From contig NZ_FNWK01000001.1 of NCBI RefSeq assembly GCF_900108295.1, positions 2,229,001-2,293,000 of the forward strand: a stretch of DNA of 64,000 bases. The letters run 5' to 3'. Position numbers and translations under genes: made by a program. Of the stretch, positions 1-64,000 are shown one piece after another. Positions within the stretch are counted from its first letter, which is position 1. The number at the start of each line of letters is the position of its first letter. This DNA is from Sphingopyxis sp. YR583 (GTDB taxonomy: Bacteria > Pseudomonadota > Alphaproteobacteria > Sphingomonadales > Sphingomonadaceae). Under the pieces are notes generated by a model, which was not told the origin of the DNA, ran no database searches, and worked only from the letters and a program-made list of their open reading frames with translations.

Positions 1-2
1 AG

Positions 3-3000
3 ATTGTCGCATCGGACGTCGATGGCGATACGCTTGGCTATACCGTCACCACCGCACCGGCGAACGGCATCGTCACGGTCAACACGGACGGCAGCTACAC
101 CTACACGCCGAACGCCAATTTCAACGGCACCGACAGCTTTGCGGTGAGTGTCAGCGACGGCAATGGCGGGACGACATTGGTGACGATCCCGGTTACCGTG
201 ACTCCGGTCAACGACGCGCCCGTCGCGTCTTCGCCGCCCGAAACGGCGGTCGAAGATACGCCGGTGAGCGGCATCATCACCTCGTCTGACTCCGATGGCG
301 ATCCGCTAACCTTCGCGGTCACAACCGCACCCGCCAATGGCAGTGTCACGGTCAATCCGGACGGCAGCTACACCTACACACCCAACGCCAATTTCAACGG
401 CAGCGACAGCTTCACTGTCACCGTCAGCGACGGCAATGGCGGGACGGCGCTGGTCACGATTCCGATCGCCGTGACGCCGGTCAACGACGCGCCAGTGGCC
501 TCGGCTCCGCCCGCGACGACGGCCGAAGACACGCCGGTCAGCGGTCAGATCGCGGCGTCGGACGCCGATGGTGATCCGCTCACCTTCACCGTCGTCACGG
601 CGCCGACCAATGGCGTGCTGATCGTGAATGCGGACGGTAGCTACACCTACACGCCCAACGCCGATTTCAACGGCAGCGACAGCTTCACGGTCAGCGTCAG
701 CGACGGTAATGGTGGCACGGTGCTGGTAGCCATGCCGGTGACGGTGGTCTCGGTCAACGACGTGCCCAGCGCCTCGGCCCCGCCCGCAGCGACGACCGAA
801 GATACGCCGGTCAGCGGCCAGATCGCGGCATTCGATGCCGACGGCGACCCGCTGACCTATGCGGTCACCACGGCGCCGGCGAATGGTAGTGTCACAGTCA
901 ATGCGAGCGGCGGCTATACCTATACGCCGAACGCCAATTTCAGCGGTAGCGACAGTTTCGTGGTCACGGTAAGCGACGGCAATGGCGGCACGACGCTGGT
1001 CACGATCCCGGTCACCGTTGCGTCCGTCAACGATGCGCCGACTGCCTCCGCACCTCCAGCCTCGACGCCCGAAGATACTCCGGTCAGCGGCCAGATCACC
1101 GCATCGGATCCCGATGGCGATCCGCTGAGCTATGCTGTCACGATTGCGCCGGCCCACGGCACGGTCGTCGTCGGCGCCGACGGCAGCTATACCTATACCC
1201 CCGACGCCAATTTCGATGGTGCCGACAGCTTCACGGTCACCGTCAGCGATGGCAATGGCGGCACGGTGCTGGTGACGATCCCGGTCACCGTCACCCCCGT
1301 CAACGATGCGCCCGTCGCCTCGGCCCTGCCGCCCACCACGGCGCAGAATACGCCGGTCAATGGTCAGATCATCGCATCGGATGCCGACGGCGATCCGCTG
1401 ACCTATACCGTCACCACCGCGCCCGCCAACGGCACGATCACGATCAACCCGAACGGCAGCTATACCTATACGCCCAAGACCGGATTTGTCGGCAGCGACA
1501 GCTTCACGGTCACGGTCAGCGACGGCAATGGCGGTACCACCACGGTAGCGGTTCCGGTCACCATCGTGCTGGTCAACAATGCACCGGCCGGAAGCGCACC
1601 GCCCGTGACGACCGCCGAAGACACGCCGGTGAACGGCAAGATCACCGCCGCCGATCCCAATGGCGATCCGCTCGGATATGCCATCACGACCGCGCCCGCG
1701 AACGGCACGGCCGTTGTCAATCCGGACGGCAGCTATACCTATACCCCCAACGCCAATTTCAGCGGCAATGACAGCTTCATCGTCACGGTCAGCGACGGCA
1801 ACGGCGGCACCCTGCAGGTGGCGGTTGCGATCACGGTATCGCCGGTAAACGATGCCCCCACGGCGTCGTCACCCCCAGCATCGACCAGCGAAGACACGCC
1901 CGTTTCGGGCCAGATTGCGGCATCCGATGTCGAGGGCGACCCGCTGAGTTACACCGTTAGCACCGCGCCCACCAACGGCAGCGTGACGATCAACGCGAAC
2001 GGGACCTATACATACACACCGAACGCCAATTTCAGCGGCAGCGACAGCTTCACCGTGACGGTCAGCGACGGCAATGGCGGCACGGTGCTGGTGACGATCC
2101 CGGTGACCATCACGCCGGTAAATGATGCGCCGACAGCATCGGCGCCGCCGGCATCGGTGTCCGAAGACACGCCGTTCAGCGGCCAGATCACCGCGTCGGA
2201 CCCCGATGGCGATCCACTGACCTATGCCGTGTCGATCCCGCCGACCCATGGGGTCCTGACGCTCAACCCCGACGGCAGCTACACCTATGCGCCCGACGCC
2301 AATTTTAACGGGAGCGACAGCTTCACCGTGACGGTCAGCGACGGAAATGGCGGCACCGTGCTGGTGACCGTCCCGATCACGGTTGCATCGGTCAACGACG
2401 TGCCGACGGCCTCTGCGCCGCCCGCGACGACCGCCGAAGATACACCGGTGAGCGGCCAGATCACCGCGTCGGATGGCGACGGCGATCCGCTCACCTATAC
2501 CGTGAGCACAGCGCCCGCCAACGGCAGCGTCACGATCAATGCGAACGGCAGCTATACCTACACGCCGAACGCCAATTTCAACGGCAGCGACAGCTTTACC
2601 GTGACAGTCAGCGACGGCAATGGCGGCACAGTGCTGGTGACTGTCCCCGTCACCGTGACCCCTGTCAACGACGCGCCGACCGCTTCGGCTCCGCCCGCGA
2701 ATGTGTTCGAAGGAACACCCTTTACCGGCCAGGTCGTCGGATCCGATGTTGATGGCGATACGCTGACTTATATCGTGGCCTTCCCGCCGACACAGGGCGT
2801 CGTGACCGTCAATCCCGATGGTAGCTATGTCTACACGCCGAAGCCCGGCTTTTTGGGAAGCGACAGCTTTTCGGTGCGGGTCAGCGACGGGCGCGGGGGA
2901 TCGGTCCTCATCGTCGTACCGGTGACCGTGGGCCCGGCGAATACCGCCCCGACCGACGGGGATGAGAGCGTGACCGTGCCGCAGGACACGCCGGTTACCG

Positions 3001-3995
3001 TGCCGGTGCTGGACAATGCCGCCGATGCCGACGGCGATCCGTTGACGGTCATCGCCGCCAGCGCCTCGGTGGGCAGCGTTACGATCAACGCCGATGGTAC
3101 GATCACATTCGTGCCCCCGCCCGGCTTCGCCGGGACGGCGGTCATCACCTACACCGTGTCCGACGGACGCGGCGGCGAAGTGGAGTCGCAGATCGTCGTG
3201 ACCGTGGTCAATGCGGGCGTCGATGTGAACGCGCTGCTCGGCAGCGGCGTGGGTAACGATCTGGAGCGGGTCGAGGTCGTCCGTCCGTCCGACGAAGCCG
3301 AATTCCGCGCGCGGCCCATCATCCTTGATGCGGTCAACGGCGTGCGGTCGCTCAACGGGACGCCCCTTCTCGACACAAGGGCTCCGGTGCTCGCCGCGGT
3401 GAACGGCATCGATGCGCTGAACGGCACCCGGTCGCTGACCGATACGGCCCACCCGATCAACAGCGTGGTGCGCTACCTCGATCGCTTCACGATCATGAAG
3501 TCCGATATCGACCGGATGTTCGAAAACCGTTTCGATGCGACCGACATCCAGCGTCCCGAAGGCTTCTCTGTCCGGACGCTGACCACAGACGATCATCAGA
3601 TGGTGCTGGAATCGATCGTCCGCAGCCATGTGATCTATCTCGAGCTGCGTGACGAGGCGGGAGGCGGCACACCGCCGATCACCGAATATCAGCTACGCAC
3701 CCGCGACGGAAAACCGCTTCCCGACTGGATCAGCTTCGACGCGCGCGGGCTGGCGATCATCGAGCGTCCTGCCGACGCCGACGAATTGCGACTGGTGGCA
3801 ATCGGCATTCGTGCCGACGGACATCGCATTGAAATACCGGTGCTCATCCAGGGCGCAACGGGGGAAATCCAGCTCGATGCCCCGGTCGCCAAGCGCGAGA
3901 TCGGCGCTGCCGCTCCGCTGGGGGATATCATGGCGAAAGCCAGCACTTCCAGTTTGTCAGAAACCGAAAAACTCTTGTCGGCCTTTGGGGGGTAG
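3..3995 (+). CDS. giant cadherin/Ig-like tandem-repeat surface protein, C-terminal part
   Basis: The frame is open from the first bases, so the 5' end lies outside the window; a start at 144 would be internal. About 1,330 residues are visible. Up to base 2936 they are tandem 91-residue cadherin-like/VCBS-type units with recurring EDTPVSG, DADGDPLTY, DGSYTYTPNANF and SDSFTVTVSDGNGG motifs. A diverged unit follows (about 2937-3215), then a non-repetitive C-terminal region of about 260 residues. No RTX nonapeptides (GGxGxDxxx) occur at the C-terminus, so a classical type I secretion signal is not evident. Family knowledge suggests a secreted or surface adhesin. The TolC/HlyD/M50 genes begin 60 bp downstream in the same direction, so this is the likely export substrate (inference). 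Function is not proven; the repeat architecture is certain. Confidence 0.9.
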   Translation: MVASDVDGDTLGYTVTTAPANGIVTVNTDGSYTYTPNANFNGTDSFAVSVSDGNGGTTLVTIPVTVTPVNDAPVASSPPETAVEDTPVSGIITSSDSDGDPLTFAVTTAPANGSVTVNPDGSYTYTPNANFNGSDSFTVTVSDGNGGTALVTIPIAVTPVNDAPVASAPPATTAEDTPVSGQIAASDADGDPLTFTVVTAPTNGVLIVNADGSYTYTPNADFNGSDSFTVSVSDGNGGTVLVAMPVTVVSVNDVPSASAPPAATTEDTPVSGQIAAFDADGDPLTYAVTTAPANGSVTVNASGGYTYTPNANFSGSDSFVVTVSDGNGGTTLVTIPVTVASVNDAPTASAPPASTPEDTPVSGQITASDPDGDPLSYAVTIAPAHGTVVVGADGSYTYTPDANFDGADSFTVTVSDGNGGTVLVTIPVTVTPVNDAPVASALPPTTAQNTPVNGQIIASDADGDPLTYTVTTAPANGTITINPNGSYTYTPKTGFVGSDSFTVTVSDGNGGTTTVAVPVTIVLVNNAPAGSAPPVTTAEDTPVNGKITAADPNGDPLGYAITTAPANGTAVVNPDGSYTYTPNANFSGNDSFIVTVSDGNGGTLQVAVAITVSPVNDAPTASSPPASTSEDTPVSGQIAASDVEGDPLSYTVSTAPTNGSVTINANGTYTYTPNANFSGSDSFTVTVSDGNGGTVLVTIPVTITPVNDAPTASAPPASVSEDTPFSGQITASDPDGDPLTYAVSIPPTHGVLTLNPDGSYTYAPDANFNGSDSFTVTVSDGNGGTVLVTVPITVASVNDVPTASAPPATTAEDTPVSGQITASDGDGDPLTYTVSTAPANGSVTINANGSYTYTPNANFNGSDSFTVTVSDGNGGTVLVTVPVTVTPVNDAPTASAPPANVFEGTPFTGQVVGSDVDGDTLTYIVAFPPTQGVVTVNPDGSYVYTPKPGFLGSDSFSVRVSDGRGGSVLIVVPVTVGPANTAPTDGDESVTVPQDTPVTVPVLDNAADADGDPLTVIAASASVGSVTINADGTITFVPPPGFAGTAVITYTVSDGRGGEVESQIVVTVVNAGVDVNALLGSGVGNDLERVEVVRPSDEAEFRARPIILDAVNGVRSLNGTPLLDTRAPVLAAVNGIDALNGTRSLTDTAHPINSVVRYLDRFTIMKSDIDRMFENRFDATDIQRPEGFSVRTLTTDDHQMVLESIVRSHVIYLELRDEAGGGTPPITEYQLRTRDGKPLPDWISFDARGLAIIERPADADELRLVAIGIRADGHRIEIPVLIQGATGEIQLDAPVAKREIGAAAPLGDIMAKASTSSLSETEKLLSAFGG
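207..2936 (+). repeat. ten tandem 273-bp coding repeats
   Basis: The V-N-D/N junction codons recur at 207, 480, 753, 1026, 1299, 1572, 1845, 2118, 2391 and 2664, exactly 273 bp apart with no indel. Most of an earlier unit occupies 1-206. Units differ by scattered substitutions but keep strict length, which is compatible with recombination-driven expansion and correction. Confidence 0.93.
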
Positions 3996-4055
3996 GATTG
4001 GCATCGGCTATTTTCGGAAGTTTCGTCTTCGTTCGTCTTTCAACGGGGTTTAACG

Positions 4056-5549
4056 ATGAAGAATGTCTTGTTCATTGCCAGCGTGTCGATGGCGGCACTG
4101 CTCACGGGGTGCACCGTCACCCCGAAACCGCTGACGGCCAGCGAGATCGCGACCACCGCAGATCGCAACATCCAGGCCGTCGACGCCAACCAGGAACCGG
4201 TTTCGGGTCCGATCGACCTGTATGAAGCGATGGCCCGCGCACTCAAATACAACCTCGATTACAAGGTCGAGATGGCGCAGGAGGCGCTGAAGGGTCGCGA
4301 GCTCGATTCCGCGCGCTTCGACATGCTGCCGCAGCTCGTCGCGAGTTCGGGCTACGCCGGCCGCAGCAATTATTCGGGCGCCAGTTCGCTGTCGCTGCTG
4401 TCGGGCCGCCAGTCGCTGGAACCGTCGACCTCGTCCGAAAAGAATGTTTTCACCGCCGACCTAGGGCTGAGCTGGGACGTGCTCGACTTTGGCCTTTCCT
4501 ATGTTCGCGCACAGCAAAAGGCAGACGAGGTTCTCATCTCGATGGAGGCGCGGCGCAAGGTCGCGAACCGGATCATCGAGGATGTCCGCACCTCTTATTG
4601 GCGCGCGGTCAGCGCCGAACGGTTGCTGACTAAGCTCGGCGAGTTGGAAACGTCGGTGACGACCACGCTGGGCAATTCGGAGCGGCTGGCCGAGCGGCGG
4701 CTGTCGGCGCCTTTGACCGCGCTGACCTATCAGCGCGAGCTGGTCGATATCCAGATCCAGATCCGCCAGCTGCAACGTGAACTGGTGATCGCAAAGGCGC
4801 AGCTGGCAGCGCTGATGAACCTGAAACCGGGAACGCCATTCACGCTGGTCCTGCCCGACCGTGCGGAAAAGCTGCCGGACATCAAGCTCAGCGGCGAGGA
4901 CATGATGATGACCGCGCTGCGCAATCGCTCCGAACTGCGCGAGGTCAGCTATCGCCAGCGCATCACGGCGAAGGAGCTGGACGCGGTGCTGCTCCGCGCG
5001 CTTCCGAATTTCAAGGCGGTGCTGGGGGTCAATTATGACTCGAACGATTTCCTTTATAACAACGACTGGTTGAACGTCGGCGCGCGCGCGAGCTGGAACG
5101 TGCTGAACCTGTTCAAGGTGCCGGCGCAAAAAAAGGCCGTGCAGGCACAGCAGGACCTGTTGCAACAGCGCGAAATGGCGCTGACGATGGCAGTGATCAC
5201 CCAAGTCAATGTGTCGCGCGCACGCTTTGGCCATCTGTCCGAAGAGCTGGGGTCCGCCGACCATCAATATCGGGTGCAGGAAAAGATCATGTACCAGATC
5301 CGATCTGGCTTCAAAGCGGGCGCGATCAGCCAGCAGACGCTGCTGCGCGAAGAAATGAATACCCTCGTGAGCGAGGTGAAATATGATATAGCCTATGCGG
5401 CGGCCCAGAACGCTTACGCCAATCTTTTCGGGTCGATGGGCATCGATGATTTCGGCCCCGACATCAGCGGCACGGAGGATGTCGCGGCACTTTCCTCATC
5501 ACTCAAACGACTCTGGCAGGACCGCGAAACCGCGCTCAAGCTCGACTGA
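4056..5549 (+). CDS. TolC-family outer-membrane efflux lipoprotein
   Basis: 497 residues. The N-terminus is a lipoprotein signal with lipobox LLTGC (Cys19). The rest is two long helical repeats rich in heptad-like Leu/Ala/Arg, as in outer membrane efflux proteins, which trimerise into an outer-membrane beta-barrel and periplasmic alpha-tunnel. It begins 60 bp after the giant repeat protein and is followed 13 bp later by a HlyD adaptor, so it probably supplies the outer-membrane exit duct for the same substrate. The start at 4056 puts the lipobox at the expected place. Family assignment is firm; the transported substrate is inferred from position. Confidence 0.9.
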   Translation: MKNVLFIASVSMAALLTGCTVTPKPLTASEIATTADRNIQAVDANQEPVSGPIDLYEAMARALKYNLDYKVEMAQEALKGRELDSARFDMLPQLVASSGYAGRSNYSGASSLSLLSGRQSLEPSTSSEKNVFTADLGLSWDVLDFGLSYVRAQQKADEVLISMEARRKVANRIIEDVRTSYWRAVSAERLLTKLGELETSVTTTLGNSERLAERRLSAPLTALTYQRELVDIQIQIRQLQRELVIAKAQLAALMNLKPGTPFTLVLPDRAEKLPDIKLSGEDMMMTALRNRSELREVSYRQRITAKELDAVLLRALPNFKAVLGVNYDSNDFLYNNDWLNVGARASWNVLNLFKVPAQKKAVQAQQDLLQQREMALTMAVITQVNVSRARFGHLSEELGSADHQYRVQEKIMYQIRSGFKAGAISQQTLLREEMNTLVSEVKYDIAYAAAQNAYANLFGSMGIDDFGPDISGTEDVAALSSSLKRLWQDRETALKLD

Positions 5550-5562
5550 AAGGAGTGACATC

Positions 5563-6498
5563 ATGACCGAAGATCGAGATTATCAGGCTCCCGCGACAAG
5601 CGGAAAGCGCCGGAACTATTATATCGCCGGTGCCGCCATATTGCTCGTCGGTGTATTCGCCGTGTCGCAAAGCGGCGCCTTCGACCGCAAGGTGCAATGG
5701 TCCGACGACGGCCGCGTCGCCAAGGCGCCAGCCGCGCAGGCGGCCGCTGCGCCGGCCGCGGTCGCCAAGGTGGCGGAGCCGGTCGGCGAGGTTCGCGGCA
5801 TCGTCAAGGCGAAGAACGAAGCGGTCATCGCCTCGCGTATTACCGCGCGGATCACGTCGATGCCCTATGGCGAGGGCAAATCCTTTGGCAAAGGCGCGCT
5901 GCTCGCCAGTTTCGACTGTTCGCAGACGAAAGCGCAGCTCAACGCAGCAAATGCCGCCGCCGCTGCATATCGCAAAACCTATGAAACCAACGCCGAACTC
6001 GACCAATATGAGGCGGTTGGCAAGAATGAGGTCGCGGTGTCGCAGGCCAATATGAACAAGGCGGTCGCCGAGGCCGCCGCGGTGTCGGCGCAGTTGACCG
6101 ATTGCGCGGTCTATGCGCCCTTTGCGGGCACGGTGGTCGAGGAAATCGCGCATGCCCGTGAAGTCGCCGCCAGCGGCCAGCCGCTGCTCAAGATCCAGAG
6201 CGGCGGCAATCTGGAAATCGAACTGATAGTCCCCAGCCGCTGGCTGACTTGGTTGAAGCCGGGCGCCGCGTTCCGGTTCAAGATCGACGAAACGGGTCAG
6301 GAAGCCGCCGGCGTCGTGACGCGCTTCGGTGCGTCGGTCGATGCGGTCAGCAAGACGATAAGGGTCACCGCCGATATCACCGAACAATCAGGCCTGGTGC
6401 TGCCGGGCATGAGCGGGTCGGCGTTGTTCCCTCAGGCGGAAAACGCGGCGGCCACTGCTCCACTAAAAGCCCCGGTGGCCGATGCAAAATCATCCTGA
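5563..6498 (+). CDS. HlyD/RND-type periplasmic adaptor protein
   Basis: 311 residues, with ATG 5563 placed 7 bases after a clear AAAGGAG ribosome site. A single N-terminal membrane anchor (about residues 17-36) is followed by an Ala-rich linker, a biotinyl-lipoyl-like half motif, a short helical hairpin, the second lipoyl half (VYAPFAGTVVEE) and a beta-barrel domain. This is the layout of membrane fusion proteins that bridge an inner-membrane pump to TolC. The hairpin is short, as in RND-like rather than classical T1SS adaptors. It overlaps the next gene by 17 bp, which implies translational coupling. No pump of the RND or ABC class is nearby, so its inner-membrane partner is probably the GAF-HlyD or M50-HlyD protein downstream (inference). 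Confidence 0.88.
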   Translation: MTEDRDYQAPATSGKRRNYYIAGAAILLVGVFAVSQSGAFDRKVQWSDDGRVAKAPAAQAAAAPAAVAKVAEPVGEVRGIVKAKNEAVIASRITARITSMPYGEGKSFGKGALLASFDCSQTKAQLNAANAAAAAYRKTYETNAELDQYEAVGKNEVAVSQANMNKAVAEAAAVSAQLTDCAVYAPFAGTVVEEIAHAREVAASGQPLLKIQSGGNLEIELIVPSRWLTWLKPGAAFRFKIDETGQEAAGVVTRFGASVDAVSKTIRVTADITEQSGLVLPGMSGSALFPQAENAAATAPLKAPVADAKSS

Positions 6499-7852
6499 AT
6501 TTCAGGCTCCGCCGCAAATTCATCGGGCGATCCCGCCCGATCAGGGCAGCCTTGCGGCGTTGTTGCAGTTTGAGGGCGAACTGCGCCGTTGGCCGACGGT
6601 GCCCGAACTCGTGTATCACATCGCCAATGAAACGCGGCGGATCATCGCTTATGACCAGATGTTCGTCCTGCGCCACGCCCGGATCGGCGAGGGATTTCAG
6701 GTTATCGCGGCGTCGAGCCTGGCGACGATCGATCGCAACGCGCCGCTGATCCAGGCGGTCGAGAAGACGATCGCAGCGCTGGCGGCCGACGCAACGATCG
6801 ACCAGCCGCGTGCCTTCGCTTCCAATATATTGCATCAGGATGCGGCGCTCGCCGACTATCCCTTTGGTGCATGGTATTGGCAGCCCCTGCATGATGCCAA
6901 TGGCGCGGCCTTTGCTGGGCTCATCGTCGCGCGTGCGACGCCGATGCGCGAAGGGGAGGCAATCCGGCTCGATCGGCTCGGCGAAACCGCGGGTCATGCC
7001 TGGCGCGCGCTGGCAGGCGGAGTTCCCGTGCGCCGCGTCCGCAAATTCGGCCCACGCGAACGCAAGGGGCTCGTCGTGTTGCTGACCGGGATCGCTCTGT
7101 TTCCGGTGCAGATGACGGCGCTGGCGCCGGTCGAGGTCGTGTCGGCACGTCCTTTCGTTGTCGCCGCGCCGTTTTCGGGGGTGATCAAGAGCATCGACGT
7201 TGCGCCCAATGCGGCGGTCAAGGCCGGGCAGCCCGTGCTGACGCTCGACGACACCAAGGTGCGCAACGAGCTGGAGCAGGCGGCCGAAAAGCTGCAGGTC
7301 GCGCGCGCACGGGTTGAGCGGTCGACCAGCGCCGCCTTCGAACCCGACGACGAAACCCGCGACATAACCATCATGCGCGCCGAATATGACGTGGCAGAGG
7401 CCGATTACGCCTATGCACGCGACATGCTGTCGCGCTCGCATATCGTCGCGCCGCGCGCGGGCGTTGCGCTATATAGCGACCGCCGCGATTGGGAGGGGCG
7501 CGCCGTCAACGTCGGCGACCCGATCCTCCAGATTGTGAACCCTGAGGATATCGAACTGCGCATCGATTTGCCGACCAAAGAACAGATGGAACTCGCGCCC
7601 GGCAACCAAGTCAAGGCATGGCTCGATGCCCAGCCCTTGTGGTCGATCGACGCGCGACTGGAGAATGTCAGCTATCAGTCGCGCCAGACGGCGAGCGGCG
7701 TGCTGGCCTTTACCGTGACTGCCAAGCCGATCGGTGCCAAGCCGCGGATTGGGTCGCGTGGGACGGCCAAGGTCTATGGCCGCTGGGCGCCGCTCAGCTA
7801 TGTCCTGTTAAGGCGGCCGATCTCCAGTCTGCGTCAATATCTGGGCCTATGA
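6482..7852 (+). CDS. GAF domain-HlyD adaptor fusion, membrane anchored
   Basis: 456 residues. Residues about 20-175 resemble a GAF-type sensor domain (PELVYHIANETRRII near the start, GAWYWQPLHD and GLIVARA later). A single transmembrane helix lies at about 196-213, followed by a periplasmic HlyD-like region with lipoyl halves (VVAAPFSGVIKSIDV and SHIVAPRAGVALYS), a coiled-coil hairpin and a beta-barrel. The topology would place GAF in the cytoplasm and the adaptor in the periplasm. It overlaps the upstream HlyD gene by 17 bp and the M50 gene by 4 bp (ATGA). A ligand-sensing domain fused to an export adaptor is unusual and suggests that assembly or transport responds to a small molecule or redox signal. 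The ligand is unknown. Confidence 0.85.
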   Translation: MQNHPEFQAPPQIHRAIPPDQGSLAALLQFEGELRRWPTVPELVYHIANETRRIIAYDQMFVLRHARIGEGFQVIAASSLATIDRNAPLIQAVEKTIAALAADATIDQPRAFASNILHQDAALADYPFGAWYWQPLHDANGAAFAGLIVARATPMREGEAIRLDRLGETAGHAWRALAGGVPVRRVRKFGPRERKGLVVLLTGIALFPVQMTALAPVEVVSARPFVVAAPFSGVIKSIDVAPNAAVKAGQPVLTLDDTKVRNELEQAAEKLQVARARVERSTSAAFEPDDETRDITIMRAEYDVAEADYAYARDMLSRSHIVAPRAGVALYSDRRDWEGRAVNVGDPILQIVNPEDIELRIDLPTKEQMELAPGNQVKAWLDAQPLWSIDARLENVSYQSRQTASGVLAFTVTAKPIGAKPRIGSRGTAKVYGRWAPLSYVLLRRPISSLRQYLGL

Positions 7853-9993
7853 CTGCGGTCGCCGCCGTCGTTCCTCCCTCAGAGGTGTCGATCCCGCCGC
7901 TGCGGCAGGAATTACGGATCGAACCCGGCGCACCGCTGGTCAACGGCGCGCCCAGCTGGACGTTGTTTGACCCGATCAAGCACGCCTTTTTCCAACTCGG
8001 GCGGATCGAGTTCCGGATATTCTCGGCGTGGGCGAACGGTGCGCTCGACGACATTCGCGACCGGCTGGCGGACGACGGGCTGGATGCCGAGGAAGCGGGT
8101 GAAGCGGTCGGCCGCGTCGTCGAATTTTCGCTGGCGAACAATCTGACCGTGCTGCCAATGCGTGACACGGTCGCTAGCTTTAACAGCGCGCGCAATGCCC
8201 AGCGCAAGGCGTGGTGGAAGTGGATGATGGACAATTATCTGTTCTTCCGCCTCCCGCTCGTCCGCCCCGCCGCCTTCCTCGAACGCACATTGCCGCGCGT
8301 CGCGCCCATCTGGTCGCCGCTGATACTGTGGAGCTTTGCCATTCTGGCGGCCGCCGGACTGATCCTAGTGTCACGGCAATGGGACGCTTTCATGGCGTCG
8401 TTCCTCTTTTTCTTCAGCTGGCAGGGGCTGATCGCCTATGGCATCGGCCTGTCGGCGGTGAAGGTCATTCATGAACTTGGCCACGCCTATACCGCGACAC
8501 GTTTCGGATGCCGCGTGCCGACGATGGGCGTCAGTTTTCTCGTCATGATGCCAGTGCTCTACACGGATACTACCGCCGCCTGGCGGCTGACATCGCGGCG
8601 GCAGCGGTTGATGATCGATTGCGCAGGCGTCGCGGCGGAACTGATGGTCGCCAGCGTTGCGACGATGCTGTGGGTAATGTTGCCGGACGGCAGCCTGCGC
8701 AGCATCGCGTTCATTACCGCGACGAGCAGTTGGGTGATGAGCCTTGGCATCAACCTCAACCCTTTCATGCGCTTCGACGGCTATTATATCCTGTCCGACA
8801 TGCTGGGCGTCCCCAATCTCCAGCCCCGCGCGTTTGCGCTCGGGCGCTGGCGGATGCGCGAATTGCTGTTCGGGCTGGGCGAACCGGTGCCGGAGGAAAT
8901 GCCCGACACGCTCCGCCGGACGCTCATCGTCTATGCCTGGGCAACATGGCTGTACCGGCTGGTGCTGTTCATCGGCATCGCGTTGCTCGTCTATCACATT
9001 TTCTTCAAACTGCTGGGGATCATATTGTTCGTCGTCGAAATGGGGGTGTTTGTGATGCGTCCTGTGATGGCCGAGCTGAAACAATGGAGCGAACGCCGCG
9101 ATGCGATCCTGGCGTCGCGACGCGGACGGATCATCATTGTTGGAACGGCGATCCTGCTTTTACTCACATTGTTGCCGCTCGACCGGCATGTGACCGCGCC
9201 GGCGGTGCTGTCGCCGATCGGTGCCGCGCCGGTGGTGGCGGGCGATCCGGCGCGGGTCGAGCGCGTGCTCGTGCGGAACGGCGACGGGGTCAAAGCCGGC
9301 ACGGTGCTGGTCGAACTCAGCGCCCCCGACCTGATCAGCGCTGCAGCGCAAAGCCGCGTCCGCATCGCGCAGTTGCAGGCACAGCTCGATCGCGGCGGCG
9401 CCGATGAAAAGGACCTGTCCGACCGCGCGGTGATCGAACGCCAGCTGGCGACAGAAACCAATGCGCTGCGCGGGCTGGAACGCCGCCAGACGCGGCTGGT
9501 CCTGCGCGCGCCCTTCGCGGGCGAGGTGGCCGATCTGGAAGCCGATATCCATCCGGGGCGCTGGTTGGGCGGGGCGGAGACGATCGCGCGGATCGTCACA
9601 CCGGACAGCTATGACGTGCAGGCCTTTATCGCCGAGGACGATGTCGGCCGCGTCGCGGACGGCGCGCTCGCGCGTTTCGTTCCGAACGACCCGCTGATGG
9701 CCTCGCGCCCCGCCAAACTCCTCGAGCGGTCGGCCAGCGCGGTGCAGTGGATGGACCAGCCGATCCTGGCGTCCACGCAGGGCGGACCGATTGCGGTCGA
9801 CGAGGACCCGTCCAAGGCGCTGAAACCGCACGAAGCGCTGTACCGCATCCGCCTGATCGCCGCGCGAGGCGCGGGACCGATGCAACCGATCGCGGGCGAG
9901 GTGCGGATCGAGGCCGAGGGCCAGAGCTTGGCCGGCCGGTTCTTCGGCTACATCGCGCGCATCTTGCGGTCCGAAGCGTCGCTTACGGGCTAG
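7849..9993 (+). CDS. site-2-type M50 metalloprotease fused to HlyD-like adaptor
   Basis: 714 residues from ATG 7849, which overlaps the previous stop as ATGA. An N-terminal cytosolic part (about 30-130) looks like a small helical or winged-helix domain. Several transmembrane helices follow, with zinc site HELGH at 208-212 and the third-ligand motif NPFMRFDG with Asp310, the two hallmarks of M50/S2P proteases. After a last membrane helix (about residues 425-440) comes a periplasmic HlyD-like lipoyl/barrel region. Both catalytic motifs are intact, so activity is plausible. As the last gene of the adhesin-TolC-HlyD block it probably forms the inner-membrane core, either cleaving the substrate or a regulator or acting as a pore-like scaffold (inference). 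I know of no proof for this architecture. Confidence 0.87.
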   Translation: MTAVAAVVPPSEVSIPPLRQELRIEPGAPLVNGAPSWTLFDPIKHAFFQLGRIEFRIFSAWANGALDDIRDRLADDGLDAEEAGEAVGRVVEFSLANNLTVLPMRDTVASFNSARNAQRKAWWKWMMDNYLFFRLPLVRPAAFLERTLPRVAPIWSPLILWSFAILAAAGLILVSRQWDAFMASFLFFFSWQGLIAYGIGLSAVKVIHELGHAYTATRFGCRVPTMGVSFLVMMPVLYTDTTAAWRLTSRRQRLMIDCAGVAAELMVASVATMLWVMLPDGSLRSIAFITATSSWVMSLGINLNPFMRFDGYYILSDMLGVPNLQPRAFALGRWRMRELLFGLGEPVPEEMPDTLRRTLIVYAWATWLYRLVLFIGIALLVYHIFFKLLGIILFVVEMGVFVMRPVMAELKQWSERRDAILASRRGRIIIVGTAILLLLTLLPLDRHVTAPAVLSPIGAAPVVAGDPARVERVLVRNGDGVKAGTVLVELSAPDLISAAAQSRVRIAQLQAQLDRGGADEKDLSDRAVIERQLATETNALRGLERRQTRLVLRAPFAGEVADLEADIHPGRWLGGAETIARIVTPDSYDVQAFIAEDDVGRVADGALARFVPNDPLMASRPAKLLERSASAVQWMDQPILASTQGGPIAVDEDPSKALKPHEALYRIRLIAARGAGPMQPIAGEVRIEAEGQSLAGRFFGYIARILRSEASLTG

Positions 9994-10020
9994 GCCCAGG
10001 ACTCCCGAGCCTAGCTTTTC
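9989..10020 (+). terminator. intrinsic terminator of the secretion operon
   Basis: A perfect 7-bp stem, GCTAGGC/GCCTAGC (9989-9995 and 10009-10015), overlaps the TAG stop and is followed by TTTT. It closes the TolC/HlyD/M50 block. Confidence 0.7.
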
Positions 10021-10209
10021 CTCACATGCTCCCGGAGGCGTCAGGCTGTTGGCGGATACCAGTGCACTCCCCCAAAGACCGTATTGTACGCGGTGCTGAA
10101 AACGTCGGCTTTCGCAAATGCAAATCCAAGAGCCGACGGTCTGAAATCGGCCAATCGGCTTGACCCACGCGTTTCCCTTTTTGGCCATTTTGGCCGCAGG
10201 AGAACGATC

Positions 10210-10839
10210 ATGGGTAGGTCAGAATTCGACTATTTGCCTCCACGACCGGCGTGGAATGCCGGTCGAAAGGTTGGTGCAAAGCGGCCGTTAAAACCACGGC
10301 AGATATGGGCAATTCGCTTTCACTTGGATCGAGAGCATCGGCTTCGAGACAGGGCGCTTTTCGATCTTGCGATCGACAGCAAACTGAGAGGCTGCGATCT
10401 GGTGAAGATAAAGATCGGCGACCTCGTCGCCGGCGGTGAGTTGAGAACGCGAGCGATGGTGATCCAGCAGAAGACCAATCGACCCGTTCAGTTCGAAATC
10501 ATGTCGGATGCTCGCGGGAGTCTCCTCGCTTGGCTCGAACGTCGCGGCGGATCGATAGAGGACTACGCGTTCCCGAGCCGCATCGATCACTCAGCGCATA
10601 TGAGCACGCGACAATATGCGCGTCTCGTCGACGAATGGGTCACCGCGGTCGGACTCCGAAGTGAAGACTACGGGACGCATTCGTTGCGCAGAACAAAGGC
10701 GTCGATCATTTACAAGGCGACCGGGAATTTGCGTGCAGTACAGATTCTGCTCGGTCATACAAAGATTGAAAATACGGTGCGATACCTTGGCGTCGATGTT
10801 GAAGATGCGTTGACCTTGGCGGAAGGCATCGAAGTCTAA
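10210..10839 (+). CDS. short tyrosine recombinase/integrase
   Basis: 209 residues. ATG 10210 follows CAGGAGA by about 6 bases. It comprises essentially only the catalytic domain of phage-type integrases, with all expected residues: Arg60 (LRGCD), Lys88 (QQKTNRP), His157 and Arg160 (HSLRR), His183 (LLGHT) and nucleophile Tyr192. The usual N-terminal SAM-like core-binding domain is missing. Such stand-alone catalytic integrases recur in sphingomonad and rhizobial chromosomes, from general knowledge. No att sites, tRNA or cargo genes are visible around it, so I do not call a mobile element. It ends 19 bp before a large hairpin shared with the converging LysR gene. Confidence 0.9.
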   Translation: MGRSEFDYLPPRPAWNAGRKVGAKRPLKPRQIWAIRFHLDREHRLRDRALFDLAIDSKLRGCDLVKIKIGDLVAGGELRTRAMVIQQKTNRPVQFEIMSDARGSLLAWLERRGGSIEDYAFPSRIDHSAHMSTRQYARLVDEWVTAVGLRSEDYGTHSLRRTKASIIYKATGNLRAVQILLGHTKIENTVRYLGVDVEDALTLAEGIEV

Positions 10840-10857
10840 CCAAAATCGCGGCATCCT

Positions 10858-10899
10858 AGAGAGCGAGCGTTCTAGCTCGTGGCGGAACGTCCGCTCTCT
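10858..10899. terminator. hairpin between converging integrase and LysR genes
   Basis: Arms AGAGAGCGAGCGTTC (10858-10872) and GAACGTCCGCTCTCT (10885-10899) pair with two mismatches. It lies between two convergent genes. There is no clear U-tract, so termination is likely but not proven. Confidence 0.55.
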
Positions 10900-10938
10900 C
10901 TGTTTGCCCCCCGAAAGCCGACCGTCTCCAAACGGCCA

Positions 10939-11847
10939 TCAGCGCTCGGCGAACAGCTCGGGATTCTTGAATCCCTTCGCAAGATGATCGATCCACGCGC
11001 GGACGAGCGGCGGCAGGCCGGTGCGCGTGGTGAAGACGAGGTGGACGATGCCGTCCTCGCTGCGCCATTCGGGCAACACATGGACGAGCGTGCCCGCGCG
11101 CAGTTCGGCGGCGCAGGCGTGGTCGGGCAGCATCGCGATGCCGAGCCCCGCGAGCGCGGCCGCGCGGATTGCGGTGAAGTCACCGCAGCTGAGGCGCGGG
11201 GTGTGGCGGATATTCTCGATCGCGCCCTCGGGCCCTTCGAGCCGCCAGGTGACTTCGCCGTCCTCGCCCGACGAGCTGAGCGTGGGCAGGTTCCCCAGCA
11301 CTTCGATTCCGCGTCCGGCGATGCGGTTCGCGAGCGCGGGACTGGCGATCAGGATGCGGCGGCTGTGCGCCAGCGTACGCATCGTCAGCGCGGCGTCGCT
11401 GTCGAGCTTGACGCGAACGCGCAGCGCGACGTCGATCCGCTCGGCGATGATGTCGACCGGGCGGTCGGCGGCAACGATCCGGACGTGCCCCTTCGGATAG
11501 AGCGCGAGGAAATCGGGGAGGAGGTCGGCGACGATCGATACCAGCCCGGTCGGGCACGACATGCGGACGGTGCCGCGCGGTTCGGACAGGCTCGCCTCGA
11601 CCAGCGCCTCGGCGCGCTCGGCAGCGGCGACTGCGAGTTGGGCCTGCGCGTGGAAGGCGAGGCCGATGTCGGTGACTCGAAAGCGTCGCGACGAGCGTTC
11701 GATCAGGCGCGCGCCCAACCGCTCTTCGAGTGCGGCGATGCGGCGGCTGAGCTTCGACTTGGGAAGGCGCAGCGCACGGCCCGCGGGAGCGAAGCCGCCG
11801 TTTGTCACCACCGCGTCGAAATAGCGCAGATCGTTGAGGTCCTGCAT
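10939..11847 (-). CDS. LysR-family transcriptional regulator
   Basis: 302 residues. Residues 1-60 are a LysR winged helix-turn-helix (LNDLRYFDAVVTNGGFAPAG, then SRRIAALEERLG), followed by a periplasmic-binding-protein-like effector domain with the usual AALAGLGIAMLPDH segment near the end. It is divergent from a short-chain dehydrogenase 123 bp away. A palindrome at 11851-11872 abuts its start codon, so it probably autoregulates and controls the SDR gene, the commonest LysR arrangement. The inducer cannot be read from sequence. Confidence 0.93.
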   Translation of the reverse strand: MQDLNDLRYFDAVVTNGGFAPAGRALRLPKSKLSRRIAALEERLGARLIERSSRRFRVTDIGLAFHAQAQLAVAAAERAEALVEASLSEPRGTVRMSCPTGLVSIVADLLPDFLALYPKGHVRIVAADRPVDIIAERIDVALRVRVKLDSDAALTMRTLAHSRRILIASPALANRIAGRGIEVLGNLPTLSSSGEDGEVTWRLEGPEGAIENIRHTPRLSCGDFTAIRAAALAGLGIAMLPDHACAAELRAGTLVHVLPEWRSEDGIVHLVFTTRTGLPPLVRAWIDHLAKGFKNPELFAER

Positions 11848-11850
11848 AGA

Positions 11851-11872
11851 ATCGTTCTATCAATGGAACGAT
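11851..11872. promoter_or_regulatory. palindromic operator in the LysR/SDR intergenic region
   Basis: ATCGTTC (11851-11857) and GAACGAT (11866-11872) are perfect inverted repeats with an 8-bp spacer. They begin 3 bases upstream of the LysR start codon, a position fitting LysR autorepression. Confidence 0.6.
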
Positions 11873-11970
11873 AAGTGTCAATATTGCCGACTACAGCGAT
11901 CAGCGTTGCGAATTTATCTCATTCTCATCGGACGGCGAACGGTTCGCCGCCCACGAAAAGGAGAATGACA

Positions 11971-12723
11971 ATGACCTATGACCTCAACAATAAAGTCGCC
12001 GTCGTCACCGGTGGGAACAGTGGTATCGGCCTCGGTATCGCGCAGGAACTGGCCGAACAGGGCGCCAAGGTGTTCGTGACCGGCCGCCGTCAAGAAGAGC
12101 TCGACGCCGCGGTCAAGGCGATCGGCCATGGCGCCATTGGCGTCCAGGGCGACGTCACCCGCTTCGAAGACCTCGACCGCCTCTATGACGTCGTCCAGCA
12201 GCATGGCGCGCCGATCGACATCCTCGTCGCCAACGCCGGCGGTGGCGCGTTCCAGCCGCTCGGCGAAATCACCGAGGAAGAGTTCGACCGCACCTTTGGC
12301 CTGAATGTGAAGGCGACGCTGTTCACGGTGCAGAAGGCGCTGGCGCTGCTCCGTGACGGGGCGTCGATCATCCTCACCGGCTCGACGAGTGCGATCAAGG
12401 CGCTGCCTGCGTTCAGTGTCTATGGCGCGACGAAAGCGGCGATCCGCAACTTCGCGCGCCACTGGATCCTCGACCTCAAGGATCGCAAGATCCGCGTCAA
12501 TGTGATCGCACCCGGCGCGACCGAAACGCCCGGACTCAAGGGTCTGACTGCGACGGAAGAAGAATGGAAAAGCCTCGAAGGCGGTCTCGCCGCGGGCGTC
12601 CCGCTCGGGCGCCTCGCCGATCCGCGCGAAATCGGGAAGGTTGCGGTGTTCCTCGCATCGGATGCCTCGAGCTACGTCAACGGCGCCGAATTGTTCGTCG
12701 ACGGGGGCTTCGCGCAAATCTGA
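11971..12723 (+). CDS. short-chain dehydrogenase/reductase (SDR)
   Basis: 250 residues. Of two in-frame ATGs (11965, 11971) the second has the correct spacing from AAAAGGAG. It is a classical SDR: the nucleotide motif TGGNSGIG lies near residue 12, then NAGG, catalytic Ser in GSTSA and the YGATK Tyr/Lys pair, and it ends with the VNGAELFVDGG signature of glucose/3-oxoacyl-type members. It would catalyse NAD(P)-dependent carbonyl or alcohol interconversion in the cytosol. The substrate is unknown, and regulation by the divergent LysR protein is likely. A strong hairpin follows the stop. Confidence 0.93.
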   Translation: MTYDLNNKVAVVTGGNSGIGLGIAQELAEQGAKVFVTGRRQEELDAAVKAIGHGAIGVQGDVTRFEDLDRLYDVVQQHGAPIDILVANAGGGAFQPLGEITEEEFDRTFGLNVKATLFTVQKALALLRDGASIILTGSTSAIKALPAFSVYGATKAAIRNFARHWILDLKDRKIRVNVIAPGATETPGLKGLTATEEEWKSLEGGLAAGVPLGRLADPREIGKVAVFLASDASSYVNGAELFVDGGFAQI

Positions 12724-12742
12724 TCCAGGGCGCGTTGTCGCG

Positions 12743-12776
12743 GCCCCGTCGTCCTCTGGGACGGCGGGGCTCTTGC
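12743..12776 (+). terminator. intrinsic terminator after the SDR gene
   Basis: A 12-bp stem, GCCCCGTCGTCC/GGACGGCGGGGC, contains one wobble pair and has a TCTG loop at 12755-12758. It is followed by a T-rich stretch. Confidence 0.7.
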
Positions 12777-12913
12777 GTTTCGCCGCTCGCAGCGGCTGCA
12801 TCTCCTTCGGCCAGCCGCGCGATATCTCGCGCAAAAATCATTCTCGGGCGGCCGTTCATCCGTGGTTTGGTTATTCAACTATATTTACGGTCCAGGATAG
12901 AAGGAGACGCGCC

Positions 12914-13288
12914 ATGAAGAAATATATTGCCGCCGCGGTCCTTGCCGCGCTCGCCGTACCCGCTGGTCCGGCGCTCGCCGACCCGCCGCCGTGGGCGCCC
13001 GCGCACGGCAAGCGCGCCAAGGATCGCGGCCTCTACGACGGAAATGGGCGCTACTATGAGCCCAGGCGGCTTTCGCACGGCGATCGCATCTGGCGGAGCA
13101 AGGATGGCCGTTACCATTGCCGCCGCGAGAATGGCACGACCGGGCTCATCATCGGCGCTGCCGTCGGGGCGCTCGTCGGGCGCGAACTCGATGGCGGCCG
13201 CGACCGCACGGTCGGGACGATCATCGGCGCGGCAGGCGGCGGTCTGCTCGGACGGGCAATCGATCGCGGCGAACTCAAATGCCGTTGA
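12914..13288 (+). CDS. exported glycine-zipper 2TM-domain protein
   Basis: 124 residues with start 12914 behind AAGGAG. A signal peptide is cleaved near ALA-DPPP, then comes a basic/aromatic region (HGKRAKDRGLY, YYEPRRLSHGDRIW). The C-terminal half is two Gly/Ala zipper hairpins (GLIIGAAVGALVGRELDGG and GTIIGAAGGGLLGRAIDRG). The family resembles the rickettsial 17-kDa antigen and related outer-membrane or periplasmic proteins. The role is probably envelope-related; no enzymatic motif is seen. A perfect 13-bp hairpin lies immediately downstream. Confidence 0.85.
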   Translation: MKKYIAAAVLAALAVPAGPALADPPPWAPAHGKRAKDRGLYDGNGRYYEPRRLSHGDRIWRSKDGRYHCRRENGTTGLIIGAAVGALVGRELDGGRDRTVGTIIGAAGGGLLGRAIDRGELKCR

Positions 13289-13294
13289 ACTGAA

Positions 13295-13333
13295 AGGACG
13301 GCGCGAGAGGGACCAGTCTGCTCGCGCCGTCCT
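13295..13333. terminator. bidirectional hairpin terminator
   Basis: Perfect 13-bp arms AGGACGGCGCGAG and CTCGCGCCGTCCT with a 13-base loop lie between the converging glycine-zipper and SciP-like genes. There is no strong U-tract on either side. Confidence 0.6.
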
Positions 13334-13375
13334 CATGCCACCGTGCGCTGTGGGGGAGCGCCCGGTGAGAAATGT

Positions 13376-13657
13376 CTATCCTGAAGTCCGCTCTGGCCCG
13401 CGTCGCGCCTTCGTCACACGAAGGCCAGGTATCCCCGCGCGTCGGATGGTCCGGCGCCAAGCCTCCAATTCCTCGCCGCTGAGGCGATACCGTTTGCAGG
13501 CCTCATCGAGCCCGATCAGTCCGCCATCGATCGCGGCAAGCAGCTCCGCCTTGCGGCGCGCAACCCAATAGGCAGCCGTCGGTGACGGCAGATCGTCCAT
13601 CGTGAGCGGCCCGACCGGACCTGCGACCGAAGTCGGCCGCGTCGTAAATTCGAGCAC
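13376..13657 (-). CDS. sciP: SciP-like CtrA inhibitor (DUF1153)
   Basis: 93 residues from GTG 13657, which has GGAG eight bases upstream; this start gives the normal SciP length, while the longer ATG frame adds an unrelated tail. Hallmarks are LTMDDLPSP, the AAYWVARRKAELLAAIDGG helix, EACKRYRLS and the C-terminal GLRVTKAR. In Caulobacter, SciP binds CtrA and blocks activation of CtrA-dependent promoters, tuning cell-cycle and motility genes. It stands alone here and converges on the glycine-zipper gene. The longer tail after RVTKAR and the Ala/Tyr core variants suggest a paralogue rather than the canonical copy (inference). Confidence 0.82.
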   Translation of the reverse strand: MLEFTTRPTSVAGPVGPLTMDDLPSPTAAYWVARRKAELLAAIDGGLIGLDEACKRYRLSGEELEAWRRTIRRAGIPGLRVTKARRGPERTSG

Positions 13658-13725
13658 TGCGAACACTCCATTCGCGCGGTCGTTGCCGCTTCTGTGCCCC
13701 CCACTGCGAAAATGCGGTTTTGAGG

Positions 13726-13741
13726 TTAACAAAAACTTACC
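13726..13741. promoter_or_regulatory. CtrA-like box upstream of the sciP-like gene
   Basis: TTAA-N7-TTACC at 13726-13741 matches the CtrA full site TTAA-N7-TTAAC with one mismatch, about 70 bp upstream of the GTG start. Feedback of CtrA on sciP is known in Caulobacter; here it is inferred from the motif alone. Confidence 0.45.
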
Positions 13742-13904
13742 AAATAGCCGTTTGTGCGACGAACGGCTCGCCGCTCTCTCGCCGGCATAATGCGCAACTA
13801 ATAGGATAGAGGCGGGACGACAGCGGTCATTCCGTTCGCGATTGCCTTATTGCGGGATCGGGCGAAATGCGGCAGCGTCATCACCTTCAACTGGGGGGGA
13901 ATAT

Positions 13905-14354
13905 ATGCGAACAGCATTCATCGCGCTGGCGTTGGCGACCGTGCCTGCGCAGGCTCAAACCATACCGGACCTGCCGGCCAATTCGGTCAAGGCGATCGAT
14001 GGCGACTGGTACGCCGTCGACCACAAGATCAAGCTGTCTGTCGCGAACGGCGTTGTGACGATCGTCGAGAATGAGACCGCCGATCCCTATCTCAAGAAGA
14101 TTTCGGCGCCCGCGGGCACCGTCATTGCGCGGATCACCGGCGTGGAATCGACAGGGCCCAAGTCGGCGCGCTTCGTCGGGCAATGCCTCGAACTCATCGA
14201 CACGGTGCGTTCGGATACCATGGCCTGCCCAAGCCATGCCTTCGTGCAGTCGGCTGCCTACGGGGGCAAGCCCGGCTTGAAGATCAACTTCTGGACCGCC
14301 GCTTTCCTGCGGAAGGACAATATCCCGGAGTATCAGTGGCAATATCGGAAATAA
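13905..14354 (+). CDS. small exported protein of unknown function
   Basis: 149 residues. The start at 13905 is chosen because it begins a short signal peptide (MRTAFIALALATVPAQAQ) and follows a G-rich ribosome site. The mature part is a compact beta-rich domain of about 130 residues with two cysteines (in GQCLELID and DTMACPSHAF) that could form a disulfide. No catalytic motif or family is recognised. It stands alone and converges on the CHAT gene with a hairpin between them. Confidence 0.75.
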   Translation: MRTAFIALALATVPAQAQTIPDLPANSVKAIDGDWYAVDHKIKLSVANGVVTIVENETADPYLKKISAPAGTVIARITGVESTGPKSARFVGQCLELIDTVRSDTMACPSHAFVQSAAYGGKPGLKINFWTAAFLRKDNIPEYQWQYRK

Positions 14355-14360
14355 TCGGCG

Positions 14361-14395
14361 GGTGAGCCGGGCGAACATCGCCGCCTGGCTCATCC
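14361..14395. terminator. hairpin between converging genes
   Basis: TGAGCC and GGCTCA arms, with further GC pairing inside, form an imperfect stem-loop between the small exported protein and the CHAT gene. There is no obvious U-tract. Confidence 0.45.
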
Positions 14396-14456
14396 AATGA
14401 AGCTCCGATCGATCCGGTTATAGAATCCGTGCGACCGACGGTTGGTCGCGGTCACG

Positions 14457-16865
14457 TCAGTCGCTGATGTCTCCGATCAGCGAAAAGGGCGCCCAGGCGC
14501 TCGGGTGCGACCAGCTCCTAAGATAGGGGTCGTCGCGTGTGTCATTGCGAATTTCGCGCTCTACCTGCTGCAGGGCTTCGGCGCGCGACAGTTTCGAATC
14601 CGCGCGTAAGATCTCGAACAGGCGGACGGTGAGGACGGCCGCGACATCGTCGCGGACCGGCCAGTGCGATGCGAGCAGGCTTTCCGCGCCCGCGAAGAAG
14701 AAGGCGCGTGCGAGGCCGGAAAGGCCGGGCGCCCCGGCACGGCCGTCGCCGGCTGCTGTATTGCAGGCGGACAGGATGACCCACCCCGCGCCGATGCGGA
14801 GTGCCGCCACTTCGCTCGCGGTCAGCAAGCCATCGTCGGCGGGGCTGGCAGCTGCGGGCGGCGTAAAGACGAGACCCGGTTCGCCGAGGTCGGCGATCTC
14901 GCCCGCGACAAGTCCGTGCGTCGCGAGGAACAATATCGACGATGAAGAAAGGTCGGCTGCCTTCAGCTTCGCTTCCGTCGCTTCGCCTGCCAGGAAAAGC
15001 TTCGTATTCCCGGCGCCGACGAGCCCCTCCATCGCTTTCAACTCTTTCTCCGTCCCGGGAAGCCGGGCAAGCCGGCGGAGGGCCGAGGGATCTGCAAGTT
15101 CGGTCTCGCCGCTCGCCGCACGCCAGATATTGCTGGCAAGCGGCGTGCCGCCGCCGCGTGCCGTCCGGTTCCGGCCTTCGACGCCGCGCGTCGCGGCATT
15201 GCCCTCGAGCAAGGGGTCTCCGAAGCCTATCATGCTGCTTCCTGTGGGGATGTTTGCGCCCGCAACCGCGCGGAGAAGCTGAAGCGACTGGAGCGACGGC
15301 AGCTGGACGATCGCCGCCTTGTCGGCGAACCAGGATGTCGCCCGTAACGCTGCAGGGTCGCCGTCGGTGCCTGTCGGCTTTTCGGTCACGAGGATGCCGA
15401 GAGGCAGCGAGGAGATCGATCCTGCCGCAGAGGTGAAAAGGTGCCGCTTGCCCGCCAGCGCTCCACTGACGGGCGCAACCAGCTCCTCGTAGAGACGGTA
15501 CGCCGTGCCGCGATCGAACGGAAAGTCGCCTTCGCCTTCGGCGGACCAGCGCTCGTCTTCTTCTGGCGTCACATCGATGTTCGCGCCGACATCCCAGAGC
15601 AGACGGCGTACATGCCTCGTGAGTTCGGCTTCGGTCATGGCAGATCGATGCCACTCGACGCCACCGCGCGTCACGACAAGACTGTGCGTACCGCGCGGCG
15701 TGGGCACGATCATCAAAAATGCCTCGTCGGCGGCCAATAGTGTTTTGGCAGCGGGCTCGTCCAAGAGCGCCGGCTTCACCAGTTCGAAATAGCCTGGCGT
15801 TGCGGCGGCCAGCCGGGAATCGATCGCCTCGAGCGCGGCGTTGGCCGTGCCGATTTCCTGCCACAGCGCCCGATCCGCGTCGCTGCCGGCCTTCGTGCTT
15901 TCGCTCCTCGCGAAAAGCGCGCCGAGTTCCGCCGCCTTTGCATCTCGCTCGGCGGCAAGTCCGGCGGCTCCCGACGCAGCGGCGGCGCGCGTCGCTGCCG
16001 AACGCGCCAACGCGCGCGAGGTTCGGCCCGCCATGATGTCCTGGAGAATGAGGAGGGCGTCGGACTTGGCCGACGGGCTCTTCGGGCCCGCTTCCCAAAG
16101 CACGTCGGCGTGGAGACGCGACCACTCTGCAAACATTTCCTCACCGGTGTGGGTGGACGGGTCCTTCTCTGCAAGTTCGACCAATTGCTCGTCGAGCACA
16201 CCCGTGCCGAAGCCGCGCCGATAGGCAAGCGAAGATGCTGCGGCAATACGCGACGAGGCGAGGGCGGAGGCCGCGTCGCCATTATCGAGGGCGAGCCTTG
16301 CATGCGCAGCCGCGGCCATGCCGAGCGCCTTGCCCTCGACCGTGCGGCCGCGCGGCACCGTCTGCTCGGCTACGTCGGTCAGGGTGGAACCGCCCTGCCA
16401 GGCGCCCAGTACCTCCGCCAATATCTTTGTGGCCTCTGCGCTTCGGCCATCTTCCGCGAGTGAGTGGGCGAGCGCGCGCACGGCATAGAGCGTGTCGCTC
16501 GATCGATCGCCCTGCAGCTTCCTGCGAATAGCAAGCGCGCGTGAACGGAGCGCTGCATCTTCAGTCCAGCGCTTCTCAGAATAATATTCAAAAGCCAGAA
16601 GCTGGAGGGCGTCGGCGTGCGGGACACTGTCGTCGCCATGATATTCGGCAATCAACTTGGCGCGTTCGGCGAGCAGGGCGATGCGCGCGGCTTTTTCGCT
16701 GTACGGAATTGCGCTCTGGCGTCGCTTGAGGTCTGTCATGCGCTTGTCGAAATCAGCTTTCCGCGCGTCGTCCTGCACTTGAGGCGACTGCGCGCGGGTC
16801 GCAGGTACGGGACTGATCGCACAGGCGATCGCCGCAAGATGTCCGCACAATCTCTTCATCGCCAT
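14457..16865 (-). CDS. exported TPR-CHAT (caspase-like) protein
   Basis: 802 residues from ATG 16865 (16859 is also possible); both give a signal peptide cleaved near ATRAQ. Residues about 35-300 are helical TPR-like repeats (DALQLLAFEYYSEKRW, AVRALAHSLAEDGRSAEA), then comes a coiled linker. A CHAT domain fills about 380-800, with the catalytic pair His650 (LFLATHGL) and Cys701 (LSACNTAAG) and the SLPLGILVTEKP segment. CHAT proteins are caspase/separase-like Cys peptidases. Some (Craspase-type, bacterial gasdermin activators) act in defence, but those are cytosolic. The signal peptide and lack of partner genes point instead to a periplasmic or outer-surface protease. Confidence 0.88.
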   Translation of the reverse strand: MAMKRLCGHLAAIACAISPVPATRAQSPQVQDDARKADFDKRMTDLKRRQSAIPYSEKAARIALLAERAKLIAEYHGDDSVPHADALQLLAFEYYSEKRWTEDAALRSRALAIRRKLQGDRSSDTLYAVRALAHSLAEDGRSAEATKILAEVLGAWQGGSTLTDVAEQTVPRGRTVEGKALGMAAAAHARLALDNGDAASALASSRIAAASSLAYRRGFGTGVLDEQLVELAEKDPSTHTGEEMFAEWSRLHADVLWEAGPKSPSAKSDALLILQDIMAGRTSRALARSAATRAAAASGAAGLAAERDAKAAELGALFARSESTKAGSDADRALWQEIGTANAALEAIDSRLAAATPGYFELVKPALLDEPAAKTLLAADEAFLMIVPTPRGTHSLVVTRGGVEWHRSAMTEAELTRHVRRLLWDVGANIDVTPEEDERWSAEGEGDFPFDRGTAYRLYEELVAPVSGALAGKRHLFTSAAGSISSLPLGILVTEKPTGTDGDPAALRATSWFADKAAIVQLPSLQSLQLLRAVAGANIPTGSSMIGFGDPLLEGNAATRGVEGRNRTARGGGTPLASNIWRAASGETELADPSALRRLARLPGTEKELKAMEGLVGAGNTKLFLAGEATEAKLKAADLSSSSILFLATHGLVAGEIADLGEPGLVFTPPAAASPADDGLLTASEVAALRIGAGWVILSACNTAAGDGRAGAPGLSGLARAFFFAGAESLLASHWPVRDDVAAVLTVRLFEILRADSKLSRAEALQQVEREIRNDTRDDPYLRSWSHPSAWAPFSLIGDISD

Positions 16866-17066
16866 CCGCCCCCCGCCGGTCTGCAATCAGATAGCCGCTG
16901 ATCGGGGCGTGAGCAATGCGGCGCCAGCCGACAACGCCTGCTCGGTTCGACCCCGGCGGGGTTTTTCGCGTTCGCGAAGTTAAAGGACGTCCGCTATTGG
17001 GTACCGAAGCCCCAAAAGGGGCCAGTCCGTTGCCGGCCAACACTGACAATGCTCTGTAGGCCTCGG

Positions 17067-18062
17067 TCACTGCTTGAGGCCGTCACGCCCTTTCGATGCC
17101 GTCAGGAAGTTCGAGATTGCGGTTCGCCATGCTTCGGGCTGGTCAAACTGCGCCATATGGCCTGCGCCGATGATTTCCAGGAACGATCCATGCTTCAGCA
17201 ATGGCAACATCGCCCGGGTGGCCGTCGGTGTCATAATATCGAACTCCCCGCAAAGGAGGAGTGTAGGTACCGCAATTTCGCCCAGCAGATTCTCGTCGTT
17301 GAAATCTTTTAGTGCACCGCCGAACGGCGCCAAGGCCCCACCCGTCATGGCGAGGGCGAGCGCGTCCCCCCGATCGGCAGGGAGAGACGCCATATATGGC
17401 ATGGCAACCGCCCGGGTGCTCGTCCGGTTGAGATGCTTGCGCATGAACGCGGTCATCGCTTCACCATAGGCCGGATCGTCAAATGTCCCGGCGCGCTCAT
17501 TCCGTTCGATGACCGCCGCGACACCATTTGGTAGCGCGCCGTACAGGCTCCGGACGCTCGCATCGAGGCGCGCCGCAGACAAGGGCGTTCCCTGCAATAT
17601 AAGGCTTTTGAGCCCCGCGGGCCGTCGAGAGGCGTAGCGATTGGCGAGGATGCCGCCCCAGCTATGCCCATAAAGATGGAAGGCTTCGAGTTTGAGAGCA
17701 TCGCGGATCGCAGCGATTTCGGACACATAACGATCCACGGTCCAGTTCGCCTTGTCTCCCGGTGCGTCCGAGCGCCCACTGTCGAGCTGATCGTAAAGTA
17801 TGATCGCTCGATCAACGGAAAGTGGCAGGGCAGGGAAAAGTTGCCACAGTGCACCGCCGGGGCCACCGTGCACCATGATCAGCGGCGGCCGCCCGCTCTC
17901 GAGATTGCCGTTGACCCTGACGTATAGATCGCCGCCCGTGACTGGCACGCGGAGCTCTTTGTCTGCTGATGGAACCCCGTCATCTGCTCTTGCGGTTGCA
18001 GCACATGGCATGGTCGCTGCCATCAATCCCGAAGCGATCATCATCCTGCGTGACAGGTCCAT
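17067..18062 (-). CDS. exported alpha/beta hydrolase, proline-iminopeptidase-like
   Basis: 331 residues from ATG 18062, preceded by GGGGGGAA. The N-terminus MDLSRRMMIASG looks like a Tat-type twin-arginine signal ending near ARA. The mature enzyme has oxyanion motif HGGPGG, YDQLDSGRSD (the proline-iminopeptidase/tricorn factor signature), nucleophile Ser134 (GHSWGG), Asp in GEFDIMTP and His in GAGHMAQ. It probably releases N-terminal residues from short peptides, or hydrolyses amides or esters, in the periplasm. It is monocistronic between the CHAT gene and a decayed TonB receptor. Confidence 0.88.
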   Translation of the reverse strand: MDLSRRMMIASGLMAATMPCAATARADDGVPSADKELRVPVTGGDLYVRVNGNLESGRPPLIMVHGGPGGALWQLFPALPLSVDRAIILYDQLDSGRSDAPGDKANWTVDRYVSEIAAIRDALKLEAFHLYGHSWGGILANRYASRRPAGLKSLILQGTPLSAARLDASVRSLYGALPNGVAAVIERNERAGTFDDPAYGEAMTAFMRKHLNRTSTRAVAMPYMASLPADRGDALALAMTGGALAPFGGALKDFNDENLLGEIAVPTLLLCGEFDIMTPTATRAMLPLLKHGSFLEIIGAGHMAQFDQPEAWRTAISNFLTASKGRDGLKQ

Positions 18063-18356
18063 TACATTCCCCCCCATTGACGGTTTTCGCTTGCCTAGCT
18101 TGTCGCCACAACAGCAGTATTTTCGGCTCCTGTCGAAAAGACAATCATTGACCTTGGGTGCCAACACCAGATTCTGATTTTTTAGATGGGACCGTAGCAA
18201 AACGTCAGCAGTCTGCCGTCAGCCGTCGTAGCTTACTGACACCCCGCGATTGTCCGCTTGGCTTAATTTCCAACACGAAGCGGCCTGACCGTACTCGGCC
18301 AGTTTTGAAACAGTCAGCTGGATTCCATCGGCTTAGCCCGTCTCCTCTTCCCGTTC

Positions 18357-19483
18357 TCACCAACGGACGCGCACGCCGACGTAGACAGCTCGGCCGATCC
18401 CGGGATTGAAGAGCTCTGCGGTCGGGCTTGCGGTCCCCGCGACAGCGACGGTCGAGATATAGTTTTTGCCCGTCAGGTTGCGGCCCTCGACATAGATCGA
18501 CCAGCGCTTGCCGGGGTCGTAGCCAGCCTTGAGGTTCAGCAGCGCATAGGGATCGACGGTCAGGCTGTTGGCGTTGTCGGCAAAATAATGGCCGGGCGCC
18601 CATTCGATGTTGGGTCCGGCGTAAAAGCCCGAGCGATGCTTGTAGAGCGCCTCGGCGCGCAGATAATGTCGCGGCACGCCCGGCAGCTCATTGTCGCCAT
18701 AGCGCGGGTCATTGTCGAAGAAGAAATCGCTGTAGGTATAGGCGGCGTTGATCGCGAGCGTGTCGCCCGCATCCGACAGCGGAACGGCGGCATCGATGCC
18801 CGCCTCGAACCCCTGGTGCACCGTCTTGCCCGCATTGACGATGCTGCAGGCGCTGAACGGGCCGGTGGTGAGGCACTGTAGCTCATTCTCGATCTCCGAG
18901 CGATAGAGCGACAGATCCCAGCCGATCGCGCCGCTGCGCCCGCGCGTCCCGATCTCGAACGTCGTCGCGTGCTGCGCCTTGAGGCCGCTTGTCGGTGTCG
19001 CGAAGATATTGGCGTCGTAGCTCGGTATCTCGACGCTGCGCGACACATTGCCGAAGAGCTGGACGTCGGGCGTCGCATCCCAGAGAATGCCGAAGCGCGG
19101 GCTCCAGAGATCGTAGCTAGCCTTGCCCGACTGGTCGCCGTTGGACAGGAAGCGATCGCGCCGGTCGCGGGTCGCGTGAAGATATTGCACGCCGGCGATT
19201 AGCGCGAGGTCGGGGCGCACGAAGAGCGAATCCTCGGCATAGAAGGAGATATTCTTCGACTTGTCGGCCATCGAGGCGACAAGCGCGCCTTTGACCGCAC
19301 CCGGCAAATTCACGAACTGTTCGGTGTCGATCGTGCCCGCCTGGATATTAGCGCCGACGATCAGCCGGTTGCGGACGCTGCCGAACGTGCGATCATCGAC
19401 CGCGCGAACGAAGCCGCCATAGTCGTCGACCGTGAAGTCGAGCCACTGGAAGATCGGGTGCTTCACATGACGGTTGTTGTAGA
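18357..19483 (-). pseudogene. 3' remnant of a TonB-dependent receptor
   Basis: About 375 residues of the C-terminal beta-barrel remain, ending in the outer-membrane-type Trp (VGVRVRW). Strand motifs include SPRFGILWDATP, VSRSVEIPSYD, TFEIGTRG, GFEAGIDAAVP and LKAGYDPGKRWSIYVEGRNL. The signal peptide, TonB box, plug and early barrel strands are missing. The frame continues upstream directly into a ParB-like fragment at about 19484, so the two genes were fused by a deletion or rearrangement. It is not expected to make a functional receptor. Confidence 0.85.
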
Positions 19484-19870
19484 AGATGTCGGCGAGTTCG
19501 ATGGCCAAGATATTATCGTCCCACGACGACAGTTCCGCCAACCCTGTTATCCGCAAGGCGATAAGCGCGGACTTCGGCGTTGGTCCATTTGTCAGCGACG
19601 AGAACGGGGATCTCGGCGAGGCCGAGCCGCTTCAATCCGCGCATGACCCGCGATGATCGTGCTGTGGACGTCGACCAGGACAGGCGCGGCGAAGCCAAAT
19701 TGGTCTATCGAAGCCATCAGCTTAACGATCTTCTTCTCAGGATGTTTGGGCGGGTCGTTGATGTAGGGCGTCAACGACGCCGGCGAACGATATTCGATCA
19801 GCCCGAGCCTTTGATCGAAATTGACGCGCGATGATGGGCGTGTTTGCGCTGCGGTAGGTTTAAGCTTCAT
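19484..19870 (-). pseudogene. 5' remnant of a ParB/sulfiredoxin-domain (methyltransferase-type) gene
   Basis: ATG 19870 has GGAG upstream. It opens a ParB-like nuclease domain (IEYRSPASLTPYINDP, IDQFGFAAPVLVD, IIAGHARIEAA), of the type fused to DNA methyltransferases in prophages and islands. The domain then shifts frame near 19628 (KRLGLAEIPVLVADKW, YRLADNR) and again near 19540 (LAELSSWDDNILAIELADI), and ends at the junction with the TonB receptor remnant. The first shift looks like loss of one copy of a duplicated 8-mer AAGCGGCT. It is a decayed gene start of probable phage or island origin. Confidence 0.8.
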
Positions 19871-20570
19871 GTCTGTTCTCCAACTTGGCCAGCAAGAGAA
19901 ACAGGGTGAGCAGTTGACGCAGGGGCAGCGGGGCAACAGACAACTTGCCTGCTTGCGCGAGGCCGATAAATGTTGCCCTTTTTCGTGCTGCGCTCGGGGC
20001 TTGGCCCAAGCATTCTGCGTCAAAAAGACCCTGCGCTTATACGCGGCAGAGACATGAACTCAAAGAGCTTTATCGGGCGCTTGCGACGGGAATTTGCGTT
20101 CGCTGATCGATAGCCTGAATGCGAAAGACATTCCCTGTTCGGGTTATGAAAATTCCCTGTTCTGAATTTAGGGAATTTGGATTGACCCGTGGCGGATTTG
20201 CGCGGTTTTTCGCGATCAAAATATGCTCGCGACAGCCTCAATTCGGAATACTCCCTGCGAACTAACGTGAAACAGGGAAATCCGATCTTGAGACGGGTTC
20301 GGTCATGACTGCGCACACCACCACGCCAGAAGCTGTTGCCGAGGCCGTCTTAACTTTTTTGCGCCGTTCCCTAGGCGCACCATTCGGCAACGTAGAACCC
20401 GTTACGGCACGTGAACCAGATGTGGCTAGTCTTCGGGACGCGGAAATGGCAATGCCGCCAATCCGAGAGATGTGTAGGCTGAAGCCAAGCGGGCCGGCTT
20501 TGCGGCTTAGGGTTCGAAACCTGACAGGTTGCTTTCGGCCGTAGAGGCTACCGAACACCGATATGACCAA
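19871..20570. other. gene-poor decayed stretch
   Basis: No convincing gene is present. Possible frames at 20305-20544 (+, 79 aa) and 20020-20316 (-, 98 aa) lack a good ribosome site, signal or recognisable domain. The DNA is less GC-rich than its surroundings, next to the broken ParB/TonB genes, and carries the TTCCCTGTT motif copies noted separately. I read it as remnant island DNA. Confidence 0.5.
20131..20279. repeat. dispersed TTCCCTGTT motif copies
   Basis: TTCCCTGTT occurs at 20131-20139 and 20153-20161. Its reverse complement AACAGGGAA occurs at 20271-20279, and a degenerate copy (CTCCCTGCG) lies near 20251. The spacing is irregular and the origin is unknown. Confidence 0.5.
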
Positions 20571-20608
20571 GAAAAAAGAACGCCCGTCCGATCAAGACCG
20601 GACGGGCG
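20571..20608 (-). terminator. strong intrinsic terminator, minus strand
   Basis: Stem CGCCCGTCCG/CGGACGGGCG (20581-20590 and 20599-20608) with an 8-base loop is followed on the minus strand by TTCTTTTTTC. Confidence 0.88.
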
Positions 20609-20682
20609 TAAGATGAAGAGCCGTGTTTCCTGAAAGGAAGAACTCTCCTGGGTCGCAGGGGGCAGATAGCTTCGCTTGCGGC
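20571..20682 (-). ncRNA. candidate small RNA with strong intrinsic terminator
   Basis: On the minus strand a good -10 element (TACAAT, 20694-20689) is followed by about 110 bases without a credible ORF, containing a small hairpin (TTCCT/AGGAA arms) and ending in a perfect 10-bp GC-rich terminator with TTCTTTTTTC. A terminator with no gene before it suggests a stand-alone transcript. The -35 region is weak and the RNA matches no family I can name, so this is a prediction only. Confidence 0.4.
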
Positions 20683-20803
20683 ACTGGAATTGTACCGCAA
20701 CGCCAAAAAGGGATGGAGGAAAAGCGGTGATCGAGCGTGCGAAGGCGTCGTGTCTTGAGCGTGCAACGTCTCGCGGCTATTCTTTCGGGGAATGGGGGGA
20801 ATC

Positions 20804-21205
20804 ATGAAATTAATGCTGCTCGCCGCCGCCGCCGTGGCGCTCGTCCCTTCGGCGGCCAGCGCGCGCGAATGGGTGGTCATCGGAAATGATGAACATGGCT
20901 GGCGCTGGCAGATGGACAGGCAGGCGGATAGGCTGGAGGGCGATCATGTATATGTGTGGGCGCGTTCCGACCTGCCGCCAGGTGCCACCAAAGTCTATTC
21001 ACCCTCGAACTGGTATTTCAAGATCGACTGCCGGCACGGGACGATCCGCGCGCTGCGGATGATCGTCTATGACAAAGCAAGCGGACGCCAGCTGGAAGAG
21101 CGGTCGAATCCCGACGACGTCGGCGGAGCGGATATGGCCGAGCCGAAATCTGGCTCGATCCACGAAACCATCGTCGGGCACAGGTGCTATAATCCTGATT
21201 TCTGA
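20804..21205 (+). CDS. exported surface-adhesin-E-like protein
   Basis: 133 residues. ATG 20804 follows GGGGGAATC and starts a signal peptide cleaved after ASA. The mature part (REWVVIGNDEHGWRWQMDRQ, DHVYVWARSDLP, YFKIDCRHGTIRALRMIVYD) fits the small beta-rich fold of the surface-adhesin protein E family, including the conserved Cys in the IDC-type motif and a second Cys near the end (GHRCYNPDF) for a disulfide. It probably faces the periplasm or outer surface. It converges on the esterase gene, leaving 23 bp between stops. Confidence 0.65.
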   Translation: MKLMLLAAAAVALVPSAASAREWVVIGNDEHGWRWQMDRQADRLEGDHVYVWARSDLPPGATKVYSPSNWYFKIDCRHGTIRALRMIVYDKASGRQLEERSNPDDVGGADMAEPKSGSIHETIVGHRCYNPDF

Positions 21206-21228
21206 CGGCGGAGTGTCGATCCGGCACT

Positions 21229-23445
21229 TCATGGGGCATTTGACCAGGTCGACAGGATGATTTCACGATCCGCACGGTCCTTGCTGTGCAACTTCAGGAT
21301 CCAGTTGCCCTGCGCGATCGTCCGGTTCACGATCAAAGATCGGAAAATCTGGTTCGCTTCGGGCGTATCGGTCAGGTTGGCTCCAGCGACGGCGCCTGTG
21401 TCGTCGATCAACGTTGCGGACACGGTGTTCGCCGCCACGAAGGTCAGGCCAAAGTTCGAAGCGTTTTTGACGGGGATCGAAACATCGAGTGTCTGGCCCG
21501 GGGCGAGCATCAGCACTTTCGAGAAATCGGAAGGGGCCGCCGACTTATCCCCCTCGACACCCGTTATCATGATCCGCGCAGGCGCGCGGGCCGACGTTGC
21601 CGCAGCGCGTGCGGACTGATCGCCTGACGCCTGCTTGCCCGGTCCGAGTGCTACGCGTGGCTGGACGAAAGACGAGAAGGGCCCCGTTCCCGTCATGCTC
21701 GTGTGAAGAATCGCCTGCGTCTCGCTGTCCGTGATCGTCCATTTGGCCGAGGGCACCGCAACCACGCCGTCGTTGAGGCTCAGCATATAGCAGGCCGGTG
21801 GCAGCGGATTGCCGACGAGGATCGAGAAAGGCACGCCCTTGCGGTTGCTGTTTTCGGCGTTGAACCCTTCGACCACGCTCGGCCGCAATTCACGCAGCGC
21901 GTCCATCGACCGGCCGGCGGTTTCGAGTGGCACGCTGAGCAGGTCGGCGCAGCGGCTACCCATATTGGGTGTTCCGAGCATGACAAGATGCGACACCTGC
22001 GGCTTGCCGTCCGGATAGGTCGGCATCGTCGCATGGATGTAGCGCCGGCTGATCAGCCCGCCCATCGAGTGGGCGACCAGATCCACGTGCCAGGCATTGC
22101 GATCCTTCTGCGCGTAACGGACATAGTTGCCCAGCTCGACGGCATTTTGGGCGATCGTGTTGGTAGGGCCGAAATTTCCTAGCTCCTCGCCGGTATTCAT
22201 CCGACCGTGCTCGGGCCGTTCGCCGACCGGAAACGCTTTCCAGTCGTAGCTGTGACTGGTGGTGAGGATATTCTGCCACGTCTCCCAAGCGCGCCAGTTC
22301 GACCACAGGCCGTGAACAAGGACGATTGGTTTCGGCGCGACCTTCAGGTTGCGCGTCATATCGTCGATCTTTTTGCCCCTGTCCTCGACTTCGGCCTTGA
22401 TGCGCTGGACCAGGCGCGGCCGGCCGTCGTCGAACCAGGAGAAGCCCGAGCTGTCCCATTCGAATTGCACCTCCCGCTGTTCGCCGCCGGGAACGCTGAC
22501 CGATAATTCGCCGAGCAGCCCGTCGGGTTTTGCGCCATCCCATTTGTCGCCCTTGTAGGTGTCGCGGAATTTTACGGTCGCTGCTTTCTCGTCCGGGCCG
22601 TCGTTGGCGACGATCGCGGTCAGGCGTACGAGGTTCCCGTCGATCGTGCCCACCTGCTCGACAATGTCTTTCCACGCCCCCCATTCGGGAAAGCGCATGT
22701 CCTCGAATTTGACGTCGACCAGCCGCAGGTCGCCGCCGCAGCGACGGAGGTTCCAGGTCAGCATTTCGGTGGTTCCGAGTAGCGAGACCGAATGGCTGCC
22801 CGATAGGCGATTGGGATCGGAAAGCTGGTAGCGGTCCTCGCCACTGCTGCCGAAGCGCACGCCATCGACAGTCGTCGGCATGTCGCCGAGGCTTTGGTTT
22901 ACGCTTTCCTTGGCCTTGCACTGGCCACTGTAACTTGCCGAGTTCGACCCCGACACCATGCCCTTCACATCGGGCAGTCCGATGCTGACACTATAGGTGC
23001 CGCTGGTGTCCAGCGAGATGTTGACCCCGGCTTCCAGCCCGCTTTCGTTAGCGCGCGTCTCACTCTTGTAGACGAAATTTCCCGACATCTCGCGCGGCGT
23101 GCGTTCGTGCGGACAGATGAAGCGTTCGTTCGCCGATTTGGTCTCGGTCGACACCGAATTCAGGCTGATGTTCGCAAGGCCGGTGCTGAGGTCGGGGTTC
23201 TCCGTCGCGCGAACCACGACCTGCGCTTTATAGTCATAGGTCATGCCCCAGTCGGAAGTCTCGGTACCCTTGCCCGAAACCCGTTTTTCGGTCTTTGAAT
23301 TGCTGTTCGACTGGTGCCGCGAATAGCTTATGGTTCCGGCCCATCCGCTGTCGCATTGCGCCGCGGCGGCCGCCGCTACGGGGGCCGCGGCGCCGGACAG
23401 CATCAGGGCAAGTGTCAGCGCCGGCAAGGTGCGCGAAATTTTCAT
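21229..23445 (-). CDS. large exported lipase/esterase-like alpha/beta hydrolase
   Basis: 738 residues from ATG 23445 (AAGGA seven bases before), with an Ala-rich signal peptide. Residues about 30-390 are beta-rich with no named fold. The hydrolase domain starts at IVLVHGLWSNWRAWE and has nucleophile Ser460 (VAHSMGGLISRRY), an Asp candidate in SLNDGVVAVPSA and a His candidate in ILHTSMTG, the order seen in PGAP1-like/triacylglycerol lipases. A C-terminal beta domain (about 600-738, GQTLDVSIPVKNASNFGLTF) resembles pre-peptidase-type C-terminal domains. It is probably secreted and acts on lipids or esters; the substrate is unknown. Confidence 0.83.
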   Translation of the reverse strand: MKISRTLPALTLALMLSGAAAPVAAAAAAQCDSGWAGTISYSRHQSNSNSKTEKRVSGKGTETSDWGMTYDYKAQVVVRATENPDLSTGLANISLNSVSTETKSANERFICPHERTPREMSGNFVYKSETRANESGLEAGVNISLDTSGTYSVSIGLPDVKGMVSGSNSASYSGQCKAKESVNQSLGDMPTTVDGVRFGSSGEDRYQLSDPNRLSGSHSVSLLGTTEMLTWNLRRCGGDLRLVDVKFEDMRFPEWGAWKDIVEQVGTIDGNLVRLTAIVANDGPDEKAATVKFRDTYKGDKWDGAKPDGLLGELSVSVPGGEQREVQFEWDSSGFSWFDDGRPRLVQRIKAEVEDRGKKIDDMTRNLKVAPKPIVLVHGLWSNWRAWETWQNILTTSHSYDWKAFPVGERPEHGRMNTGEELGNFGPTNTIAQNAVELGNYVRYAQKDRNAWHVDLVAHSMGGLISRRYIHATMPTYPDGKPQVSHLVMLGTPNMGSRCADLLSVPLETAGRSMDALRELRPSVVEGFNAENSNRKGVPFSILVGNPLPPACYMLSLNDGVVAVPSAKWTITDSETQAILHTSMTGTGPFSSFVQPRVALGPGKQASGDQSARAAATSARAPARIMITGVEGDKSAAPSDFSKVLMLAPGQTLDVSIPVKNASNFGLTFVAANTVSATLIDDTGAVAGANLTDTPEANQIFRSLIVNRTIAQGNWILKLHSKDRADREIILSTWSNAP

Positions 23446-23587
23446 CGGAATGTCCTTGTCAGGCAGGGGCAGTAGACTTCGTTCCAGCCTTCGGCCCTTG
23501 GGCTCCACTTGAGCGAATATTTCTACGATGCCGGGTGCGGGTAAAACTAACGGCCCAGCGGCGCATCCGGCCGCGTGGATCGGCCTT

Positions 23588-23761
23588 TTATGTCGGCCGG
23601 GCACACCAGGCGGGATTGAAGCGGTTGAAATGCGCGCCCAGCCTCCATTCGTCGGAGCAGAGTTCCAGCGCCACCCTATCGATCCTGTCGTTCAATTGTT
23701 CGCGCCCTTCGAGCGTTCGTAGATCGATATCCCGGTGGGGGATGACGGCATCGGGGCGCAT
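23588..23761 (-). pseudogene. UrcA-family protein remnant
   Basis: A 57-residue frame starts at ATG 23761 and reads RDIDLRTLEGREQLNDRIDR, VALELCSDEWR and ends NPAWCARPT. The DLxTxEGxxxLxxRIxRxAxxxC pattern is that of UrcA proteins, which are normally about 100 residues with a signal peptide and TonB-receptor neighbours. The signal peptide is absent and a stop lies seven codons upstream, so this is probably a truncated relic. It could instead be a short expressed variant. Confidence 0.45.
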
Positions 23762-23877
23762 CGTCGATGTAGGGTCTCCCTACGGCCGATGGTTGCTGAA
23801 AGCGAATGATGTGTTGAAGAGGGCGGAGGAGTGCCGGTGAGGACGTTATCCCGCCAGCACTCCGCCAACCGTTCCGA

Positions 23878-24087
23878 TCAGGCCTCGGGCTTGGCTTCTG
23901 CCTTTGCACGCGCCTCGGGTTTCGCTTCGGCCTTTGCGCGAGCTTCGGGCTTGGCTTCGGCTTTCGCGCGTGCTTCGGGCTTGGCCTCTGCCTTGGCGTG
24001 CGCCTCGGGCTTGGCTTCGGCTTTCGCCAGCGCGGGTATCGGAAGGCCGAGGGCGATCGCGGCGGCGAGGAAGGGGAGTTTGCTCAT
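23878..24087 (-). CDS. small exported protein made of AKAEAKPEA repeats
   Basis: 69 residues. ATG 24087 lies 7 bases after GGAG. Residues 1-19 (MSKLPFLAAAIALGLPIPA) are a signal peptide. Residues 20-69 are exactly five 10-residue units xAKAEAKPEA with x = L, H, R, R, R, and the stop follows the last unit. The mature protein is a highly charged, Ala/Glu/Lys helical or extended rod with balanced charge. No enzymatic role is plausible; it could be a periplasmic spacer or stress protein. A signal peptide plus an in-frame repeat and a good ribosome site argue that it is real. Confidence 0.65.
   Translation of the reverse strand: MSKLPFLAAAIALGLPIPALAKAEAKPEAHAKAEAKPEARAKAEAKPEARAKAEAKPEARAKAEAKPEA
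23881..24030 (-). repeat. five tandem 30-bp units in the AKAEAKPEA protein
   Basis: Five direct 30-bp repeats encode the AKAEAKPEA decapeptide and differ at a few silent positions and at the first codon. This length is prone to slippage, so copy number may vary between strains. Confidence 0.85.
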
Positions 24088-24304
24088 CATGTTTCTCCAT
24101 CGTCGGTGAAGTAGAGCAGGGATGGCGGTCGCTCGCCGGAGGTGGCGCGGGACGGACCGGTCATCCCTGCTCGCGGCTCGATGCCGCAAACCTTACGCTA
24201 TGGGAGGGCGGACGCTGGCGCGTGGCGCTTGCTTCGAAACCGGATCGCGATGCGATCAGGGCGCCGCCGCATCGATGAAGGCGGACACCGGTGCGACGAA
24301 GTCG

Positions 24305-25048
24305 TCAGGCGAGGCTGAGCCGGTCCAGCACGATTTTGACATAGCTTGGCCCCACCTGCACGACTGCGCCATCTTCCATCTCGAGCGCGATCAGGCCTTT
24401 GCCGAGGCGCTGGACGCCATTCACCAACGCGGGCCGGATGAAGGTCGAACGGTGCACTCGCATCAATTGTTGCGGATCGAACAATTGTTCGAGCGCCGCC
24501 ATCGAGATGCGGTGGATGTAGCTTCGCGTCGAGGTGTGAAACAGCACATAGTCGCGCGCCGCTTCGACCCATTCGATCTGAGCGATGGGAAGGCGCAAAT
24601 TGCCGGTGGCAATCTGCACCCAGATCGCCTCCTCGCGGGTTCCGGCTGGCGTTCCGGCCAACCGGTCGATGGCATCGCGCATCGTCCGGCGTCGGCGTGC
24701 CCGCTCGACAGCCTGGCGGAGGCGGTCGAAGCGGACGGGTTTAAGCAGATAGTCGGCGGCGTCGACCTCGAACGCGTCGGGGGCATATTGTTCGAAGGCG
24801 GTGACGAAGATGATTTCGGGGCGCGGATCGGAGGCGAGGTCCGCGGCAACGCGAATCCCGCTTTTTTGCGGCATCGAAATGTCGAGCATGACGAGGTCGG
24901 GGCGCAGTGTTGCGATCTTCGCCTCCGCCTCGTCTCCGGTTGACGCGGTGCCGATCACTTCGACGTCGTCGATATCGCCAAACAGCGTTTCGAGGCGACG
25001 AAGCGCCAGCGGCTCGTCATCGACAAGCAGGACGCGTAGCGCACTCAT
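24305..25048 (-). CDS. LytTR-family response regulator
   Basis: 247 residues. The receiver domain (1-120) has the acidic pocket Asp10/Asp11, phosphoacceptor Asp56 (VMLDISMP), Thr in FVTAFEQYA and Lys in LLKPVRFDRL. The C-terminal LytTR DNA-binding domain has the IEWVEAARDYVLFHT and LMRVHRSTFI motifs. Its ATG overlaps the stop of the histidine kinase gene (ATGA), so the two are translationally coupled. LytTR regulators typically control exported or surface proteins. The divergent operon starting at 26342 is the natural target (inference); no LytTR direct repeats were confidently identified. Confidence 0.92.
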   Translation of the reverse strand: MSALRVLLVDDEPLALRRLETLFGDIDDVEVIGTASTGDEAEAKIATLRPDLVMLDISMPQKSGIRVAADLASDPRPEIIFVTAFEQYAPDAFEVDAADYLLKPVRFDRLRQAVERARRRRTMRDAIDRLAGTPAGTREEAIWVQIATGNLRLPIAQIEWVEAARDYVLFHTSTRSYIHRISMAALEQLFDPQQLMRVHRSTFIRPALVNGVQRLGKGLIALEMEDGAVVQVGPSYVKIVLDRLSLA

Positions 25049-26133
25049 GCCGCGGCCTCTCGCCGGTCGAGCGGCAGGCGCGCAATCGCGACGAAGCCGC
25101 GCTCGCGTTTCCGTGTCTCGATGCTGCCCCGCGCGCCATAAAGCGTTTCGAGGCGTTGACGTACGTTTGCAATGCCGACGCCGGTCCCCGGCTTCCTGTC
25201 CTTTTCCTTCCCCGTTCCGTCGTCCTCGACCGCGATCGTCAGTGTGTCGCCTTCGCTCGACGCCTCGACCCGGATCGTTACCGGAACGGCTGACGGCGCG
25301 AGCGCATATTTGATCGCGTTCTCGATAAGCGGCTGGAGCAGAAAGCTTGGAACAAGGGCGCCGTTGAGGGCCGGCGGGCAAACGAATTCGACCGCGAGCC
25401 GCTCGCCAAAACGGACGCTCTCGATCTCCAAATAATGTTGCAGCGTCGCCAGCTCGTCCTCGAGCGGCAGCAGCGCATCGGGTTCGGACGACAGCGTCGC
25501 GCGCAGGAATTCCGAAAGTTTGGCGAGCATCGCATCGGCCGTCGCATATTCCTTGGTCACGATCAGCGACGAGATGGCGTTGAGCGTGTTGAACAGGAAA
25601 TGCGGGTTGAGCTGATAGCGAAGTGCGGCAAGGCTTGCAGCGCTCGCGGCTGCCTCTGCGCGGCTCGCTATCTCACGCGCTGCCGCGAGTTCCAGCTCGC
25701 GCTCGCGCGTCAACTTGTTCGCCTCGATTACGGTAAAGGCGGCGCCGAGTAGCGCAAACTGCCACACCAGCGCGATGAAATTGTTGGTCGCACGCAGGCC
25801 GAAGGGGGCGGCCATCTGCTTCGATACGACAAGTCGCCCGATCCATTCGCCCGTTGCCGCGTCGATCAGCGCCAACAGACCTGACGCGAGGCACACGGCG
25901 AGACCCATTGCGGCGAGGCGCACCGCCATGTTGCGGTGGCGAGTCCGACGGACGGTCCACCAGACGCCCCACGACAGCAGCATTCCCATCACGCAGATGT
26001 TGGTCACCGACACGGTGACATAGGTGCTGGCGCCGCTGAAGATATGATAGGGAATGATGTACAGAATACCGGACAAGGTCCAGGTCGCAATGACCAGCGC
26101 GATGGTCTGACGATGTTCGGGCTTCAGCGACAT
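25045..26133 (-). CDS. LytS/YehU-type sensor histidine kinase
   Basis: 362 residues from ATG 26133. Four transmembrane helices fill about 10-155, with loops too short for a large sensor domain, then comes a coiled linker. A His_kinase domain follows with phospho-His178 in LNPHFLFNTLNAISSL, then a HATPase with N box (LIENAIKYAL) and G boxes (VEDDGTGK, GTGVGIANVRQRL). The signal is probably membrane-derived. It is the first gene of a two-gene operon with the LytTR regulator and lies 208 bp from the divergent exported-protein operon. Confidence 0.92.
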   Translation of the reverse strand: MSLKPEHRQTIALVIATWTLSGILYIIPYHIFSGASTYVTVSVTNICVMGMLLSWGVWWTVRRTRHRNMAVRLAAMGLAVCLASGLLALIDAATGEWIGRLVVSKQMAAPFGLRATNNFIALVWQFALLGAAFTVIEANKLTRERELELAAAREIASRAEAAASAASLAALRYQLNPHFLFNTLNAISSLIVTKEYATADAMLAKLSEFLRATLSSEPDALLPLEDELATLQHYLEIESVRFGERLAVEFVCPPALNGALVPSFLLQPLIENAIKYALAPSAVPVTIRVEASSEGDTLTIAVEDDGTGKEKDRKPGTGVGIANVRQRLETLYGARGSIETRKRERGFVAIARLPLDRREAAA

Positions 26134-26341
26134 GGCGGTTCCATTGTGTAGTTTGCGCCCAGCATAAGGGAAGGGGGCGCGGCTGACGTCCTTGCTCGTC
26201 GCATCAGCGTCTGCCTTCGTCGCGACGGTTCGGGCCCTGCAATTCTGCGATCCGCCTTGGTCGCAGGCCTGTGGAAGGCGATCCTCCCGACCGATAGCCG
26301 ACCTCCATTCGCGGCGCTGCGCCGCCAAGGAGACACACGCT

Positions 26342-27301
26342 ATGGCATATCGTTATCGCATGAGCCTTGCCGCCTTCGGATTGCTTGGCGCGCTCATTAT
26401 AGCGGAAGCGCGCGCAACGGCCGCCGAGCCTGTACCGATTGCAGCGGCCCCCGACGCGGCGCTTGCGCAGCCGCTCGAAATCCTGCCTTCGGGACATCCC
26501 GTTGTCCTCGTCAGCATCGATGGTGGCGCGCCGAAGCGTTTCGTCATCGATACCGCTGCCAGCTCGACCACGATCATGCCGAAGCTGCGCGCCGAAATGC
26601 CCGGTCTGATCGCGAAGCTGTCGGACGACCCGCTTGACGGTGCGGCGGGGCGAAGCGATGTCGAAACGGCCGTCGTCAAGCAGGTCGAGGTCGCGGGTCA
26701 CGTCTTCCGCTCGCCCGAACTGATGTTGCTGCCGCCCGGGCCGACCGATCATCTGGGTGTAGACGGGATATTGGGCGCGGACATCATCGCCGATTTCGTC
26801 GTGGAGCTCGACATCCCCGGCCGCCGCTGGCGCATGACGCCCAGGGTCGCAGCGGGGATGCTGGAAGGCGCCCCGGCGTCGGTTCCCTTCGCACTCGACG
26901 ACATGCGCGCGCCGCGTCTCAATATCCGCCTCAATGGCGTTGAAGTGCCCGCGATCCTGGACACGGGCGCGCGCGGGACGATTCTCAACTGGGCGGCTGC
27001 CAAGGCGATCGGGATCACCTCCGAGAGCCCGGGTGTCGTCAAGGCGACGGACATCAAGGGTGCGACCAACCACGCTATGCCCAGCGTCGAAGCAGTCATC
27101 GATATGCTGTCGATCGGCGACGCGAAGGTCGCGGGCCGCAAGGTGCGCATCGCCGACCTGCCCGTGTTCAAGGTTCTGGGATTCAGCCTCGATCAGCCCG
27201 CGGTGATCCTGGGCATCGACATGTTCGCCGACCGGCGCTTCGTGATCGACCATCCGGGCCTGCGCCTCCACATTTCGCCGCCTGTCGCCCCGAAACCCTG
27301 A
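26342..27301 (+). CDS. exported retropepsin-like aspartic protease
   Basis: 319 residues with a signal peptide ending near ATAAEP. Two aspartyl half-sites are present in one chain, VIDTAASST and ILDTGARGT, each followed by hydrophobic-hydrophobic-Gly segments (VDGILGADII, VILGIDMF), so it is a tandem pepsin-like architecture of two retropepsin folds. In the first site Ala replaces the usual Gly (DTA for DTG), which is tolerated in some family members. It should work in the periplasm or outer membrane space. It is the first gene of a six-gene run (gaps 15-40 bp or overlaps) divergent from the LytS/LytTR pair. Confidence 0.85.
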   Translation: MAYRYRMSLAAFGLLGALIIAEARATAAEPVPIAAAPDAALAQPLEILPSGHPVVLVSIDGGAPKRFVIDTAASSTTIMPKLRAEMPGLIAKLSDDPLDGAAGRSDVETAVVKQVEVAGHVFRSPELMLLPPGPTDHLGVDGILGADIIADFVVELDIPGRRWRMTPRVAAGMLEGAPASVPFALDDMRAPRLNIRLNGVEVPAILDTGARGTILNWAAAKAIGITSESPGVVKATDIKGATNHAMPSVEAVIDMLSIGDAKVAGRKVRIADLPVFKVLGFSLDQPAVILGIDMFADRRFVIDHPGLRLHISPPVAPKP

Positions 27302-27316
27302 AAAGAAAGCCTCGTC

Positions 27317-28471
27317 ATGAAGATGATCCTGACCGCGGGCGCGCTCGGCGTGCTCGCCTATGCGGCGACCGGCGCCACGGCACAGCAGGCGTCCAAACCC
27401 AAGGTCGACGCGGTCTATTGGCTCTCCGCCGAAACCGTATCGGGCATGGCCACTGGCCAACCCACGGGCATCGAGAAAAATCTGATGCTCCAACTCGGCT
27501 CAGTGCGCCGCAATCCGGCGCCGAGCGCCGACCATCTGCCGCCGCAGGCGTTGCGCGCCGGCGATCGCTTGCCGCTCGTCACACCGGCGCCGGCGACCCC
27601 CAAGGCCGATGGCAAGCCCGATTTCCGGCCCGGCACGCCCGACGGCCCCAAGGGTCGGATCGAACTTTACTGGGGATGCGGCGAACAGGCGCCAGTTGGC
27701 CAACCCGTCGTTATCGACCTTGCAGCGATGAAGCCTGGTGCGCCATCGCCTTTTGGCACGGTGCCCAATGTGCGCGGCATGACGCCGCCTTCGACGACCA
27801 GTCACGCGACCTATGGCGAGTGGCCAAACGGCCGGAACGGAACCCGCGTTCCCCGCGCCGCCTCGCTGGTCGGCGACCATGTCGTGCAGGGCAATTATTC
27901 GCCCGAGATGCGCTTTGCCGTTGCCGCAGGGAATGATTTCCTTGCGCCGCTCGCTCCGCGCAACGCGGCGCTCGCTTCGGGAGCGGTCAGGGTTCACTGG
28001 TCCGCGCTGACCAATGCGCGCGGCTACTTGCTGTCGGTTACCGGCGCGAAGGCCGACGGCACCGTCTTCATGTGGACGTCGAGCGCAGTGCGTATGCCGG
28101 CGATGGCGCTGCCCGACTATCTCGAACAGGGCGATATCGCGCGCCTTGTCCAGCAGCGCGTGCTGCTCGCGCCCGAAGCGACCGAATGTATCGTCCCGGC
28201 CGCGGTCGCCAAGGCGGCGGAATCGTCGATGCTGATGATGACGGCATATGGTCCCGAAGGAAATTACGGCTCGCCGCGCGAAGCGCCCGCCGGCTGGGCC
28301 GTCAAACTTCGCACGCGGGCGACGCATATGAGCCTGCTGGGTGTCGATCTTGCCTCGATGATGGCCGGCGGAGGCGACGGTGATGCCGATGACGCGGCGG
28401 GTGAGGGCAAGCCGAAAAAGAAGCGCGGCCTCCTGCGCGGGATCGGCGGGGCGCTCGGACTGCCGGGCTGA
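27317..28471 (+). CDS. exported protein of unknown function
   Basis: 384 residues, beginning 15 bp after the aspartic protease with a signal peptide (to about TATAQQ). The mature protein is proline- and glycine-rich with conserved-looking blocks (DAVYWLSAETVSGMATG, DHLPPQAL, GRIELYWGCGEQ, VHWSALTNARGYLLSVTG, GTVFMWTSSAV) and ends in a basic tail, KPKKKRGLLRGIGGALG. Such sequences recur in sphingomonads as hypothetical proteins. The middle could be an Ig-like or lectin-like beta domain (inference). The basic glycine-rich tail may contact the membrane. No catalytic motif is visible. Confidence 0.75.
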   Translation: MKMILTAGALGVLAYAATGATAQQASKPKVDAVYWLSAETVSGMATGQPTGIEKNLMLQLGSVRRNPAPSADHLPPQALRAGDRLPLVTPAPATPKADGKPDFRPGTPDGPKGRIELYWGCGEQAPVGQPVVIDLAAMKPGAPSPFGTVPNVRGMTPPSTTSHATYGEWPNGRNGTRVPRAASLVGDHVVQGNYSPEMRFAVAAGNDFLAPLAPRNAALASGAVRVHWSALTNARGYLLSVTGAKADGTVFMWTSSAVRMPAMALPDYLEQGDIARLVQQRVLLAPEATECIVPAAVAKAAESSMLMMTAYGPEGNYGSPREAPAGWAVKLRTRATHMSLLGVDLASMMAGGGDGDADDAAGEGKPKKKRGLLRGIGGALGLPG

Positions 28472-28505
28472 GCGCCGCAGCCTCCTCCTTCAGAAAGCTG
28501 GAACG

Positions 28506-29360
28506 ATGAAATTATCCTTGTTGAAGCTCGCCATTCTCGGGCTTTTTGCAGTGGCGCCGGCTGCGCCTGCAGCGCTCGCCGCGCCCGGCGACAATCGTGC
28601 GCCGAAGAAACTTATGGAGCGCTGGGCGGTCGGCACGCCGGCCCCCGGCACGGGCCTGCCGGGTTGGTATTCGAAGGTGCCCGACATTCATGTGCATCAG
28701 CCGCGGACGCGCTCGCCCATTCCGATCGCCGAGGTCGACCTGTTGCGCCGCCGCGCGCTGGTCGCATTCGACGCACTGATGCGGCAACCCTCGCTGCGCG
28801 ACGTGCGCGGAACGAGCTTGCAGGCCGATATCAACATCTCGGTCGTGCCAACGCTCGACGGGGTCCGGCTGGTCGGCGCGACCTTCACGCTTCGCGCCAA
28901 GAGTGTGATCGAGGGCAAGCCCGACACGATCCAGCGCGACGGTCGGTATGTAACCCCCTCCGAAGAGGGCGCGGTGCTGAGCGTCTTCCTCAACCCCTAT
29001 GACATGATGGCGCGCCGCCAGGTGCAGGGCGAAGGAATACAGCGCGGCGGCTTTCAGATCCGCACCGGCTCCGCTTACGGCCTCTATGTCGCCGACAGGC
29101 TCCCCGAATATGATGCCGATGCCGAATATGCCTGGGGACCGCGCCCGCTAGCGCTGCAACTGCAGCACGACCGCAGCTGGTATCAGCCGGGATCGGCGGG
29201 CGTGCATCCGCTGCTCGTCCATATGTCGAGCTATTCGCACGAAAATGACGACCTGCGCAGCGATCGGCTGAACCCCGAACGGCCCGCCGCGCGGCTCGCC
29301 GCCGCGATGTTCATGACCGACTGGGAAGATGTCCAACGCCGTATGAAGGAGGTGAAGTGA
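28506..29360 (+). CDS. exported protein of unknown function
   Basis: 284 residues from ATG 28506, with signal peptide MKLSLLKLAILGLFAVAPA. The mature protein (KVPDIHVHQPRTRSPI, LRRRALVAFDALMRQPSLR, YVTPSEEGAVLSVFLNPYDM, HPLLVHMSSYSH) has an alpha/beta pattern but no named motif. The stop TGA overlaps the ATG of the TonB receptor (TGATG), showing tight coupling. Given its place between a protease and a receptor it may handle the same substrate (inference). Confidence 0.72.
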   Translation: MKLSLLKLAILGLFAVAPAAPAALAAPGDNRAPKKLMERWAVGTPAPGTGLPGWYSKVPDIHVHQPRTRSPIPIAEVDLLRRRALVAFDALMRQPSLRDVRGTSLQADINISVVPTLDGVRLVGATFTLRAKSVIEGKPDTIQRDGRYVTPSEEGAVLSVFLNPYDMMARRQVQGEGIQRGGFQIRTGSAYGLYVADRLPEYDADAEYAWGPRPLALQLQHDRSWYQPGSAGVHPLLVHMSSYSHENDDLRSDRLNPERPAARLAAAMFMTDWEDVQRRMKEVK

Positions 29361-31279
29361 TGCGCCGCGCCTGTTCGACCACGATCGCGTTTGCGCTCGC
29401 CGCAGCCCCCGCTGCAGCGCTCGCGCAGCGTGCCGACGACAATGCGACCACCAGTGCCGAGGATGCCTTCGGGACGTCGATCGGCGGTGAACAGATCGGC
29501 ATCTACAATCCCGGCTATGTGCGCGGCTTTTCGGCGCAGGAGGCGGGCAACATCCGTCTCGACGGCCTCTATATAGACCAGCAGGCGACCTTCACCGATC
29601 GTGCGATCGCGGGATTGCAAATGCGCGTCGGCCTGTCGGCTCAGGGTTATCCGTTTCCCGCGCCGACCGGCATCGCCGACTATGAATTGCGCAAGCCCGG
29701 CGATCGGAGGCTGCTCAGCGTCAGCGGACGTCTCGGCCCCTTCGGATCGAAAGTGCTGGAACTCGACGGCCAGCTTCCGGTTACCGACCGGCTGGCGGTT
29801 GGCGCCGGCTATGGCCTGTTCGCCGACCGTAACCATACCGGCGGCGCCGCCAAATTCCGCACCGCGGCCCTGATCGCGCGGTGGCAGCCGGTCGATGGAG
29901 TCGAAATCACTCCCTTCTGGAGCCGCATCGGGATCGCCGATGAGGAACTGCCGCCGCTGTTGCTGACCGCAGGCGACTATCTGCCGCCGCGGCTAAATCG
30001 GGTGACGCGCATCGGCCAGAAATGGGCGGCCAACCATGGCGAGACCGTCAACGCCGGTCTCGTCTCCACGGTGCGGCGCGGCGACTGGACGTTCAAGGCC
30101 GGCGCTTTCCGCTCGATCCTCGACCTCGATCGCTCGCACACACAGTTGTTCCTCAACGTCCGGCCAGACGGCACCGCCGACGAGGTGGTGATCGCCGAAC
30201 CCGGCCGGCGTTCGGCCTCGACCAGCGGTGAGTTGCGCCTGTCGCGCCGTTTTGTCGATGGACCGCGCCTCCACACGTTGCACCTGTCGCTGAAGGGGCG
30301 CGACCGCTCGCGCAGCTATGGCGGCGGACGCGAGATTTTCATTGGCAACCATCCGATCGAGGATCCCGTCGTTTTCCCCGAACCGGCGTCGGTCTTCGGG
30401 CCGCAGACACGCGACACAGTGCGCCAATGGACTGCGGGTATCGCTTATGAAGGGCGGTGGAAAGACGTCGGCGAAATCGGCATCGGCGTGCAGAAGACCG
30501 ATTATCGGAAGCGCGTGTTCGGTCCCGGCGCGCCGGTGATCGCAACCGATGACGCGCCGTTGCTACTCAATGCGACCGTGGCCGTGCATGCTTCACCGTC
30601 GCTTGCCGTCTATGGGAGCTATACCGAGGGGCTGGAAGAAAGCCCGGTTGCGCCCGGTCACGCGATCAACCGCGACGAGGCGCCGCCCGCGATCCGCACG
30701 CGCCAGATCGACGCCGGTCTGCGCTGGACGATTACCCCCGCCATCCGCCTTGTCGCCGGTGTGTTCGAGGTAACGAAACCCTTCTACTCGATCGATGGCG
30801 CACGTCTGTTCCGCCAGCTTGGCGACGTCCGCCATCGCGGTGCCGAATTCTCGCTGTCCGGGCAAATCGCCCCCGGGTTGACCGCGATCGCGGGGACAGC
30901 GCTGATCGACGCGACCTTGTCGGGCAATGCCGTCGACAGCGGGCTGCTCGGCAAGAAGCCGCTCGCGAGTTTTGGCCGCCTGTCGACTGCTGTGCTCGAT
31001 TACCGGCCGACCTTCGCGCCCGCCGTCTCCGTCGATCTGGTCATCGAAAGCACGTCGGATCGGGTGGCCAGCACCGACGGGAAGCTGGTCATCCCCGCGC
31101 GCGCGATCGCGTCGGTCGGCGGGCGCTATCGCTTCAAAATCGGCAAGGCGCCTGCGACGCTTCGCGTGCAGATGGCGAATGTCGGCAATAAATTCGGTTG
31201 GGCGAACGGGGCGTCGGGCATCTATCTCTATAATATGCCGCGTCGGCTGACCGCCACGCTGACGACCGATCTCGGTTGA
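29360..31279 (+). CDS. compact TonB-dependent outer-membrane receptor
   Basis: 639 residues. AAGGAGG precedes ATG 29360, which is preferred over GTG 29357. There is a signal peptide, then a short plug-like region (EDAFGTSIGGEQIGIY, NPGYVRGFSAQEAGNIRLDG) and a 20-22-strand barrel. It lacks the usual long TonB-box linker and is shorter than typical 750-900-residue receptors. It ends LTATLTTDLG rather than in a terminal Phe/Trp. Position in the protease/unknown operon and control by a LytTR pair suggest uptake of a peptide-, protein- or polymer-derived ligand rather than a siderophore (inference). Confidence 0.83.
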   Translation: MRRACSTTIAFALAAAPAAALAQRADDNATTSAEDAFGTSIGGEQIGIYNPGYVRGFSAQEAGNIRLDGLYIDQQATFTDRAIAGLQMRVGLSAQGYPFPAPTGIADYELRKPGDRRLLSVSGRLGPFGSKVLELDGQLPVTDRLAVGAGYGLFADRNHTGGAAKFRTAALIARWQPVDGVEITPFWSRIGIADEELPPLLLTAGDYLPPRLNRVTRIGQKWAANHGETVNAGLVSTVRRGDWTFKAGAFRSILDLDRSHTQLFLNVRPDGTADEVVIAEPGRRSASTSGELRLSRRFVDGPRLHTLHLSLKGRDRSRSYGGGREIFIGNHPIEDPVVFPEPASVFGPQTRDTVRQWTAGIAYEGRWKDVGEIGIGVQKTDYRKRVFGPGAPVIATDDAPLLLNATVAVHASPSLAVYGSYTEGLEESPVAPGHAINRDEAPPAIRTRQIDAGLRWTITPAIRLVAGVFEVTKPFYSIDGARLFRQLGDVRHRGAEFSLSGQIAPGLTAIAGTALIDATLSGNAVDSGLLGKKPLASFGRLSTAVLDYRPTFAPAVSVDLVIESTSDRVASTDGKLVIPARAIASVGGRYRFKIGKAPATLRVQMANVGNKFGWANGASGIYLYNMPRRLTATLTTDLG

Positions 31280-31319
31280 CCCTCCCCAATATCACCATCA
31301 CGACAATCAGGAGCGCATC

Positions 31320-31997
31320 ATGCGACAGGTTTTCCGCACGATTTTCGTGAGCTTGGCGCTCTTCGGCACAGCCGAAGCGGTGCAGGCCCAAGGTTTGTTG
31401 AAACGTCTTGTCGACCGCGCGACGCAGCAGGTCGAGCAGGAAGCCGAAACGGCCGTGCGGGATACCATCTCGAGCGGTCTTCGTGGTGGCGCGGGCGGTA
31501 GAGACCCGGTGCCGGAGGAGCCGACTTCCGATGCGGAAGGGGGCGGCGAAACGAATATGACGCAGCCAGCGCCTGCGGCACCCGTTCGCGCGACGGCCGG
31601 GAAGGCCGGCTATATCGACGACCTGCGCGTGGCGCCGGATATCGAGGCGCAGAAGGCGAGCTATAACAAGTTCGGCGAAGTCAGCTGCAATGATTGCGAA
31701 GGCGGTATCGACTTCGATGGGCGCCCGAAATTTTCCTACGATCAGTTCAGCGGGCAATATGGCGAGCGGGCCAAGCGTGTCGGCAGCTGGCCGCTCGGCC
31801 ATGTCCACCGCTGGCAGGGCAGGGCCTCGAAAGGCACGCTGACCATTGCGCGCGAGGAACAGGTCGAGGGCTTCCGGTGCCGACGCCTCGAATATAGGCT
31901 GGAGAAGGCGGGCGCCTCGGCCAGTCGCCCCGGGCTCATTTGCTTCGGCCTCGCCAATCGGTCGTCGGAGATCGAGAACTGGCACGAGATTTATTGA
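31320..31997 (+). CDS. exported protein of unknown function
   Basis: 225 residues. A signal peptide (to about AVQAQ) is followed by an amphipathic region (GLLKRLVDRATQQVEQEAE), a flexible Glu/Pro/Ala linker and a C-terminal domain with CNDCEGG and two further cysteines (EGFRCRRLEYRL, PGLICFGL) that may bind metal or form disulfides. The CxxC pair could coordinate a metal. It is not recognised as a named family. It is the fifth member of the LytTR-adjacent operon, 40 bp after the TonB receptor. Confidence 0.7.
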   Translation: MRQVFRTIFVSLALFGTAEAVQAQGLLKRLVDRATQQVEQEAETAVRDTISSGLRGGAGGRDPVPEEPTSDAEGGGETNMTQPAPAAPVRATAGKAGYIDDLRVAPDIEAQKASYNKFGEVSCNDCEGGIDFDGRPKFSYDQFSGQYGERAKRVGSWPLGHVHRWQGRASKGTLTIAREEQVEGFRCRRLEYRLEKAGASASRPGLICFGLANRSSEIENWHEIY

Positions 31998-32036
31998 TTG
32001 CCGGATCATCCTCATCCCCATTCGAAAGAATTACCA

Positions 32037-32921
32037 ATGCGTCTCATCCCTTTGTTCGTCGCCGCGCTTTGCTGTGGTGCCGCCGCTCCGGCCCAGGAAA
32101 CCCCCATCGTCGTCAAGGGCGCTGACGGCCGGTTCGAGAGCCAGCTCGATCCGAAGGTGAGCGTACCGCCCTTTCCGGTCGAGGCGGTCAGGAAATTCCG
32201 TCGATCGTCGGATGCACTTGTCGCAATGCTCGCCGCCATGCCGCAGGTGAACGCGCCGCCGGTCCCGGTCTGTCACCGGATCAAAACCTGGATCGAACTC
32301 GCGCCGCCGCACGGCGTGCTTGGCGCCGAAGTTGGCGTGATGAACCCCTTCAAATTCGAGGGCGGAAAATGTCACCGAATGACCGCGACCGGTGTAATCT
32401 TCCGGCTTAACAGCCTGTCTTTGCTGCTTGATCCCCAGCAGGCGTTGATGCGCCGCGGAGAAGGGGAAGGCGACTGGTGGCTCGTCCGCGATGCGTCGAT
32501 CGGCGCGCGGCGCGTCATAGAGATTCGCGACAGCATCGCCTTCACGCACGGCCGGGCACCATTGCTCATCCCCATATCGACCGGCCGCTATTTGCGGCGC
32601 AAGATGGCGGTCGAATATGAAGGGTCGACCGAGCGACGCCGGCTGGAATCCGAACTGGCCGATATGGAGTCAGCCGCCCGCGCTGCCCCGGCATGTCTCT
32701 TGAGGACGACCGGCGCACTTGTACGCGACTGCCGCGCGGCCGACGTGCTGGTCGAACTCAATCCCGCCTATTTCGACACGAGTCGACCGGAAATTGTCCA
32801 ACTGCTCGTCATGGAAACCCCGTCGTCGCCCGTGCATGGCGAAACCGCTGACCGTTTCGCCGCACGCGAGGCGATTTGGAATGCAATCGATCGCGCCGGA
32901 CTTGCTGCGCTGGTCGGCTGA
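32037..32921 (+). CDS. exported protein of unknown function
   Basis: 294 residues. ATG 32037 begins a signal peptide cleaved near APAQE. The mature part has scattered cysteines (VCHRIKTW, GGKCHRM, PACLLRTTG, RDCRAAD) that could form two disulfides, and a helical segment (RRKMAVEYEGSTERRRLE). No family is recognised. It is the last gene of the six-gene run; a degraded galactokinase follows. Confidence 0.68.
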   Translation: MRLIPLFVAALCCGAAAPAQETPIVVKGADGRFESQLDPKVSVPPFPVEAVRKFRRSSDALVAMLAAMPQVNAPPVPVCHRIKTWIELAPPHGVLGAEVGVMNPFKFEGGKCHRMTATGVIFRLNSLSLLLDPQQALMRRGEGEGDWWLVRDASIGARRVIEIRDSIAFTHGRAPLLIPISTGRYLRRKMAVEYEGSTERRRLESELADMESAARAAPACLLRTTGALVRDCRAADVLVELNPAYFDTSRPEIVQLLVMETPSSPVHGETADRFAAREAIWNAIDRAGLAALVG

Positions 32922-32939
32922 CCGGCTCGCGATGCTCCT

Positions 32940-33370
32940 CGGCATATGGGTTCCCCGATCATGCGCCGCTGATTGACGGCCGGAGCCTCGCCGTGCGTTC
33001 AGTCGGCCTGCCATTTGGAATCCCCATTCTGATCGTCTATTCGGGGATCAGCCGCGGGCTCGTCGAGGGGCATTACAATGAACGGCGGTCGCAATTCGAA
33101 GCCGTCGCCCGTCGACTCGGCGCGTCTGCGCTCCGCGATGTGACGCCAGGCCGGATGGAAAGCCGCGCGTGCCGACCTCGACCCCGTCGCGTACCGCCGC
33201 GCGCAAGACCGGCGGGGGTTTCGTGGGGCGGTCGTCGCGCTGGTCGAGACGGATGCCGTGGGCGCCGTGGTCGATCATATCGAAACGCGCTATCGCACTC
33301 CGGCGGGTAACAAGCCGCTTATCATGGTCGAACGCGCCCCCCGCCGGCGCGTCTGTCCTGTAAGACTGGC
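32940..33370 (+). pseudogene. galK: galactokinase (GalK) pseudogene remnant
   Basis: Two pieces in different frames resemble GalK. The first reads FPDHAPLIDGRSLAVRSVGL, PFGIPILIVYSGISRGLVEG and YNERRSQFEAVARRLG, ending ALRDVTPGRM. The second is DLDPVAYRRA joined to GFRGAVVALVE and a C-terminal AGNKPLIMVERAP. The N-terminal third with the sugar-binding motif, and about 85 residues around the GGGFGG region, are missing or deleted. The next gene is a ROK sugar kinase, suggesting a former sugar-use cluster. Confidence 0.8.
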
Positions 33371-33385
33371 GCAAGGGGAGAGGAT

Positions 33386-34255
33386 ATGGACGAAAAAATT
33401 GCGCTGATCGAAGCTGGCGGAACCAAATTTATCGTCGGAGTCGGGGATGCCTCGCGGCGGATTCATGCGCGCACTCGCATCGACACGACGCGTCCCGAGG
33501 AGACGATCCCTGCCGCAATCGACTGGCTGCGCGCGCAGGGCGGCGGCTATACGGCGGTTGGCATCGCCAGCTTTGGCCCGCTCGACCTCGATCCAGCTTC
33601 GGCAACATGGGGCCATATCACCCGCACGGCCAAGCCGCACTGGAGCGATGCCGATGTCGCCGGCCCCTTTGCGCGCGCGTTCGACTGCCCGGTTGCGATC
33701 GACACCGACGTCAACGGCGCCGCGCTGGCCGAATGGACGTGGGGCGCGGGGGAAGGGGCGAATTCGGCGCTCTATCTGACCGTCGGGACCGGTGTCGGCG
33801 GCGGCGCAGTGGTCGGCGGGCGGCTGATCCACGGGCTCAGCCATCCCGAGATGGGCCATATTCGCATGCCCCGCCATCCGGACGATGCCGGTTTCGACGG
33901 GCATTGCCCTTTTCATGGCGATTGCCTCGAAGGTCTCGCCGCAGGCCCTTCGATCATCGCCCGCTGGGGTGCTTCGCTGTCCGATCTTCCCGGGGGCCAT
34001 CCCGGCCATGAAATCATCGCCTGGTATCTCGCCCAGGCTGCGTTGAGTTTTCAGGCCATCCTGTCACCGTCGCGGATGATTTTCGGCGGCGGCGTGATGG
34101 AAACGCAGGGATTGCTCGACCGGGTTCGCGCCAGGACTGCCGAGGCAGGTGCCGGCTATTTCGTCGGCGATCCCGCGGAGGTGATCGTCGCGCCTGCGTT
34201 GGGTCATGATGCGGGCCTTCTGGGCGCGCTCGCGCTGGCACTCCGCCTGTCTTGA
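33386..34255 (+). CDS. ROK-family sugar kinase, fructokinase-like
   Basis: 289 residues. The N-terminal phosphate loop IEAGGTKF, catalytic Asp in IDTDVNGAALAEW, ROK signature LTVGTGVGGGAVVGG and HPEMGHI are present, with a Cys/His zinc cluster HCPFHGDCLEG and the C-terminal FGGGVM adenosine motif. This is the layout of bacterial ROK fructokinases and glucokinases, which phosphorylate hexoses with ATP in the cytosol. The HPEMGH variant favours fructokinase/mannokinase types. It follows the dead galK gene by 15 bp and is probably the only surviving member of that sugar cluster. Confidence 0.9.
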   Translation: MDEKIALIEAGGTKFIVGVGDASRRIHARTRIDTTRPEETIPAAIDWLRAQGGGYTAVGIASFGPLDLDPASATWGHITRTAKPHWSDADVAGPFARAFDCPVAIDTDVNGAALAEWTWGAGEGANSALYLTVGTGVGGGAVVGGRLIHGLSHPEMGHIRMPRHPDDAGFDGHCPFHGDCLEGLAAGPSIIARWGASLSDLPGGHPGHEIIAWYLAQAALSFQAILSPSRMIFGGGVMETQGLLDRVRARTAEAGAGYFVGDPAEVIVAPALGHDAGLLGALALALRLS

Positions 34256-34360
34256 GGCTTCCTGGATATGGTACAGGTGTTTTGCCGAGCCTCGGTTCTC
34301 CAGCAGCAGGTGCGAACCGGCTAGTATGCGGCCGCTACCCGCTCGATCTGGAGACCGACG

Positions 34361-34807
34361 ATGAAGACCGCAATTGCCGCTTTCGCCTTGACCACGTTTC
34401 TGGCCGTCGTGCCCGCCACTGCGCAAACCGGGCATTCCGGGCACGACGCGCCCGCCATAAACCCGAAGATCACGCTCGTGTATCAGCACGAACTGCCCAA
34501 TGTTCCGGGTAAGAGCGTCAAGGGCGTGCTCGTCGAATATGGCCCGGGCGCGGTCAATCCATCGCACGTCCACGCGCCGTCGGCGCTGATCTATGCGACG
34601 GTGCTGGACGGCGCGGTGCTCAACCAGATCAACGGCGGGCCGGTCCGTACCTTTCGCAAGGGCGAGAATTTCACCGAACTACCAGGCGATTTTCACAATA
34701 TCAGCGCGAATGCGAGCCAGACCGAGCCGGCGACCTTACTCGCCGTATTCGTAGTCGATACCAATGATACGATCCTGACCACGCCCGCCACGGGCCCGCG
34801 CAAATAG
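34361..34807 (+). CDS. exported cupin-fold protein
   Basis: 148 residues with a signal peptide ending ATAQ. A single cupin barrel is visible: motif 1 YGPGAVNPSHVHAPSALIYA (His-x-His for metal) and motif 2 GENFTELPGDFHNISANAS. The metal-binding residues are retained, so a mononuclear metal site is plausible, but the reaction is unknown. Similar small periplasmic cupins are common in sphingomonads. It is monocistronic and is followed by a good terminator. Confidence 0.85.
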   Translation: MKTAIAAFALTTFLAVVPATAQTGHSGHDAPAINPKITLVYQHELPNVPGKSVKGVLVEYGPGAVNPSHVHAPSALIYATVLDGAVLNQINGGPVRTFRKGENFTELPGDFHNISANASQTEPATLLAVFVVDTNDTILTTPATGPRK

Positions 34808-34828
34808 CGCTTCTCGCCGCTTATCATC

Positions 34829-34870
34829 ATCGGCGGATTAGCCTCGGCTTGTCCGCCGATAGATTTTCTT
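34829..34870 (+). terminator. intrinsic terminator after the cupin gene
   Basis: Perfect 9-bp arms ATCGGCGGA and TCCGCCGAT have a 14-base loop and are followed by AGATTTTCTT. Confidence 0.72.
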
Positions 34871-34894
34871 CGTCGCAAAAATCGGCCTCCGGCG

Positions 34895-34926
34895 TTGACG
34901 AATCTAAAATCAATCGATTAAGTTGA
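34895..34926 (+). promoter_or_regulatory. promoter-like element, copy 1 (sulfur locus)
   Basis: TTGACG (34895-34900) is followed by TCAATCnnnTAAGTTGA at 34910-34926. The same combination recurs at 40760-40794, before the second dioxygenase. It is either a shared promoter or a regulator site of the sulfate-ester locus. Confidence 0.5.
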
Positions 34927-35085
34927 CATTGTCATTCGGGACTGGTCGAGACGAATGACGGGCTCTCCCCCTCGACCCGCGGCTTTTGACCGGGAAGCAG
35001 CTTGCTCCGCGTTACCAACGGCTAAAGCGCGTGATGCTCGGGCGACATCGCCAGGCATTGCGTTCCCCCCAGAAGGGGTATTGCG

Positions 35086-35112
35086 ATGCGTATGTGTAAC
35101 AGCATCAACTAG
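35086..35112 (+). CDS. putative 8-residue Cys-containing leader peptide
   Basis: The frame reads MRMCNSIN then TAG. A strong ribosome site AGAAGGGG (35071-35078) lies 7 bases before ATG 35086. It sits 160 bp downstream of the promoter-like element and 323 bp before the TonB receptor start. A hairpin (CCGCG/CGCGG arms, 35120-35134) begins 8 bases after its stop. Short Cys-containing leader ORFs are known ahead of sulfur-assimilation genes in some bacteria, where they act through ribosome stalling at Cys codons. The sequence itself matches no family I can name. Confidence 0.4.
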   Translation: MRMCNSIN

Positions 35113-35223
35113 ATCATCGCCGCGCGTCTCGCGGGGTAGCGGACCGACCGCGCCCTTCGCGCCCAGCGGCCTTCCATAATCTCCAGCCGCGCCTCCTCAC
35201 GCGAGACGTTTGCGGCCTGACGT

Positions 35224-35241
35224 CCGGCGCCCGAGCGCCGG
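35224..35241 (+). promoter_or_regulatory. GC hairpin ahead of the coupled small ORF
   Basis: A perfect 7-bp stem CCGGCGC/GCGCCGG with CCGA loop ends four bases before the GGGG ribosome site of the 59-residue ORF. There is no U-tract, so translational rather than transcriptional control is more likely if it is functional. Confidence 0.35.
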
Positions 35242-35255
35242 CGCGGGGAAACATC

Positions 35256-35435
35256 ATGCCTTTGCTGACCCAATCCGACCTGTCGGATCTGGCTCGCTAT
35301 CCTGCGTCCCTGCGCAGCGCCGCCCGTGCGCTGTGGGGGGCGGAGCTGGCGGCTGCCCGATGCGGCGCGGCGCACCGCGCCACCATTCATCACATCAAAA
35401 AGGGGGCGGGATCAACGCCCGGGGACCATATCTAA
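35256..35435 (+). CDS. small 59-residue protein coupled to the TonB receptor
   Basis: ATG 35256 follows GCGCGGGGAA. The frame runs 59 codons and its TAA shares a base with the receptor ATG (TAATG), an arrangement typical of translational coupling. The peptide is Ala-rich with an amphipathic first half (MPLLTQSDLSDLARYP, then LRSAARALWGAELAAARCG) and a basic C-terminus, and no signal peptide. No family is recognised. It could be a real small protein or merely a coupling leader; the receptor lacks a good ribosome site of its own, which supports translation through this ORF. Confidence 0.4.
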   Translation: MPLLTQSDLSDLARYPASLRSAARALWGAELAAARCGAAHRATIHHIKKGAGSTPGDHI

Positions 35436-37882
35436 TGAACCGTTTCTCTCCCGATCATCACCTGAAGCTTTTGCTCGGCGCGGCGCTGTTGCTGCCTGCC
35501 GGGCCGGCCTTTGCGGCTGAAACCGCCGCCGAAGAATCCAGTGGGGCTGCCGATAGCACCGCGGACGAAAGCGCCGCTGGCGCTGCGGTAGCGGCTGCGT
35601 CCGCCGCGTCCTACGACGGCGCCGAAATCATCGTGTCGGCGCGCCGCCGCGACGAAAGCGCGCAGGACGTCCCGATCGCACTGTCGGTCGTCGGCGCCTC
35701 GCAGCTCGAGGCGACGGGCAATTATTCGCTGACCCAGATCCAGCAGATCGTCCCGAGCCTGCAAGTGTTCAGCTTCAACCCGCGCAACACCAATATCAAC
35801 ATTCGCGGGCTCGGCAGCAATGTCGCGCTGACCAACGACGGGTTGGAAAATGGCGTCGGCTTCTATGTCGACAATGTCTATTACGGGCGGCCCGGCCAAT
35901 CGCAGTTCGATCTGGTCGACCTGCAACAGATCGAGGTGCTGCGCGGACCGCAGGGCACGCTGTTCGGCAAGAACACCACCTCGGGCGCGATCAACATCAC
36001 CTCGCGCAAGCCGAGCTTCAACCCCGAATTTTCGGGCGAGGCGAGCGTCGGCGACTATGGCTATTACCAGCTGCGCGCTTCGGCATCGGGCGCGATCATC
36101 GACGACCTGCTCGCCATCCGCATCAGCGGATCGTCCACCGAACGCCGCGGGTTCCTCTACAATGATACGCAGAAAGAGCGCGCGCAGGACTATTCGAACT
36201 GGAGCGTACGCGGGCAGCTGCTGTTCACCCCGACGCCCAATCTCGAGGCGCGCATCATCGGCGATTTTTCGCGCCAGAAGCAGAACCACGTCCTTAATGT
36301 CTTCGCCGATTATTTCGGGACGTACGAGAATGGCGCGGCGATTCCGAACAGCTTTGCCGAGCGCGCGGCGCGCTTTCCCGGTTACAGCTTTCCGACGATC
36401 GATCCCTTCGCGCGGCGCGGTGAGGCCGACAGCCATTATCAGTCCAACATGGATGGCTATGGCGTGTCGGGCCAGCTCGACTGGGACGTCGGCGCGGTCA
36501 AGCTGACCTCGATCACCGCCTATCGTTGGTGGGACTGGAACCCGTCCAATGACGGCGATTCGACCTCGCTTCCCGTGATCGTCAAAGCGCAGCAGGCGAA
36601 CCGCCAGCGCCAGTTCAGTCAGGAAATCCGGCTTGCTTCCGACACCGATGGCCCGATCGATTATGTCGTCGGCGCCTATTATTTCTGGCAGATCATTCGC
36701 GGCAAGGGGGCGAGCGCCTATGGCCCCGCCGCCGGATTGTGGAATCGTCCCGCGACCTCGCCGATCCCGCTCACTGCATGGGACGCCGCGCTCAATGGGT
36801 TCGAGGCGAATTCTACCTCGGACCCGCGGACCAAAAGCTATGCACTGTTCGGCCAACTCGACTGGAAATTCACCGACCGGCTGACGCTCACGGCGGGGCT
36901 GCGCTACACGCACGAGAAGAAGAGCGGTTCGTTCACGCAGATCCATGTCGCGGGGACGAATCTGGCAACCCTCCCGGCGGGGTTGGCGGCACAGGCGGCG
37001 GCGCTCCGTGCGCAGTTCAACCCGGTCACCAGCTACTCAACCGGCTTCACCGATAACAGCGTGTCGGGGCTCGCGACGCTCTCGTGGCAGTTCAGCGATA
37101 ACGCGCTCGCTTACGCGACCTATTCGCGTGGCAACAAGTCGGGCGGCCTCAACCTCACCAACCTTCCCGCCGGGATCGATCCCGACGTCGCGCCGGAAAA
37201 GGTCGACAGCTACGAACTCGGCATCAAGTCGCAATGGTTCGACAAGGCCGTGACGCTCAACGTTGCGGGATACTGGACCGAGATCAGCGATTACCAGACC
37301 GCGATCACCGAGCAGGTGCCCAACACGGTCAACGTCCGCCAATATATCGCGAACATTCCGGGGGTGCGATCGCGCGGGGTCGAGGGCGACCTGAGCTATG
37401 CGCCGAGCGACCGTGCGAGCTTCTATGCGTCGATCGCTTATGCCGACACGACATACAGCGACTACCGTACCGCGCCGCAGGCGCCCGAACGGCTCAACCA
37501 GGGCGGGATCCAGGACCTGACGGGCGAGCAACTGCCCGGTGTTCCCAAGCTCACCTATACGCTTGGCGGCGACGTGTCGGCGCCGCTCGGCAATCTCGGC
37601 GGGCGCGACCTGTCGCTCTACGGGCACGCCGATTATTCGCATCGGTCGACCTTCAATACCTCGTCGAGCGACAGCCGCTACGCCGACGTAACGGCCTATG
37701 GCATCGCCAATGCGCGCATCGGCATCCGTACCGACGACGGATTGTTCGACCTGTCGCTCTGGGCGCGCAACCTGTTCGACAAGGATTATTTCCAGACCTT
37801 GTCGGCGCAGAACACCGGCATTGTGACCTCGCTGATCGGCGAACCGCGCACGATCGGCGCGACGATGCGGACGAAGCTGTGA
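35435..37882 (+). CDS. TonB-dependent receptor, probable sulfate-ester uptake
   Basis: 815 residues from ATG 35435, with a signal peptide cleaved near AFAAE. An Ala/Glu-rich spacer leads to TonB box-like EIIVSARRRDE, then a plug (DVPIALSVVGASQLEA, NINIRGLG, VGFYVDNVYYGR, IEVLRGPQGTLFGKNTTSGA) and a full barrel ending TIGATMRTKL. The plug motifs are typical of the large sphingomonad receptor family. It heads a run of sulfatase and alkylsulfatase-type dioxygenase genes, so its ligand is probably an organosulfate or sulfonate (inference from context). The leader and small ORF above suggest post-initiation control. Confidence 0.9.
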   Translation: MNRFSPDHHLKLLLGAALLLPAGPAFAAETAAEESSGAADSTADESAAGAAVAAASAASYDGAEIIVSARRRDESAQDVPIALSVVGASQLEATGNYSLTQIQQIVPSLQVFSFNPRNTNINIRGLGSNVALTNDGLENGVGFYVDNVYYGRPGQSQFDLVDLQQIEVLRGPQGTLFGKNTTSGAINITSRKPSFNPEFSGEASVGDYGYYQLRASASGAIIDDLLAIRISGSSTERRGFLYNDTQKERAQDYSNWSVRGQLLFTPTPNLEARIIGDFSRQKQNHVLNVFADYFGTYENGAAIPNSFAERAARFPGYSFPTIDPFARRGEADSHYQSNMDGYGVSGQLDWDVGAVKLTSITAYRWWDWNPSNDGDSTSLPVIVKAQQANRQRQFSQEIRLASDTDGPIDYVVGAYYFWQIIRGKGASAYGPAAGLWNRPATSPIPLTAWDAALNGFEANSTSDPRTKSYALFGQLDWKFTDRLTLTAGLRYTHEKKSGSFTQIHVAGTNLATLPAGLAAQAAALRAQFNPVTSYSTGFTDNSVSGLATLSWQFSDNALAYATYSRGNKSGGLNLTNLPAGIDPDVAPEKVDSYELGIKSQWFDKAVTLNVAGYWTEISDYQTAITEQVPNTVNVRQYIANIPGVRSRGVEGDLSYAPSDRASFYASIAYADTTYSDYRTAPQAPERLNQGGIQDLTGEQLPGVPKLTYTLGGDVSAPLGNLGGRDLSLYGHADYSHRSTFNTSSSDSRYADVTAYGIANARIGIRTDDGLFDLSLWARNLFDKDYFQTLSAQNTGIVTSLIGEPRTIGATMRTKL

Positions 37883-37993
37883 TGGCGGCGTCCACCCCAT
37901 CTGCGCGTGCGCCACGCGCCCACCCCATTCGACGACCGCCCGCAGAGGCCCTTGCCGGATACCCCCGCCGTCCAACCCCCAAAGGAGACTGAT

Positions 37994-38947
37994 ATGACGG
38001 ACCTTCACAACAGCTATGCCAATGCGCGCGACAAGAATATTCCGCTCGAAATCACGCCGGTGACCGGCACGATCGGCGCCATCGTCCATGGTGTCGAGCT
38101 GTCGGGCGACTTGCCTGCGCCGGTGGTGCAGGCCATCCAGGCCGCGCTGGTACGGCACAAGGTGCTGTTCTTCCGCGACCAGCAGCATCTGACCGATCAG
38201 GAGCATGAGGATTTCGCGGCGCTGCTCGGGGATCCGGTCGCGCATCCGACGGTGCCGGTTGCCGAGGGTTCGCGCTACCTGCTCGAACTCGACAGCAAGG
38301 AAGGCTATGCGGCGTCAAGCTGGCACACCGACGTGACCTTCGTCGATGCCTATCCCAAGGCATCGATCCTGCGCGCGCTCACGATCCCCGAAGCCGGCGG
38401 TGACACGCAGTGGGCGAACGGCGAAACCGCTTATGAGGGCCTGCCCGAAGTGCTGCGCCAGCTCGTTAACAATCTGTGGGCGACGCACACCAACCTTTAT
38501 GATTATGCGGCGATCCTGCAATCTGCGCCCGACGGCGAAAGCGCGGCGAAGCGGATCAAGGAGCATCGGAGCGTCTTCGCGTCGACGGTCTATGAAACCG
38601 AACATCCGGTGGTGCGCGTGCATCCGGTAAGCGGGCAGCGCAGCCTGCTGCTTGGCCATTTCGTCAAGCAGTTCGTGGGCCTGAACGCTACCGACAGCGC
38701 GCGGCTGTTCCAGACGCTGCAGGATCATATCACCAAGCCCGAGAATGTCGTGCGCTGGCGCTGGCGCGAAGGCGACGTGGCGATCTGGGACAATCAGTCG
38801 ACCCAGCACCGCGCGACCGCCGACTTCGGACTGCAGCGCCGGACGCTCCGCCGCGCGACGATTTCGGGCGAGGTTCCGGTCGGCATCGACGGACGCCGCA
38901 GCCGCACGGTGCGTAAGGAAAAGGCGGTTCAATACGAACCCGCCTGA
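37994..38947 (+). CDS. TauD/AtsK-type Fe(II)/2-oxoglutarate dioxygenase
   Basis: 317 residues. ATG 37994 follows AAAGGAG. The iron facial triad is His111-x-Asp113 (WHTDVTF) and distal His272 (STQHRA), with a 2-oxoglutarate-binding Arg in the LQRRTLRRATI segment. The WHTDVTF and WDNQSTQHRA contexts are those of alkylsulfatase AtsK and TauD, which hydroxylate the carbon next to sulfur and release sulfite or sulfate for growth. It lies 111 bp after the TonB receptor. Substrate preference cannot be read; the arylsulfatase neighbour favours sulfate esters. Confidence 0.92.
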   Translation: MTDLHNSYANARDKNIPLEITPVTGTIGAIVHGVELSGDLPAPVVQAIQAALVRHKVLFFRDQQHLTDQEHEDFAALLGDPVAHPTVPVAEGSRYLLELDSKEGYAASSWHTDVTFVDAYPKASILRALTIPEAGGDTQWANGETAYEGLPEVLRQLVNNLWATHTNLYDYAAILQSAPDGESAAKRIKEHRSVFASTVYETEHPVVRVHPVSGQRSLLLGHFVKQFVGLNATDSARLFQTLQDHITKPENVVRWRWREGDVAIWDNQSTQHRATADFGLQRRTLRRATISGEVPVGIDGRRSRTVRKEKAVQYEPA

Positions 38948-38954
38948 CGAAATC

Positions 38955-39050
38955 GGCCGGCGCCTGTGGTTCTCCTCTCCCTTCCTGTGACTGCGCCGGC
39001 CCTGTCTGCGGCGCGCCCCGGTTCCATTCGCCCGGGCGCGCCGACCTTTT
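38955..39050 (+). terminator. tandem perfect hairpins before the sulfatase gene
   Basis: Stem 1 GGCCGGCGC/GCGCCGGCC (38955-38963 and 38993-39001) is followed by stem 2 CGGCGCGCCC/GGGCGCGCCG (39009-39018 and 39034-39043), then ACCTTTT. Stem 2 looks like a terminator yet ends only 7 bases before the GAAGG ribosome site of the sulfatase, so it may act as an attenuator. Confidence 0.65.
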
Positions 39051-39069
39051 GCCTTCGAAGGATCATCCG

Positions 39070-40740
39070 ATGACCTATGGTTCGCGTTTCGCCCGTTTGC
39101 TTTTTGCCGCGCTGATCGGCGCCGCATCGGTCGCGCCGGTGCAGGCGAAGGAATGGCGGCCGAACCTGCTCGTCATCGTCGCCGACGATCTTGGCTATTC
39201 AGATCTTGGCGCGTTCGGGGGCGAGATCCGCACGCCGAATCTCGACAAGCTCGCGCTCGCCGGCATCCGGCTTGCGGGCTTCCACACCGCGCCGACCTGT
39301 TCGCCGACGCGATCGATGCTGCTGTCGGGCACCGACAATCACCGCGCCGGGCTTGGCACGATGGCCGAGATGATCCGGCCGAACCAGCAGGGCAAGCCGG
39401 GGTATGAGGGCTATTTGCGCAGCGACGTCGCGACGCTCTCCGAGCGGCTGGGGGCGAATGGCTATCGCACCTTGCTGTCGGGCAAATGGCATTTGGGGCT
39501 GACCGCCGAGCAGGACCCGCATGCGCGCGGGTTCGAGCGCAGCTTTGCGTTGCTGCAGGGTGGACACAATCATTATGGCACCGACATCAAACCCGAAGCC
39601 ACTCCCGGTACGCGCGGGATCGCGACCTATCGCGAAAATGGCAAGGTCATCGTGCGCTTGCCCAAGGGATTCTATTCGAGCGACTATTTCGCGACGCGGC
39701 TGATCGATTTCCTTGGCGAACGACCCGCGAGGGGGAAGGCAGAACGGCCTTTCTTCGCCTATCTCGCCTTCACCGCGCCGCATTGGCCGCTGCAAGCGCC
39801 GGCGGAGGACATTGCGCGCTACAAGGGGCGCTATGACGAAGGCTTCGATGTGCTGCGCGAACGCCGCGTCGCACGGCAGCGTGAGCTCGGCATTCTCGCG
39901 CCCGACGTGACGGCGCATACGCCGCGCAACCGTGACGGCAGCTGGGATAGCTTGACCGCCGACCAGCAGCGGCTCGCCGCGCGCAACATGGAAATCTATG
40001 CTGCGATGGTCGACCGGCTCGATCAGAATGTCGGGCGCGTGATCGAGACGCTGCGCGCGTCGGGCGAACTCGACAACACGGTGATCGTCTTCCTCGCCGA
40101 CAATGGTGCCGAGGCGCTCGACGTCGAAACCACCGGCGCGCAGATGCTGGCAAGCTCGCTGAAAGACGCCGACAACAGTTTCGCCAATCGCGGTACGGCG
40201 TCGTCTTATCTCACCTATGGCGCGGGCTGGGCACAGGCGGCGACCGCGCCCTCATGGCTGACCAAGGGCTATAACAGCGAGGGCGGTACGCGGGCGGTCG
40301 CGTTCATCAGCGGTGCGGGCATCGCGGCGCGAAAAGGCGCCGACACCCAATATCTGTCGGTCGCAGACATTGCGCCGACCTTGCTCGACCTCGCGGGCGC
40401 CGATGCACAGGCAACCGAATTCGCGGGGCGCAAGGTCGTGCCGATCACCGGTCGGTCGTGGGCCGCCTGGCTCAAGAACGCCGATGCGCGTGTCTATGGT
40501 GCGAACGACGGCGTGGGGGCGGAGTTGTTCGGATCGCGCGCCTATCGCCGCGGCGACTGGAAGCTGACCGATATCGGCGACGGCATCTGGCGATTGTTCG
40601 ACATTGCACGCGATCCGGGCGAGACGCGGGACCTGTCGCTCGCCCACCCTGACCGTAAGGCCGACCTTGCGGCGGCGTGGGATCGTTATGCGCAGGATGT
40701 CGGCGTGATCCTGCCCGATTCCATCCCATATCGGCCATAG
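39070..40740 (+). CDS. exported arylsulfatase (formylglycine-type)
   Basis: 556 residues with a signal peptide cleaved after VQAKE. The metal motif VADDLGYSDLG comes first, then the formylglycine signature C77-S-P-T-R (HTAPTCSPTRSMLLSG), GKWHLG, and the second metal site VIVFLADNGAE. Cys77 must be converted by a formylglycine-generating enzyme, which is not in this window. The enzyme hydrolyses aryl or alkyl sulfate esters in the periplasm. It sits between two TauD-like dioxygenases, strengthening the organosulfur-scavenging reading. Start ATG 39070 has AAGGA nearby. Confidence 0.94.
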   Translation: MTYGSRFARLLFAALIGAASVAPVQAKEWRPNLLVIVADDLGYSDLGAFGGEIRTPNLDKLALAGIRLAGFHTAPTCSPTRSMLLSGTDNHRAGLGTMAEMIRPNQQGKPGYEGYLRSDVATLSERLGANGYRTLLSGKWHLGLTAEQDPHARGFERSFALLQGGHNHYGTDIKPEATPGTRGIATYRENGKVIVRLPKGFYSSDYFATRLIDFLGERPARGKAERPFFAYLAFTAPHWPLQAPAEDIARYKGRYDEGFDVLRERRVARQRELGILAPDVTAHTPRNRDGSWDSLTADQQRLAARNMEIYAAMVDRLDQNVGRVIETLRASGELDNTVIVFLADNGAEALDVETTGAQMLASSLKDADNSFANRGTASSYLTYGAGWAQAATAPSWLTKGYNSEGGTRAVAFISGAGIAARKGADTQYLSVADIAPTLLDLAGADAQATEFAGRKVVPITGRSWAAWLKNADARVYGANDGVGAELFGSRAYRRGDWKLTDIGDGIWRLFDIARDPGETRDLSLAHPDRKADLAAAWDRYAQDVGVILPDSIPYRP

Positions 40741-40759
40741 GTCGCGCATATCATGCACT

Positions 40760-40794
40760 TTGACGCGTCAGGCCTTGTCAATCATATAAGTTGA
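40760..40794 (+). promoter_or_regulatory. promoter-like element, copy 2 (sulfur locus)
   Basis: TTGACG (40760-40765) is followed by TCAATCnnnTAAGTTGA at 40778-40794, 48 bp before the dioxygenase start. Fourteen of 17 bases match copy 1, the three differing being the nnn core, and a TATAAG -10-like hexamer lies inside it. Confidence 0.55.
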
Positions 40795-40841
40795 GTTACT
40801 TTTGCTGCTCCCAGACGTATTCCGAATCGAAAGGATCGCTC

Positions 40842-41735
40842 ATGGCCACGCAGCTGAACACCCCCGACCTGTTCGAGACCGCGCGATCGCTCGGCGTGTC
40901 GATTTCGCCCTCGACCCCGACGATCGGCGCGGAGATCGGCGGGCTCGATCTAGACCGCTCGCTGTCGTCCGCAGAGGCCGATTTTCTGCGTACGGCGTGG
41001 CTGCGTTTCAAGGTCGTCTTCTTCCGCGATCAGGACATCAGCCACGAAAGCCATGTCCGGCTGGGCGAGCTGTTCGGCGATCTCGAAGGTCATCCGGTGA
41101 TTCCGTCGGTCGAGGGCTATCCCGAGATTCTGAAGATCGAAGGCGTCGAGGGCGTACAGCTGACCGCCGAGACGCTCGCGCCGTTTCAGGCGTATAATAA
41201 ATGGCACACCGACGTGACCTTTCGCGAACGGCCGTCGATCGCGTCGGTCCTGCGCGCGCGGCACCTGCCGCCGCTGGGCGGCGATACGATGTGGGCCGAC
41301 ACCGTCGCCGCCTATGCGGGGCTGCCGCAGCCGGTGAAGGACCGCATCGAAGGGCTCGAGGCCGAGCATGACATCGTGCGCAGCTTCGGCGGCCGCGTGA
41401 CCGAGGAGAAAAAGGCGCAACTCGCGCGCGACTTTCCCCCGGTACGCCATCCGGTAGTGCGCTCGCACCCTGAAACAGGCGAGAAGATCCTCTACGTCAA
41501 TTACACCTTCACCAGTCGCATCGTCGGGGTGAGCGAAGAGGAGAGTGACAGCCTGCTCCGCCTGCTCTTCGACCGGATCAAGGTGCCCGAGTATCAGGTC
41601 CGCTTCCGCTGGACCCCGAACGCGATCGGCATCTGGGACAATCGGTCGACCCAACATTATGCCGTCGGCGATTACTGGCCCGAATATCGCGCACTCGAAC
41701 GTGTCACCGTGTCGGGCGATGTGGTAACCCGATGA
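40842..41735 (+). CDS. TauD/AtsK-type Fe(II)/2-oxoglutarate dioxygenase, second copy
   Basis: 297 residues from ATG 40842 (AAAGGATC upstream). The facial triad is His122-x-Asp124 (KWHTDVTF) and His272 (STQHYAVGDYW). It is a divergent paralogue of the enzyme at 37994, not a recent duplicate. It probably oxygenates a different alkylsulfate, sulfonate or related acid, feeding sulfite or sulfate to assimilation. It has its own promoter-like element and overlaps the next gene by 4 bp (ATGA), so the two form a separate transcription unit. Confidence 0.92.
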   Translation: MATQLNTPDLFETARSLGVSISPSTPTIGAEIGGLDLDRSLSSAEADFLRTAWLRFKVVFFRDQDISHESHVRLGELFGDLEGHPVIPSVEGYPEILKIEGVEGVQLTAETLAPFQAYNKWHTDVTFRERPSIASVLRARHLPPLGGDTMWADTVAAYAGLPQPVKDRIEGLEAEHDIVRSFGGRVTEEKKAQLARDFPPVRHPVVRSHPETGEKILYVNYTFTSRIVGVSEEESDSLLRLLFDRIKVPEYQVRFRWTPNAIGIWDNRSTQHYAVGDYWPEYRALERVTVSGDVVTR

Positions 41736-43135
41736 GGATGATCGAAGCCCAGGTTCATTCTCCGCGCCCGCGCTTTCGCACCGCGACCCGCGTGGCGATC
41801 GTCGGTGCGGGTTTCTCGGGAACCTTGCTCGCGATCAATCTGCTCGAGCAGCCCGACGTAGAGGTTTTACTGATCGAACGCGACCGGCACCGGATGGGCG
41901 CCGGGGTTGCGTACAGCAGCACCGAAACCTCGCACCTGCTCAATGTTCGCGCGGGCAATATGAGCGCCTTTGCCGACCGGCCCGATCATTTCTGTGAATG
42001 GGTTGCGGCGCGGGGGCTCGGCTGCGAGGCGGCGTTTGTGACGCGCGCGACCTATGGCCGTTATCTGCGCGAGACGCTCGGTCAGGCGATGGAGAAATAT
42101 GGCCGGCGGCTGAAGCTCGTCGACGACGAAGTGCTCGATATCGAGGAAAAGCGCGGACAGGTTACGCTCGGGCTCGTCAACGGCGGCTTGATCGAAGCCG
42201 ACCGCGCGGTGCTTGCGATCGGCAATCTGCCGCCGCACGATCCGCCCGCAATCGAGGGCGCACATCTGCCGTCGCATCGCTATATCGGCGATCCGTGGGC
42301 GAGCGCGTTCGAGGACGGGCTCGACAAGCAGGCGCCGGTGCTCGTCGTCGGCACCGGGCTGACTGCGGTCGACGTGATCCTGCGGCTCGCCGCGCAGGGT
42401 CACGAAGGGCCAATCACCGCGCTGTCGCGCCGCGGGCTGCGGCCGCATCGCCACATTGACGGGTTGCCGCGCCCCAAGCCGGTGCTCGCCAAACCTGCGC
42501 CGGAACTCTCGGAACTCGTGCGCTGGGCGCGGGACGAGGCGCAGGATCGCGACTGGCGGCTTGTCGTCGATTCGATCCGTCCGATCACCCAGATGATGTG
42601 GTCGGCCGCCGATGCCGACAAGCGTGCGCGCTTCCTGCGCCATTTGCGTCCCTTCTGGGACGTCCATCGGCACCGGCTCGCCCCCGAGGTTGCCGGCCGG
42701 ATCGATGCCCTGATCGCTTCGGGGCGGTTACATTTCCGTGCGGGCAAGATCGCAAGTGTTGCGGTCGAACCCGATGCGCTTGCGGTGTCGTGGCTGCCGC
42801 GCGGCGAAACGGAATTGGTAACTACCCGCGCCGTGCGAATGATCAATTGCACCGGACCGCAAGGCGACCTGCTGCGTTCGTCCGATCCGCTGGTCAAGCG
42901 CCTACTCGGTGCGCGGCGCATCCGTCCCGATACGCTGCGCCTCGGGCTCGATATCGATCGCGACGGGCATGTCGTCGATGCGTCGGGAAAGTCGTCCGAA
43001 CATATTCTGGCGATCGGCCCGATGACGCGCGGCGATCTGTGGGAAGTCGTTGCGGTTCCCGATATCCGCAGCCAGGTCAGCGCGCTAGCGCGCCGCCTCG
43101 TCAACGCGCACTGGACCGGCGGCGAAGGACTCTAG
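41732..43135 (+). CDS. FAD/NAD(P)-binding oxidoreductase, HscA-like family
   Basis: 467 residues. Its ATG overlaps the dioxygenase stop. The N-terminal Rossmann motif VAIVGAGFSGTLLAINLL is followed by a second nucleotide site (VLVVGTGLTAVDVILRL), LAIGNLPPH and the C-terminal EHILAIGPMTRGDLWEVVAVP. It belongs to the FAD-NAD(P)-binding family (PF13454-like) related to monooxygenases and amine-type dehydrogenases. Coupling to a TauD-like gene suggests a step in organosulfur catabolism or reductant supply, but the reaction is unknown. Confidence 0.85.
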   Translation: MRMIEAQVHSPRPRFRTATRVAIVGAGFSGTLLAINLLEQPDVEVLLIERDRHRMGAGVAYSSTETSHLLNVRAGNMSAFADRPDHFCEWVAARGLGCEAAFVTRATYGRYLRETLGQAMEKYGRRLKLVDDEVLDIEEKRGQVTLGLVNGGLIEADRAVLAIGNLPPHDPPAIEGAHLPSHRYIGDPWASAFEDGLDKQAPVLVVGTGLTAVDVILRLAAQGHEGPITALSRRGLRPHRHIDGLPRPKPVLAKPAPELSELVRWARDEAQDRDWRLVVDSIRPITQMMWSAADADKRARFLRHLRPFWDVHRHRLAPEVAGRIDALIASGRLHFRAGKIASVAVEPDALAVSWLPRGETELVTTRAVRMINCTGPQGDLLRSSDPLVKRLLGARRIRPDTLRLGLDIDRDGHVVDASGKSSEHILAIGPMTRGDLWEVVAVPDIRSQVSALARRLVNAHWTGGEGL

Positions 43136-43338
43136 GCGCCGACGCCAAAAAAACTTTCATGCCGTGCATCCGGCGACGTCCTTCATGCCGTCCAGACGAT
43201 GACCGGTCATTGCGCCGGTCCCGGCGGCGATAGCGCGCGGCGGCTGATCGGTCCTCCCCGGTGCGGACCATCCGCGCTTGCCCGGTATCGCCGCCTATGG
43301 TTTCACCAGCCCTGCGCGGTGTGAAGGAGTGAGAGAAT

Positions 43339-43935
43339 TTGGATCAGTTGATTGCCACCGTGGCCGCCGCCGCAGCCCCGCCACCCGCCGTCGTTCCGCA
43401 AGCGGTCGCCGCGGCGCCGGTGACGTTGCCGCCGCAGATGATCAATCCGGCGGACGTTGCGGCCTATATCGACCCGCGCGACATCGCCGCCTTTCTGCCG
43501 GCGCCTCCACCGACCACCGAGTTGGTCGCGATCAGCACCCACTTTTTCCATCTGATCGAAAATATCACGATGGTGGCGCTGTTCGTCGTCGGCTTTTTCC
43601 TCCTCGCGCGGCTGTTGCACGCGTGGATGCTCCATCGCTCGATCCGCCGTGCGCTCGAAGGCAAGTCGGACGCGGTCGGCCCGCTGATCGACAAGCTCAA
43701 CAAGCCCTATGAGCATATCGGAGTGCCGAGCGCGGACGCGCCGGGCGACGATCGGAACGCGCTGGTGCTGATCGCGATCGGCCTCGCGATGGCGGGGTTC
43801 GGATTGCTTCAGGGCCATGAGGAACTGATCCGCGTCGCGGTCGGTGCGGCCCTGTTCCCGGCTTTTGTCGGTGTCGCACTTCTTGTCCGTCGCCGCCTTG
43901 CGCGCGCCGATGCCGGGGAGCGCCCCGCTGCGTGA
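43339..43935 (+). CDS. membrane protein of unknown function (DUF6249-like)
   Basis: 198 residues starting at TTG 43339, nine bases after GAAGGAG; no ATG fits. A long Ala/Pro-rich N-terminal region is followed by a transmembrane helix (MVALFVVGFFLLARLLHAWM), a conserved cytosolic turn (LIDKLNKPYEHIG) and two more helices. It overlaps the following ECF sigma gene by 26 bp, so the three genes form one unit. It could belong to the signalling arm of the sigma factor (inference). Confidence 0.75.
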   Translation: MDQLIATVAAAAAPPPAVVPQAVAAAPVTLPPQMINPADVAAYIDPRDIAAFLPAPPPTTELVAISTHFFHLIENITMVALFVVGFFLLARLLHAWMLHRSIRRALEGKSDAVGPLIDKLNKPYEHIGVPSADAPGDDRNALVLIAIGLAMAGFGLLQGHEELIRVAVGAALFPAFVGVALLVRRRLARADAGERPAA

Positions 43936-44455
43936 TGAGGAAGATTGGGCCCTCAACCAGCGCGTTGCCGGGGGAGATCGCGCCGCTTTCCAGCTCCTCG
44001 TATTGCGTCACGAAGGGCGATTGCGTGCCTTTCTGTCCCGCACCGCAGGGTGCGACGCCGACGATCTGGCGCAGGAGGCCTTTGTTCGTGCCTGGCAGCG
44101 CGCGGGAGATTTTCGGGGGCAAGGGAGCTATGCGGCATGGGTCATGGGGATCGGCTGGCGGCTGTTCCTCGACCAGCGGCGCACCGCGCGGCGGCGCGAG
44201 GGACTTGCGGCGGGAGAGGAGGCCGCGACATCGACCGATCCGCGCTGGGCGAGCGATGCCGCGATCGACGCCGGCCGCCTGCTTGCTGCGCTGTCGCCGC
44301 AGGAGCGTGCCGCGCTCACCTTATGCTTCGGTCATGGCTGGTCGCATGGCGAGGCGGCCGAAATCATGGGGGTGCCATTGGGCACGCTCAAATCGCTCGT
44401 CTTGCGCGGGCGCGCAAAGGCGCAGAAGATGATCGACGAAGGAACGGAGGCATGA
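43910..44455 (+). CDS. ECF-type RNA polymerase sigma factor
   Basis: 181 residues. Region 2 is visible as DRAAFQLLVLRHEGRLRAFL, DADDLAQEAFVRAW and YAAWVMGIGWRLFLD. Region 4 is ALSPQERAALTLCF, then HGWSHGEAAEIMGVPLGTLK and SLVLRGRAKAQKM, a complete -35-binding HTH. Sigma regions 1 and 3 are absent, as in ECF members. It overlaps the upstream membrane protein by 26 bp and the downstream small membrane protein by 4 bp (ATGA), the usual operon of a sigma factor with its anti-sigma partner. The stimulus is unknown. Confidence 0.9.
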   Translation: MPGSAPLRDEEDWALNQRVAGGDRAAFQLLVLRHEGRLRAFLSRTAGCDADDLAQEAFVRAWQRAGDFRGQGSYAAWVMGIGWRLFLDQRRTARRREGLAAGEEAATSTDPRWASDAAIDAGRLLAALSPQERAALTLCFGHGWSHGEAAEIMGVPLGTLKSLVLRGRAKAQKMIDEGTEA

Positions 44456-44775
44456 CGACGCCGGGCCATCAGGATGTCGACGCGATGCTGGCTGCCATGC
44501 TGGCACCGCCCGAAGGGCCGGGCGACCGCGGTTTCGCGGCGGGGGTGTCGCGTGCGATCGATGCGCAGGCGGCCTATGCGCGCGCGCGTCGGCGCTTCTG
44601 GCGCAGCTTCGCCTTCGAGGCGCTTGCTGTGGGTGCGCTGCTCGCTGCGTTGTGGCTGCTGTCGTCGGCACCATCACTCGCGCCGCTGGCGGGAACGACG
44701 CATTGGGGGCTCGCGCCGCCTTTGCTCCTCGTCCTGCTATTGTGGTTCGGGACGCAACGCTGGCGCCAGGCCTAG
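44452..44775 (+). CDS. small membrane protein, probable anti-sigma partner
   Basis: 107 residues. A hydrophilic N-terminal half of about 45 residues (MTTPGHQDVDAMLAAML, FAAGVSRAIDAQAAYARA) precedes two transmembrane helices (FEALAVGALLAALWLLSS, GLAPPLLLVLLLWFG). It lacks the zinc-binding HxxxCxxC of ZAS anti-sigmas, and the cytosolic part is short, so the anti-sigma role rests on coupling to the ECF gene rather than on motif. Confidence 0.65.
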   Translation: MTTPGHQDVDAMLAAMLAPPEGPGDRGFAAGVSRAIDAQAAYARARRRFWRSFAFEALAVGALLAALWLLSSAPSLAPLAGTTHWGLAPPLLLVLLLWFGTQRWRQA

Positions 44776-44783
44776 CTGGCGCC
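44762..44783. terminator. hairpin between converging sigma and flotillin units
   Basis: Perfect 8-bp arms GGCGCCAG/CTGGCGCC with a 6-base loop overlap the stop of the small membrane protein, 15 bp from the flotillin stop. There is no U-tract. Confidence 0.45.
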
Positions 44784-44797
44784 GGCGCTACGCCCGA

Positions 44798-46513
44798 TCA
44801 GGCTTCTTCCTCGCTATCGTCGGCGTCCGCGACGACCGCGTTCTGACGTGGCTTGCGCCCGCGCGGCGTCTCCCGGATTGCGGGTTGCGCGATCGGCTCG
44901 ACCGCCGCGGCGCCCTTGACCAGCGCATCGAGCGATCCGCCGTCGAAACCAAGTTCCTTCATCAGGCTGTCGATCACCGGCGCCTGCGCGCGATAGGCGA
45001 GCGCCGCCGACACTGCGTTGCTGGCGAGGTTGCCGCTTTCGCCATTTGCGCCAGCGTTCGGGGCGCTGCCGCCGGTCTGGTTGATCCCGTCGACCTGGAT
45101 GATCTTGATCGAATCGATCGCTTCTATCGGCTTGGCGGCTTCGCGCACCACCTCTGGCAGCACCTTGAGCAGCGCCATTTTGGTCTGTAGCGAGATCTGG
45201 TTCGACGACAGCAGGTTCGCCGCCTCGTTGATCGCGCGCTGGCCCGCGGCCTCGACCTCGAAACGGATGCGCGCGGCTTCGGCGCGCAGCTTTTCGGCTT
45301 CGGACTCGCCCTCGGCTTCGAGCCGCAGCGCTGCGGCACGGTTCGCTGCGGCCTCTTTTTCTGCCTCGGCCTGTACCTTTACCGAAATCGCCTGCCGTTC
45401 GGCCTCCTTGGCCGCTTCGATCAATTCGATGCGCTTCGAACGTTCCGCGACTTCGGTTTCGCGTGCGGTAGCAACCTGTTCTTCGGCGGCGACAGCGACG
45501 GCGCGTGCCGCATCCGCTTCGCCGCGCGCCTGACTTTCCTCGCGGCTCTTGTTCTGGATCAGGATCTGCTGCTCCTGCCGCGCCAGTTCGATCGCCTGCT
45601 CCTGCGCGATGCGTGCTTCCTCGATCGCGCGGTCGGCCTCGATCTGCTTGGCATCGACCAGCTGCTTCGCTTGGATGCGCGCATTCTCGGCTTCCTGATT
45701 GCGCTGTGCCTGTTCGCGCGCGACCTCGGCCGCCTGCTCGGCGCGGCGAATTTCGATCTCGCGCTGCTGGCCGAGCTTCGCAAACTCGTTGTCGCGCGCG
45801 ATTTCGAAGCTGCGCTTGTCGGCTTCGAGATTCTTGGTCTCGATCTGGACGCGCGTGTCCTGCTCGATGTCGTTGCGCGCCTTTTTACGCAGTTCGATCT
45901 GCTCGGTCAGCTTGGTCAGGCCCTCGGCGTCGAACGCGTTGTTGGCGTTGAAATGTTCGATCGACGTCTGGTCGAGCCCAGTGAGCGACACCGATTCCAG
46001 CTCGAGCCCGTTCATCGACAGGTCGTTCGAGCTGACCTGCTGCACCTTCTGGACGAAGTCGGCGCGTTGTTCGTGAAGCTGGTTCATCGTCATGCCGGCC
46101 GCGACCGAACGCAGTGCGTCGACGAACTTGCCTTCGACCAGATCCTTCAGCGCTTCGGGGTTCATCGTGCGCAGGCCGAGCGTCTGGGCGGCCATCGCGA
46201 TCGACCCGGCATCGGGGCGGACGCGGACGTAGAATTCGGCCTTCACGTCGATGCGGAGGCGATCGAGCGTGATCAGCGCGTCGACATTCTTGCGCTCGAC
46301 GGCGAGCCGGACGGTGTTCATGTTCACCGGCATCGTTTCGTGGAGCACGGGCAGGACAAGCGCGCCGCCGTTCATGATCACGCGTTCGCCGCGAAATCCG
46401 GTGCGGACGAAGGCAATTTCCTTGGTCGCGCGATGATAAAGCCGCGTGACAATCAATCCCAATATCAGAAGCGCGGCAAGCCCGATGCCGGCGTAAATAG
46501 CAATTTCAATCAT
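44798..46513 (-). CDS. yqiK: flotillin-like SPFH protein, YqiK type
   Basis: 571 residues. An N-terminal transmembrane helix (IAIYAGIGLAALLILGLIVT) is followed by an SPFH/band-7 domain (about 30-190: AFVRTGFRGERVIMNGGALV, LRIDVKAEFYVRV), a long Glu/Ala/Arg coiled coil (about 220-450) and a Gly/Ser-rich C-terminus. Flotillins oligomerise on the cytosolic face of the membrane to organise microdomains. YqiK in E. coli is paired with YqiJ, the OB-fold membrane protein encoded just upstream here. The four-gene minus-strand operon TelA/XpaC/YqiJ-like/flotillin suggests an envelope-stress or phage-shock-like module. Confidence 0.92.
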   Translation of the reverse strand: MIEIAIYAGIGLAALLILGLIVTRLYHRATKEIAFVRTGFRGERVIMNGGALVLPVLHETMPVNMNTVRLAVERKNVDALITLDRLRIDVKAEFYVRVRPDAGSIAMAAQTLGLRTMNPEALKDLVEGKFVDALRSVAAGMTMNQLHEQRADFVQKVQQVSSNDLSMNGLELESVSLTGLDQTSIEHFNANNAFDAEGLTKLTEQIELRKKARNDIEQDTRVQIETKNLEADKRSFEIARDNEFAKLGQQREIEIRRAEQAAEVAREQAQRNQEAENARIQAKQLVDAKQIEADRAIEEARIAQEQAIELARQEQQILIQNKSREESQARGEADAARAVAVAAEEQVATARETEVAERSKRIELIEAAKEAERQAISVKVQAEAEKEAAANRAAALRLEAEGESEAEKLRAEAARIRFEVEAAGQRAINEAANLLSSNQISLQTKMALLKVLPEVVREAAKPIEAIDSIKIIQVDGINQTGGSAPNAGANGESGNLASNAVSAALAYRAQAPVIDSLMKELGFDGGSLDALVKGAAAVEPIAQPAIRETPRGRKPRQNAVVADADDSEEEA

Positions 46514-46575
46514 GACTCACCCGTTGCTGTCGATTCGCGCCTCCGTGATTGGAAGCCCCCGGATGGATATTAGGG

Positions 46576-47202
46576 TCAGTCGAGCCGGGGTAAATAGAAA
46601 TCGCCGCGGGTAAAGCCTTTGAATATATCGCCTTCGCGCTTTACGAGCAGCACGCTCTCACCGGTCTGGAAAACCTGATCGGCGCTGTCGGGTTCGACCA
46701 TGATCTGATGCGGCTGACCATGCGGATCGGTCACACGCGCGCGTGCGGGGTTGCCGACGCGGGCGGTTCCGATGCTGATCTCTGCATAGAGGCCGACCAG
46801 TTCGTCGCGTTCGATCGCGGTGGTTTCGAGCCCGGGCACGATGCGCGCGACGATGCGTGCCGCGCCGCCCGCCACTGGAAGCGCGGCGAGCGCGGTCAGC
46901 GGAACCATCAGCAGGTTCGTGCCGGGCCCGCCGGTCAGCGCCGTCATCAACTGCTGGAGTCCGAGTCCGAGTGCGCCGAACAGCGCAAGGAAGATCACCA
47001 GCCACATCAGGAACGGCACGCGGCCGATGCCGGCCCAGGCGAGCAGCGTATCGGCAAAACCGATATCGCCGTCGGTATCGCTGTGCATATCGGCATCGAT
47101 ATCGCCCGCGAGCCCGATCGCCTGCACGACGCCGATCAGCAGCATGAGCAGCAACGCCGAGCTGAAGACGATATTTTCGGGAGCGAGAAACTGGTCGAGC
47201 AT
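46576..47202 (-). CDS. YqiJ-like OB-fold membrane protein
   Basis: 208 residues. Helices (FSSALLLMLLIGVVQAIGLA, FLMWLVIFLALFGALGLGLQ, LLMVPLTALAALPVAGGAA) lead to a C-terminal OB-like domain (ETTAIERDELVGLYAEISIG, QPHQIMVEPDSADQ, VLLVKREGDIF), as in the NfeD/YqiJ class that partners flotillins. The acidic loop GDIDADMHSDTDGDIGFAD sits between helices 1 and 2. It starts one base inside the XpaC-like stop (TGATG) and is followed 62 bp later by flotillin. Confidence 0.87.
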   Translation of the reverse strand: MLDQFLAPENIVFSSALLLMLLIGVVQAIGLAGDIDADMHSDTDGDIGFADTLLAWAGIGRVPFLMWLVIFLALFGALGLGLQQLMTALTGGPGTNLLMVPLTALAALPVAGGAARIVARIVPGLETTAIERDELVGLYAEISIGTARVGNPARARVTDPHGQPHQIMVEPDSADQVFQTGESVLLVKREGDIFKGFTRGDFYLPRLD

Positions 47203-47921
47203 CAGGCTGCGTCTTCGCCCTCAAGTCCCTGATATTTGAGCTGAAGATAGCGTTCGCGCGTTGCCAGCTTGTCGAGCTCGCCCGCAGCGAGGCTGCGCGC
47301 GGCGTTGCCGATCTCGCTTTCGAGCATCTTCAATCCGCCGACCAGCGTTTCGTCGGGGGTGCGCCCGGCGTGCGCCTCGGTGCGCAGGCCCGCGGGGATG
47401 CGCTGATAGCCCGCGACCAGCTCGGGCAGATCCTCGCCGACGAGTTTGCGGATATTTGCGGCGGCTGGACTCGCGGCATCGAGCGTCTGGAGCTGCGGCG
47501 CGAGCAGGTCGAGCTGGACGCCGATGCCGTCGACGAGCTGGCGCGCGGGGGCGGGGAGGGCGGGACGCTGCGCCTCGAGCCAGATTTCGGTACGGCCCGC
47601 GAGCTGTTTCAAATCGGTTTTGGGCAGGTCGGCCTGACGCGGTTCGGGAAAGGGTGAGCGGCCGAACAGCACCGCAACCCCGATCACGAGGATGAATAGC
47701 GCGAGCAGGCCGGTGAAGCCGAGCGGCTGGATCAGGGCGCCGAACACTGCTGCGCCGATCAGTACGATGCCGCCTGCGATCAGCACGCGGCCCAGCTTTT
47801 TATAAAGATGCTGGCGGCGCAGCGCGACGCTCTTGGTGCCGATCGGCCGCCGCCGTTCGCGCGACCGTTCGATCGCCGATGCCGCCGACAGCCGGACCTT
47901 GTCGACTTCGCTCATGCTCAT
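47202..47921 (-). CDS. XpaC-like membrane protein
   Basis: 239 residues from ATG 47921 (47915 is an alternative). A basic N-terminus (IERSRERRRPIGTK) leads to two transmembrane segments (LGRVLIAGGIVLIGAAVFGA and GLLALFILVIGVAVLFG), then a helical domain (LAGRTEIWLEAQRPALPAPA, LETL-type repeats). The XpaC family ('5-bromo-4-chloroindolyl phosphate hydrolysis protein') is found beside telA in many bacteria, and telA lies directly upstream here. An enzymatic role for the family is doubtful; it probably helps TelA in envelope stress. Confidence 0.78.
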   Translation of the reverse strand: MSMSEVDKVRLSAASAIERSRERRRPIGTKSVALRRQHLYKKLGRVLIAGGIVLIGAAVFGALIQPLGFTGLLALFILVIGVAVLFGRSPFPEPRQADLPKTDLKQLAGRTEIWLEAQRPALPAPARQLVDGIGVQLDLLAPQLQTLDAASPAAANIRKLVGEDLPELVAGYQRIPAGLRTEAHAGRTPDETLVGGLKMLESEIGNAARSLAAGELDKLATRERYLQLKYQGLEGEDAA

Positions 47922-47928
47922 CTTCGCC

Positions 47929-49140
47929 TTAGCCTTCGAGCGCCGCGAGCGGACTGTCGGCGCCGCCGACGCTCGCCTGTGCCTGACTGGCACCCTCGGC
48001 GCGCGCGATATAACCCTTCGACTTCGCGACCTCGCCCTCAAGCGTGTTGACCGTCGTCTTCATGCTGTCGAGCGCCTTGAGCTTGAAGGTGTCTATCGCG
48101 TCCATCGTGTCATAGATATTCTGGAAGGCGCGCTGGAGCGTTTCCATCGGGATCGTGCTCGACGCCGCCTGTTCGTGGATGCGCGCGGTGTTGTCCTTCA
48201 GCATCTTCGACGTGCCGTCGATGATGTTCGCGGTCGTCGTGTTGAGCGCGGTGATCTGTTCGAGCACCAGCTTCTGGTTCGTCATCGCCTGCGCGACGGT
48301 GATCGCGGTCTTGAGCGCACCGACGGTCGTCGTGCTTGCGCGATCGACGCCCTTCACCAGCTCGACATTATTCTTTTTGACGAGGTCGAGCGCGAGATAG
48401 CCCTGCACCGTCACAGCCATTTGCGTGAGCAGATCCTGCGTCCGCTGGCGCGCGTAGAAGAGCGCATTCTCGCGCAGCACCTTCGCCTTGGCGGGGTCGA
48501 CGCCGTCGAGTTCGTTCGCCTTGGCTTCGAGTTTTTCGTCGAGCGTCTGGGCGATGTGGACCATCTGCTCCAGCTTGCCCATCGATTCCCACATCTTGCG
48601 GCGCTCGACGTCGATCGCCGCATTGTCCATCAACAGCTCGTCCTTGCCATTGGCAAGGGCGGTCAGGATGCCGCCGATATGCGTCTGGGCGCTGCGGTAT
48701 TGCGCGAAATAATTGTTGATCTTTCCGCCGAAGATCTTGTCGAGGAAACCGCGCTTCGAGATGAGCTTGCCGTTCGCCGACGGGTCGAGCCGTTCGACGG
48801 TGGTGCGCAGTTCGATCAGATTCTGGCCGATGTCGGTGTCGCGGTCCATCGCGCGGATCGGCCGGTCGAGGAAGCGGTTCGAATGGCTCGCCGCCTCCAG
48901 CATTTCCTTGCGGCCCATATTGGTGATCTGGTCGACTTTTTGTCCAAAGGCAGGCGAATTGACGTCCTGCGCGACAAGATCTTCGATGAAGCCGTCGACG
49001 CGTTCGCCGAGTTTTGATTTCTGGTCCGTCGATAGCGGGACGAGGCCTGCCGCCTTTTCGGGGGAAACCGACGGTACGGGGTCGGGCGGGGTCAGCTTCA
49101 GCTCGTCGGTCGCGGTTGCCGTCGCAGTCACTTCGCTCAT
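47929..49140 (-). CDS. telA: TelA toxic-anion resistance family protein
   Basis: 403 residues, soluble and almost wholly helical. Family blocks are visible: NMGRKEMLEAASHSNRFLDR, KISKRGFLDKIFGG-like GKLISKRGFLDKIFGGK, YARQRTQDLLTQMAVTVQGY and TNQKLVLEQITALNTTTANI. TelA proteins were named for tellurite resistance, but they are widespread in operons for envelope stress and antimicrobial-peptide tolerance. It is the first gene of the four-gene minus-strand operon ending in flotillin; only 7 bp separate it from the XpaC-like gene. Confidence 0.92.
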   Translation of the reverse strand: MSEVTATATATDELKLTPPDPVPSVSPEKAAGLVPLSTDQKSKLGERVDGFIEDLVAQDVNSPAFGQKVDQITNMGRKEMLEAASHSNRFLDRPIRAMDRDTDIGQNLIELRTTVERLDPSANGKLISKRGFLDKIFGGKINNYFAQYRSAQTHIGGILTALANGKDELLMDNAAIDVERRKMWESMGKLEQMVHIAQTLDEKLEAKANELDGVDPAKAKVLRENALFYARQRTQDLLTQMAVTVQGYLALDLVKKNNVELVKGVDRASTTTVGALKTAITVAQAMTNQKLVLEQITALNTTTANIIDGTSKMLKDNTARIHEQAASSTIPMETLQRAFQNIYDTMDAIDTFKLKALDSMKTTVNTLEGEVAKSKGYIARAEGASQAQASVGGADSPLAALEG

Positions 49141-49207
49141 TCGTCTTCCTTCCAGCCACCCAAGTCAGCCAATGGGCCCGCAAGCCAATATGGCATGCGG
49201 TCCTGTG

Positions 49208-50176
49208 TTATTCAAGCACTACACCATTTTCCGCCTTCAGCGCCGGAGCGATCCAGGCGGACAGGATCAGTTGCGCCATATGATAGACGAGGATCGGAAC
49301 GAGCACCATGCCGGCGATGGCGGGCGGGAAAAGCGTCGCGGCGAGCGGGGCGCCGACCGCGATGCTCTTCTGTGCGCCTGAAAATAGAAGCGTGATGCGG
49401 TCGGGCCGCGCGAGCTTCAGCAGCCCGCCGACCGCCCAGGCGCCCCCGAAGGAGAGCGCGAGCAGTGCCGCGACGGCCACGAACACGATCGCGATCTCGC
49501 GCCCGTCGAGCAGGTTCCATATCCCCGCGACAACCGCGGCCGAGAAGGCGACATAGACCGCGAGCGCAATTGCCGTGCGATCCATGAACGTCGTAAGCCC
49601 GCGGTGCGCCAGCACCCACGGCCGCAGCCAGCGCTGGACTAGTTGTCCCGCGATGAAGGGTACAAGCAGGATCGAGACGATGCGGAGCACCGCTTCGCCA
49701 TGAATCTCGCCTTCGGCGCCCGCGAGCAGTGCGAACAGGATGGGCGACAGTGCGACCCCACTGAGGTTGAGCAACGCCGCCGCGACGACACTGGCCGCGA
49801 CATTGCCGCCCGCAAGGCTGCTCGCTGCCGTCGCCGACTGGACGGTCGAGGGCAGGATGCCGAGGAAGATGAAGCCGAGCGCGAGCGTTGCGGGGAGCAG
49901 GGGCGCGGTCGCAGCCTGCGCCGCAAGGCCGAGCAGCGCCATGAAGCCGAAGCAGAAGGCGAGCGCGCTGCCCTGCAGCTTCCAGTTGCGGATACCGTGA
50001 AGCACCTCGTCGCGCGGCAGGCGCACGCCGTTGAGGAAGAAGAGGAAAACGATTGCCGCGGTCGACAGTCCTGCCGCAATCGGCACCGCGGCGCCGCGTA
50101 CCGGAAGCAGGCTGGCGAGCAGGATCGTCGCGAACAGCACGGGGACGAAACGGTCGGGGAAGATGCGGGAGAACAT
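49208..50176 (-). CDS. bile acid:sodium symporter-like transporter
   Basis: 322 residues from ATG 50176, with nine to ten transmembrane helices (IAAGLSTAAIVFLFFLNGVR, LGFIFLGILPSTVQSATAAS, GVALSPILFALLAG, IVFVAVAALLALSFGGAWAV, AIAGMVLVPILVYHMAQLIL). The GILPSTVQSATAAS and FSGAQKSIAVGAPLA motifs are those of the SBF-like/YfeH branch, which includes uncharacterised organic-anion transporters. It shares a 64-bp divergent promoter region with the nucleosidase gene. Cargo is unknown. Confidence 0.87.
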   Translation of the reverse strand: MFSRIFPDRFVPVLFATILLASLLPVRGAAVPIAAGLSTAAIVFLFFLNGVRLPRDEVLHGIRNWKLQGSALAFCFGFMALLGLAAQAATAPLLPATLALGFIFLGILPSTVQSATAASSLAGGNVAASVVAAALLNLSGVALSPILFALLAGAEGEIHGEAVLRIVSILLVPFIAGQLVQRWLRPWVLAHRGLTTFMDRTAIALAVYVAFSAAVVAGIWNLLDGREIAIVFVAVAALLALSFGGAWAVGGLLKLARPDRITLLFSGAQKSIAVGAPLAATLFPPAIAGMVLVPILVYHMAQLILSAWIAPALKAENGVVLE

Positions 50177-50240
50177 TGATACGAGCGATGACGGCGCGGC
50201 GCGCGCTTGGCAAGGCCGCGCGAGACGATAGAGAGGCGCC

Positions 50241-50891
50241 ATGGCCCATATAATGATCCTCGCCGCGCTGCCCGAAGAGGCGGATGCGCTGTTCCCAGGC
50301 ACCGGCGAGCGCGTCGGCGGACTGTTCGCCGAACGGCGGTTGGCGGTCGCCGGGCACAGTCTCGCTATCGCGACCTGCGGGCTCGGCAAGGTCAACGCTG
50401 CGTTGTGTGCAGGAACGCTGGCAGGCGACGCCGATATTGTGCTGATGACGGGAACGTGCGGCTCGCTGGGCGCGGTGCCGGGCGCTTATTGGCTCGCCGA
50501 AGCGTTGCAGCATGATTATGGCGCCAATCAGCCGGGCCTCTTTCACCGTTACCGGGCGGGGGAATGGCCGATCGGGGCAGCAGGAGAGGCGCATTTTTCG
50601 GCGATGACTGATCCCGGGCTTGGCCTACCGCACGCGCGGATCGCGAGCGGTGACAGCTTCGTTGCCTGTCCCGATGCAGCTGCCGATCTCGCCAGTCTCG
50701 GCGCGACTTTGGTCGATATGGAGGTCGGTGCGGTTGCGCAGGTCGCAGCGCGGCTCGGCAAGCCTTGGGCCGCGATCAAGGCCGTGACCGACGAGGCGAA
50801 CAACGACAGCGCCGGCGACTTTCACGCCAATCTCGTCCGCGCGGCGAACGTCGCGGCGCGTGAGGTTGAACGGCTGGTCGAGATGATCTGA
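50241..50891 (+). CDS. MTA/SAH-type nucleosidase (phosphorylase superfamily)
   Basis: 216 residues. The N-terminal MILAALPEEADAL carries the catalytic-type Glu. TGTCGSLGAVPG matches the phosphate/ribose loop, SGDSFVA is present, MEVGAVAQVA holds the ribose-binding Met-Glu, and VTDEAN supplies the catalytic Asp. These match 5'-methylthioadenosine/S-adenosylhomocysteine nucleosidases, which free adenine in the methionine cycle. It is shorter than E. coli MTAN (232 aa) but complete. Adenosylhomocysteine versus other purine nucleosides cannot be settled by eye. Confidence 0.85.
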   Translation: MAHIMILAALPEEADALFPGTGERVGGLFAERRLAVAGHSLAIATCGLGKVNAALCAGTLAGDADIVLMTGTCGSLGAVPGAYWLAEALQHDYGANQPGLFHRYRAGEWPIGAAGEAHFSAMTDPGLGLPHARIASGDSFVACPDAAADLASLGATLVDMEVGAVAQVAARLGKPWAAIKAVTDEANNDSAGDFHANLVRAANVAAREVERLVEMI

Positions 50892-50955
50892 CCCGTTCCG
50901 TGCGCACGGCGCTTGTGATAGGCTGGCGCGGCAACGACCGAGGGAGAGACTCGCG

Positions 50956-51876
50956 ATGCGGTACCGGTCTTCATTCGCCATGCTCGCCGCCTGTGCGGCT
51001 TTTGTTGCGCCGATTGCTCTCGCGGCGGGTGGCGGCGGCGGCGGAACCAGCGCGCCGCCAAGCCAGAGCAGCTATGACCCGACGATTGATTATCAGAAGG
51101 GCGCCGACGCGTACGCTTCAGGCAAATATGACGAAGCGGCAAAAGCTTTCAAAAAGGTCGTATCGGCGGTGCCGAAGAATCCCCAGGCCAATTATCTGCT
51201 TGGCGCGAGCTACATGGCACAGGGCGACTTTTCGCGCGCGGTGAAGCCGCTCGAAACCGCGCTGCGCTATGACGAAAAGATGGTTGATGCGCGGCGCGAC
51301 CTCGGCATCGCACAGGCAAAGCTGGGCAAGGCCGAAAAGGCCGACGAGCAGCTCGGCGCGCTGAAGGCAATGCAGGAAGGCTGCGCGGGGACGTGCGCCG
51401 ATTCGGCGAAGCTCACCGACGCGATCGCGAAACTGGAGGCCGCCGTGGCCGCGGGGCCGCAGGCGCAAAGTGCAGTCGAGCCCGAGGTGCGGCTGGTATC
51501 GGCCGAAACGCTCGATGCGACTTATGTTGCGGCGGTGAGCCTGATCAACGAGCATCGTTATGAAGCGGCGATTGCCAAGCTCGACGCGGCGCTGTGGGCG
51601 GCGGGCCCGCACCCCGATGTGCTGACCTATCTGGGTTTCGCGAACCGCAAGCTCAAGCGTTACGATGCGGCAGAGACCTATTATCGCGAGGCGCTCGCCA
51701 TCGCCCCGTCGCATCGCGGCGCGCTCGAATATTATGGCGAGTTGAAGCTCGAACGGGGCGATGTCGCGGGGGCGAAGCTGCATCTCGCCAAGCTTGAAGA
51801 TATCTGCGGGTTCGGCTGCCACGAGGTCGACGAGCTCAAGCGCTGGATCGCGGAGGGGCGGTCATCCGTCAGCTGA
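50956..51876 (+). CDS. exported tetratricopeptide-repeat protein
   Basis: 306 residues. A signal peptide (to about ALAAG) is followed by a Gly-rich stretch and at least five TPR motifs (GADAYASGKYDEAAKAFKKV, LLGASYMAQGDFSRAVKPLE, LGIAQAKLGKAEKADEQLGA, SLINEHRYEAAIAKLDAAL, FANRKLKRYDAAETYYREAL). It acts as a periplasmic protein-protein scaffold. The cytochrome gene begins inside its end, so three genes (TPR, cytochrome c, M15 peptidase) form an overlapping set. Confidence 0.87.
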   Translation: MRYRSSFAMLAACAAFVAPIALAAGGGGGGTSAPPSQSSYDPTIDYQKGADAYASGKYDEAAKAFKKVVSAVPKNPQANYLLGASYMAQGDFSRAVKPLETALRYDEKMVDARRDLGIAQAKLGKAEKADEQLGALKAMQEGCAGTCADSAKLTDAIAKLEAAVAAGPQAQSAVEPEVRLVSAETLDATYVAAVSLINEHRYEAAIAKLDAALWAAGPHPDVLTYLGFANRKLKRYDAAETYYREALAIAPSHRGALEYYGELKLERGDVAGAKLHLAKLEDICGFGCHEVDELKRWIAEGRSSVS

Positions 51877-52751
51877 TCGCGCTCGCCGCGCTGGTCCTTT
51901 GCCTCGGTGCGACGCGCGCCGATCCGCCGCCGGCGTTCGAGCAATTGCGCTGGACCGAACCCGGCGCGGAATATGCGCTGTTGTCGAAACAGCCATCGGC
52001 CTGTCTTGCGGGCGAAGGGCCGCACGTTCGCAGCGGCCGTGCGCTGTTCGGCGCGCCGACGCTGCTCGGTGGGCAGGCCGCGAAGGCGGGGCTGAGCTGT
52101 GCGAGCTGCCACATCAACGGCCGCGGCAATCCCCACTTCCTGCTTTTCGGCGTGTCGGCCGCCCCCGGGACCGCCGACGTCACGAACAGCTTCTTCAGCG
52201 CGGCGCGGGGTAATGGTCGCTTCGATCCGGTCGCAATCCCCGATCTCGCGATGCCCGGCAAGGTGTCGCGCGATGCGAAGGCTGGCGCGCTCGAACCCTT
52301 CATCCGCAATCTGATCGTCGAGGAATTCGGCGGTGAGGAGCCAACCCCGGCCATGCTCGGCGCCCTAGCGGCCTATGTTCGTGCGATCGGACAATGTAGC
52401 CCCGACACGCTGATGGGGCGGGGCGTGGGCGACCAGTTGCGCGCCATCGACGACGGAATGACAAGTGCGGTCCTGATGTTCGAACGCGGCGACCATGCGG
52501 GCGTCCTCCTGTCGATCGCTGCGATGCGGCACCAGCTGGGCCTGATCGCCGAGCGATATCCGGGGAACCGTCGCGAACTGCTGTCGGCCTCACGCGCGTT
52601 GCAGGCGCTGGGCGACGGCAACCGAGGCTTGCCCGCGCTGCAGCGCTGGAAGCATGGCTTCGACAGGGGACTGGCGCAGAAGCTGCGCCGCGGCGAGGGC
52701 CGGTCGCTGTATGATGCAGCGCAACTTCGCAACGCGCTGGCGCGGGAATGA
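51864..52751 (+). CDS. exported c-type cytochrome-like protein, unusual start
   Basis: About 295 residues. The single haem motif CASCH lies near residue 77 (SCASCHINGRGNP). The N-terminus after codon 51864 is a clear signal peptide (LIALAALVLCLGATRA), yet no ATG, GTG or TTG lies ahead of it in frame. The good ribosome site GGAGGGG (51852-51858) precedes GTC-ATC, so an ATC or other non-canonical start is likely; TTG 51945 would delete the signal peptide and is rejected. The following domain, with GDHAGVLLSIAAMRHQLGLI, is not recognised. It overlaps the TPR stop by 13 bases and the M15 start by 4. Confidence 0.7.
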   Translation: MRQLIALAALVLCLGATRADPPPAFEQLRWTEPGAEYALLSKQPSACLAGEGPHVRSGRALFGAPTLLGGQAAKAGLSCASCHINGRGNPHFLLFGVSAAPGTADVTNSFFSAARGNGRFDPVAIPDLAMPGKVSRDAKAGALEPFIRNLIVEEFGGEEPTPAMLGALAAYVRAIGQCSPDTLMGRGVGDQLRAIDDGMTSAVLMFERGDHAGVLLSIAAMRHQLGLIAERYPGNRRELLSASRALQALGDGNRGLPALQRWKHGFDRGLAQKLRRGEGRSLYDAAQLRNALARE

Positions 52752-53359
52752 AACACTGGCTGGTGGTCGGTTTGGTAGCGCTCGTGCTGACCTTCCTGCT
52801 GGCGACGCCGATCCGCCATAGTTTCCGTATGGCCGACGGCGATCTGTTCGCTGGTTGGCGGGCAGGCAAGGCGAAGCACGATGTGAACGCGATCGAGGCT
52901 TATCTTGCCCGCGAAGGCGTTGGCGAGGTGCTGCCGCTCGGCGATATATTGCGGAGCGATGCGCGCTGGCGCCGTTGCCCGAACGCGCAGCCTTTTGCGG
53001 TTCCGCCGCGGTCGACCTGGCCCGCGATGGTGCCGACGCTGCGTTATATCCGCGATGAAGTGGTTCCGGCGGTCGGTCCGGTGCGCGTGGTCTCGGGCTA
53101 TCGAGATCCGGTTGCAAATCGCTGTTTCAAGGGTGCGAAGGCGAGCCGTCACCTGCATTTTGCCGCGCTCGACCTGGTGCCGCAGCGGCCTTTGACGCGA
53201 GAGGATCTGATCTCGGCGCTTTGCCCGCTTCATGCACGGAACGGCGCGCGTTTCGCCGTCGGGCTCGGTATCTATAAGATCACGCGCTTCCACATCGATA
53301 CGGCGGGATATCGCCGCTGGGGCGCCGACTATCGGGGTTCGACCTCGCCCTGCGCCTGA
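52748..53359 (+). CDS. M15-type D,D-/L,D-carboxypeptidase-like exported protein
   Basis: 203 residues with an uncleaved-looking N-terminal hydrophobic segment (WLVVGLVALVLTFLLATPI). The C-terminal half carries the M15A pattern: SGYRDPVANRCF, then HLHFAALDLV with the zinc His and Asp, and RFHID for the last His. Similar proteins (VanY/DUF882-like) trim peptidoglycan stem peptides in the periplasm. Its ATG overlaps the cytochrome stop, linking it to the TPR-cytochrome pair. Why a haem protein and a murein hydrolase are coupled is unclear. Confidence 0.85.
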   Translation: MKHWLVVGLVALVLTFLLATPIRHSFRMADGDLFAGWRAGKAKHDVNAIEAYLAREGVGEVLPLGDILRSDARWRRCPNAQPFAVPPRSTWPAMVPTLRYIRDEVVPAVGPVRVVSGYRDPVANRCFKGAKASRHLHFAALDLVPQRPLTREDLISALCPLHARNGARFAVGLGIYKITRFHIDTAGYRRWGADYRGSTSPCA

Positions 53360-53467
53360 CGCTTCGCGCTATCGGCAATCATGTTGCGCCGCAGCACCAC
53401 TTCTGTTAGGGGCGCGGCGTTTCGCGGCGCTCTGCGCGCTGCCCCCTTCCATCAAGGCTCTTTCCGC

Positions 53468-55300
53468 ATGTCTTTGCGCAATATTGCGATTATCGCACAC
53501 GTCGACCATGGCAAGACGACCCTCGTCGACCAGCTGTTCCGCCAGTCGGGCACCTTCCGCGACAACCAGCGCGTTGAAGAGCGCGCCATGGATTCCAATG
53601 ACTTGGAAAAGGAACGCGGGATCACCATCCTTGCGAAGTGCACCTCGGTCGAATGGGGCGAAGGCGCCGACCAGACGCGCATCAACATCGTCGACACCCC
53701 CGGCCACGCCGATTTCGGCGGCGAGGTCGAGCGCATCCTCAGCATGGTCGACGGCGTCATCCTGCTCGTCGACGCGGCCGAAGGCCCGATGCCGCAGACC
53801 AAGTTCGTCACCGGCAAGGCGCTGGCGCTCGGCCTGAAGCCGATCGTCGTCGTCAACAAGATCGACCGCAGCGACGCGCGCGCCGCCGAAGTGCTCGACG
53901 AAGTGTTCGAACTCTTCCTCGCGCTCGAAGCCAATGACGAACAGCTCGACTTCCCGATCCTCTACGCCTCGGGCCGCGGCGGCTATGCCTCGGAAAGCCC
54001 CGAAGCGCGCGAAGGCACACTCGAGCCGCTGTTCAAGACGATCGTCAGCCATGTGCCCGAGCCGGGCCTGCCCGTTGACGCGCCCTTCACCTTCCTCGCG
54101 ACGCTGCTCGACCGCGATAACTTCATTGGCCGCATCCTGACCGGCCGCGTCCAGTCGGGCACGGTCAAGGTCAACCAGCCGATCCACGCGCTCGACATGG
54201 ACGGCAAGGTGATCGAAGTCGGCCGCGCGTCGAAGCTGCTGGCGTTCCGCGGGCTCGACCGCGTTCCCGTCGAGGAAGCGAAAGCGGGCGACATCGTCGC
54301 GATCGCGGGCCTGACCCAGGCGACCGTCGCGAACACGATCGCCGACACCGGCGTGAGCGAACCGATCGCCGCGCAGCCGATCGACCCGCCGACGCTGTCG
54401 ATGCGCTTTGCCGTGAACGACAGCCCGATGGCGGGCCGCGAAGGCAGCAAGGTCACGAGCCGCATGATCCGCGACCGCCTGCTCCGCGAAGCCGAAACCA
54501 ACGTTGCTATCCGCATCACCGAAAGCGCCGACAAGGACAGCTTCGACGTCGCGGGCCGCGGCGAGCTTCAGCTCGGCGTGCTCATCGAAACGATGCGCCG
54601 CGAAGGCTTCGAGCTCGGCATCAGCCGCCCGAAAGTGCTGTTCGGCGAAGACGAAGCCGGCAAGCGCACCGAGCCTTATGAAACCGTCGTCATCGACGTC
54701 GACGACGAACATAGCGGCACGGTCGTCGAGAAGATGCAGATCCGCAAGGCCGACCTCACCGACATGCGTCCGTCGGGCGGTGGCAAGACGCGCATCACCT
54801 TCTCGGGCCCGTCGCGCGGCCTGATCGGCTATCATGGCGAATTCCTGTCCGACACGCGCGGCACCGGGATCATGAACCGCCTGTTCGAAAAGTACGGCCC
54901 GCACAAGGGCCCGATCGAAGGCCGCAAGAATGGCGTCCTCATCTCGAACGGCAATGGCGAAGCGGTTGCCTACGCCCTTGGCCCGCTCGAAGAGCGCGGC
55001 ATCCTGTTCGTCTCGCCCGGCGAAGCGCTCTATGAGGGCATGATCATCGGCGAGAATGCGAAGCCCGACGACCTCGAGGTCAACCCGATGAAGTCGAAGC
55101 AGCTCACGAACTTCCGTTCGACGGGCAAGGACGACGCGATCCGTCTGACCCCGCCGAAGCGCATGACGCTGGAGCAGGCGATCGCCTATATCGACGACGA
55201 CGAGATGGTCGAAGTGACCCCGAAGAATATCCGCATCCGCAAGGCGCTGCTCGATCCGCACGAGCGCAAGAAAGCGTCGCGCAAGAAGGAAGCGGCCTAA
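53468..55300 (+). CDS. typA: ribosome-associated GTPase TypA/BipA
   Basis: 610 residues, the standard length. The translational-GTPase domain is at the N-terminus: G1 AHVDHGKT (10-17), [17 protein letters not shown]. Then follow domain II, EF-G-like domains III and V ([28 protein letters not shown]) and the TypA-specific C-terminal part ending in basic [13 protein letters not shown]. It binds 70S ribosomes and helps growth at low temperature and under stress. It is chromosomal, single-gene, and ends at one of the best terminators in the window. Confidence 0.97.
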
Positions 55301-55307
55301 AGATCAG

Positions 55308-55342
55308 GGGGACGGTCTGCGATGACCGTCCCCTTTTCTTTT
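55308..55342 (+). terminator. intrinsic terminator after typA
   Basis: Perfect 10-bp stem GGGGACGGTC/GACCGTCCCC with TGCGAT loop is followed by TTTTCTTTT. Confidence 0.95.
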
Positions 55343-55386
55343 CGAACAGCGTTCCCCCCGGCGGGCTTGCGCATTACAGGCGTCCG

Positions 55387-57003
55387 ATGCTTCGCCTGAC
55401 CGAACTCACATTGTCGCTGCACCATGCGGACGAGGAATTGCCCGCCGCGATCTGCAAGCGGCTGCGGATCAGCCCGCGCGAGCTGATCCGCTACGTCGTC
55501 GCGCGCCGCGCGAAAGATGCGCGCGACAAGACGAACATCAAGCTGATCTATTCGGTCGACGTCAATTTGAAGGACGAGGGCGCGGTGCTCGCGCGCTTCC
55601 GCAAGGACCGCAACGTCCAGCAGACGCCGAACACCGCGTATAAATTCATCACGCAGGCGCCGAAGGGGATCAAGCGGCCGGTCGTCGTCGGCGCGGGGCC
55701 GTGCGGGCTGTTCGTCGGGCTGATCCTCGCCCAGATGGGGTTCCGCCCGATCATCCTCGACCGCGGCAAGGTCGTGCGCGAACGCACCAAGGACACATGG
55801 GATTTGTGGCGGCGCAGCGTGCTCCACCCCGAATCGAACGTCCAGTTCGGCGAGGGCGGCGCGGGCACCTTCTCCGACGGCAAACTCTACAGCCGGATCA
55901 AGGACCCGCGGCACCTCGACCGCAAGGTGCTGACCGAGTTCGTCAAGGCGGGCGCGCCGCCCGAAATATTGACCGAGGCGCACCCGCATATCGGCACCTT
56001 CCGGCTGGTGACGATGGTCGAAAGCCTGCGCGAGACGATCGAGGGGCTGGGCGGCGAATATCGCTGGCAGCACAAGGTCGACGGGCTCGATATCGCCGGT
56101 GACGGCGCCGGTGCGCGCCGCGTCCAGGGGCTGCACCTGAGCAATGGCGAGTATCTGGAGGCCGACCGCGTCGTGCTCGCGGTCGGGCATAGCGCGCGCG
56201 ACACTTTCGCGATGCTCCACGCGGCCGGAGTCCATGTCGAGGCGAAGCCCTTTTCGATCGGCGTCCGCATCGAGCATCCGCAATCGTGGATCGATACCTC
56301 GCGCTTTGGCGCCGATGCGGGCAACCCGATCCTCGGCGCCGCCGAATATCATATCTCGCACCACTGCAAGAATGGCCGCACCGTCTACAGCTTCTGCATG
56401 TGCCCCGGCGGCACCGTCGTCGCCGCGACGTCCGAGGAGGGGCGCGTCGCGACCAACGGCATGAGCCAATATTCGCGCAACGAACGCAACGCCAATTCGG
56501 GCTTCGTCGTCGCGATCGACCCCGCGCGCGACTATCCCGGCGACCCGCTCGCCGGCATCGCGTTCCAGCGGCACTGGGAATCGCTCGCCTTCGTCGCGGG
56601 CGGATCGAACTATAAGGCGCCCGCGCAGCGCGTCGGCGACTTCCTGAAGGGGCGTCCGTCGACCGCGCTCGGCAGCGTCGTCCCCTCCTATCGCCCCGGA
56701 GTCACGCCGACCGACCTTGCAGGGTGCCTGCCCGATTTCGCGGTCGAGGCGATGCGCGAGGCGATCCCGGTGTTCGGGCGCCAGATCGCGGGGTACGACC
56801 ATCCCGACGTCGTGATGACGGGGGTCGAGACGCGCACCTCGTCGCCGGTGCGCTTTACCCGCGGCGAGGATTTTCAGAGCCTGAACACCGCCGGGCTGTT
56901 CCCCGCGGGCGAGGGTGCGGGCTATGCTGGCGGCATCTTGTCGGCGGCGGTCGACGGCATCAAGGTCGCCGAGGCGGTCGCCCGAAGTCTGATGCGAGCC
57001 TGA
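55387..57003 (+). CDS. uncharacterised FAD-dependent dehydrogenase (COG2509-like)
   Basis: 538 residues. An N-terminal domain of about 90 residues ([34 protein letters not shown]) precedes the dinucleotide motif [21 protein letters not shown]. Conserved [29 protein letters not shown] and the C-terminal [18 protein letters not shown] and [20 protein letters not shown] follow. The family is conserved in bacteria without an assigned reaction. It is 84 bp after typA and 4 bp before the pseudouridine synthase gene; the latter two may be coexpressed. Confidence 0.92.
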
Positions 57004-57007
57004 TGCC

Positions 57008-57562
57008 ATGACGACGATCCTGTTCAACAAGCCGTGGGGCGTGCTGTCGCAATTCACCGACAAGAGCATGACCGCAAGCGCGGATGGCCCGCGCGCGACG
57101 CTGTCCGACTATATCGACGTCCCCGGCGTCTATCCGGCGGGGCGGCTCGATCGGGATAGCGAGGGCCTGCTGATCCTGACCGACGACGGCGCGCTGCAGG
57201 CGCGGATTTCGTCGCCGAAGCACAAGACCCCCAAAACCTATCTGGCGCAGGTCGAGGGCGAGCCCGACGAAGCCGCGCTGGAGGCGCTGCGCCGCGGCGT
57301 CACGCTGAACGACGGCCCGACGCGCCCCGCGACCGTGTGCCTAATCGACCCCCCGACGCTGTGGGACCGCGAGCCGCCGGTGCGATACCGCAAGAGCGTG
57401 CCCGATAGATGGATCGAACTGACGATCACCGAAGGCCGCAACCGCCAGGTCCGCCGCATGACCGCCGCGGTCGGCTATCCGACGCTGCGGCTGGTCCGCT
57501 GGCGGATCGGGGGGTGGGAGATTGGGGAACTGGGGTTGGGGGAATGGCGAGAGGTTGGGTGA
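57008..57562 (+). CDS. rluE: RluE/RsuA-type 23S rRNA pseudouridine synthase
   Basis: 184 residues. The start follows the FAD gene by 4 bp. The [10 protein letters not shown] motif, catalytic Asp48 in [20 protein letters not shown] and [14 protein letters not shown] define the RsuA/RluB/E/F family. It lacks the N-terminal S4 domain, as RluE does, and modifies a single uridine in 23S rRNA (U2457 in E. coli). It converges on the DGQHR gene, with a perfect hairpin between the stops. Confidence 0.93.
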
Positions 57563-57613
57563 GGGCTGCGAACCTATATACCGGCCAACCTAGTTACAGA
57601 GTAGCCAGGCAAC

Positions 57614-57643
57614 GGCCCCGCCAATGCGTAAATTGACGGGGCC
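57614..57643. terminator. hairpin between rluE and the DndB-like gene
   Basis: Perfect 7-bp arms GGCCCCG (57614-57620) and CGGGGCC (57637-57643) with a 16-base loop lie between convergent stops. A T-rich tract follows on the plus side (CTTTATTATT). Confidence 0.6.
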
Positions 57644-57653
57644 CGGAGCTTTA

Positions 57654-59123
57654 TTATTCCGCCGCTGCGATTACCTCTCGGCGGCTCGGCAGTTTGAGCG
57701 ACCAACGGATCATATCGGCCAGAATCGGGAAGATGTCGTTGTGCTTTGCGCCGAAGCGCATGTATTCGCCCTGCATCGACCCAATATCGCGATTGCCTCC
57801 GGTTTCTTCTGGCAGATAAGCCGCAAGGCCGGTCAAATCGGCATCGAGGCGTTCGCCATCCGTAAGGCCGTAATAATTCCACATCGGATTGCTATGTGAA
57901 AAGTCGATTTCAGGAATCCCGGCCAGCAATTTCTGATAGAGTTCATCTGCATTGTCGGGTTTGCGATTGCTGAAGTTCAAATCGTAGGCGAGCTTCGCCA
58001 GCGCCTTCAAAACAACCGGTTGAGCAGCGACGGTTTTTTCCTTCGCGCGATTAGACGCGAAGTTAGGAATTTCGACGATCCGGCTCCACAATTCCATGAT
58101 CGGAGCTTCGCGCGGTTCAACAACAGCTGGCGTCGCACCTGCGATGTTGCCCTTATTCAAAAAGGCGATCGCGTTCACGCCGACGAGGTCTTTCAGCACC
58201 AGCGCGCCCGTGTCGTCCGCCCAATCTTTTGCCTCAGCTTCGGTGACAGCAATACCAAGATCAGCAGCTAGATTGCGTTTGATGAAGTGCGTAATCGGAT
58301 TCGATCCGTCAAACTGGAATGCCAACGATGCATCGACCTTCTTTCCCAGCCGATTGAGATCGTGGAAAAGCTGCCTTTCCTGCTCGATGTTCAGGCCAAG
58401 GTGAACTTCCACGGTAAGCGTGGCGTACGCACGTGCTGCCTCGTAGGCCTCATTCCAGACGAGCATCTCCTCTTCCGTGACCACGCGGCCCTTCTCGGCA
58501 AAAAGAACGGCGCCCTTGCCAGGGTACTTTCCGATCTGACGAACCTGGTCGAGAAACGTCATGGTCATGTCAGCGGCGTGGCGGCGATGCTGGCCATCAA
58601 CAACCCAGAGGATGTGACGCTCGGAAATAAATACTCGAAACGCTGCCGTCTCTCCACTTGTGGTTTCCAGCCGGAAGCCCCGGATTCCGCCGGTTCCATT
58701 GCCGCCGGGGGGAATGTCCCGGATATTGCAGACGAGCGGCTGGAGCGAAAAATAGGGCTGTTCGCCAAGTTGGCGCAGCACCGTATTAAAGGCTTCCGGA
58801 ACCGGCTTTCCTGCTGCTTCGCGACGCAGTCTTGCGGCTGAAACCAGGCCCTTCGTCATGTAGATCGCGAGCTTTTTGGCATGGTTCTCGTCAAGCTGAC
58901 GCTGCGCAACGGGTCCGGCTTCGCGGTTGTTCGCGACGTCCGAAATGTCTGCAAATTTGCGGAACGGAACCGACATGGTGAAAACGCGATGGCCAAGATT
59001 ATGTCCAATGAAAACATTGAACGGCGTCTCGTTGATGTCGCCGGAATCCGACAGGGCATCAAGGGTGTCTAGGCTTTGGAGGCCACGAATGGGGGTAGGA
59101 AGATCGTCAACTTTGGGGTACAC
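57654..59123 (-). CDS. DGQHR-domain protein, DndB-like, solitary
   Basis: 489 residues. The signature DGQHR (Asp176, VVDGQHRRHAADM) is followed by EVHLGLNIEQERQLFHDLN and FQFDGSNPITHFIKRNL, typical of DndB/DGQHR proteins. In the Dnd phosphorothioation system DndB is the autoregulator beside dndCDE; no other dnd gene occurs here. The gene is visibly AT-richer than both neighbours and has a large palindrome in front of it, both signs of recent acquisition. Possible roles are an orphan regulator, part of a stand-alone defence gene, or a remnant. Start ATG 59123 has GGAG about 8 bases upstream. Confidence 0.82.
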   Translation of the reverse strand: MYPKVDDLPTPIRGLQSLDTLDALSDSGDINETPFNVFIGHNLGHRVFTMSVPFRKFADISDVANNREAGPVAQRQLDENHAKKLAIYMTKGLVSAARLRREAAGKPVPEAFNTVLRQLGEQPYFSLQPLVCNIRDIPPGGNGTGGIRGFRLETTSGETAAFRVFISERHILWVVDGQHRRHAADMTMTFLDQVRQIGKYPGKGAVLFAEKGRVVTEEEMLVWNEAYEAARAYATLTVEVHLGLNIEQERQLFHDLNRLGKKVDASLAFQFDGSNPITHFIKRNLAADLGIAVTEAEAKDWADDTGALVLKDLVGVNAIAFLNKGNIAGATPAVVEPREAPIMELWSRIVEIPNFASNRAKEKTVAAQPVVLKALAKLAYDLNFSNRKPDNADELYQKLLAGIPEIDFSHSNPMWNYYGLTDGERLDADLTGLAAYLPEETGGNRDIGSMQGEYMRFGAKHNDIFPILADMIRWSLKLPSRREVIAAAE

Positions 59124-59195
59124 AATAATTCTCCTTCATAGCTCACCTGTCGGGCGGATCATTTTGCGGTGGTCGCCCCAGGTGTGAGGGATAAA

Positions 59196-59251
59196 TACCC
59201 CAGGGACATTATTTGTCAACGAAACATTTGCCAAATATCATCCCTGGGGTA
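59196..59251. promoter_or_regulatory. 56-bp interrupted palindrome upstream of the DndB-like gene
   Basis: Outer arms TACCCCAGGGA (59196-59206) and TCCCTGGGGTA (59241-59251) are perfect inverted repeats. Inner arms (ATTTGTCAA and TTGCCAAAT) extend the symmetry, with 20 of 28 positions paired. It lies 73-128 bp before the DndB-like start, a likely operator or promoter region, or a recognition site of the protein itself. Confidence 0.65.
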
Positions 59252-59395
59252 AAGATTCGGGAAAATTGTCTGAATTTCTGCGTTTTGTGGCGTGCTGGGC
59301 TGATGACCAACAAGAACAAACCATAAACAAAACCCTTTCCTACATTCCTCCGCCCGGTCATATCCTGTCCGGTTTGGCAGACAGGAGGGCATATC

Positions 59396-60484
59396 ATGCA
59401 GAACCGGACACCGATCGCGGCGGAGGCTCGGCCGCCGCTTCCCGACTTTACGCCGGTGCCGCGCAAATACCGGCACGACGGGTGGACGCCCGAGCGGCAA
59501 CGGGCGTTTATCGCGGCGCTCGCCGATACGGGGTCGGTCAGCCGCGCGGCGGCGATGGTCAATATGGCGCAGACGAACTGCTATACGCTGCGGCGCGCCG
59601 ATGGGGCGGAGGGCTTTCGGCGGGCGTGGGAGGCGGCGCTCGATTTCGGGGTCGCGCGGCTGAAGGATATCGCGTTCGAACGCGCGATCGACGGCTATCT
59701 AGTGCCCGTCTTTGTCGCGGGCAAGCTGATGGGGTTTCGCCGCAAGCATAATGACGCGCTGCTGATGTTCTGCCTTCGCCATTACGGGCAGGATGCGGGC
59801 GGCAAGCGGACGACGATCAACTATTTCTCGACGCGCGCCGGGGCTGTTGCAGTGGCCGGGGCTTCGGGTGGCGGCGCTGGTGCGATGGGCGTCTCGACTG
59901 CGCTCGACACGAACGGGAATGGAGCGGCGGCGGGCGCAATGGCGGAGGCTTCGACGACGACGGTGCGGACGGTGATCCACGGCGGCGCGGGGACGGGCGA
60001 GCCAGCGGCCGCGCAGGATGCGGCGGCGGGGCTGATCGAGGGGTTCGAGGGGGTGGCGCTCGACCGGCAAGCCGAGGCCGAGATCGGCGCGGCGCTGCTC
60101 GCGCTCGCCGAGCGGCAACGCGCGCTGATCGCTGCGGCCGACGAGGGCGGGGTCGAGGCGATTGCGGCGCAGATCGACGATCCCGGGGTCGGGCTGGTGC
60201 GGCTGGGCGAGACGGGCATTCCCTTTTACGGGCCGCTGCAGGTGCATGAGGGGCTGGCCGACGCCGATCCGGTGCAGCGCTTTGCGGGCGAGGCCGACTG
60301 GGTCGAGGCGGGCGGCGATATTCCCGAGGGCTATCGCGAATGGATCGAGGGGGCCGAGGCGCGCGGCGAACGGACGCCGGCGGTGCCGCTGCCCGCCCGT
60401 CCACCCGAGGGCGACGGGATTGCCGAGGTCCGCAAACGTCCCTCGCGCCATCGCCGTGCGAAGCGCGACGGGGCGGGGCGATAG
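59396..60484 (+). CDS. terminase-small-subunit-like HTH protein
   Basis: 362 residues. Residues about 25-125 carry an HTH of phage-terminase small subunit type (GWTPERQRAFIAALADTGSV, SRAAAMVNM, YTLRRADGAEGFRRAW). An Ala/Gly-rich linker of about 100 residues and a C-terminal acidic region ending in basic RKRPSRHRRAKRDG follow. No other phage genes are near, and such proteins are common as single chromosomal genes in sphingomonads. It probably binds DNA or acts as a regulator. It is divergent from the DndB-like gene, with the palindrome in the shared 272-bp spacer. Confidence 0.75.
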   Translation: MQNRTPIAAEARPPLPDFTPVPRKYRHDGWTPERQRAFIAALADTGSVSRAAAMVNMAQTNCYTLRRADGAEGFRRAWEAALDFGVARLKDIAFERAIDGYLVPVFVAGKLMGFRRKHNDALLMFCLRHYGQDAGGKRTTINYFSTRAGAVAVAGASGGGAGAMGVSTALDTNGNGAAAGAMAEASTTTVRTVIHGGAGTGEPAAAQDAAAGLIEGFEGVALDRQAEAEIGAALLALAERQRALIAAADEGGVEAIAAQIDDPGVGLVRLGETGIPFYGPLQVHEGLADADPVQRFAGEADWVEAGGDIPEGYREWIEGAEARGERTPAVPLPARPPEGDGIAEVRKRPSRHRRAKRDGAGR

Positions 60485-60676
60485 GCATTGGTGCGGGCGG
60501 TCGATCGCGCCTGCGACATCGGACCCGAACAAAAACCGGCGGTCCATGCATCCATGCGGGCCGCCCGCGCCGTCCCCTGCATGACCGGTGCGGCATCGTG
60601 CGAATATGCGCGTGCCCGAAGCCATTTTTCGGCCAAGATTTGGCGCGATGCATGGGCCGGACGGGAGGGGTTATCG

Positions 60677-61198
60677 ATGACGAACAGACCAATGACTGTA
60701 TCGCTCGCGCTGCTGGCGTGCTGCGCCGCGCCGCTTCAGGCGCAGACGGTGAATCCCTATCAGGACGGCGGCTATCGCGGCGGCGCAGGGCCGGTCGCGA
60801 CGGGCGGCTTCGTCGGCGCGCGGCTGCGCATCCCGCTCGGCGAAACGCGCAGTGACGAGCGCCGGAAAATGCGCGTCGGGCTGACCGTCGCGCCGATGCA
60901 GCGGAGCGACGGGACGGGGCTGCGCGGGCCCGCCTGGCGGATCGGCGAGGGGCTGGAGTTCGGCTTTGCCGAGGGTGGCGCGACCCCGCAACTCTCGATC
61001 GGCGGGCAGCGGCTGACGGGGCCGGGCGCGGCAGGGCTGCGCTATGCCCCCGGCGGCGCGACCCCGGCGAAGGGGCGCAGCAACATGTCGGACGCGGGGA
61101 CCGTGGCGGCGGTCGTCGGCGGGCTCGCGCTGCTGGCGGGCATCGGCCTGCTCGTCGCGCTCGACGCGTCGGACGACCCCGACCGCTGCTGCGAATAG
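60677..61198 (+). CDS. exported Gly-rich protein of unknown function
   Basis: 173 residues from ATG 60677 (GGGAGGGG before it), with signal peptide ending LQAQT. The middle has tandem Gly-rich beta segments (DGGYRGGAGPVATGGFVGAR, LEFGFAEGGATPQLSIGG). The C-terminus holds a hydrophobic helix (TVAAVVGGLALLAGIGLLVA) followed by a short acidic tail with CC. Family unknown; it looks like an outer-membrane- or periplasm-associated protein. It converges on the PepSY gene 24 bp away. Confidence 0.75.
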   Translation: MTNRPMTVSLALLACCAAPLQAQTVNPYQDGGYRGGAGPVATGGFVGARLRIPLGETRSDERRKMRVGLTVAPMQRSDGTGLRGPAWRIGEGLEFGFAEGGATPQLSIGGQRLTGPGAAGLRYAPGGATPAKGRSNMSDAGTVAAVVGGLALLAGIGLLVALDASDDPDRCCE

Positions 61199-61222
61199 GG
61201 GGCCGAGCCGGAGCCGCTCCGG

Positions 61223-62746
61223 TCAGGCCGGCGCGGTCGCGGGTTCGGGCTTTGTCGCGGTGGCGGCGCCGCGCCGCTTCCACAGGAGCAGGAACAGCCC
61301 GCCCGCGATCAGCGACGCGTTGACGATCCACGCCATGCCGTCGGCCGCGCCGATGCCGCCGCGCAGCGCCAAATGGGTCGCGGCGGCAGCGAGAGTGAGC
61401 GCGCCGGTCGCGAGGCGGCCGAGCGTCGAGAGGCTTGTCGCGGGAAGGCGGATCGCGGCGATCAGGAAGATCAGGCTGACGGCGAGCCATGCGGCAATCG
61501 CGGCGGGCGCGCTCGCGATGGCGAGGCCCGCGACCGCGGCGGCGGCGATGCCCGCGGGCTGGCCCCAGACGGTCGCGGCCCATGCGCGTTCCCACGCGGG
61601 CGCGGGGCGGCCCTTGTCGCGGCGGCGCGCGAGCCAGATGTGGACCCCGCTCGCGGCCAGATAAGTGAGGCCGAGCCCGAGCGCGGAATAGACGATCTTG
61701 ACGATCCCGCCGCCGAACCAGCCGAAATGAACCTGTCCCATGCCGCCGAGCAGATCCTCGCCGAGGTTGTTGTCGGTCGCCTTTTGCTGATTGTAGATCG
61801 TCGCGTCGCGGCGGAAGGCATAGCTGTCGGTGCCCGCCATGCGGTTCGGCTGCTTGACGTTGAACAGCGCCGCGCCGCCCTGCTCGGTCGGATGTTCGGT
61901 GAAGATATAGGTGAGGCGGCCGCCGTCCTGCGGCAGCTTGGCATACATGGGGCGAAGGTCGAGCACCGGCGCGGGGCGCGGATCGTCGACCGGCGGTGCA
62001 GGGATGAAGAGCGCATAGACCTTGCCCACATCGCCGTTGAACATCGCCATGCCGAGCACCCCGACGATGATCGTCGTGAGGCCGAGGAAGGCGCCGGTCA
62101 GCGAGATGATGATGTGAAAGGGCAGCGCCCAGACGCCGAGCCGGTTGTGAAGGTCGGCCTCCTGCAACCGCTTCGATCCGCCGAGCCGGAGGTGGAAGGC
62201 GTCGCGGAAGATGCGCGGGTGCGCGAGGATGCCCGAGATGAGCGAGGAGAGCAAAGCGACGCCGATCAACCCGACGAGGAAGCCGCCCCACGTGCGCGGC
62301 AGGTGGAGGTTGATGTGGAGGCGCGTGATGAACTCGGTCCACGCGAACTCGGTCGACGGGGCGAGCTTGCCCGCGGCGTCGGCGACGAACTCGCGGTCCG
62401 CGTCGGCATCGACATGGAGGAGGAGGCGCGGGAAGTCGGCGGTGGGGAGCGTGATATAAACATGCTCGACCCCCGGGCCGCCCGCGGCGATGGCGCCTTC
62501 GAACGCGGTCTGCACGGCTTCGGGTGAGGCCTCGGTGAGCTGCGGCGCGGTCGCGCTCTCCCAACGCTGGAACTCGTGCGCGAAGACCGCGATGCTGCCC
62601 GACAGGCAGATGAGATAGATGAGCGCGGCGAAGGCGAGGCCGAGGCTGCTGTGCCCGCGGAGCACCGCGCGGACGAAGCCCGCCGGGATGCGCGACATCA
62701 GATCCTTTTTCTTGGCGGGCCTTGCGGGCTTGGGAGCGGCGGTCAT
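61223..62746 (-). CDS. PepSY-associated membrane protein, iron-uptake type
   Basis: 507 residues. A PepSY_TM architecture is visible: helix 1 (LAFAALIYLICLSGSIAVFA), the PepSY-type domain (ATAPQLTEASPEAV, YITLPTADFPRLLLHV), then the conserved HINLHLP and TWGGFLVGLIGVALLSSLIS helices. DLHNRLGVWALPFHIIISLT and a TM/HIW segment near 360 follow (LTYLAASGVHIWLARRR). These histidine-rich membrane proteins accompany TonB receptors and are thought to be siderophore-iron reductases or transport helpers. Its ATG overlaps the upstream gene stop (ATGA). A Fur-like box and a divergent TonB receptor lie upstream of the pair. Confidence 0.88.
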   Translation of the reverse strand: MTAAPKPARPAKKKDLMSRIPAGFVRAVLRGHSSLGLAFAALIYLICLSGSIAVFAHEFQRWESATAPQLTEASPEAVQTAFEGAIAAGGPGVEHVYITLPTADFPRLLLHVDADADREFVADAAGKLAPSTEFAWTEFITRLHINLHLPRTWGGFLVGLIGVALLSSLISGILAHPRIFRDAFHLRLGGSKRLQEADLHNRLGVWALPFHIIISLTGAFLGLTTIIVGVLGMAMFNGDVGKVYALFIPAPPVDDPRPAPVLDLRPMYAKLPQDGGRLTYIFTEHPTEQGGAALFNVKQPNRMAGTDSYAFRRDATIYNQQKATDNNLGEDLLGGMGQVHFGWFGGGIVKIVYSALGLGLTYLAASGVHIWLARRRDKGRPAPAWERAWAATVWGQPAGIAAAAVAGLAIASAPAAIAAWLAVSLIFLIAAIRLPATSLSTLGRLATGALTLAAAATHLALRGGIGAADGMAWIVNASLIAGGLFLLLWKRRGAATATKPEPATAPA

Positions 62747-63318
62747 GCGAAGCCCTTCACGATGGCGGCGGTGAAGCTGACGAGCGCGACGCCGGTGAGC
62801 ACGGCGGTCGCGCGGAGGATGCGGTTGTCGGCGAGCGTCCATGCCATGCAGGCGCCCCACGCGACGGGGACGATGAGCCCGCCGACGACGAGGCGCGTCT
62901 GCTGTTCGCCGGGGACGAGCGCGGCCCAGGCGATGCCGACGCCCATCGCGGCGACCATGCCGATCGGCCCGGCCAGCAACCAGCGAAGCGTCTCGCGTCC
63001 CTTGGTCGTTGCGCGGTCGGAGGGTTCGGGGGCGAGGCTTTCGCGTGCGGTGCGCGCCTTGGCCTGACGGACGGTGTAATTTGCGGCGACCATGCCGAGC
63101 GCGGCGGTCGAGACGATCGCGAGCGCCACAAAAGGCCCGCGCGCGGGGCCGAGCGCCCAGGCCGGAAGGATCGTCGCGGCAGCGATCAGCAGCCAGCCGG
63201 CGACGACAAGCCCGGTCTGTTGATCCTTGCCGCGCCACGAGCGGCGCAACAGCCAGGTGCCCGCACCCGCCGCCACGGCAATCAGCAGCGCCGGCAAAAG
63301 CGCCGAACTGTCGTCCAT
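62743..63318 (-). CDS. membrane protein coupled to the PepSY gene
   Basis: 191 residues, with about six transmembrane helices (ALLPALLIAVAAGAGTWLL, GLVVAGWLLIAAATILPAWA, PFVALAIVSTAALGMVAAN, LAGPIGMVAAMGVGIAWAAL, AWGACMAWTLADNRIL). It is not a recognised family. The overlap with the PepSY gene and the divergent Fur-like promoter make it part of the same iron-regulated unit. It may be a subunit of the reductase or transport complex (inference). Confidence 0.78.
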   Translation of the reverse strand: MDDSSALLPALLIAVAAGAGTWLLRRSWRGKDQQTGLVVAGWLLIAAATILPAWALGPARGPFVALAIVSTAALGMVAANYTVRQAKARTARESLAPEPSDRATTKGRETLRWLLAGPIGMVAAMGVGIAWAALVPGEQQTRLVVGGLIVPVAWGACMAWTLADNRILRATAVLTGVALVSFTAAIVKGFA

Positions 63319-63347
63319 ATGTCCCCCTGTATCGTTCCGGCCTAACT

Positions 63348-63366
63348 ATTGACTCTCATTCGCAAT
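63348..63366. promoter_or_regulatory. Fur-like box between PepSY unit and TonB receptor
   Basis: ATTGACTCTCATTCGCAAT (63348-63366) has ATTG/CAAT ends and a central CATTCG, resembling alphaproteobacterial Fur operators that precede TonB receptors. It is centred between divergent genes of iron-uptake type. Confidence 0.55.
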
Positions 63367-63409
63367 AGCAATAGCGGCCCTGCGATAGCCAAGCGGGGAG
63401 CTAAAGACA

Positions 63410-64000
63410 ATGACCAACTCTTTCCGGCCGGTTCTGGCCCTGATGCTGGCGAGCGCGGCGATGCCGGCCTATGCTGACGAAGCGGCGATGGAGTCGGCCG
63501 CCGCGGACGCGGGCGTTGCGGGCGAAAGCAACGAGATCGTTGTGACGGGCCTGAAATTCGATCGCTCGCTTCAGGATACGCCGACGAGCGTCAAGGTGTT
63601 CACCGCGGAAGAGATCGACCGGCAGAATCTGATTTCGGTCTATGACCTGATCGATCGCACCGCGAACGTCGCGTCGACCTTTGCCGAGTCCGGGTTCAAC
63701 ATTCGCGGCATTTCGAGCACCAATGTGTCGGGCACCGGTTTCGGCGACCTCGCCACCGTCTATCTCGACGGATCGCCGTTGCCGCGCGAAGCGAGCGGCG
63801 GCGGGCCGCTCGACCTCTGGGATCTCGATCAGGTGGAAATCCTGCGCGGGCCGCAGTCGACGCTGCAGGGGCGCAACGCGCTGGCGGGCGCGATCATCCT
63901 CAAGACCACCGACCCGAGCTTCGAGTGGAAGGGCAAGGCGCGCGCGATGATCACCGACGCCGACGGCGAATATCGCCTCGCCGCCGCGGTGGGCGGGCCG
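63410..64000 (+). CDS. TonB-dependent receptor, N-terminal part
   Basis: The frame is open to the window end; 197 residues are visible. Signal peptide MTNSFRPVLALMLASAAMPA is followed by TonB box-like EIVVTGLKFD. Then comes a plug with QDTPTSVKVFTAEEIDRQN, FNIRGISST, ATVYLDGSPLP and VEILRGPQSTLQGRNALAGA. Divergent from the PepSY/membrane-protein pair and next to the Fur-like box, it probably imports a ferric siderophore. The missing barrel prevents a ligand guess. Confidence 0.92.
   Translation, partial: MTNSFRPVLALMLASAAMPAYADEAAMESAAADAGVAGESNEIVVTGLKFDRSLQDTPTSVKVFTAEEIDRQNLISVYDLIDRTANVASTFAESGFNIRGISSTNVSGTGFGDLATVYLDGSPLPREASGGGPLDLWDLDQVEILRGPQSTLQGRNALAGAIILKTTDPSFEWKGKARAMITDADGEYRLAAAVGGP

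Follow-up and report, generated by a model that had tools for sequence, protein, structure and literature searches.

The window, by which we mean the whole stretch of 64,000 nucleotides analysed here, opens within the gene of a giant repeat protein, followed by genes for a TolC-type channel, two adaptors and a protein in which an M50 protease is fused to a HlyD arm. This five-gene run (repeat protein, TolC-type, HlyD, GAF-HlyD and M50-HlyD), proposed in an earlier note, was confirmed as real; the terminator that the note had placed at its end is present as a hairpin, with a z value that is only modest. The features are as follows.

1..3995, + strand: giant substrate gene, 3' part, with 12 Ig/cadherin repeats and the C-terminal region within the window
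G000:C1:2212935-2232995: the whole substrate gene, 6,686 aa, with the LEPRMMFDGA motif and DUF4347 upstream of the window
3915..3992, + strand: C-terminal tail of the substrate, PLGDIMAKASTSSLSETEKLLSAFGG, a candidate second export signal from alignment
4056..5549, + strand: TolC-type outer-membrane factor (OMF) with a lipoprotein-like signal, LTGC (PF02321, E 1.7e-33)
5563..6498, + strand: periplasmic adaptor 1, RND_mfp/HlyD type (TIGR01730, 97.3 bits, cut-off 94.9)
6482..7852, + strand: GAF-HlyD adaptor (adaptor 2), with GAF, membrane helix and HlyD/MacA-like adaptor in that order
7849..9993, + strand: RRE-M50-HlyD protein, from profile matches and a predicted model
7888..8154, + strand: RRE-like domain (RiPP-recognition element) of the M50 protein, residues 14–102, a predicted fold
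8470..8484, + strand: HELGH zinc site of the M50 protein (H208, E209, H212), invariant in 36/36
8752..8787, + strand: third-ligand motif of the M50 protein (D310), NLNPFMRFDGYY, with N302 and P305–Y313 invariant in 36/36
9181..9918, + strand: HlyD/MacA-type adaptor part of the M50 protein, residues 445–690, an adaptor-type region
9987..10017, + strand: terminator-like hairpin 3' of the last gene (z -1.84, modest)

The HlyD-type adaptor and the TolC-type channel were recognised through PF13437/PF16576 and PF02321, respectively. Adaptor 1 has one N-terminal membrane helix, and in adaptor 2 the GAF domain at residues 18–183 (bases about 6533–7030) is followed by a membrane helix at 197–215 and then by the HlyD/MacA-like part. 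The adaptor folds resemble MacA, MexA and EmrA; adaptor proteins took up the Foldseek lists, the fold of the M50 membrane domain lying outside this structural comparison. No RND transporter gene is found among the five genes of the cassette, and the earlier claim that it encodes neither an ABC nor an RND transporter is upheld by the domain matches of these genes.

The membrane domain of the last protein, which scores above the PF02163 cut-off, has zinc ligands of the NPxxDG type, and its HExxH and D310 ligands are invariant in all 36 members compared. The M50 profile matches MJ0392 (3b4r, E 2.7e-4), and the closest NCBIfam model is that of the daptide intramembrane protease, whose cut-off of 300 it misses with 152 bits. 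Judged by its sequence, the protein is thus a putative site-2-type intramembrane protease with intact catalytic residues. Residues 14–102 of the predicted model form a PqqD-like fold (three strands and three helices by secondary structure) and match leader-bound lasso B1 chains; at the sequence level, the 36 members gave no match to PqqD in Pfam at E 1, and the RRE region gave none to PDB sequences at E 10. We assign these residues, from one predicted model, to a predicted RRE fold, a type of domain that binds leader peptides and is otherwise familiar from peptide antibiotics. The RRE precedes the first M50 helix and would probably face the cytoplasm, the side on which RiPP-style leaders are read.

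The N-terminus of the substrate carries the LEPRMMFDGA motif, and the protein also matches DUF4347 (PF14252). The LEPR-XLL model NF012209 gave 20.7 bits with its first 100 residues (cut-off 17) and 17.5 bits with a longer piece, and at E 1 it matched five of 11 leader sequences of relatives. When substrate regions from 21 genomes were fetched regardless of the motif, LExRxxFD was found in 13/13 readable N-termini, the exclusions being G163 (broken frame), G489, G555, G231, G526 and G261 (contig ends), and two genomes in which the cassette had no recognisable substrate next to it, G437 and G361. In the draft of G361, the substrate and the M50 gene lie on separate contigs, the M50 gene being near a contig end. 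The motif was also seen in 12 further substrates, ten chosen by similarity and two from the locus L074 that gave no BLAST match to the ends of the window, and the substrate on an E. coli plasmid bears it as LESRQLFDGA. According to one report, a Vibrio RTX protein also carries LEPR-XLL (PMC10868602), so that the motif could occur outside the cassette route as well. RTX nonapeptides numbered zero in the window's substrate, in agreement with the lack of an RTX signal asserted before, and zero to two in 12 relatives. The model for BapA/LapF large adhesins (NF045619) scored 219 bits with a cut-off of 180, but the match falls on the repeats. Substrates measured 370–6,686 aa across the loci read.

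DUF4347 carries a single conserved cysteine (C223), as counted in 14 giants (those of the window and the E. coli plasmid plus 12 of the 13 leader-test substrates, omitting G160 with its frame broken by Ns), several of which are close relatives. One of 11 DUF4347 members matched Peptidase_C80 of the caspase-like clan CD (E 0.012), and kinship with a CHAT-like protein of the window was dropped as a candidate after the comparison gave nothing. The DUF4347 profile matches 9qpe_G, the one DUF4347 structure in the PDB (E 9e-7); the single sequence from the window gave no match to it. Alignment suggests a C-terminal tail common to the substrates, and in a hold-out test it was distinguished as a group (Mann–Whitney p 0.0016), single sequences not being separable: the window's tail ranked 172/797, several of the 18 test tails scored low and some OMF tails scored high, and one high-scoring decoy was the second L074 substrate. 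As a universal export signal, the tail is a weak candidate.

Conservation of the gene order, which had been suggested as a check, was found in 53 of 80 loci, from Alpha-, Beta- and Gammaproteobacteria and Nitrospira, and a complete cassette lies on the E. coli plasmid. Among 389 genomes, the M50 gene occurred in 28, the combined leader and DUF4347 profile in 36 and both in 23 (Fisher 2.6e-23, with kinship ignored). Loci were given for 30 of the 36; the listed matches of the other six begin after the motif, and G397, G526, G537, G461 and G543 are unsettled in this set. The motif itself was seen in 20 genomes, of which 19 have the M50 gene, the exception being G562 (motif, no M50 match); conversely, G437 has the M50 gene but a DUF4347 protein lacking LExR. 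Beyond the five genes, no cluster was common to more than 10 of the 80 loci, whereby a conserved extra gene was rejected as motor. Two large Azospirillum clusters, c8 and c9, were likewise rejected, their copies in L063 having no Pfam match and looking like shadow ORFs.

Giant adhesins are believed to require an ABC transporter. With the genome's two ABC exporters as BLAST queries, no type IV ABC exporter was found in 1,549 kb around 80 cassettes, and the eight ORFs that matched (195–367 aa) did so to the nucleotide-binding part only. A linked ABC or RND partner had been named beforehand as an observation that would refute the earlier note; no type IV ABC exporter was found near the 80 cassettes, and on the RND side, covering nine of the 15 RND-sized unlabelled neighbours in relatives, the scan gave no RND protein. 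Of the two PF00664 (ABC_membrane) genes in the window's genome, one passes the cut-off of the MsbA_rel model and the other, MsbA/Atm1-like, scores best with MsbA/glucan-exporter models. Its best scores with TIGR03375 (300 bits) and TIGR01842 (222 bits) are far under the cut-offs, and TIGR01846, run on the two PF00664 proteins only, gave 353 and 349 with a cut-off of 726. This genome (completeness 100) thus has no T1SS-type ABC transporter of the LssB or PrtD type, an absence that concerns the T1SS type, housekeeping MsbA/Atm1-like or MacB-type ABC proteins falling outside it.

These results support, and lend further weight to, the earlier idea of an export module with an M50 protein and no ATPase, export of the giant protein being what we infer. 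We see about an even chance that the five genes form a self-contained cassette for export and processing of one giant surface protein. The cytoplasmic RRE of the M50 protein would bind the LExRxxFD leader at the substrate N-terminus and dock it at the membrane, and the GAF domain of adaptor 2 may respond to a signal in the cytosol and so license export. Together with its HlyD arm, the M50 membrane domain would occupy the place of an ABC or RND transporter, the RRE-M50-HlyD protein and the two other adaptors would connect to the TolC-like channel, and the protease would cut off the leader while the chain passes or once it is through; a second cut may come from the DUF4347 cysteine domain acting on its own protein. 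The cassette encodes no source of energy, the likeliest ones being the proton-motive force and one-way, Ca2+-dependent folding of the Ig/cadherin repeats outside. To our knowledge, M50 proteases have no known role in powering or gating long-chain transport. We suggest, more tentatively, that this might be a distinct tripartite secretion class, wherein a fusion of RRE, site-2 protease and HlyD reads a RiPP-style leader and replaces the ATP-driven inner-membrane transporter, such that proteins of thousands of residues would pass both membranes in a single step with no ATPase dedicated to the task, powered by outside folding and the proton-motive force and released by protease cleavage.

An unlikely but serious alternative is that passage through the inner membrane depends on an unlinked ABC transporter, with only the adaptors, channel and leader protease coming from the cassette. 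HlyD and TolC proteins commonly partner ABC transporters, an LssB- or PrtD-type ABC occurs in 22/28 cassette genomes, and LssB-model matches are mildly enriched there (21/28 versus 213/389 in the whole sample, Fisher p 0.03), although this may reflect genome size. Against it stand the window's genome, the lack of an ABC linked in 80 loci or listed in the annotation of those stretches of the E. coli plasmid that were covered, and six of the 28 genomes with neither type at the thresholds used, G440 with its complete cassette among them, four of the six being cut by contig ends or having no channel gene beside the cassette.

Somewhat less probable still, Sec could carry the giant protein over the inner membrane by an unusual extended signal, with the M50 protein and adaptors acting only in the periplasm and outer membrane and in signal removal. 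Sec is general in bacteria, the N-termini are basic, the motif is followed by an alanine-rich stretch, and in a hydropathy scan (not a signal-peptide predictor) the G151 leader peaked at 2.13, on par with a signal peptide (OMF signal, 2.11). The other 12 of 13 leaders fell below the OMF value, however (1.53 for the window, 0.5–1.71 for eleven others), the motif contains an acidic residue, and the expected cytoplasmic position of the RRE also argues against Sec. The window's genome has a single SecA match, for which reason an accessory SecA was also discarded as motor.

It is improbable that the cassette serves to hold the giant protein at the surface or to set it free there, as a regulated protease with a GAF sensor, export taking another route: the intact protease, GAF sensor and conserved DUF4347 cysteine would fit regulated cleavage, but a TolC-like channel and three adaptor-type proteins make a conduit rather than a tether, and conservation around the cassette extends to no further export gene. 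That an efflux operon came to lie beside an adhesin gene by chance, for which the name of the adaptor-1 model ('efflux RND transporter periplasmic adaptor') and the patchy presence (M50 gene in none of six same-genus genomes listed) could speak, is refuted by the conserved gene order and the leader–M50 association.

The proposed export cassette shares with T1SS of the LapA/BapA/SiiE type a HlyD-type adaptor, a TolC-type channel, a giant substrate that is rich in repeats, poor in cysteine and devoid of a normal signal peptide, and possibly a C-terminal tail. Unlike those, it has no ABC transporter, its substrate has an N-terminal leader and no RTX, and three adaptor-type proteins are present, of which one carries a fused GAF domain and another a fused RRE-M50 part. 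RND, MFS and MacAB tripartite pumps have the same adaptor fold and TolC-type channel, but also an energised pump protein, which the cassette does not encode. With RiPP clusters it shares an M50 membrane protease (EpeP, daptide HExxH protease) and, as in lasso B1/B2, a predicted leader-reading RRE fold, here carried by the M50 protein. For EpeP of epipeptides, joint cleavage and export is proposed in two reports (PMC10885120, PMC7614699). RiPP precursors are, however, short peptides, whereas cassette substrates have 370 to over 6,000 residues, and the cassette has a TolC channel and a HlyD arm fused to the protease, but no modification enzyme. If the proposal holds, RRE–leader recognition would extend from short peptides to proteins of more than 6,000 residues.

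The cassette, which is widespread, appears to export giant surface proteins with no ATP-driven pump of the usual sort. Since it is conserved in Proteobacteria and Nitrospira, occurs in a genome lacking an ABC transporter of known type and lies complete on an E. coli plasmid, the powering and gating of giant-protein export become testable with few genes. In the open-access PMC literature (subscription papers and preprints being outside its scope), we found no paper on an M50-HlyD-TolC giant-protein cassette and no function for DUF4347 or LEPR-XLL. The window's substrate matches the models of both giant-protein families (PF14252 and NF012209); the motif is here tied to a partner gene, and the two unexplained labels thereby gain a partner and a likely role. 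Features beyond the earlier note are the RRE fold, the LEPR-type leader, the single DUF4347 cysteine, the leader–M50 association and the E. coli plasmid copy.

The giant substrate of the cassette is encoded by a 6,686-residue open frame (G000:C1:2212935-2232995) in the window genome (4.31 Mb, completeness 100), with its start upstream of the window. Its N-terminus (MPSERMHPTGRDKRSRSKIKPQGHLLALEPRMMFDGAA...) carries the leader motif, followed by DUF4347 (PF14252), by Big_9, He_PIG and cadherin-like repeats and by a C-terminal region in which, as had been noted from the sequence earlier, RTX is lacking. On the 3' side follow genes for an OEP/TolC lipoprotein, an RND_mfp-type adaptor, a GAF-HlyD adaptor and an M50-HlyD protein, spaced by 60 and 13 bp and then overlapping by 17 and 4 bp, in agreement with the gene run proposed in the earlier note. 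A hairpin with a T run comes after the last stop codon, with a modest z of -1.84. Two neighbouring features were recognized by eye.

10084-10839, just 3' of the cassette: tyrosine recombinase/integrase-like ORF
14457-16886, minus strand: CHAT-type peptidase-like protein, 809 residues

The former may have a tie to mobility, and the ATHG...SACNTA of the latter we take to be a CHAT-type peptidase motif.

The cassette proved to be a genuine and conserved feature, of greater interest than its first description had suggested. Scanning genome contigs with the M50 protein gave 496 relatives, the closest being from sphingomonads, and among the best 80 the order of OMF, adaptor 1, GAF-adaptor and M50 genes, part of the five-gene order whose conservation the earlier note had wished to see examined, was found in 53 loci. 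Partial gene sets in 27 of the 80 were due to contig ends or to ORF calls merging or missing a gene, and no further gene cluster was common to more than 10 of these loci. Judging from record names, they presumably represent Alpha-, Beta- and Gammaproteobacteria and Nitrospira, with one named Desulfoplanes. The distribution is patchy, with M50 matches in 7 of 147 genomes of the same order at E 1e-20 and in none of the six same-genus genomes among those listed. The M50 protein also matched 63 plasmid records (Escherichia 18, Azospirillum 13, Citrobacter 8); the annotated Azospirillum sp. TSA2s p2 plasmid has an identical cassette gene order, and on the annotated plasmid of E. coli 0H23 an insertion sequence lies on either side of the full set of five.

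L187:6830-26581 (NZ_CP081687.1): IncFIA/IncFIB plasmid from E. coli with the complete five-gene cassette flanked by IS5- and IS1-type elements

The E. coli GAF-HlyD and M50 DNA, used as query, matched 24 genomes out of 5,426 complete ones from this species, 22 of them over 80% or more, with 21 of 25 matching places on plasmids.

The leader was associated with the M50 gene. Upstream regions were taken from 21 genomes chosen by that gene, and LE[PAQ]RxxFD lay among the first 100 residues of all 13 linked substrates with a readable N-terminus. The first loci held 12 further leader-bearing substrates, ten picked by similarity to the window N-terminus and two from a Micavibrio cassette (L074:252-6046), which encodes tandem substrates of ~965 residues each with LEKRLMLDAS and without a BLAST match to N- and C-terminal pieces of the window protein. 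LExRxx[FLY]D[AGS] occurred in 15 of 986 ORFs of at least 100 residues, namely the 12 substrates and three cases inside M50-HlyD proteins. Of 389 alphaproteobacterial genomes sampled, 28 had the M50 gene (called at E 1e-60). A leader plus DUF4347 profile matched 36 of the 389, in several over the DUF4347 part alone, and 23 of these 36 were among the 28 (Fisher 2.6e-23, kinship ignored). By inspection the motif was seen in 20 genomes, 19 of them with M50; G562, a draft with 8% contamination, has the motif without an M50 match. The DUF4347 proteins of G344, G355, G424 and G513, which have no motif in the part inspected, came from genomes without an M50 match. A counter-example is G437, which has M50 and yet a DUF4347 protein without LExR, listed here with two leader-type proteins.

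G437:C1:4846884-4847681 (L169): DUF4347 protein, 8,907-residue open frame, no LExR, ~3.2 Mb from the M50 gene on the same contig
G299:C4:3521783 (L161): leader-type protein, 10,025-residue open frame
G202:C26:12395 (L160): leader-type protein, 9,509-residue open frame

The window protein has one cysteine, C223, within DGDILIYGC. Comparing 14 giants, E. coli included, we found exactly one cysteine after the motif in 12, always this one, in the context YGC (WGC in G440); G158 had two additional cysteines and G034 a single cysteine elsewhere. All 11 sequences aligned share S178, H179, G180 and C223. A His/Cys peptidase would be the natural reading of DUF4347; neither Pfam nor comparison with the CHAT-like protein of the window established homology to clan CD peptidases.

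That the cassette lacks an ABC transporter, as first claimed, held true: by BLAST with the two ABC exporters of the window genome, the 80 loci (1,549 kb) yielded no type IV ABC exporter, and just 8 ORFs (195-367 residues) matched the nucleotide-binding part. Elsewhere in the window genome, where such a protein was also to be sought, two genes matched PF00664 at E 0.001, one being MsbA_rel (785 bits, above cut-off) and the other, presumably Atm1-like, scoring best with MsbA/glucan-exporter models, all below cut-off; neither was near the T1SS models, in a search that covered the PF00664, LssB and PrtD models. The LssB model (E 1e-106) matched 21 and the PrtD model (E 1e-100) 22 of the 28 cassette genomes, and six matched neither (G000, G231, G261, G440, G526, G555). 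G440 (7.4 Mb) has a complete cassette with a 4,827-residue substrate, while the cassettes of G231, G261, G526 and G555 are cut by contig ends or have no recognised channel gene beside them. An unlinked ABC transporter driving the inner-membrane step is nonetheless a live alternative, favoured by a mild enrichment of LssB-model matches in cassette genomes (21/28 versus 213/389 in the whole sample, Fisher p 0.03), which is uncorrected for genome size and could be explained by it. Passage of the giant protein across the inner membrane by the Sec route is likewise live.

On the tested features the cassette is neither a type I secretion system nor a RiPP cluster, but it resembles a functioning combination of components from both. 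We regard it as a new form of tripartite export that has a substantial chance of forming a class by itself. In such export, docking of the leader at the inner membrane would fall to the RRE of the M50 protein, gating to the GAF-adaptor and leader removal to the M50 site, with the M50-HlyD protein, the two adaptors and the TolC-like protein as the putative path. Driving force might come from Ca2+-dependent folding outside acting as a ratchet, which the 22 DxDGD-type motifs of the window protein would fit. For EpeP, the M50 protein of epipeptides, joint cleavage and export are proposed in passages of PMC10885120, with similar wording in passages of PMC7614699.

A natural minimal substrate for tests is that of a Sphaerotilus cassette (L064:5173-6285), a 370-residue protein with leader, DUF4347 and C-terminal region and little space for repeats. 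At another locus, the giant gene is preceded, at a distance of ~5 kb, by a gene for a 955-residue AAA protein resembling LmuB (L004:14587-17451), and two of seven other neighbours scanned there gave weak PDC-S11 or type II restriction matches.
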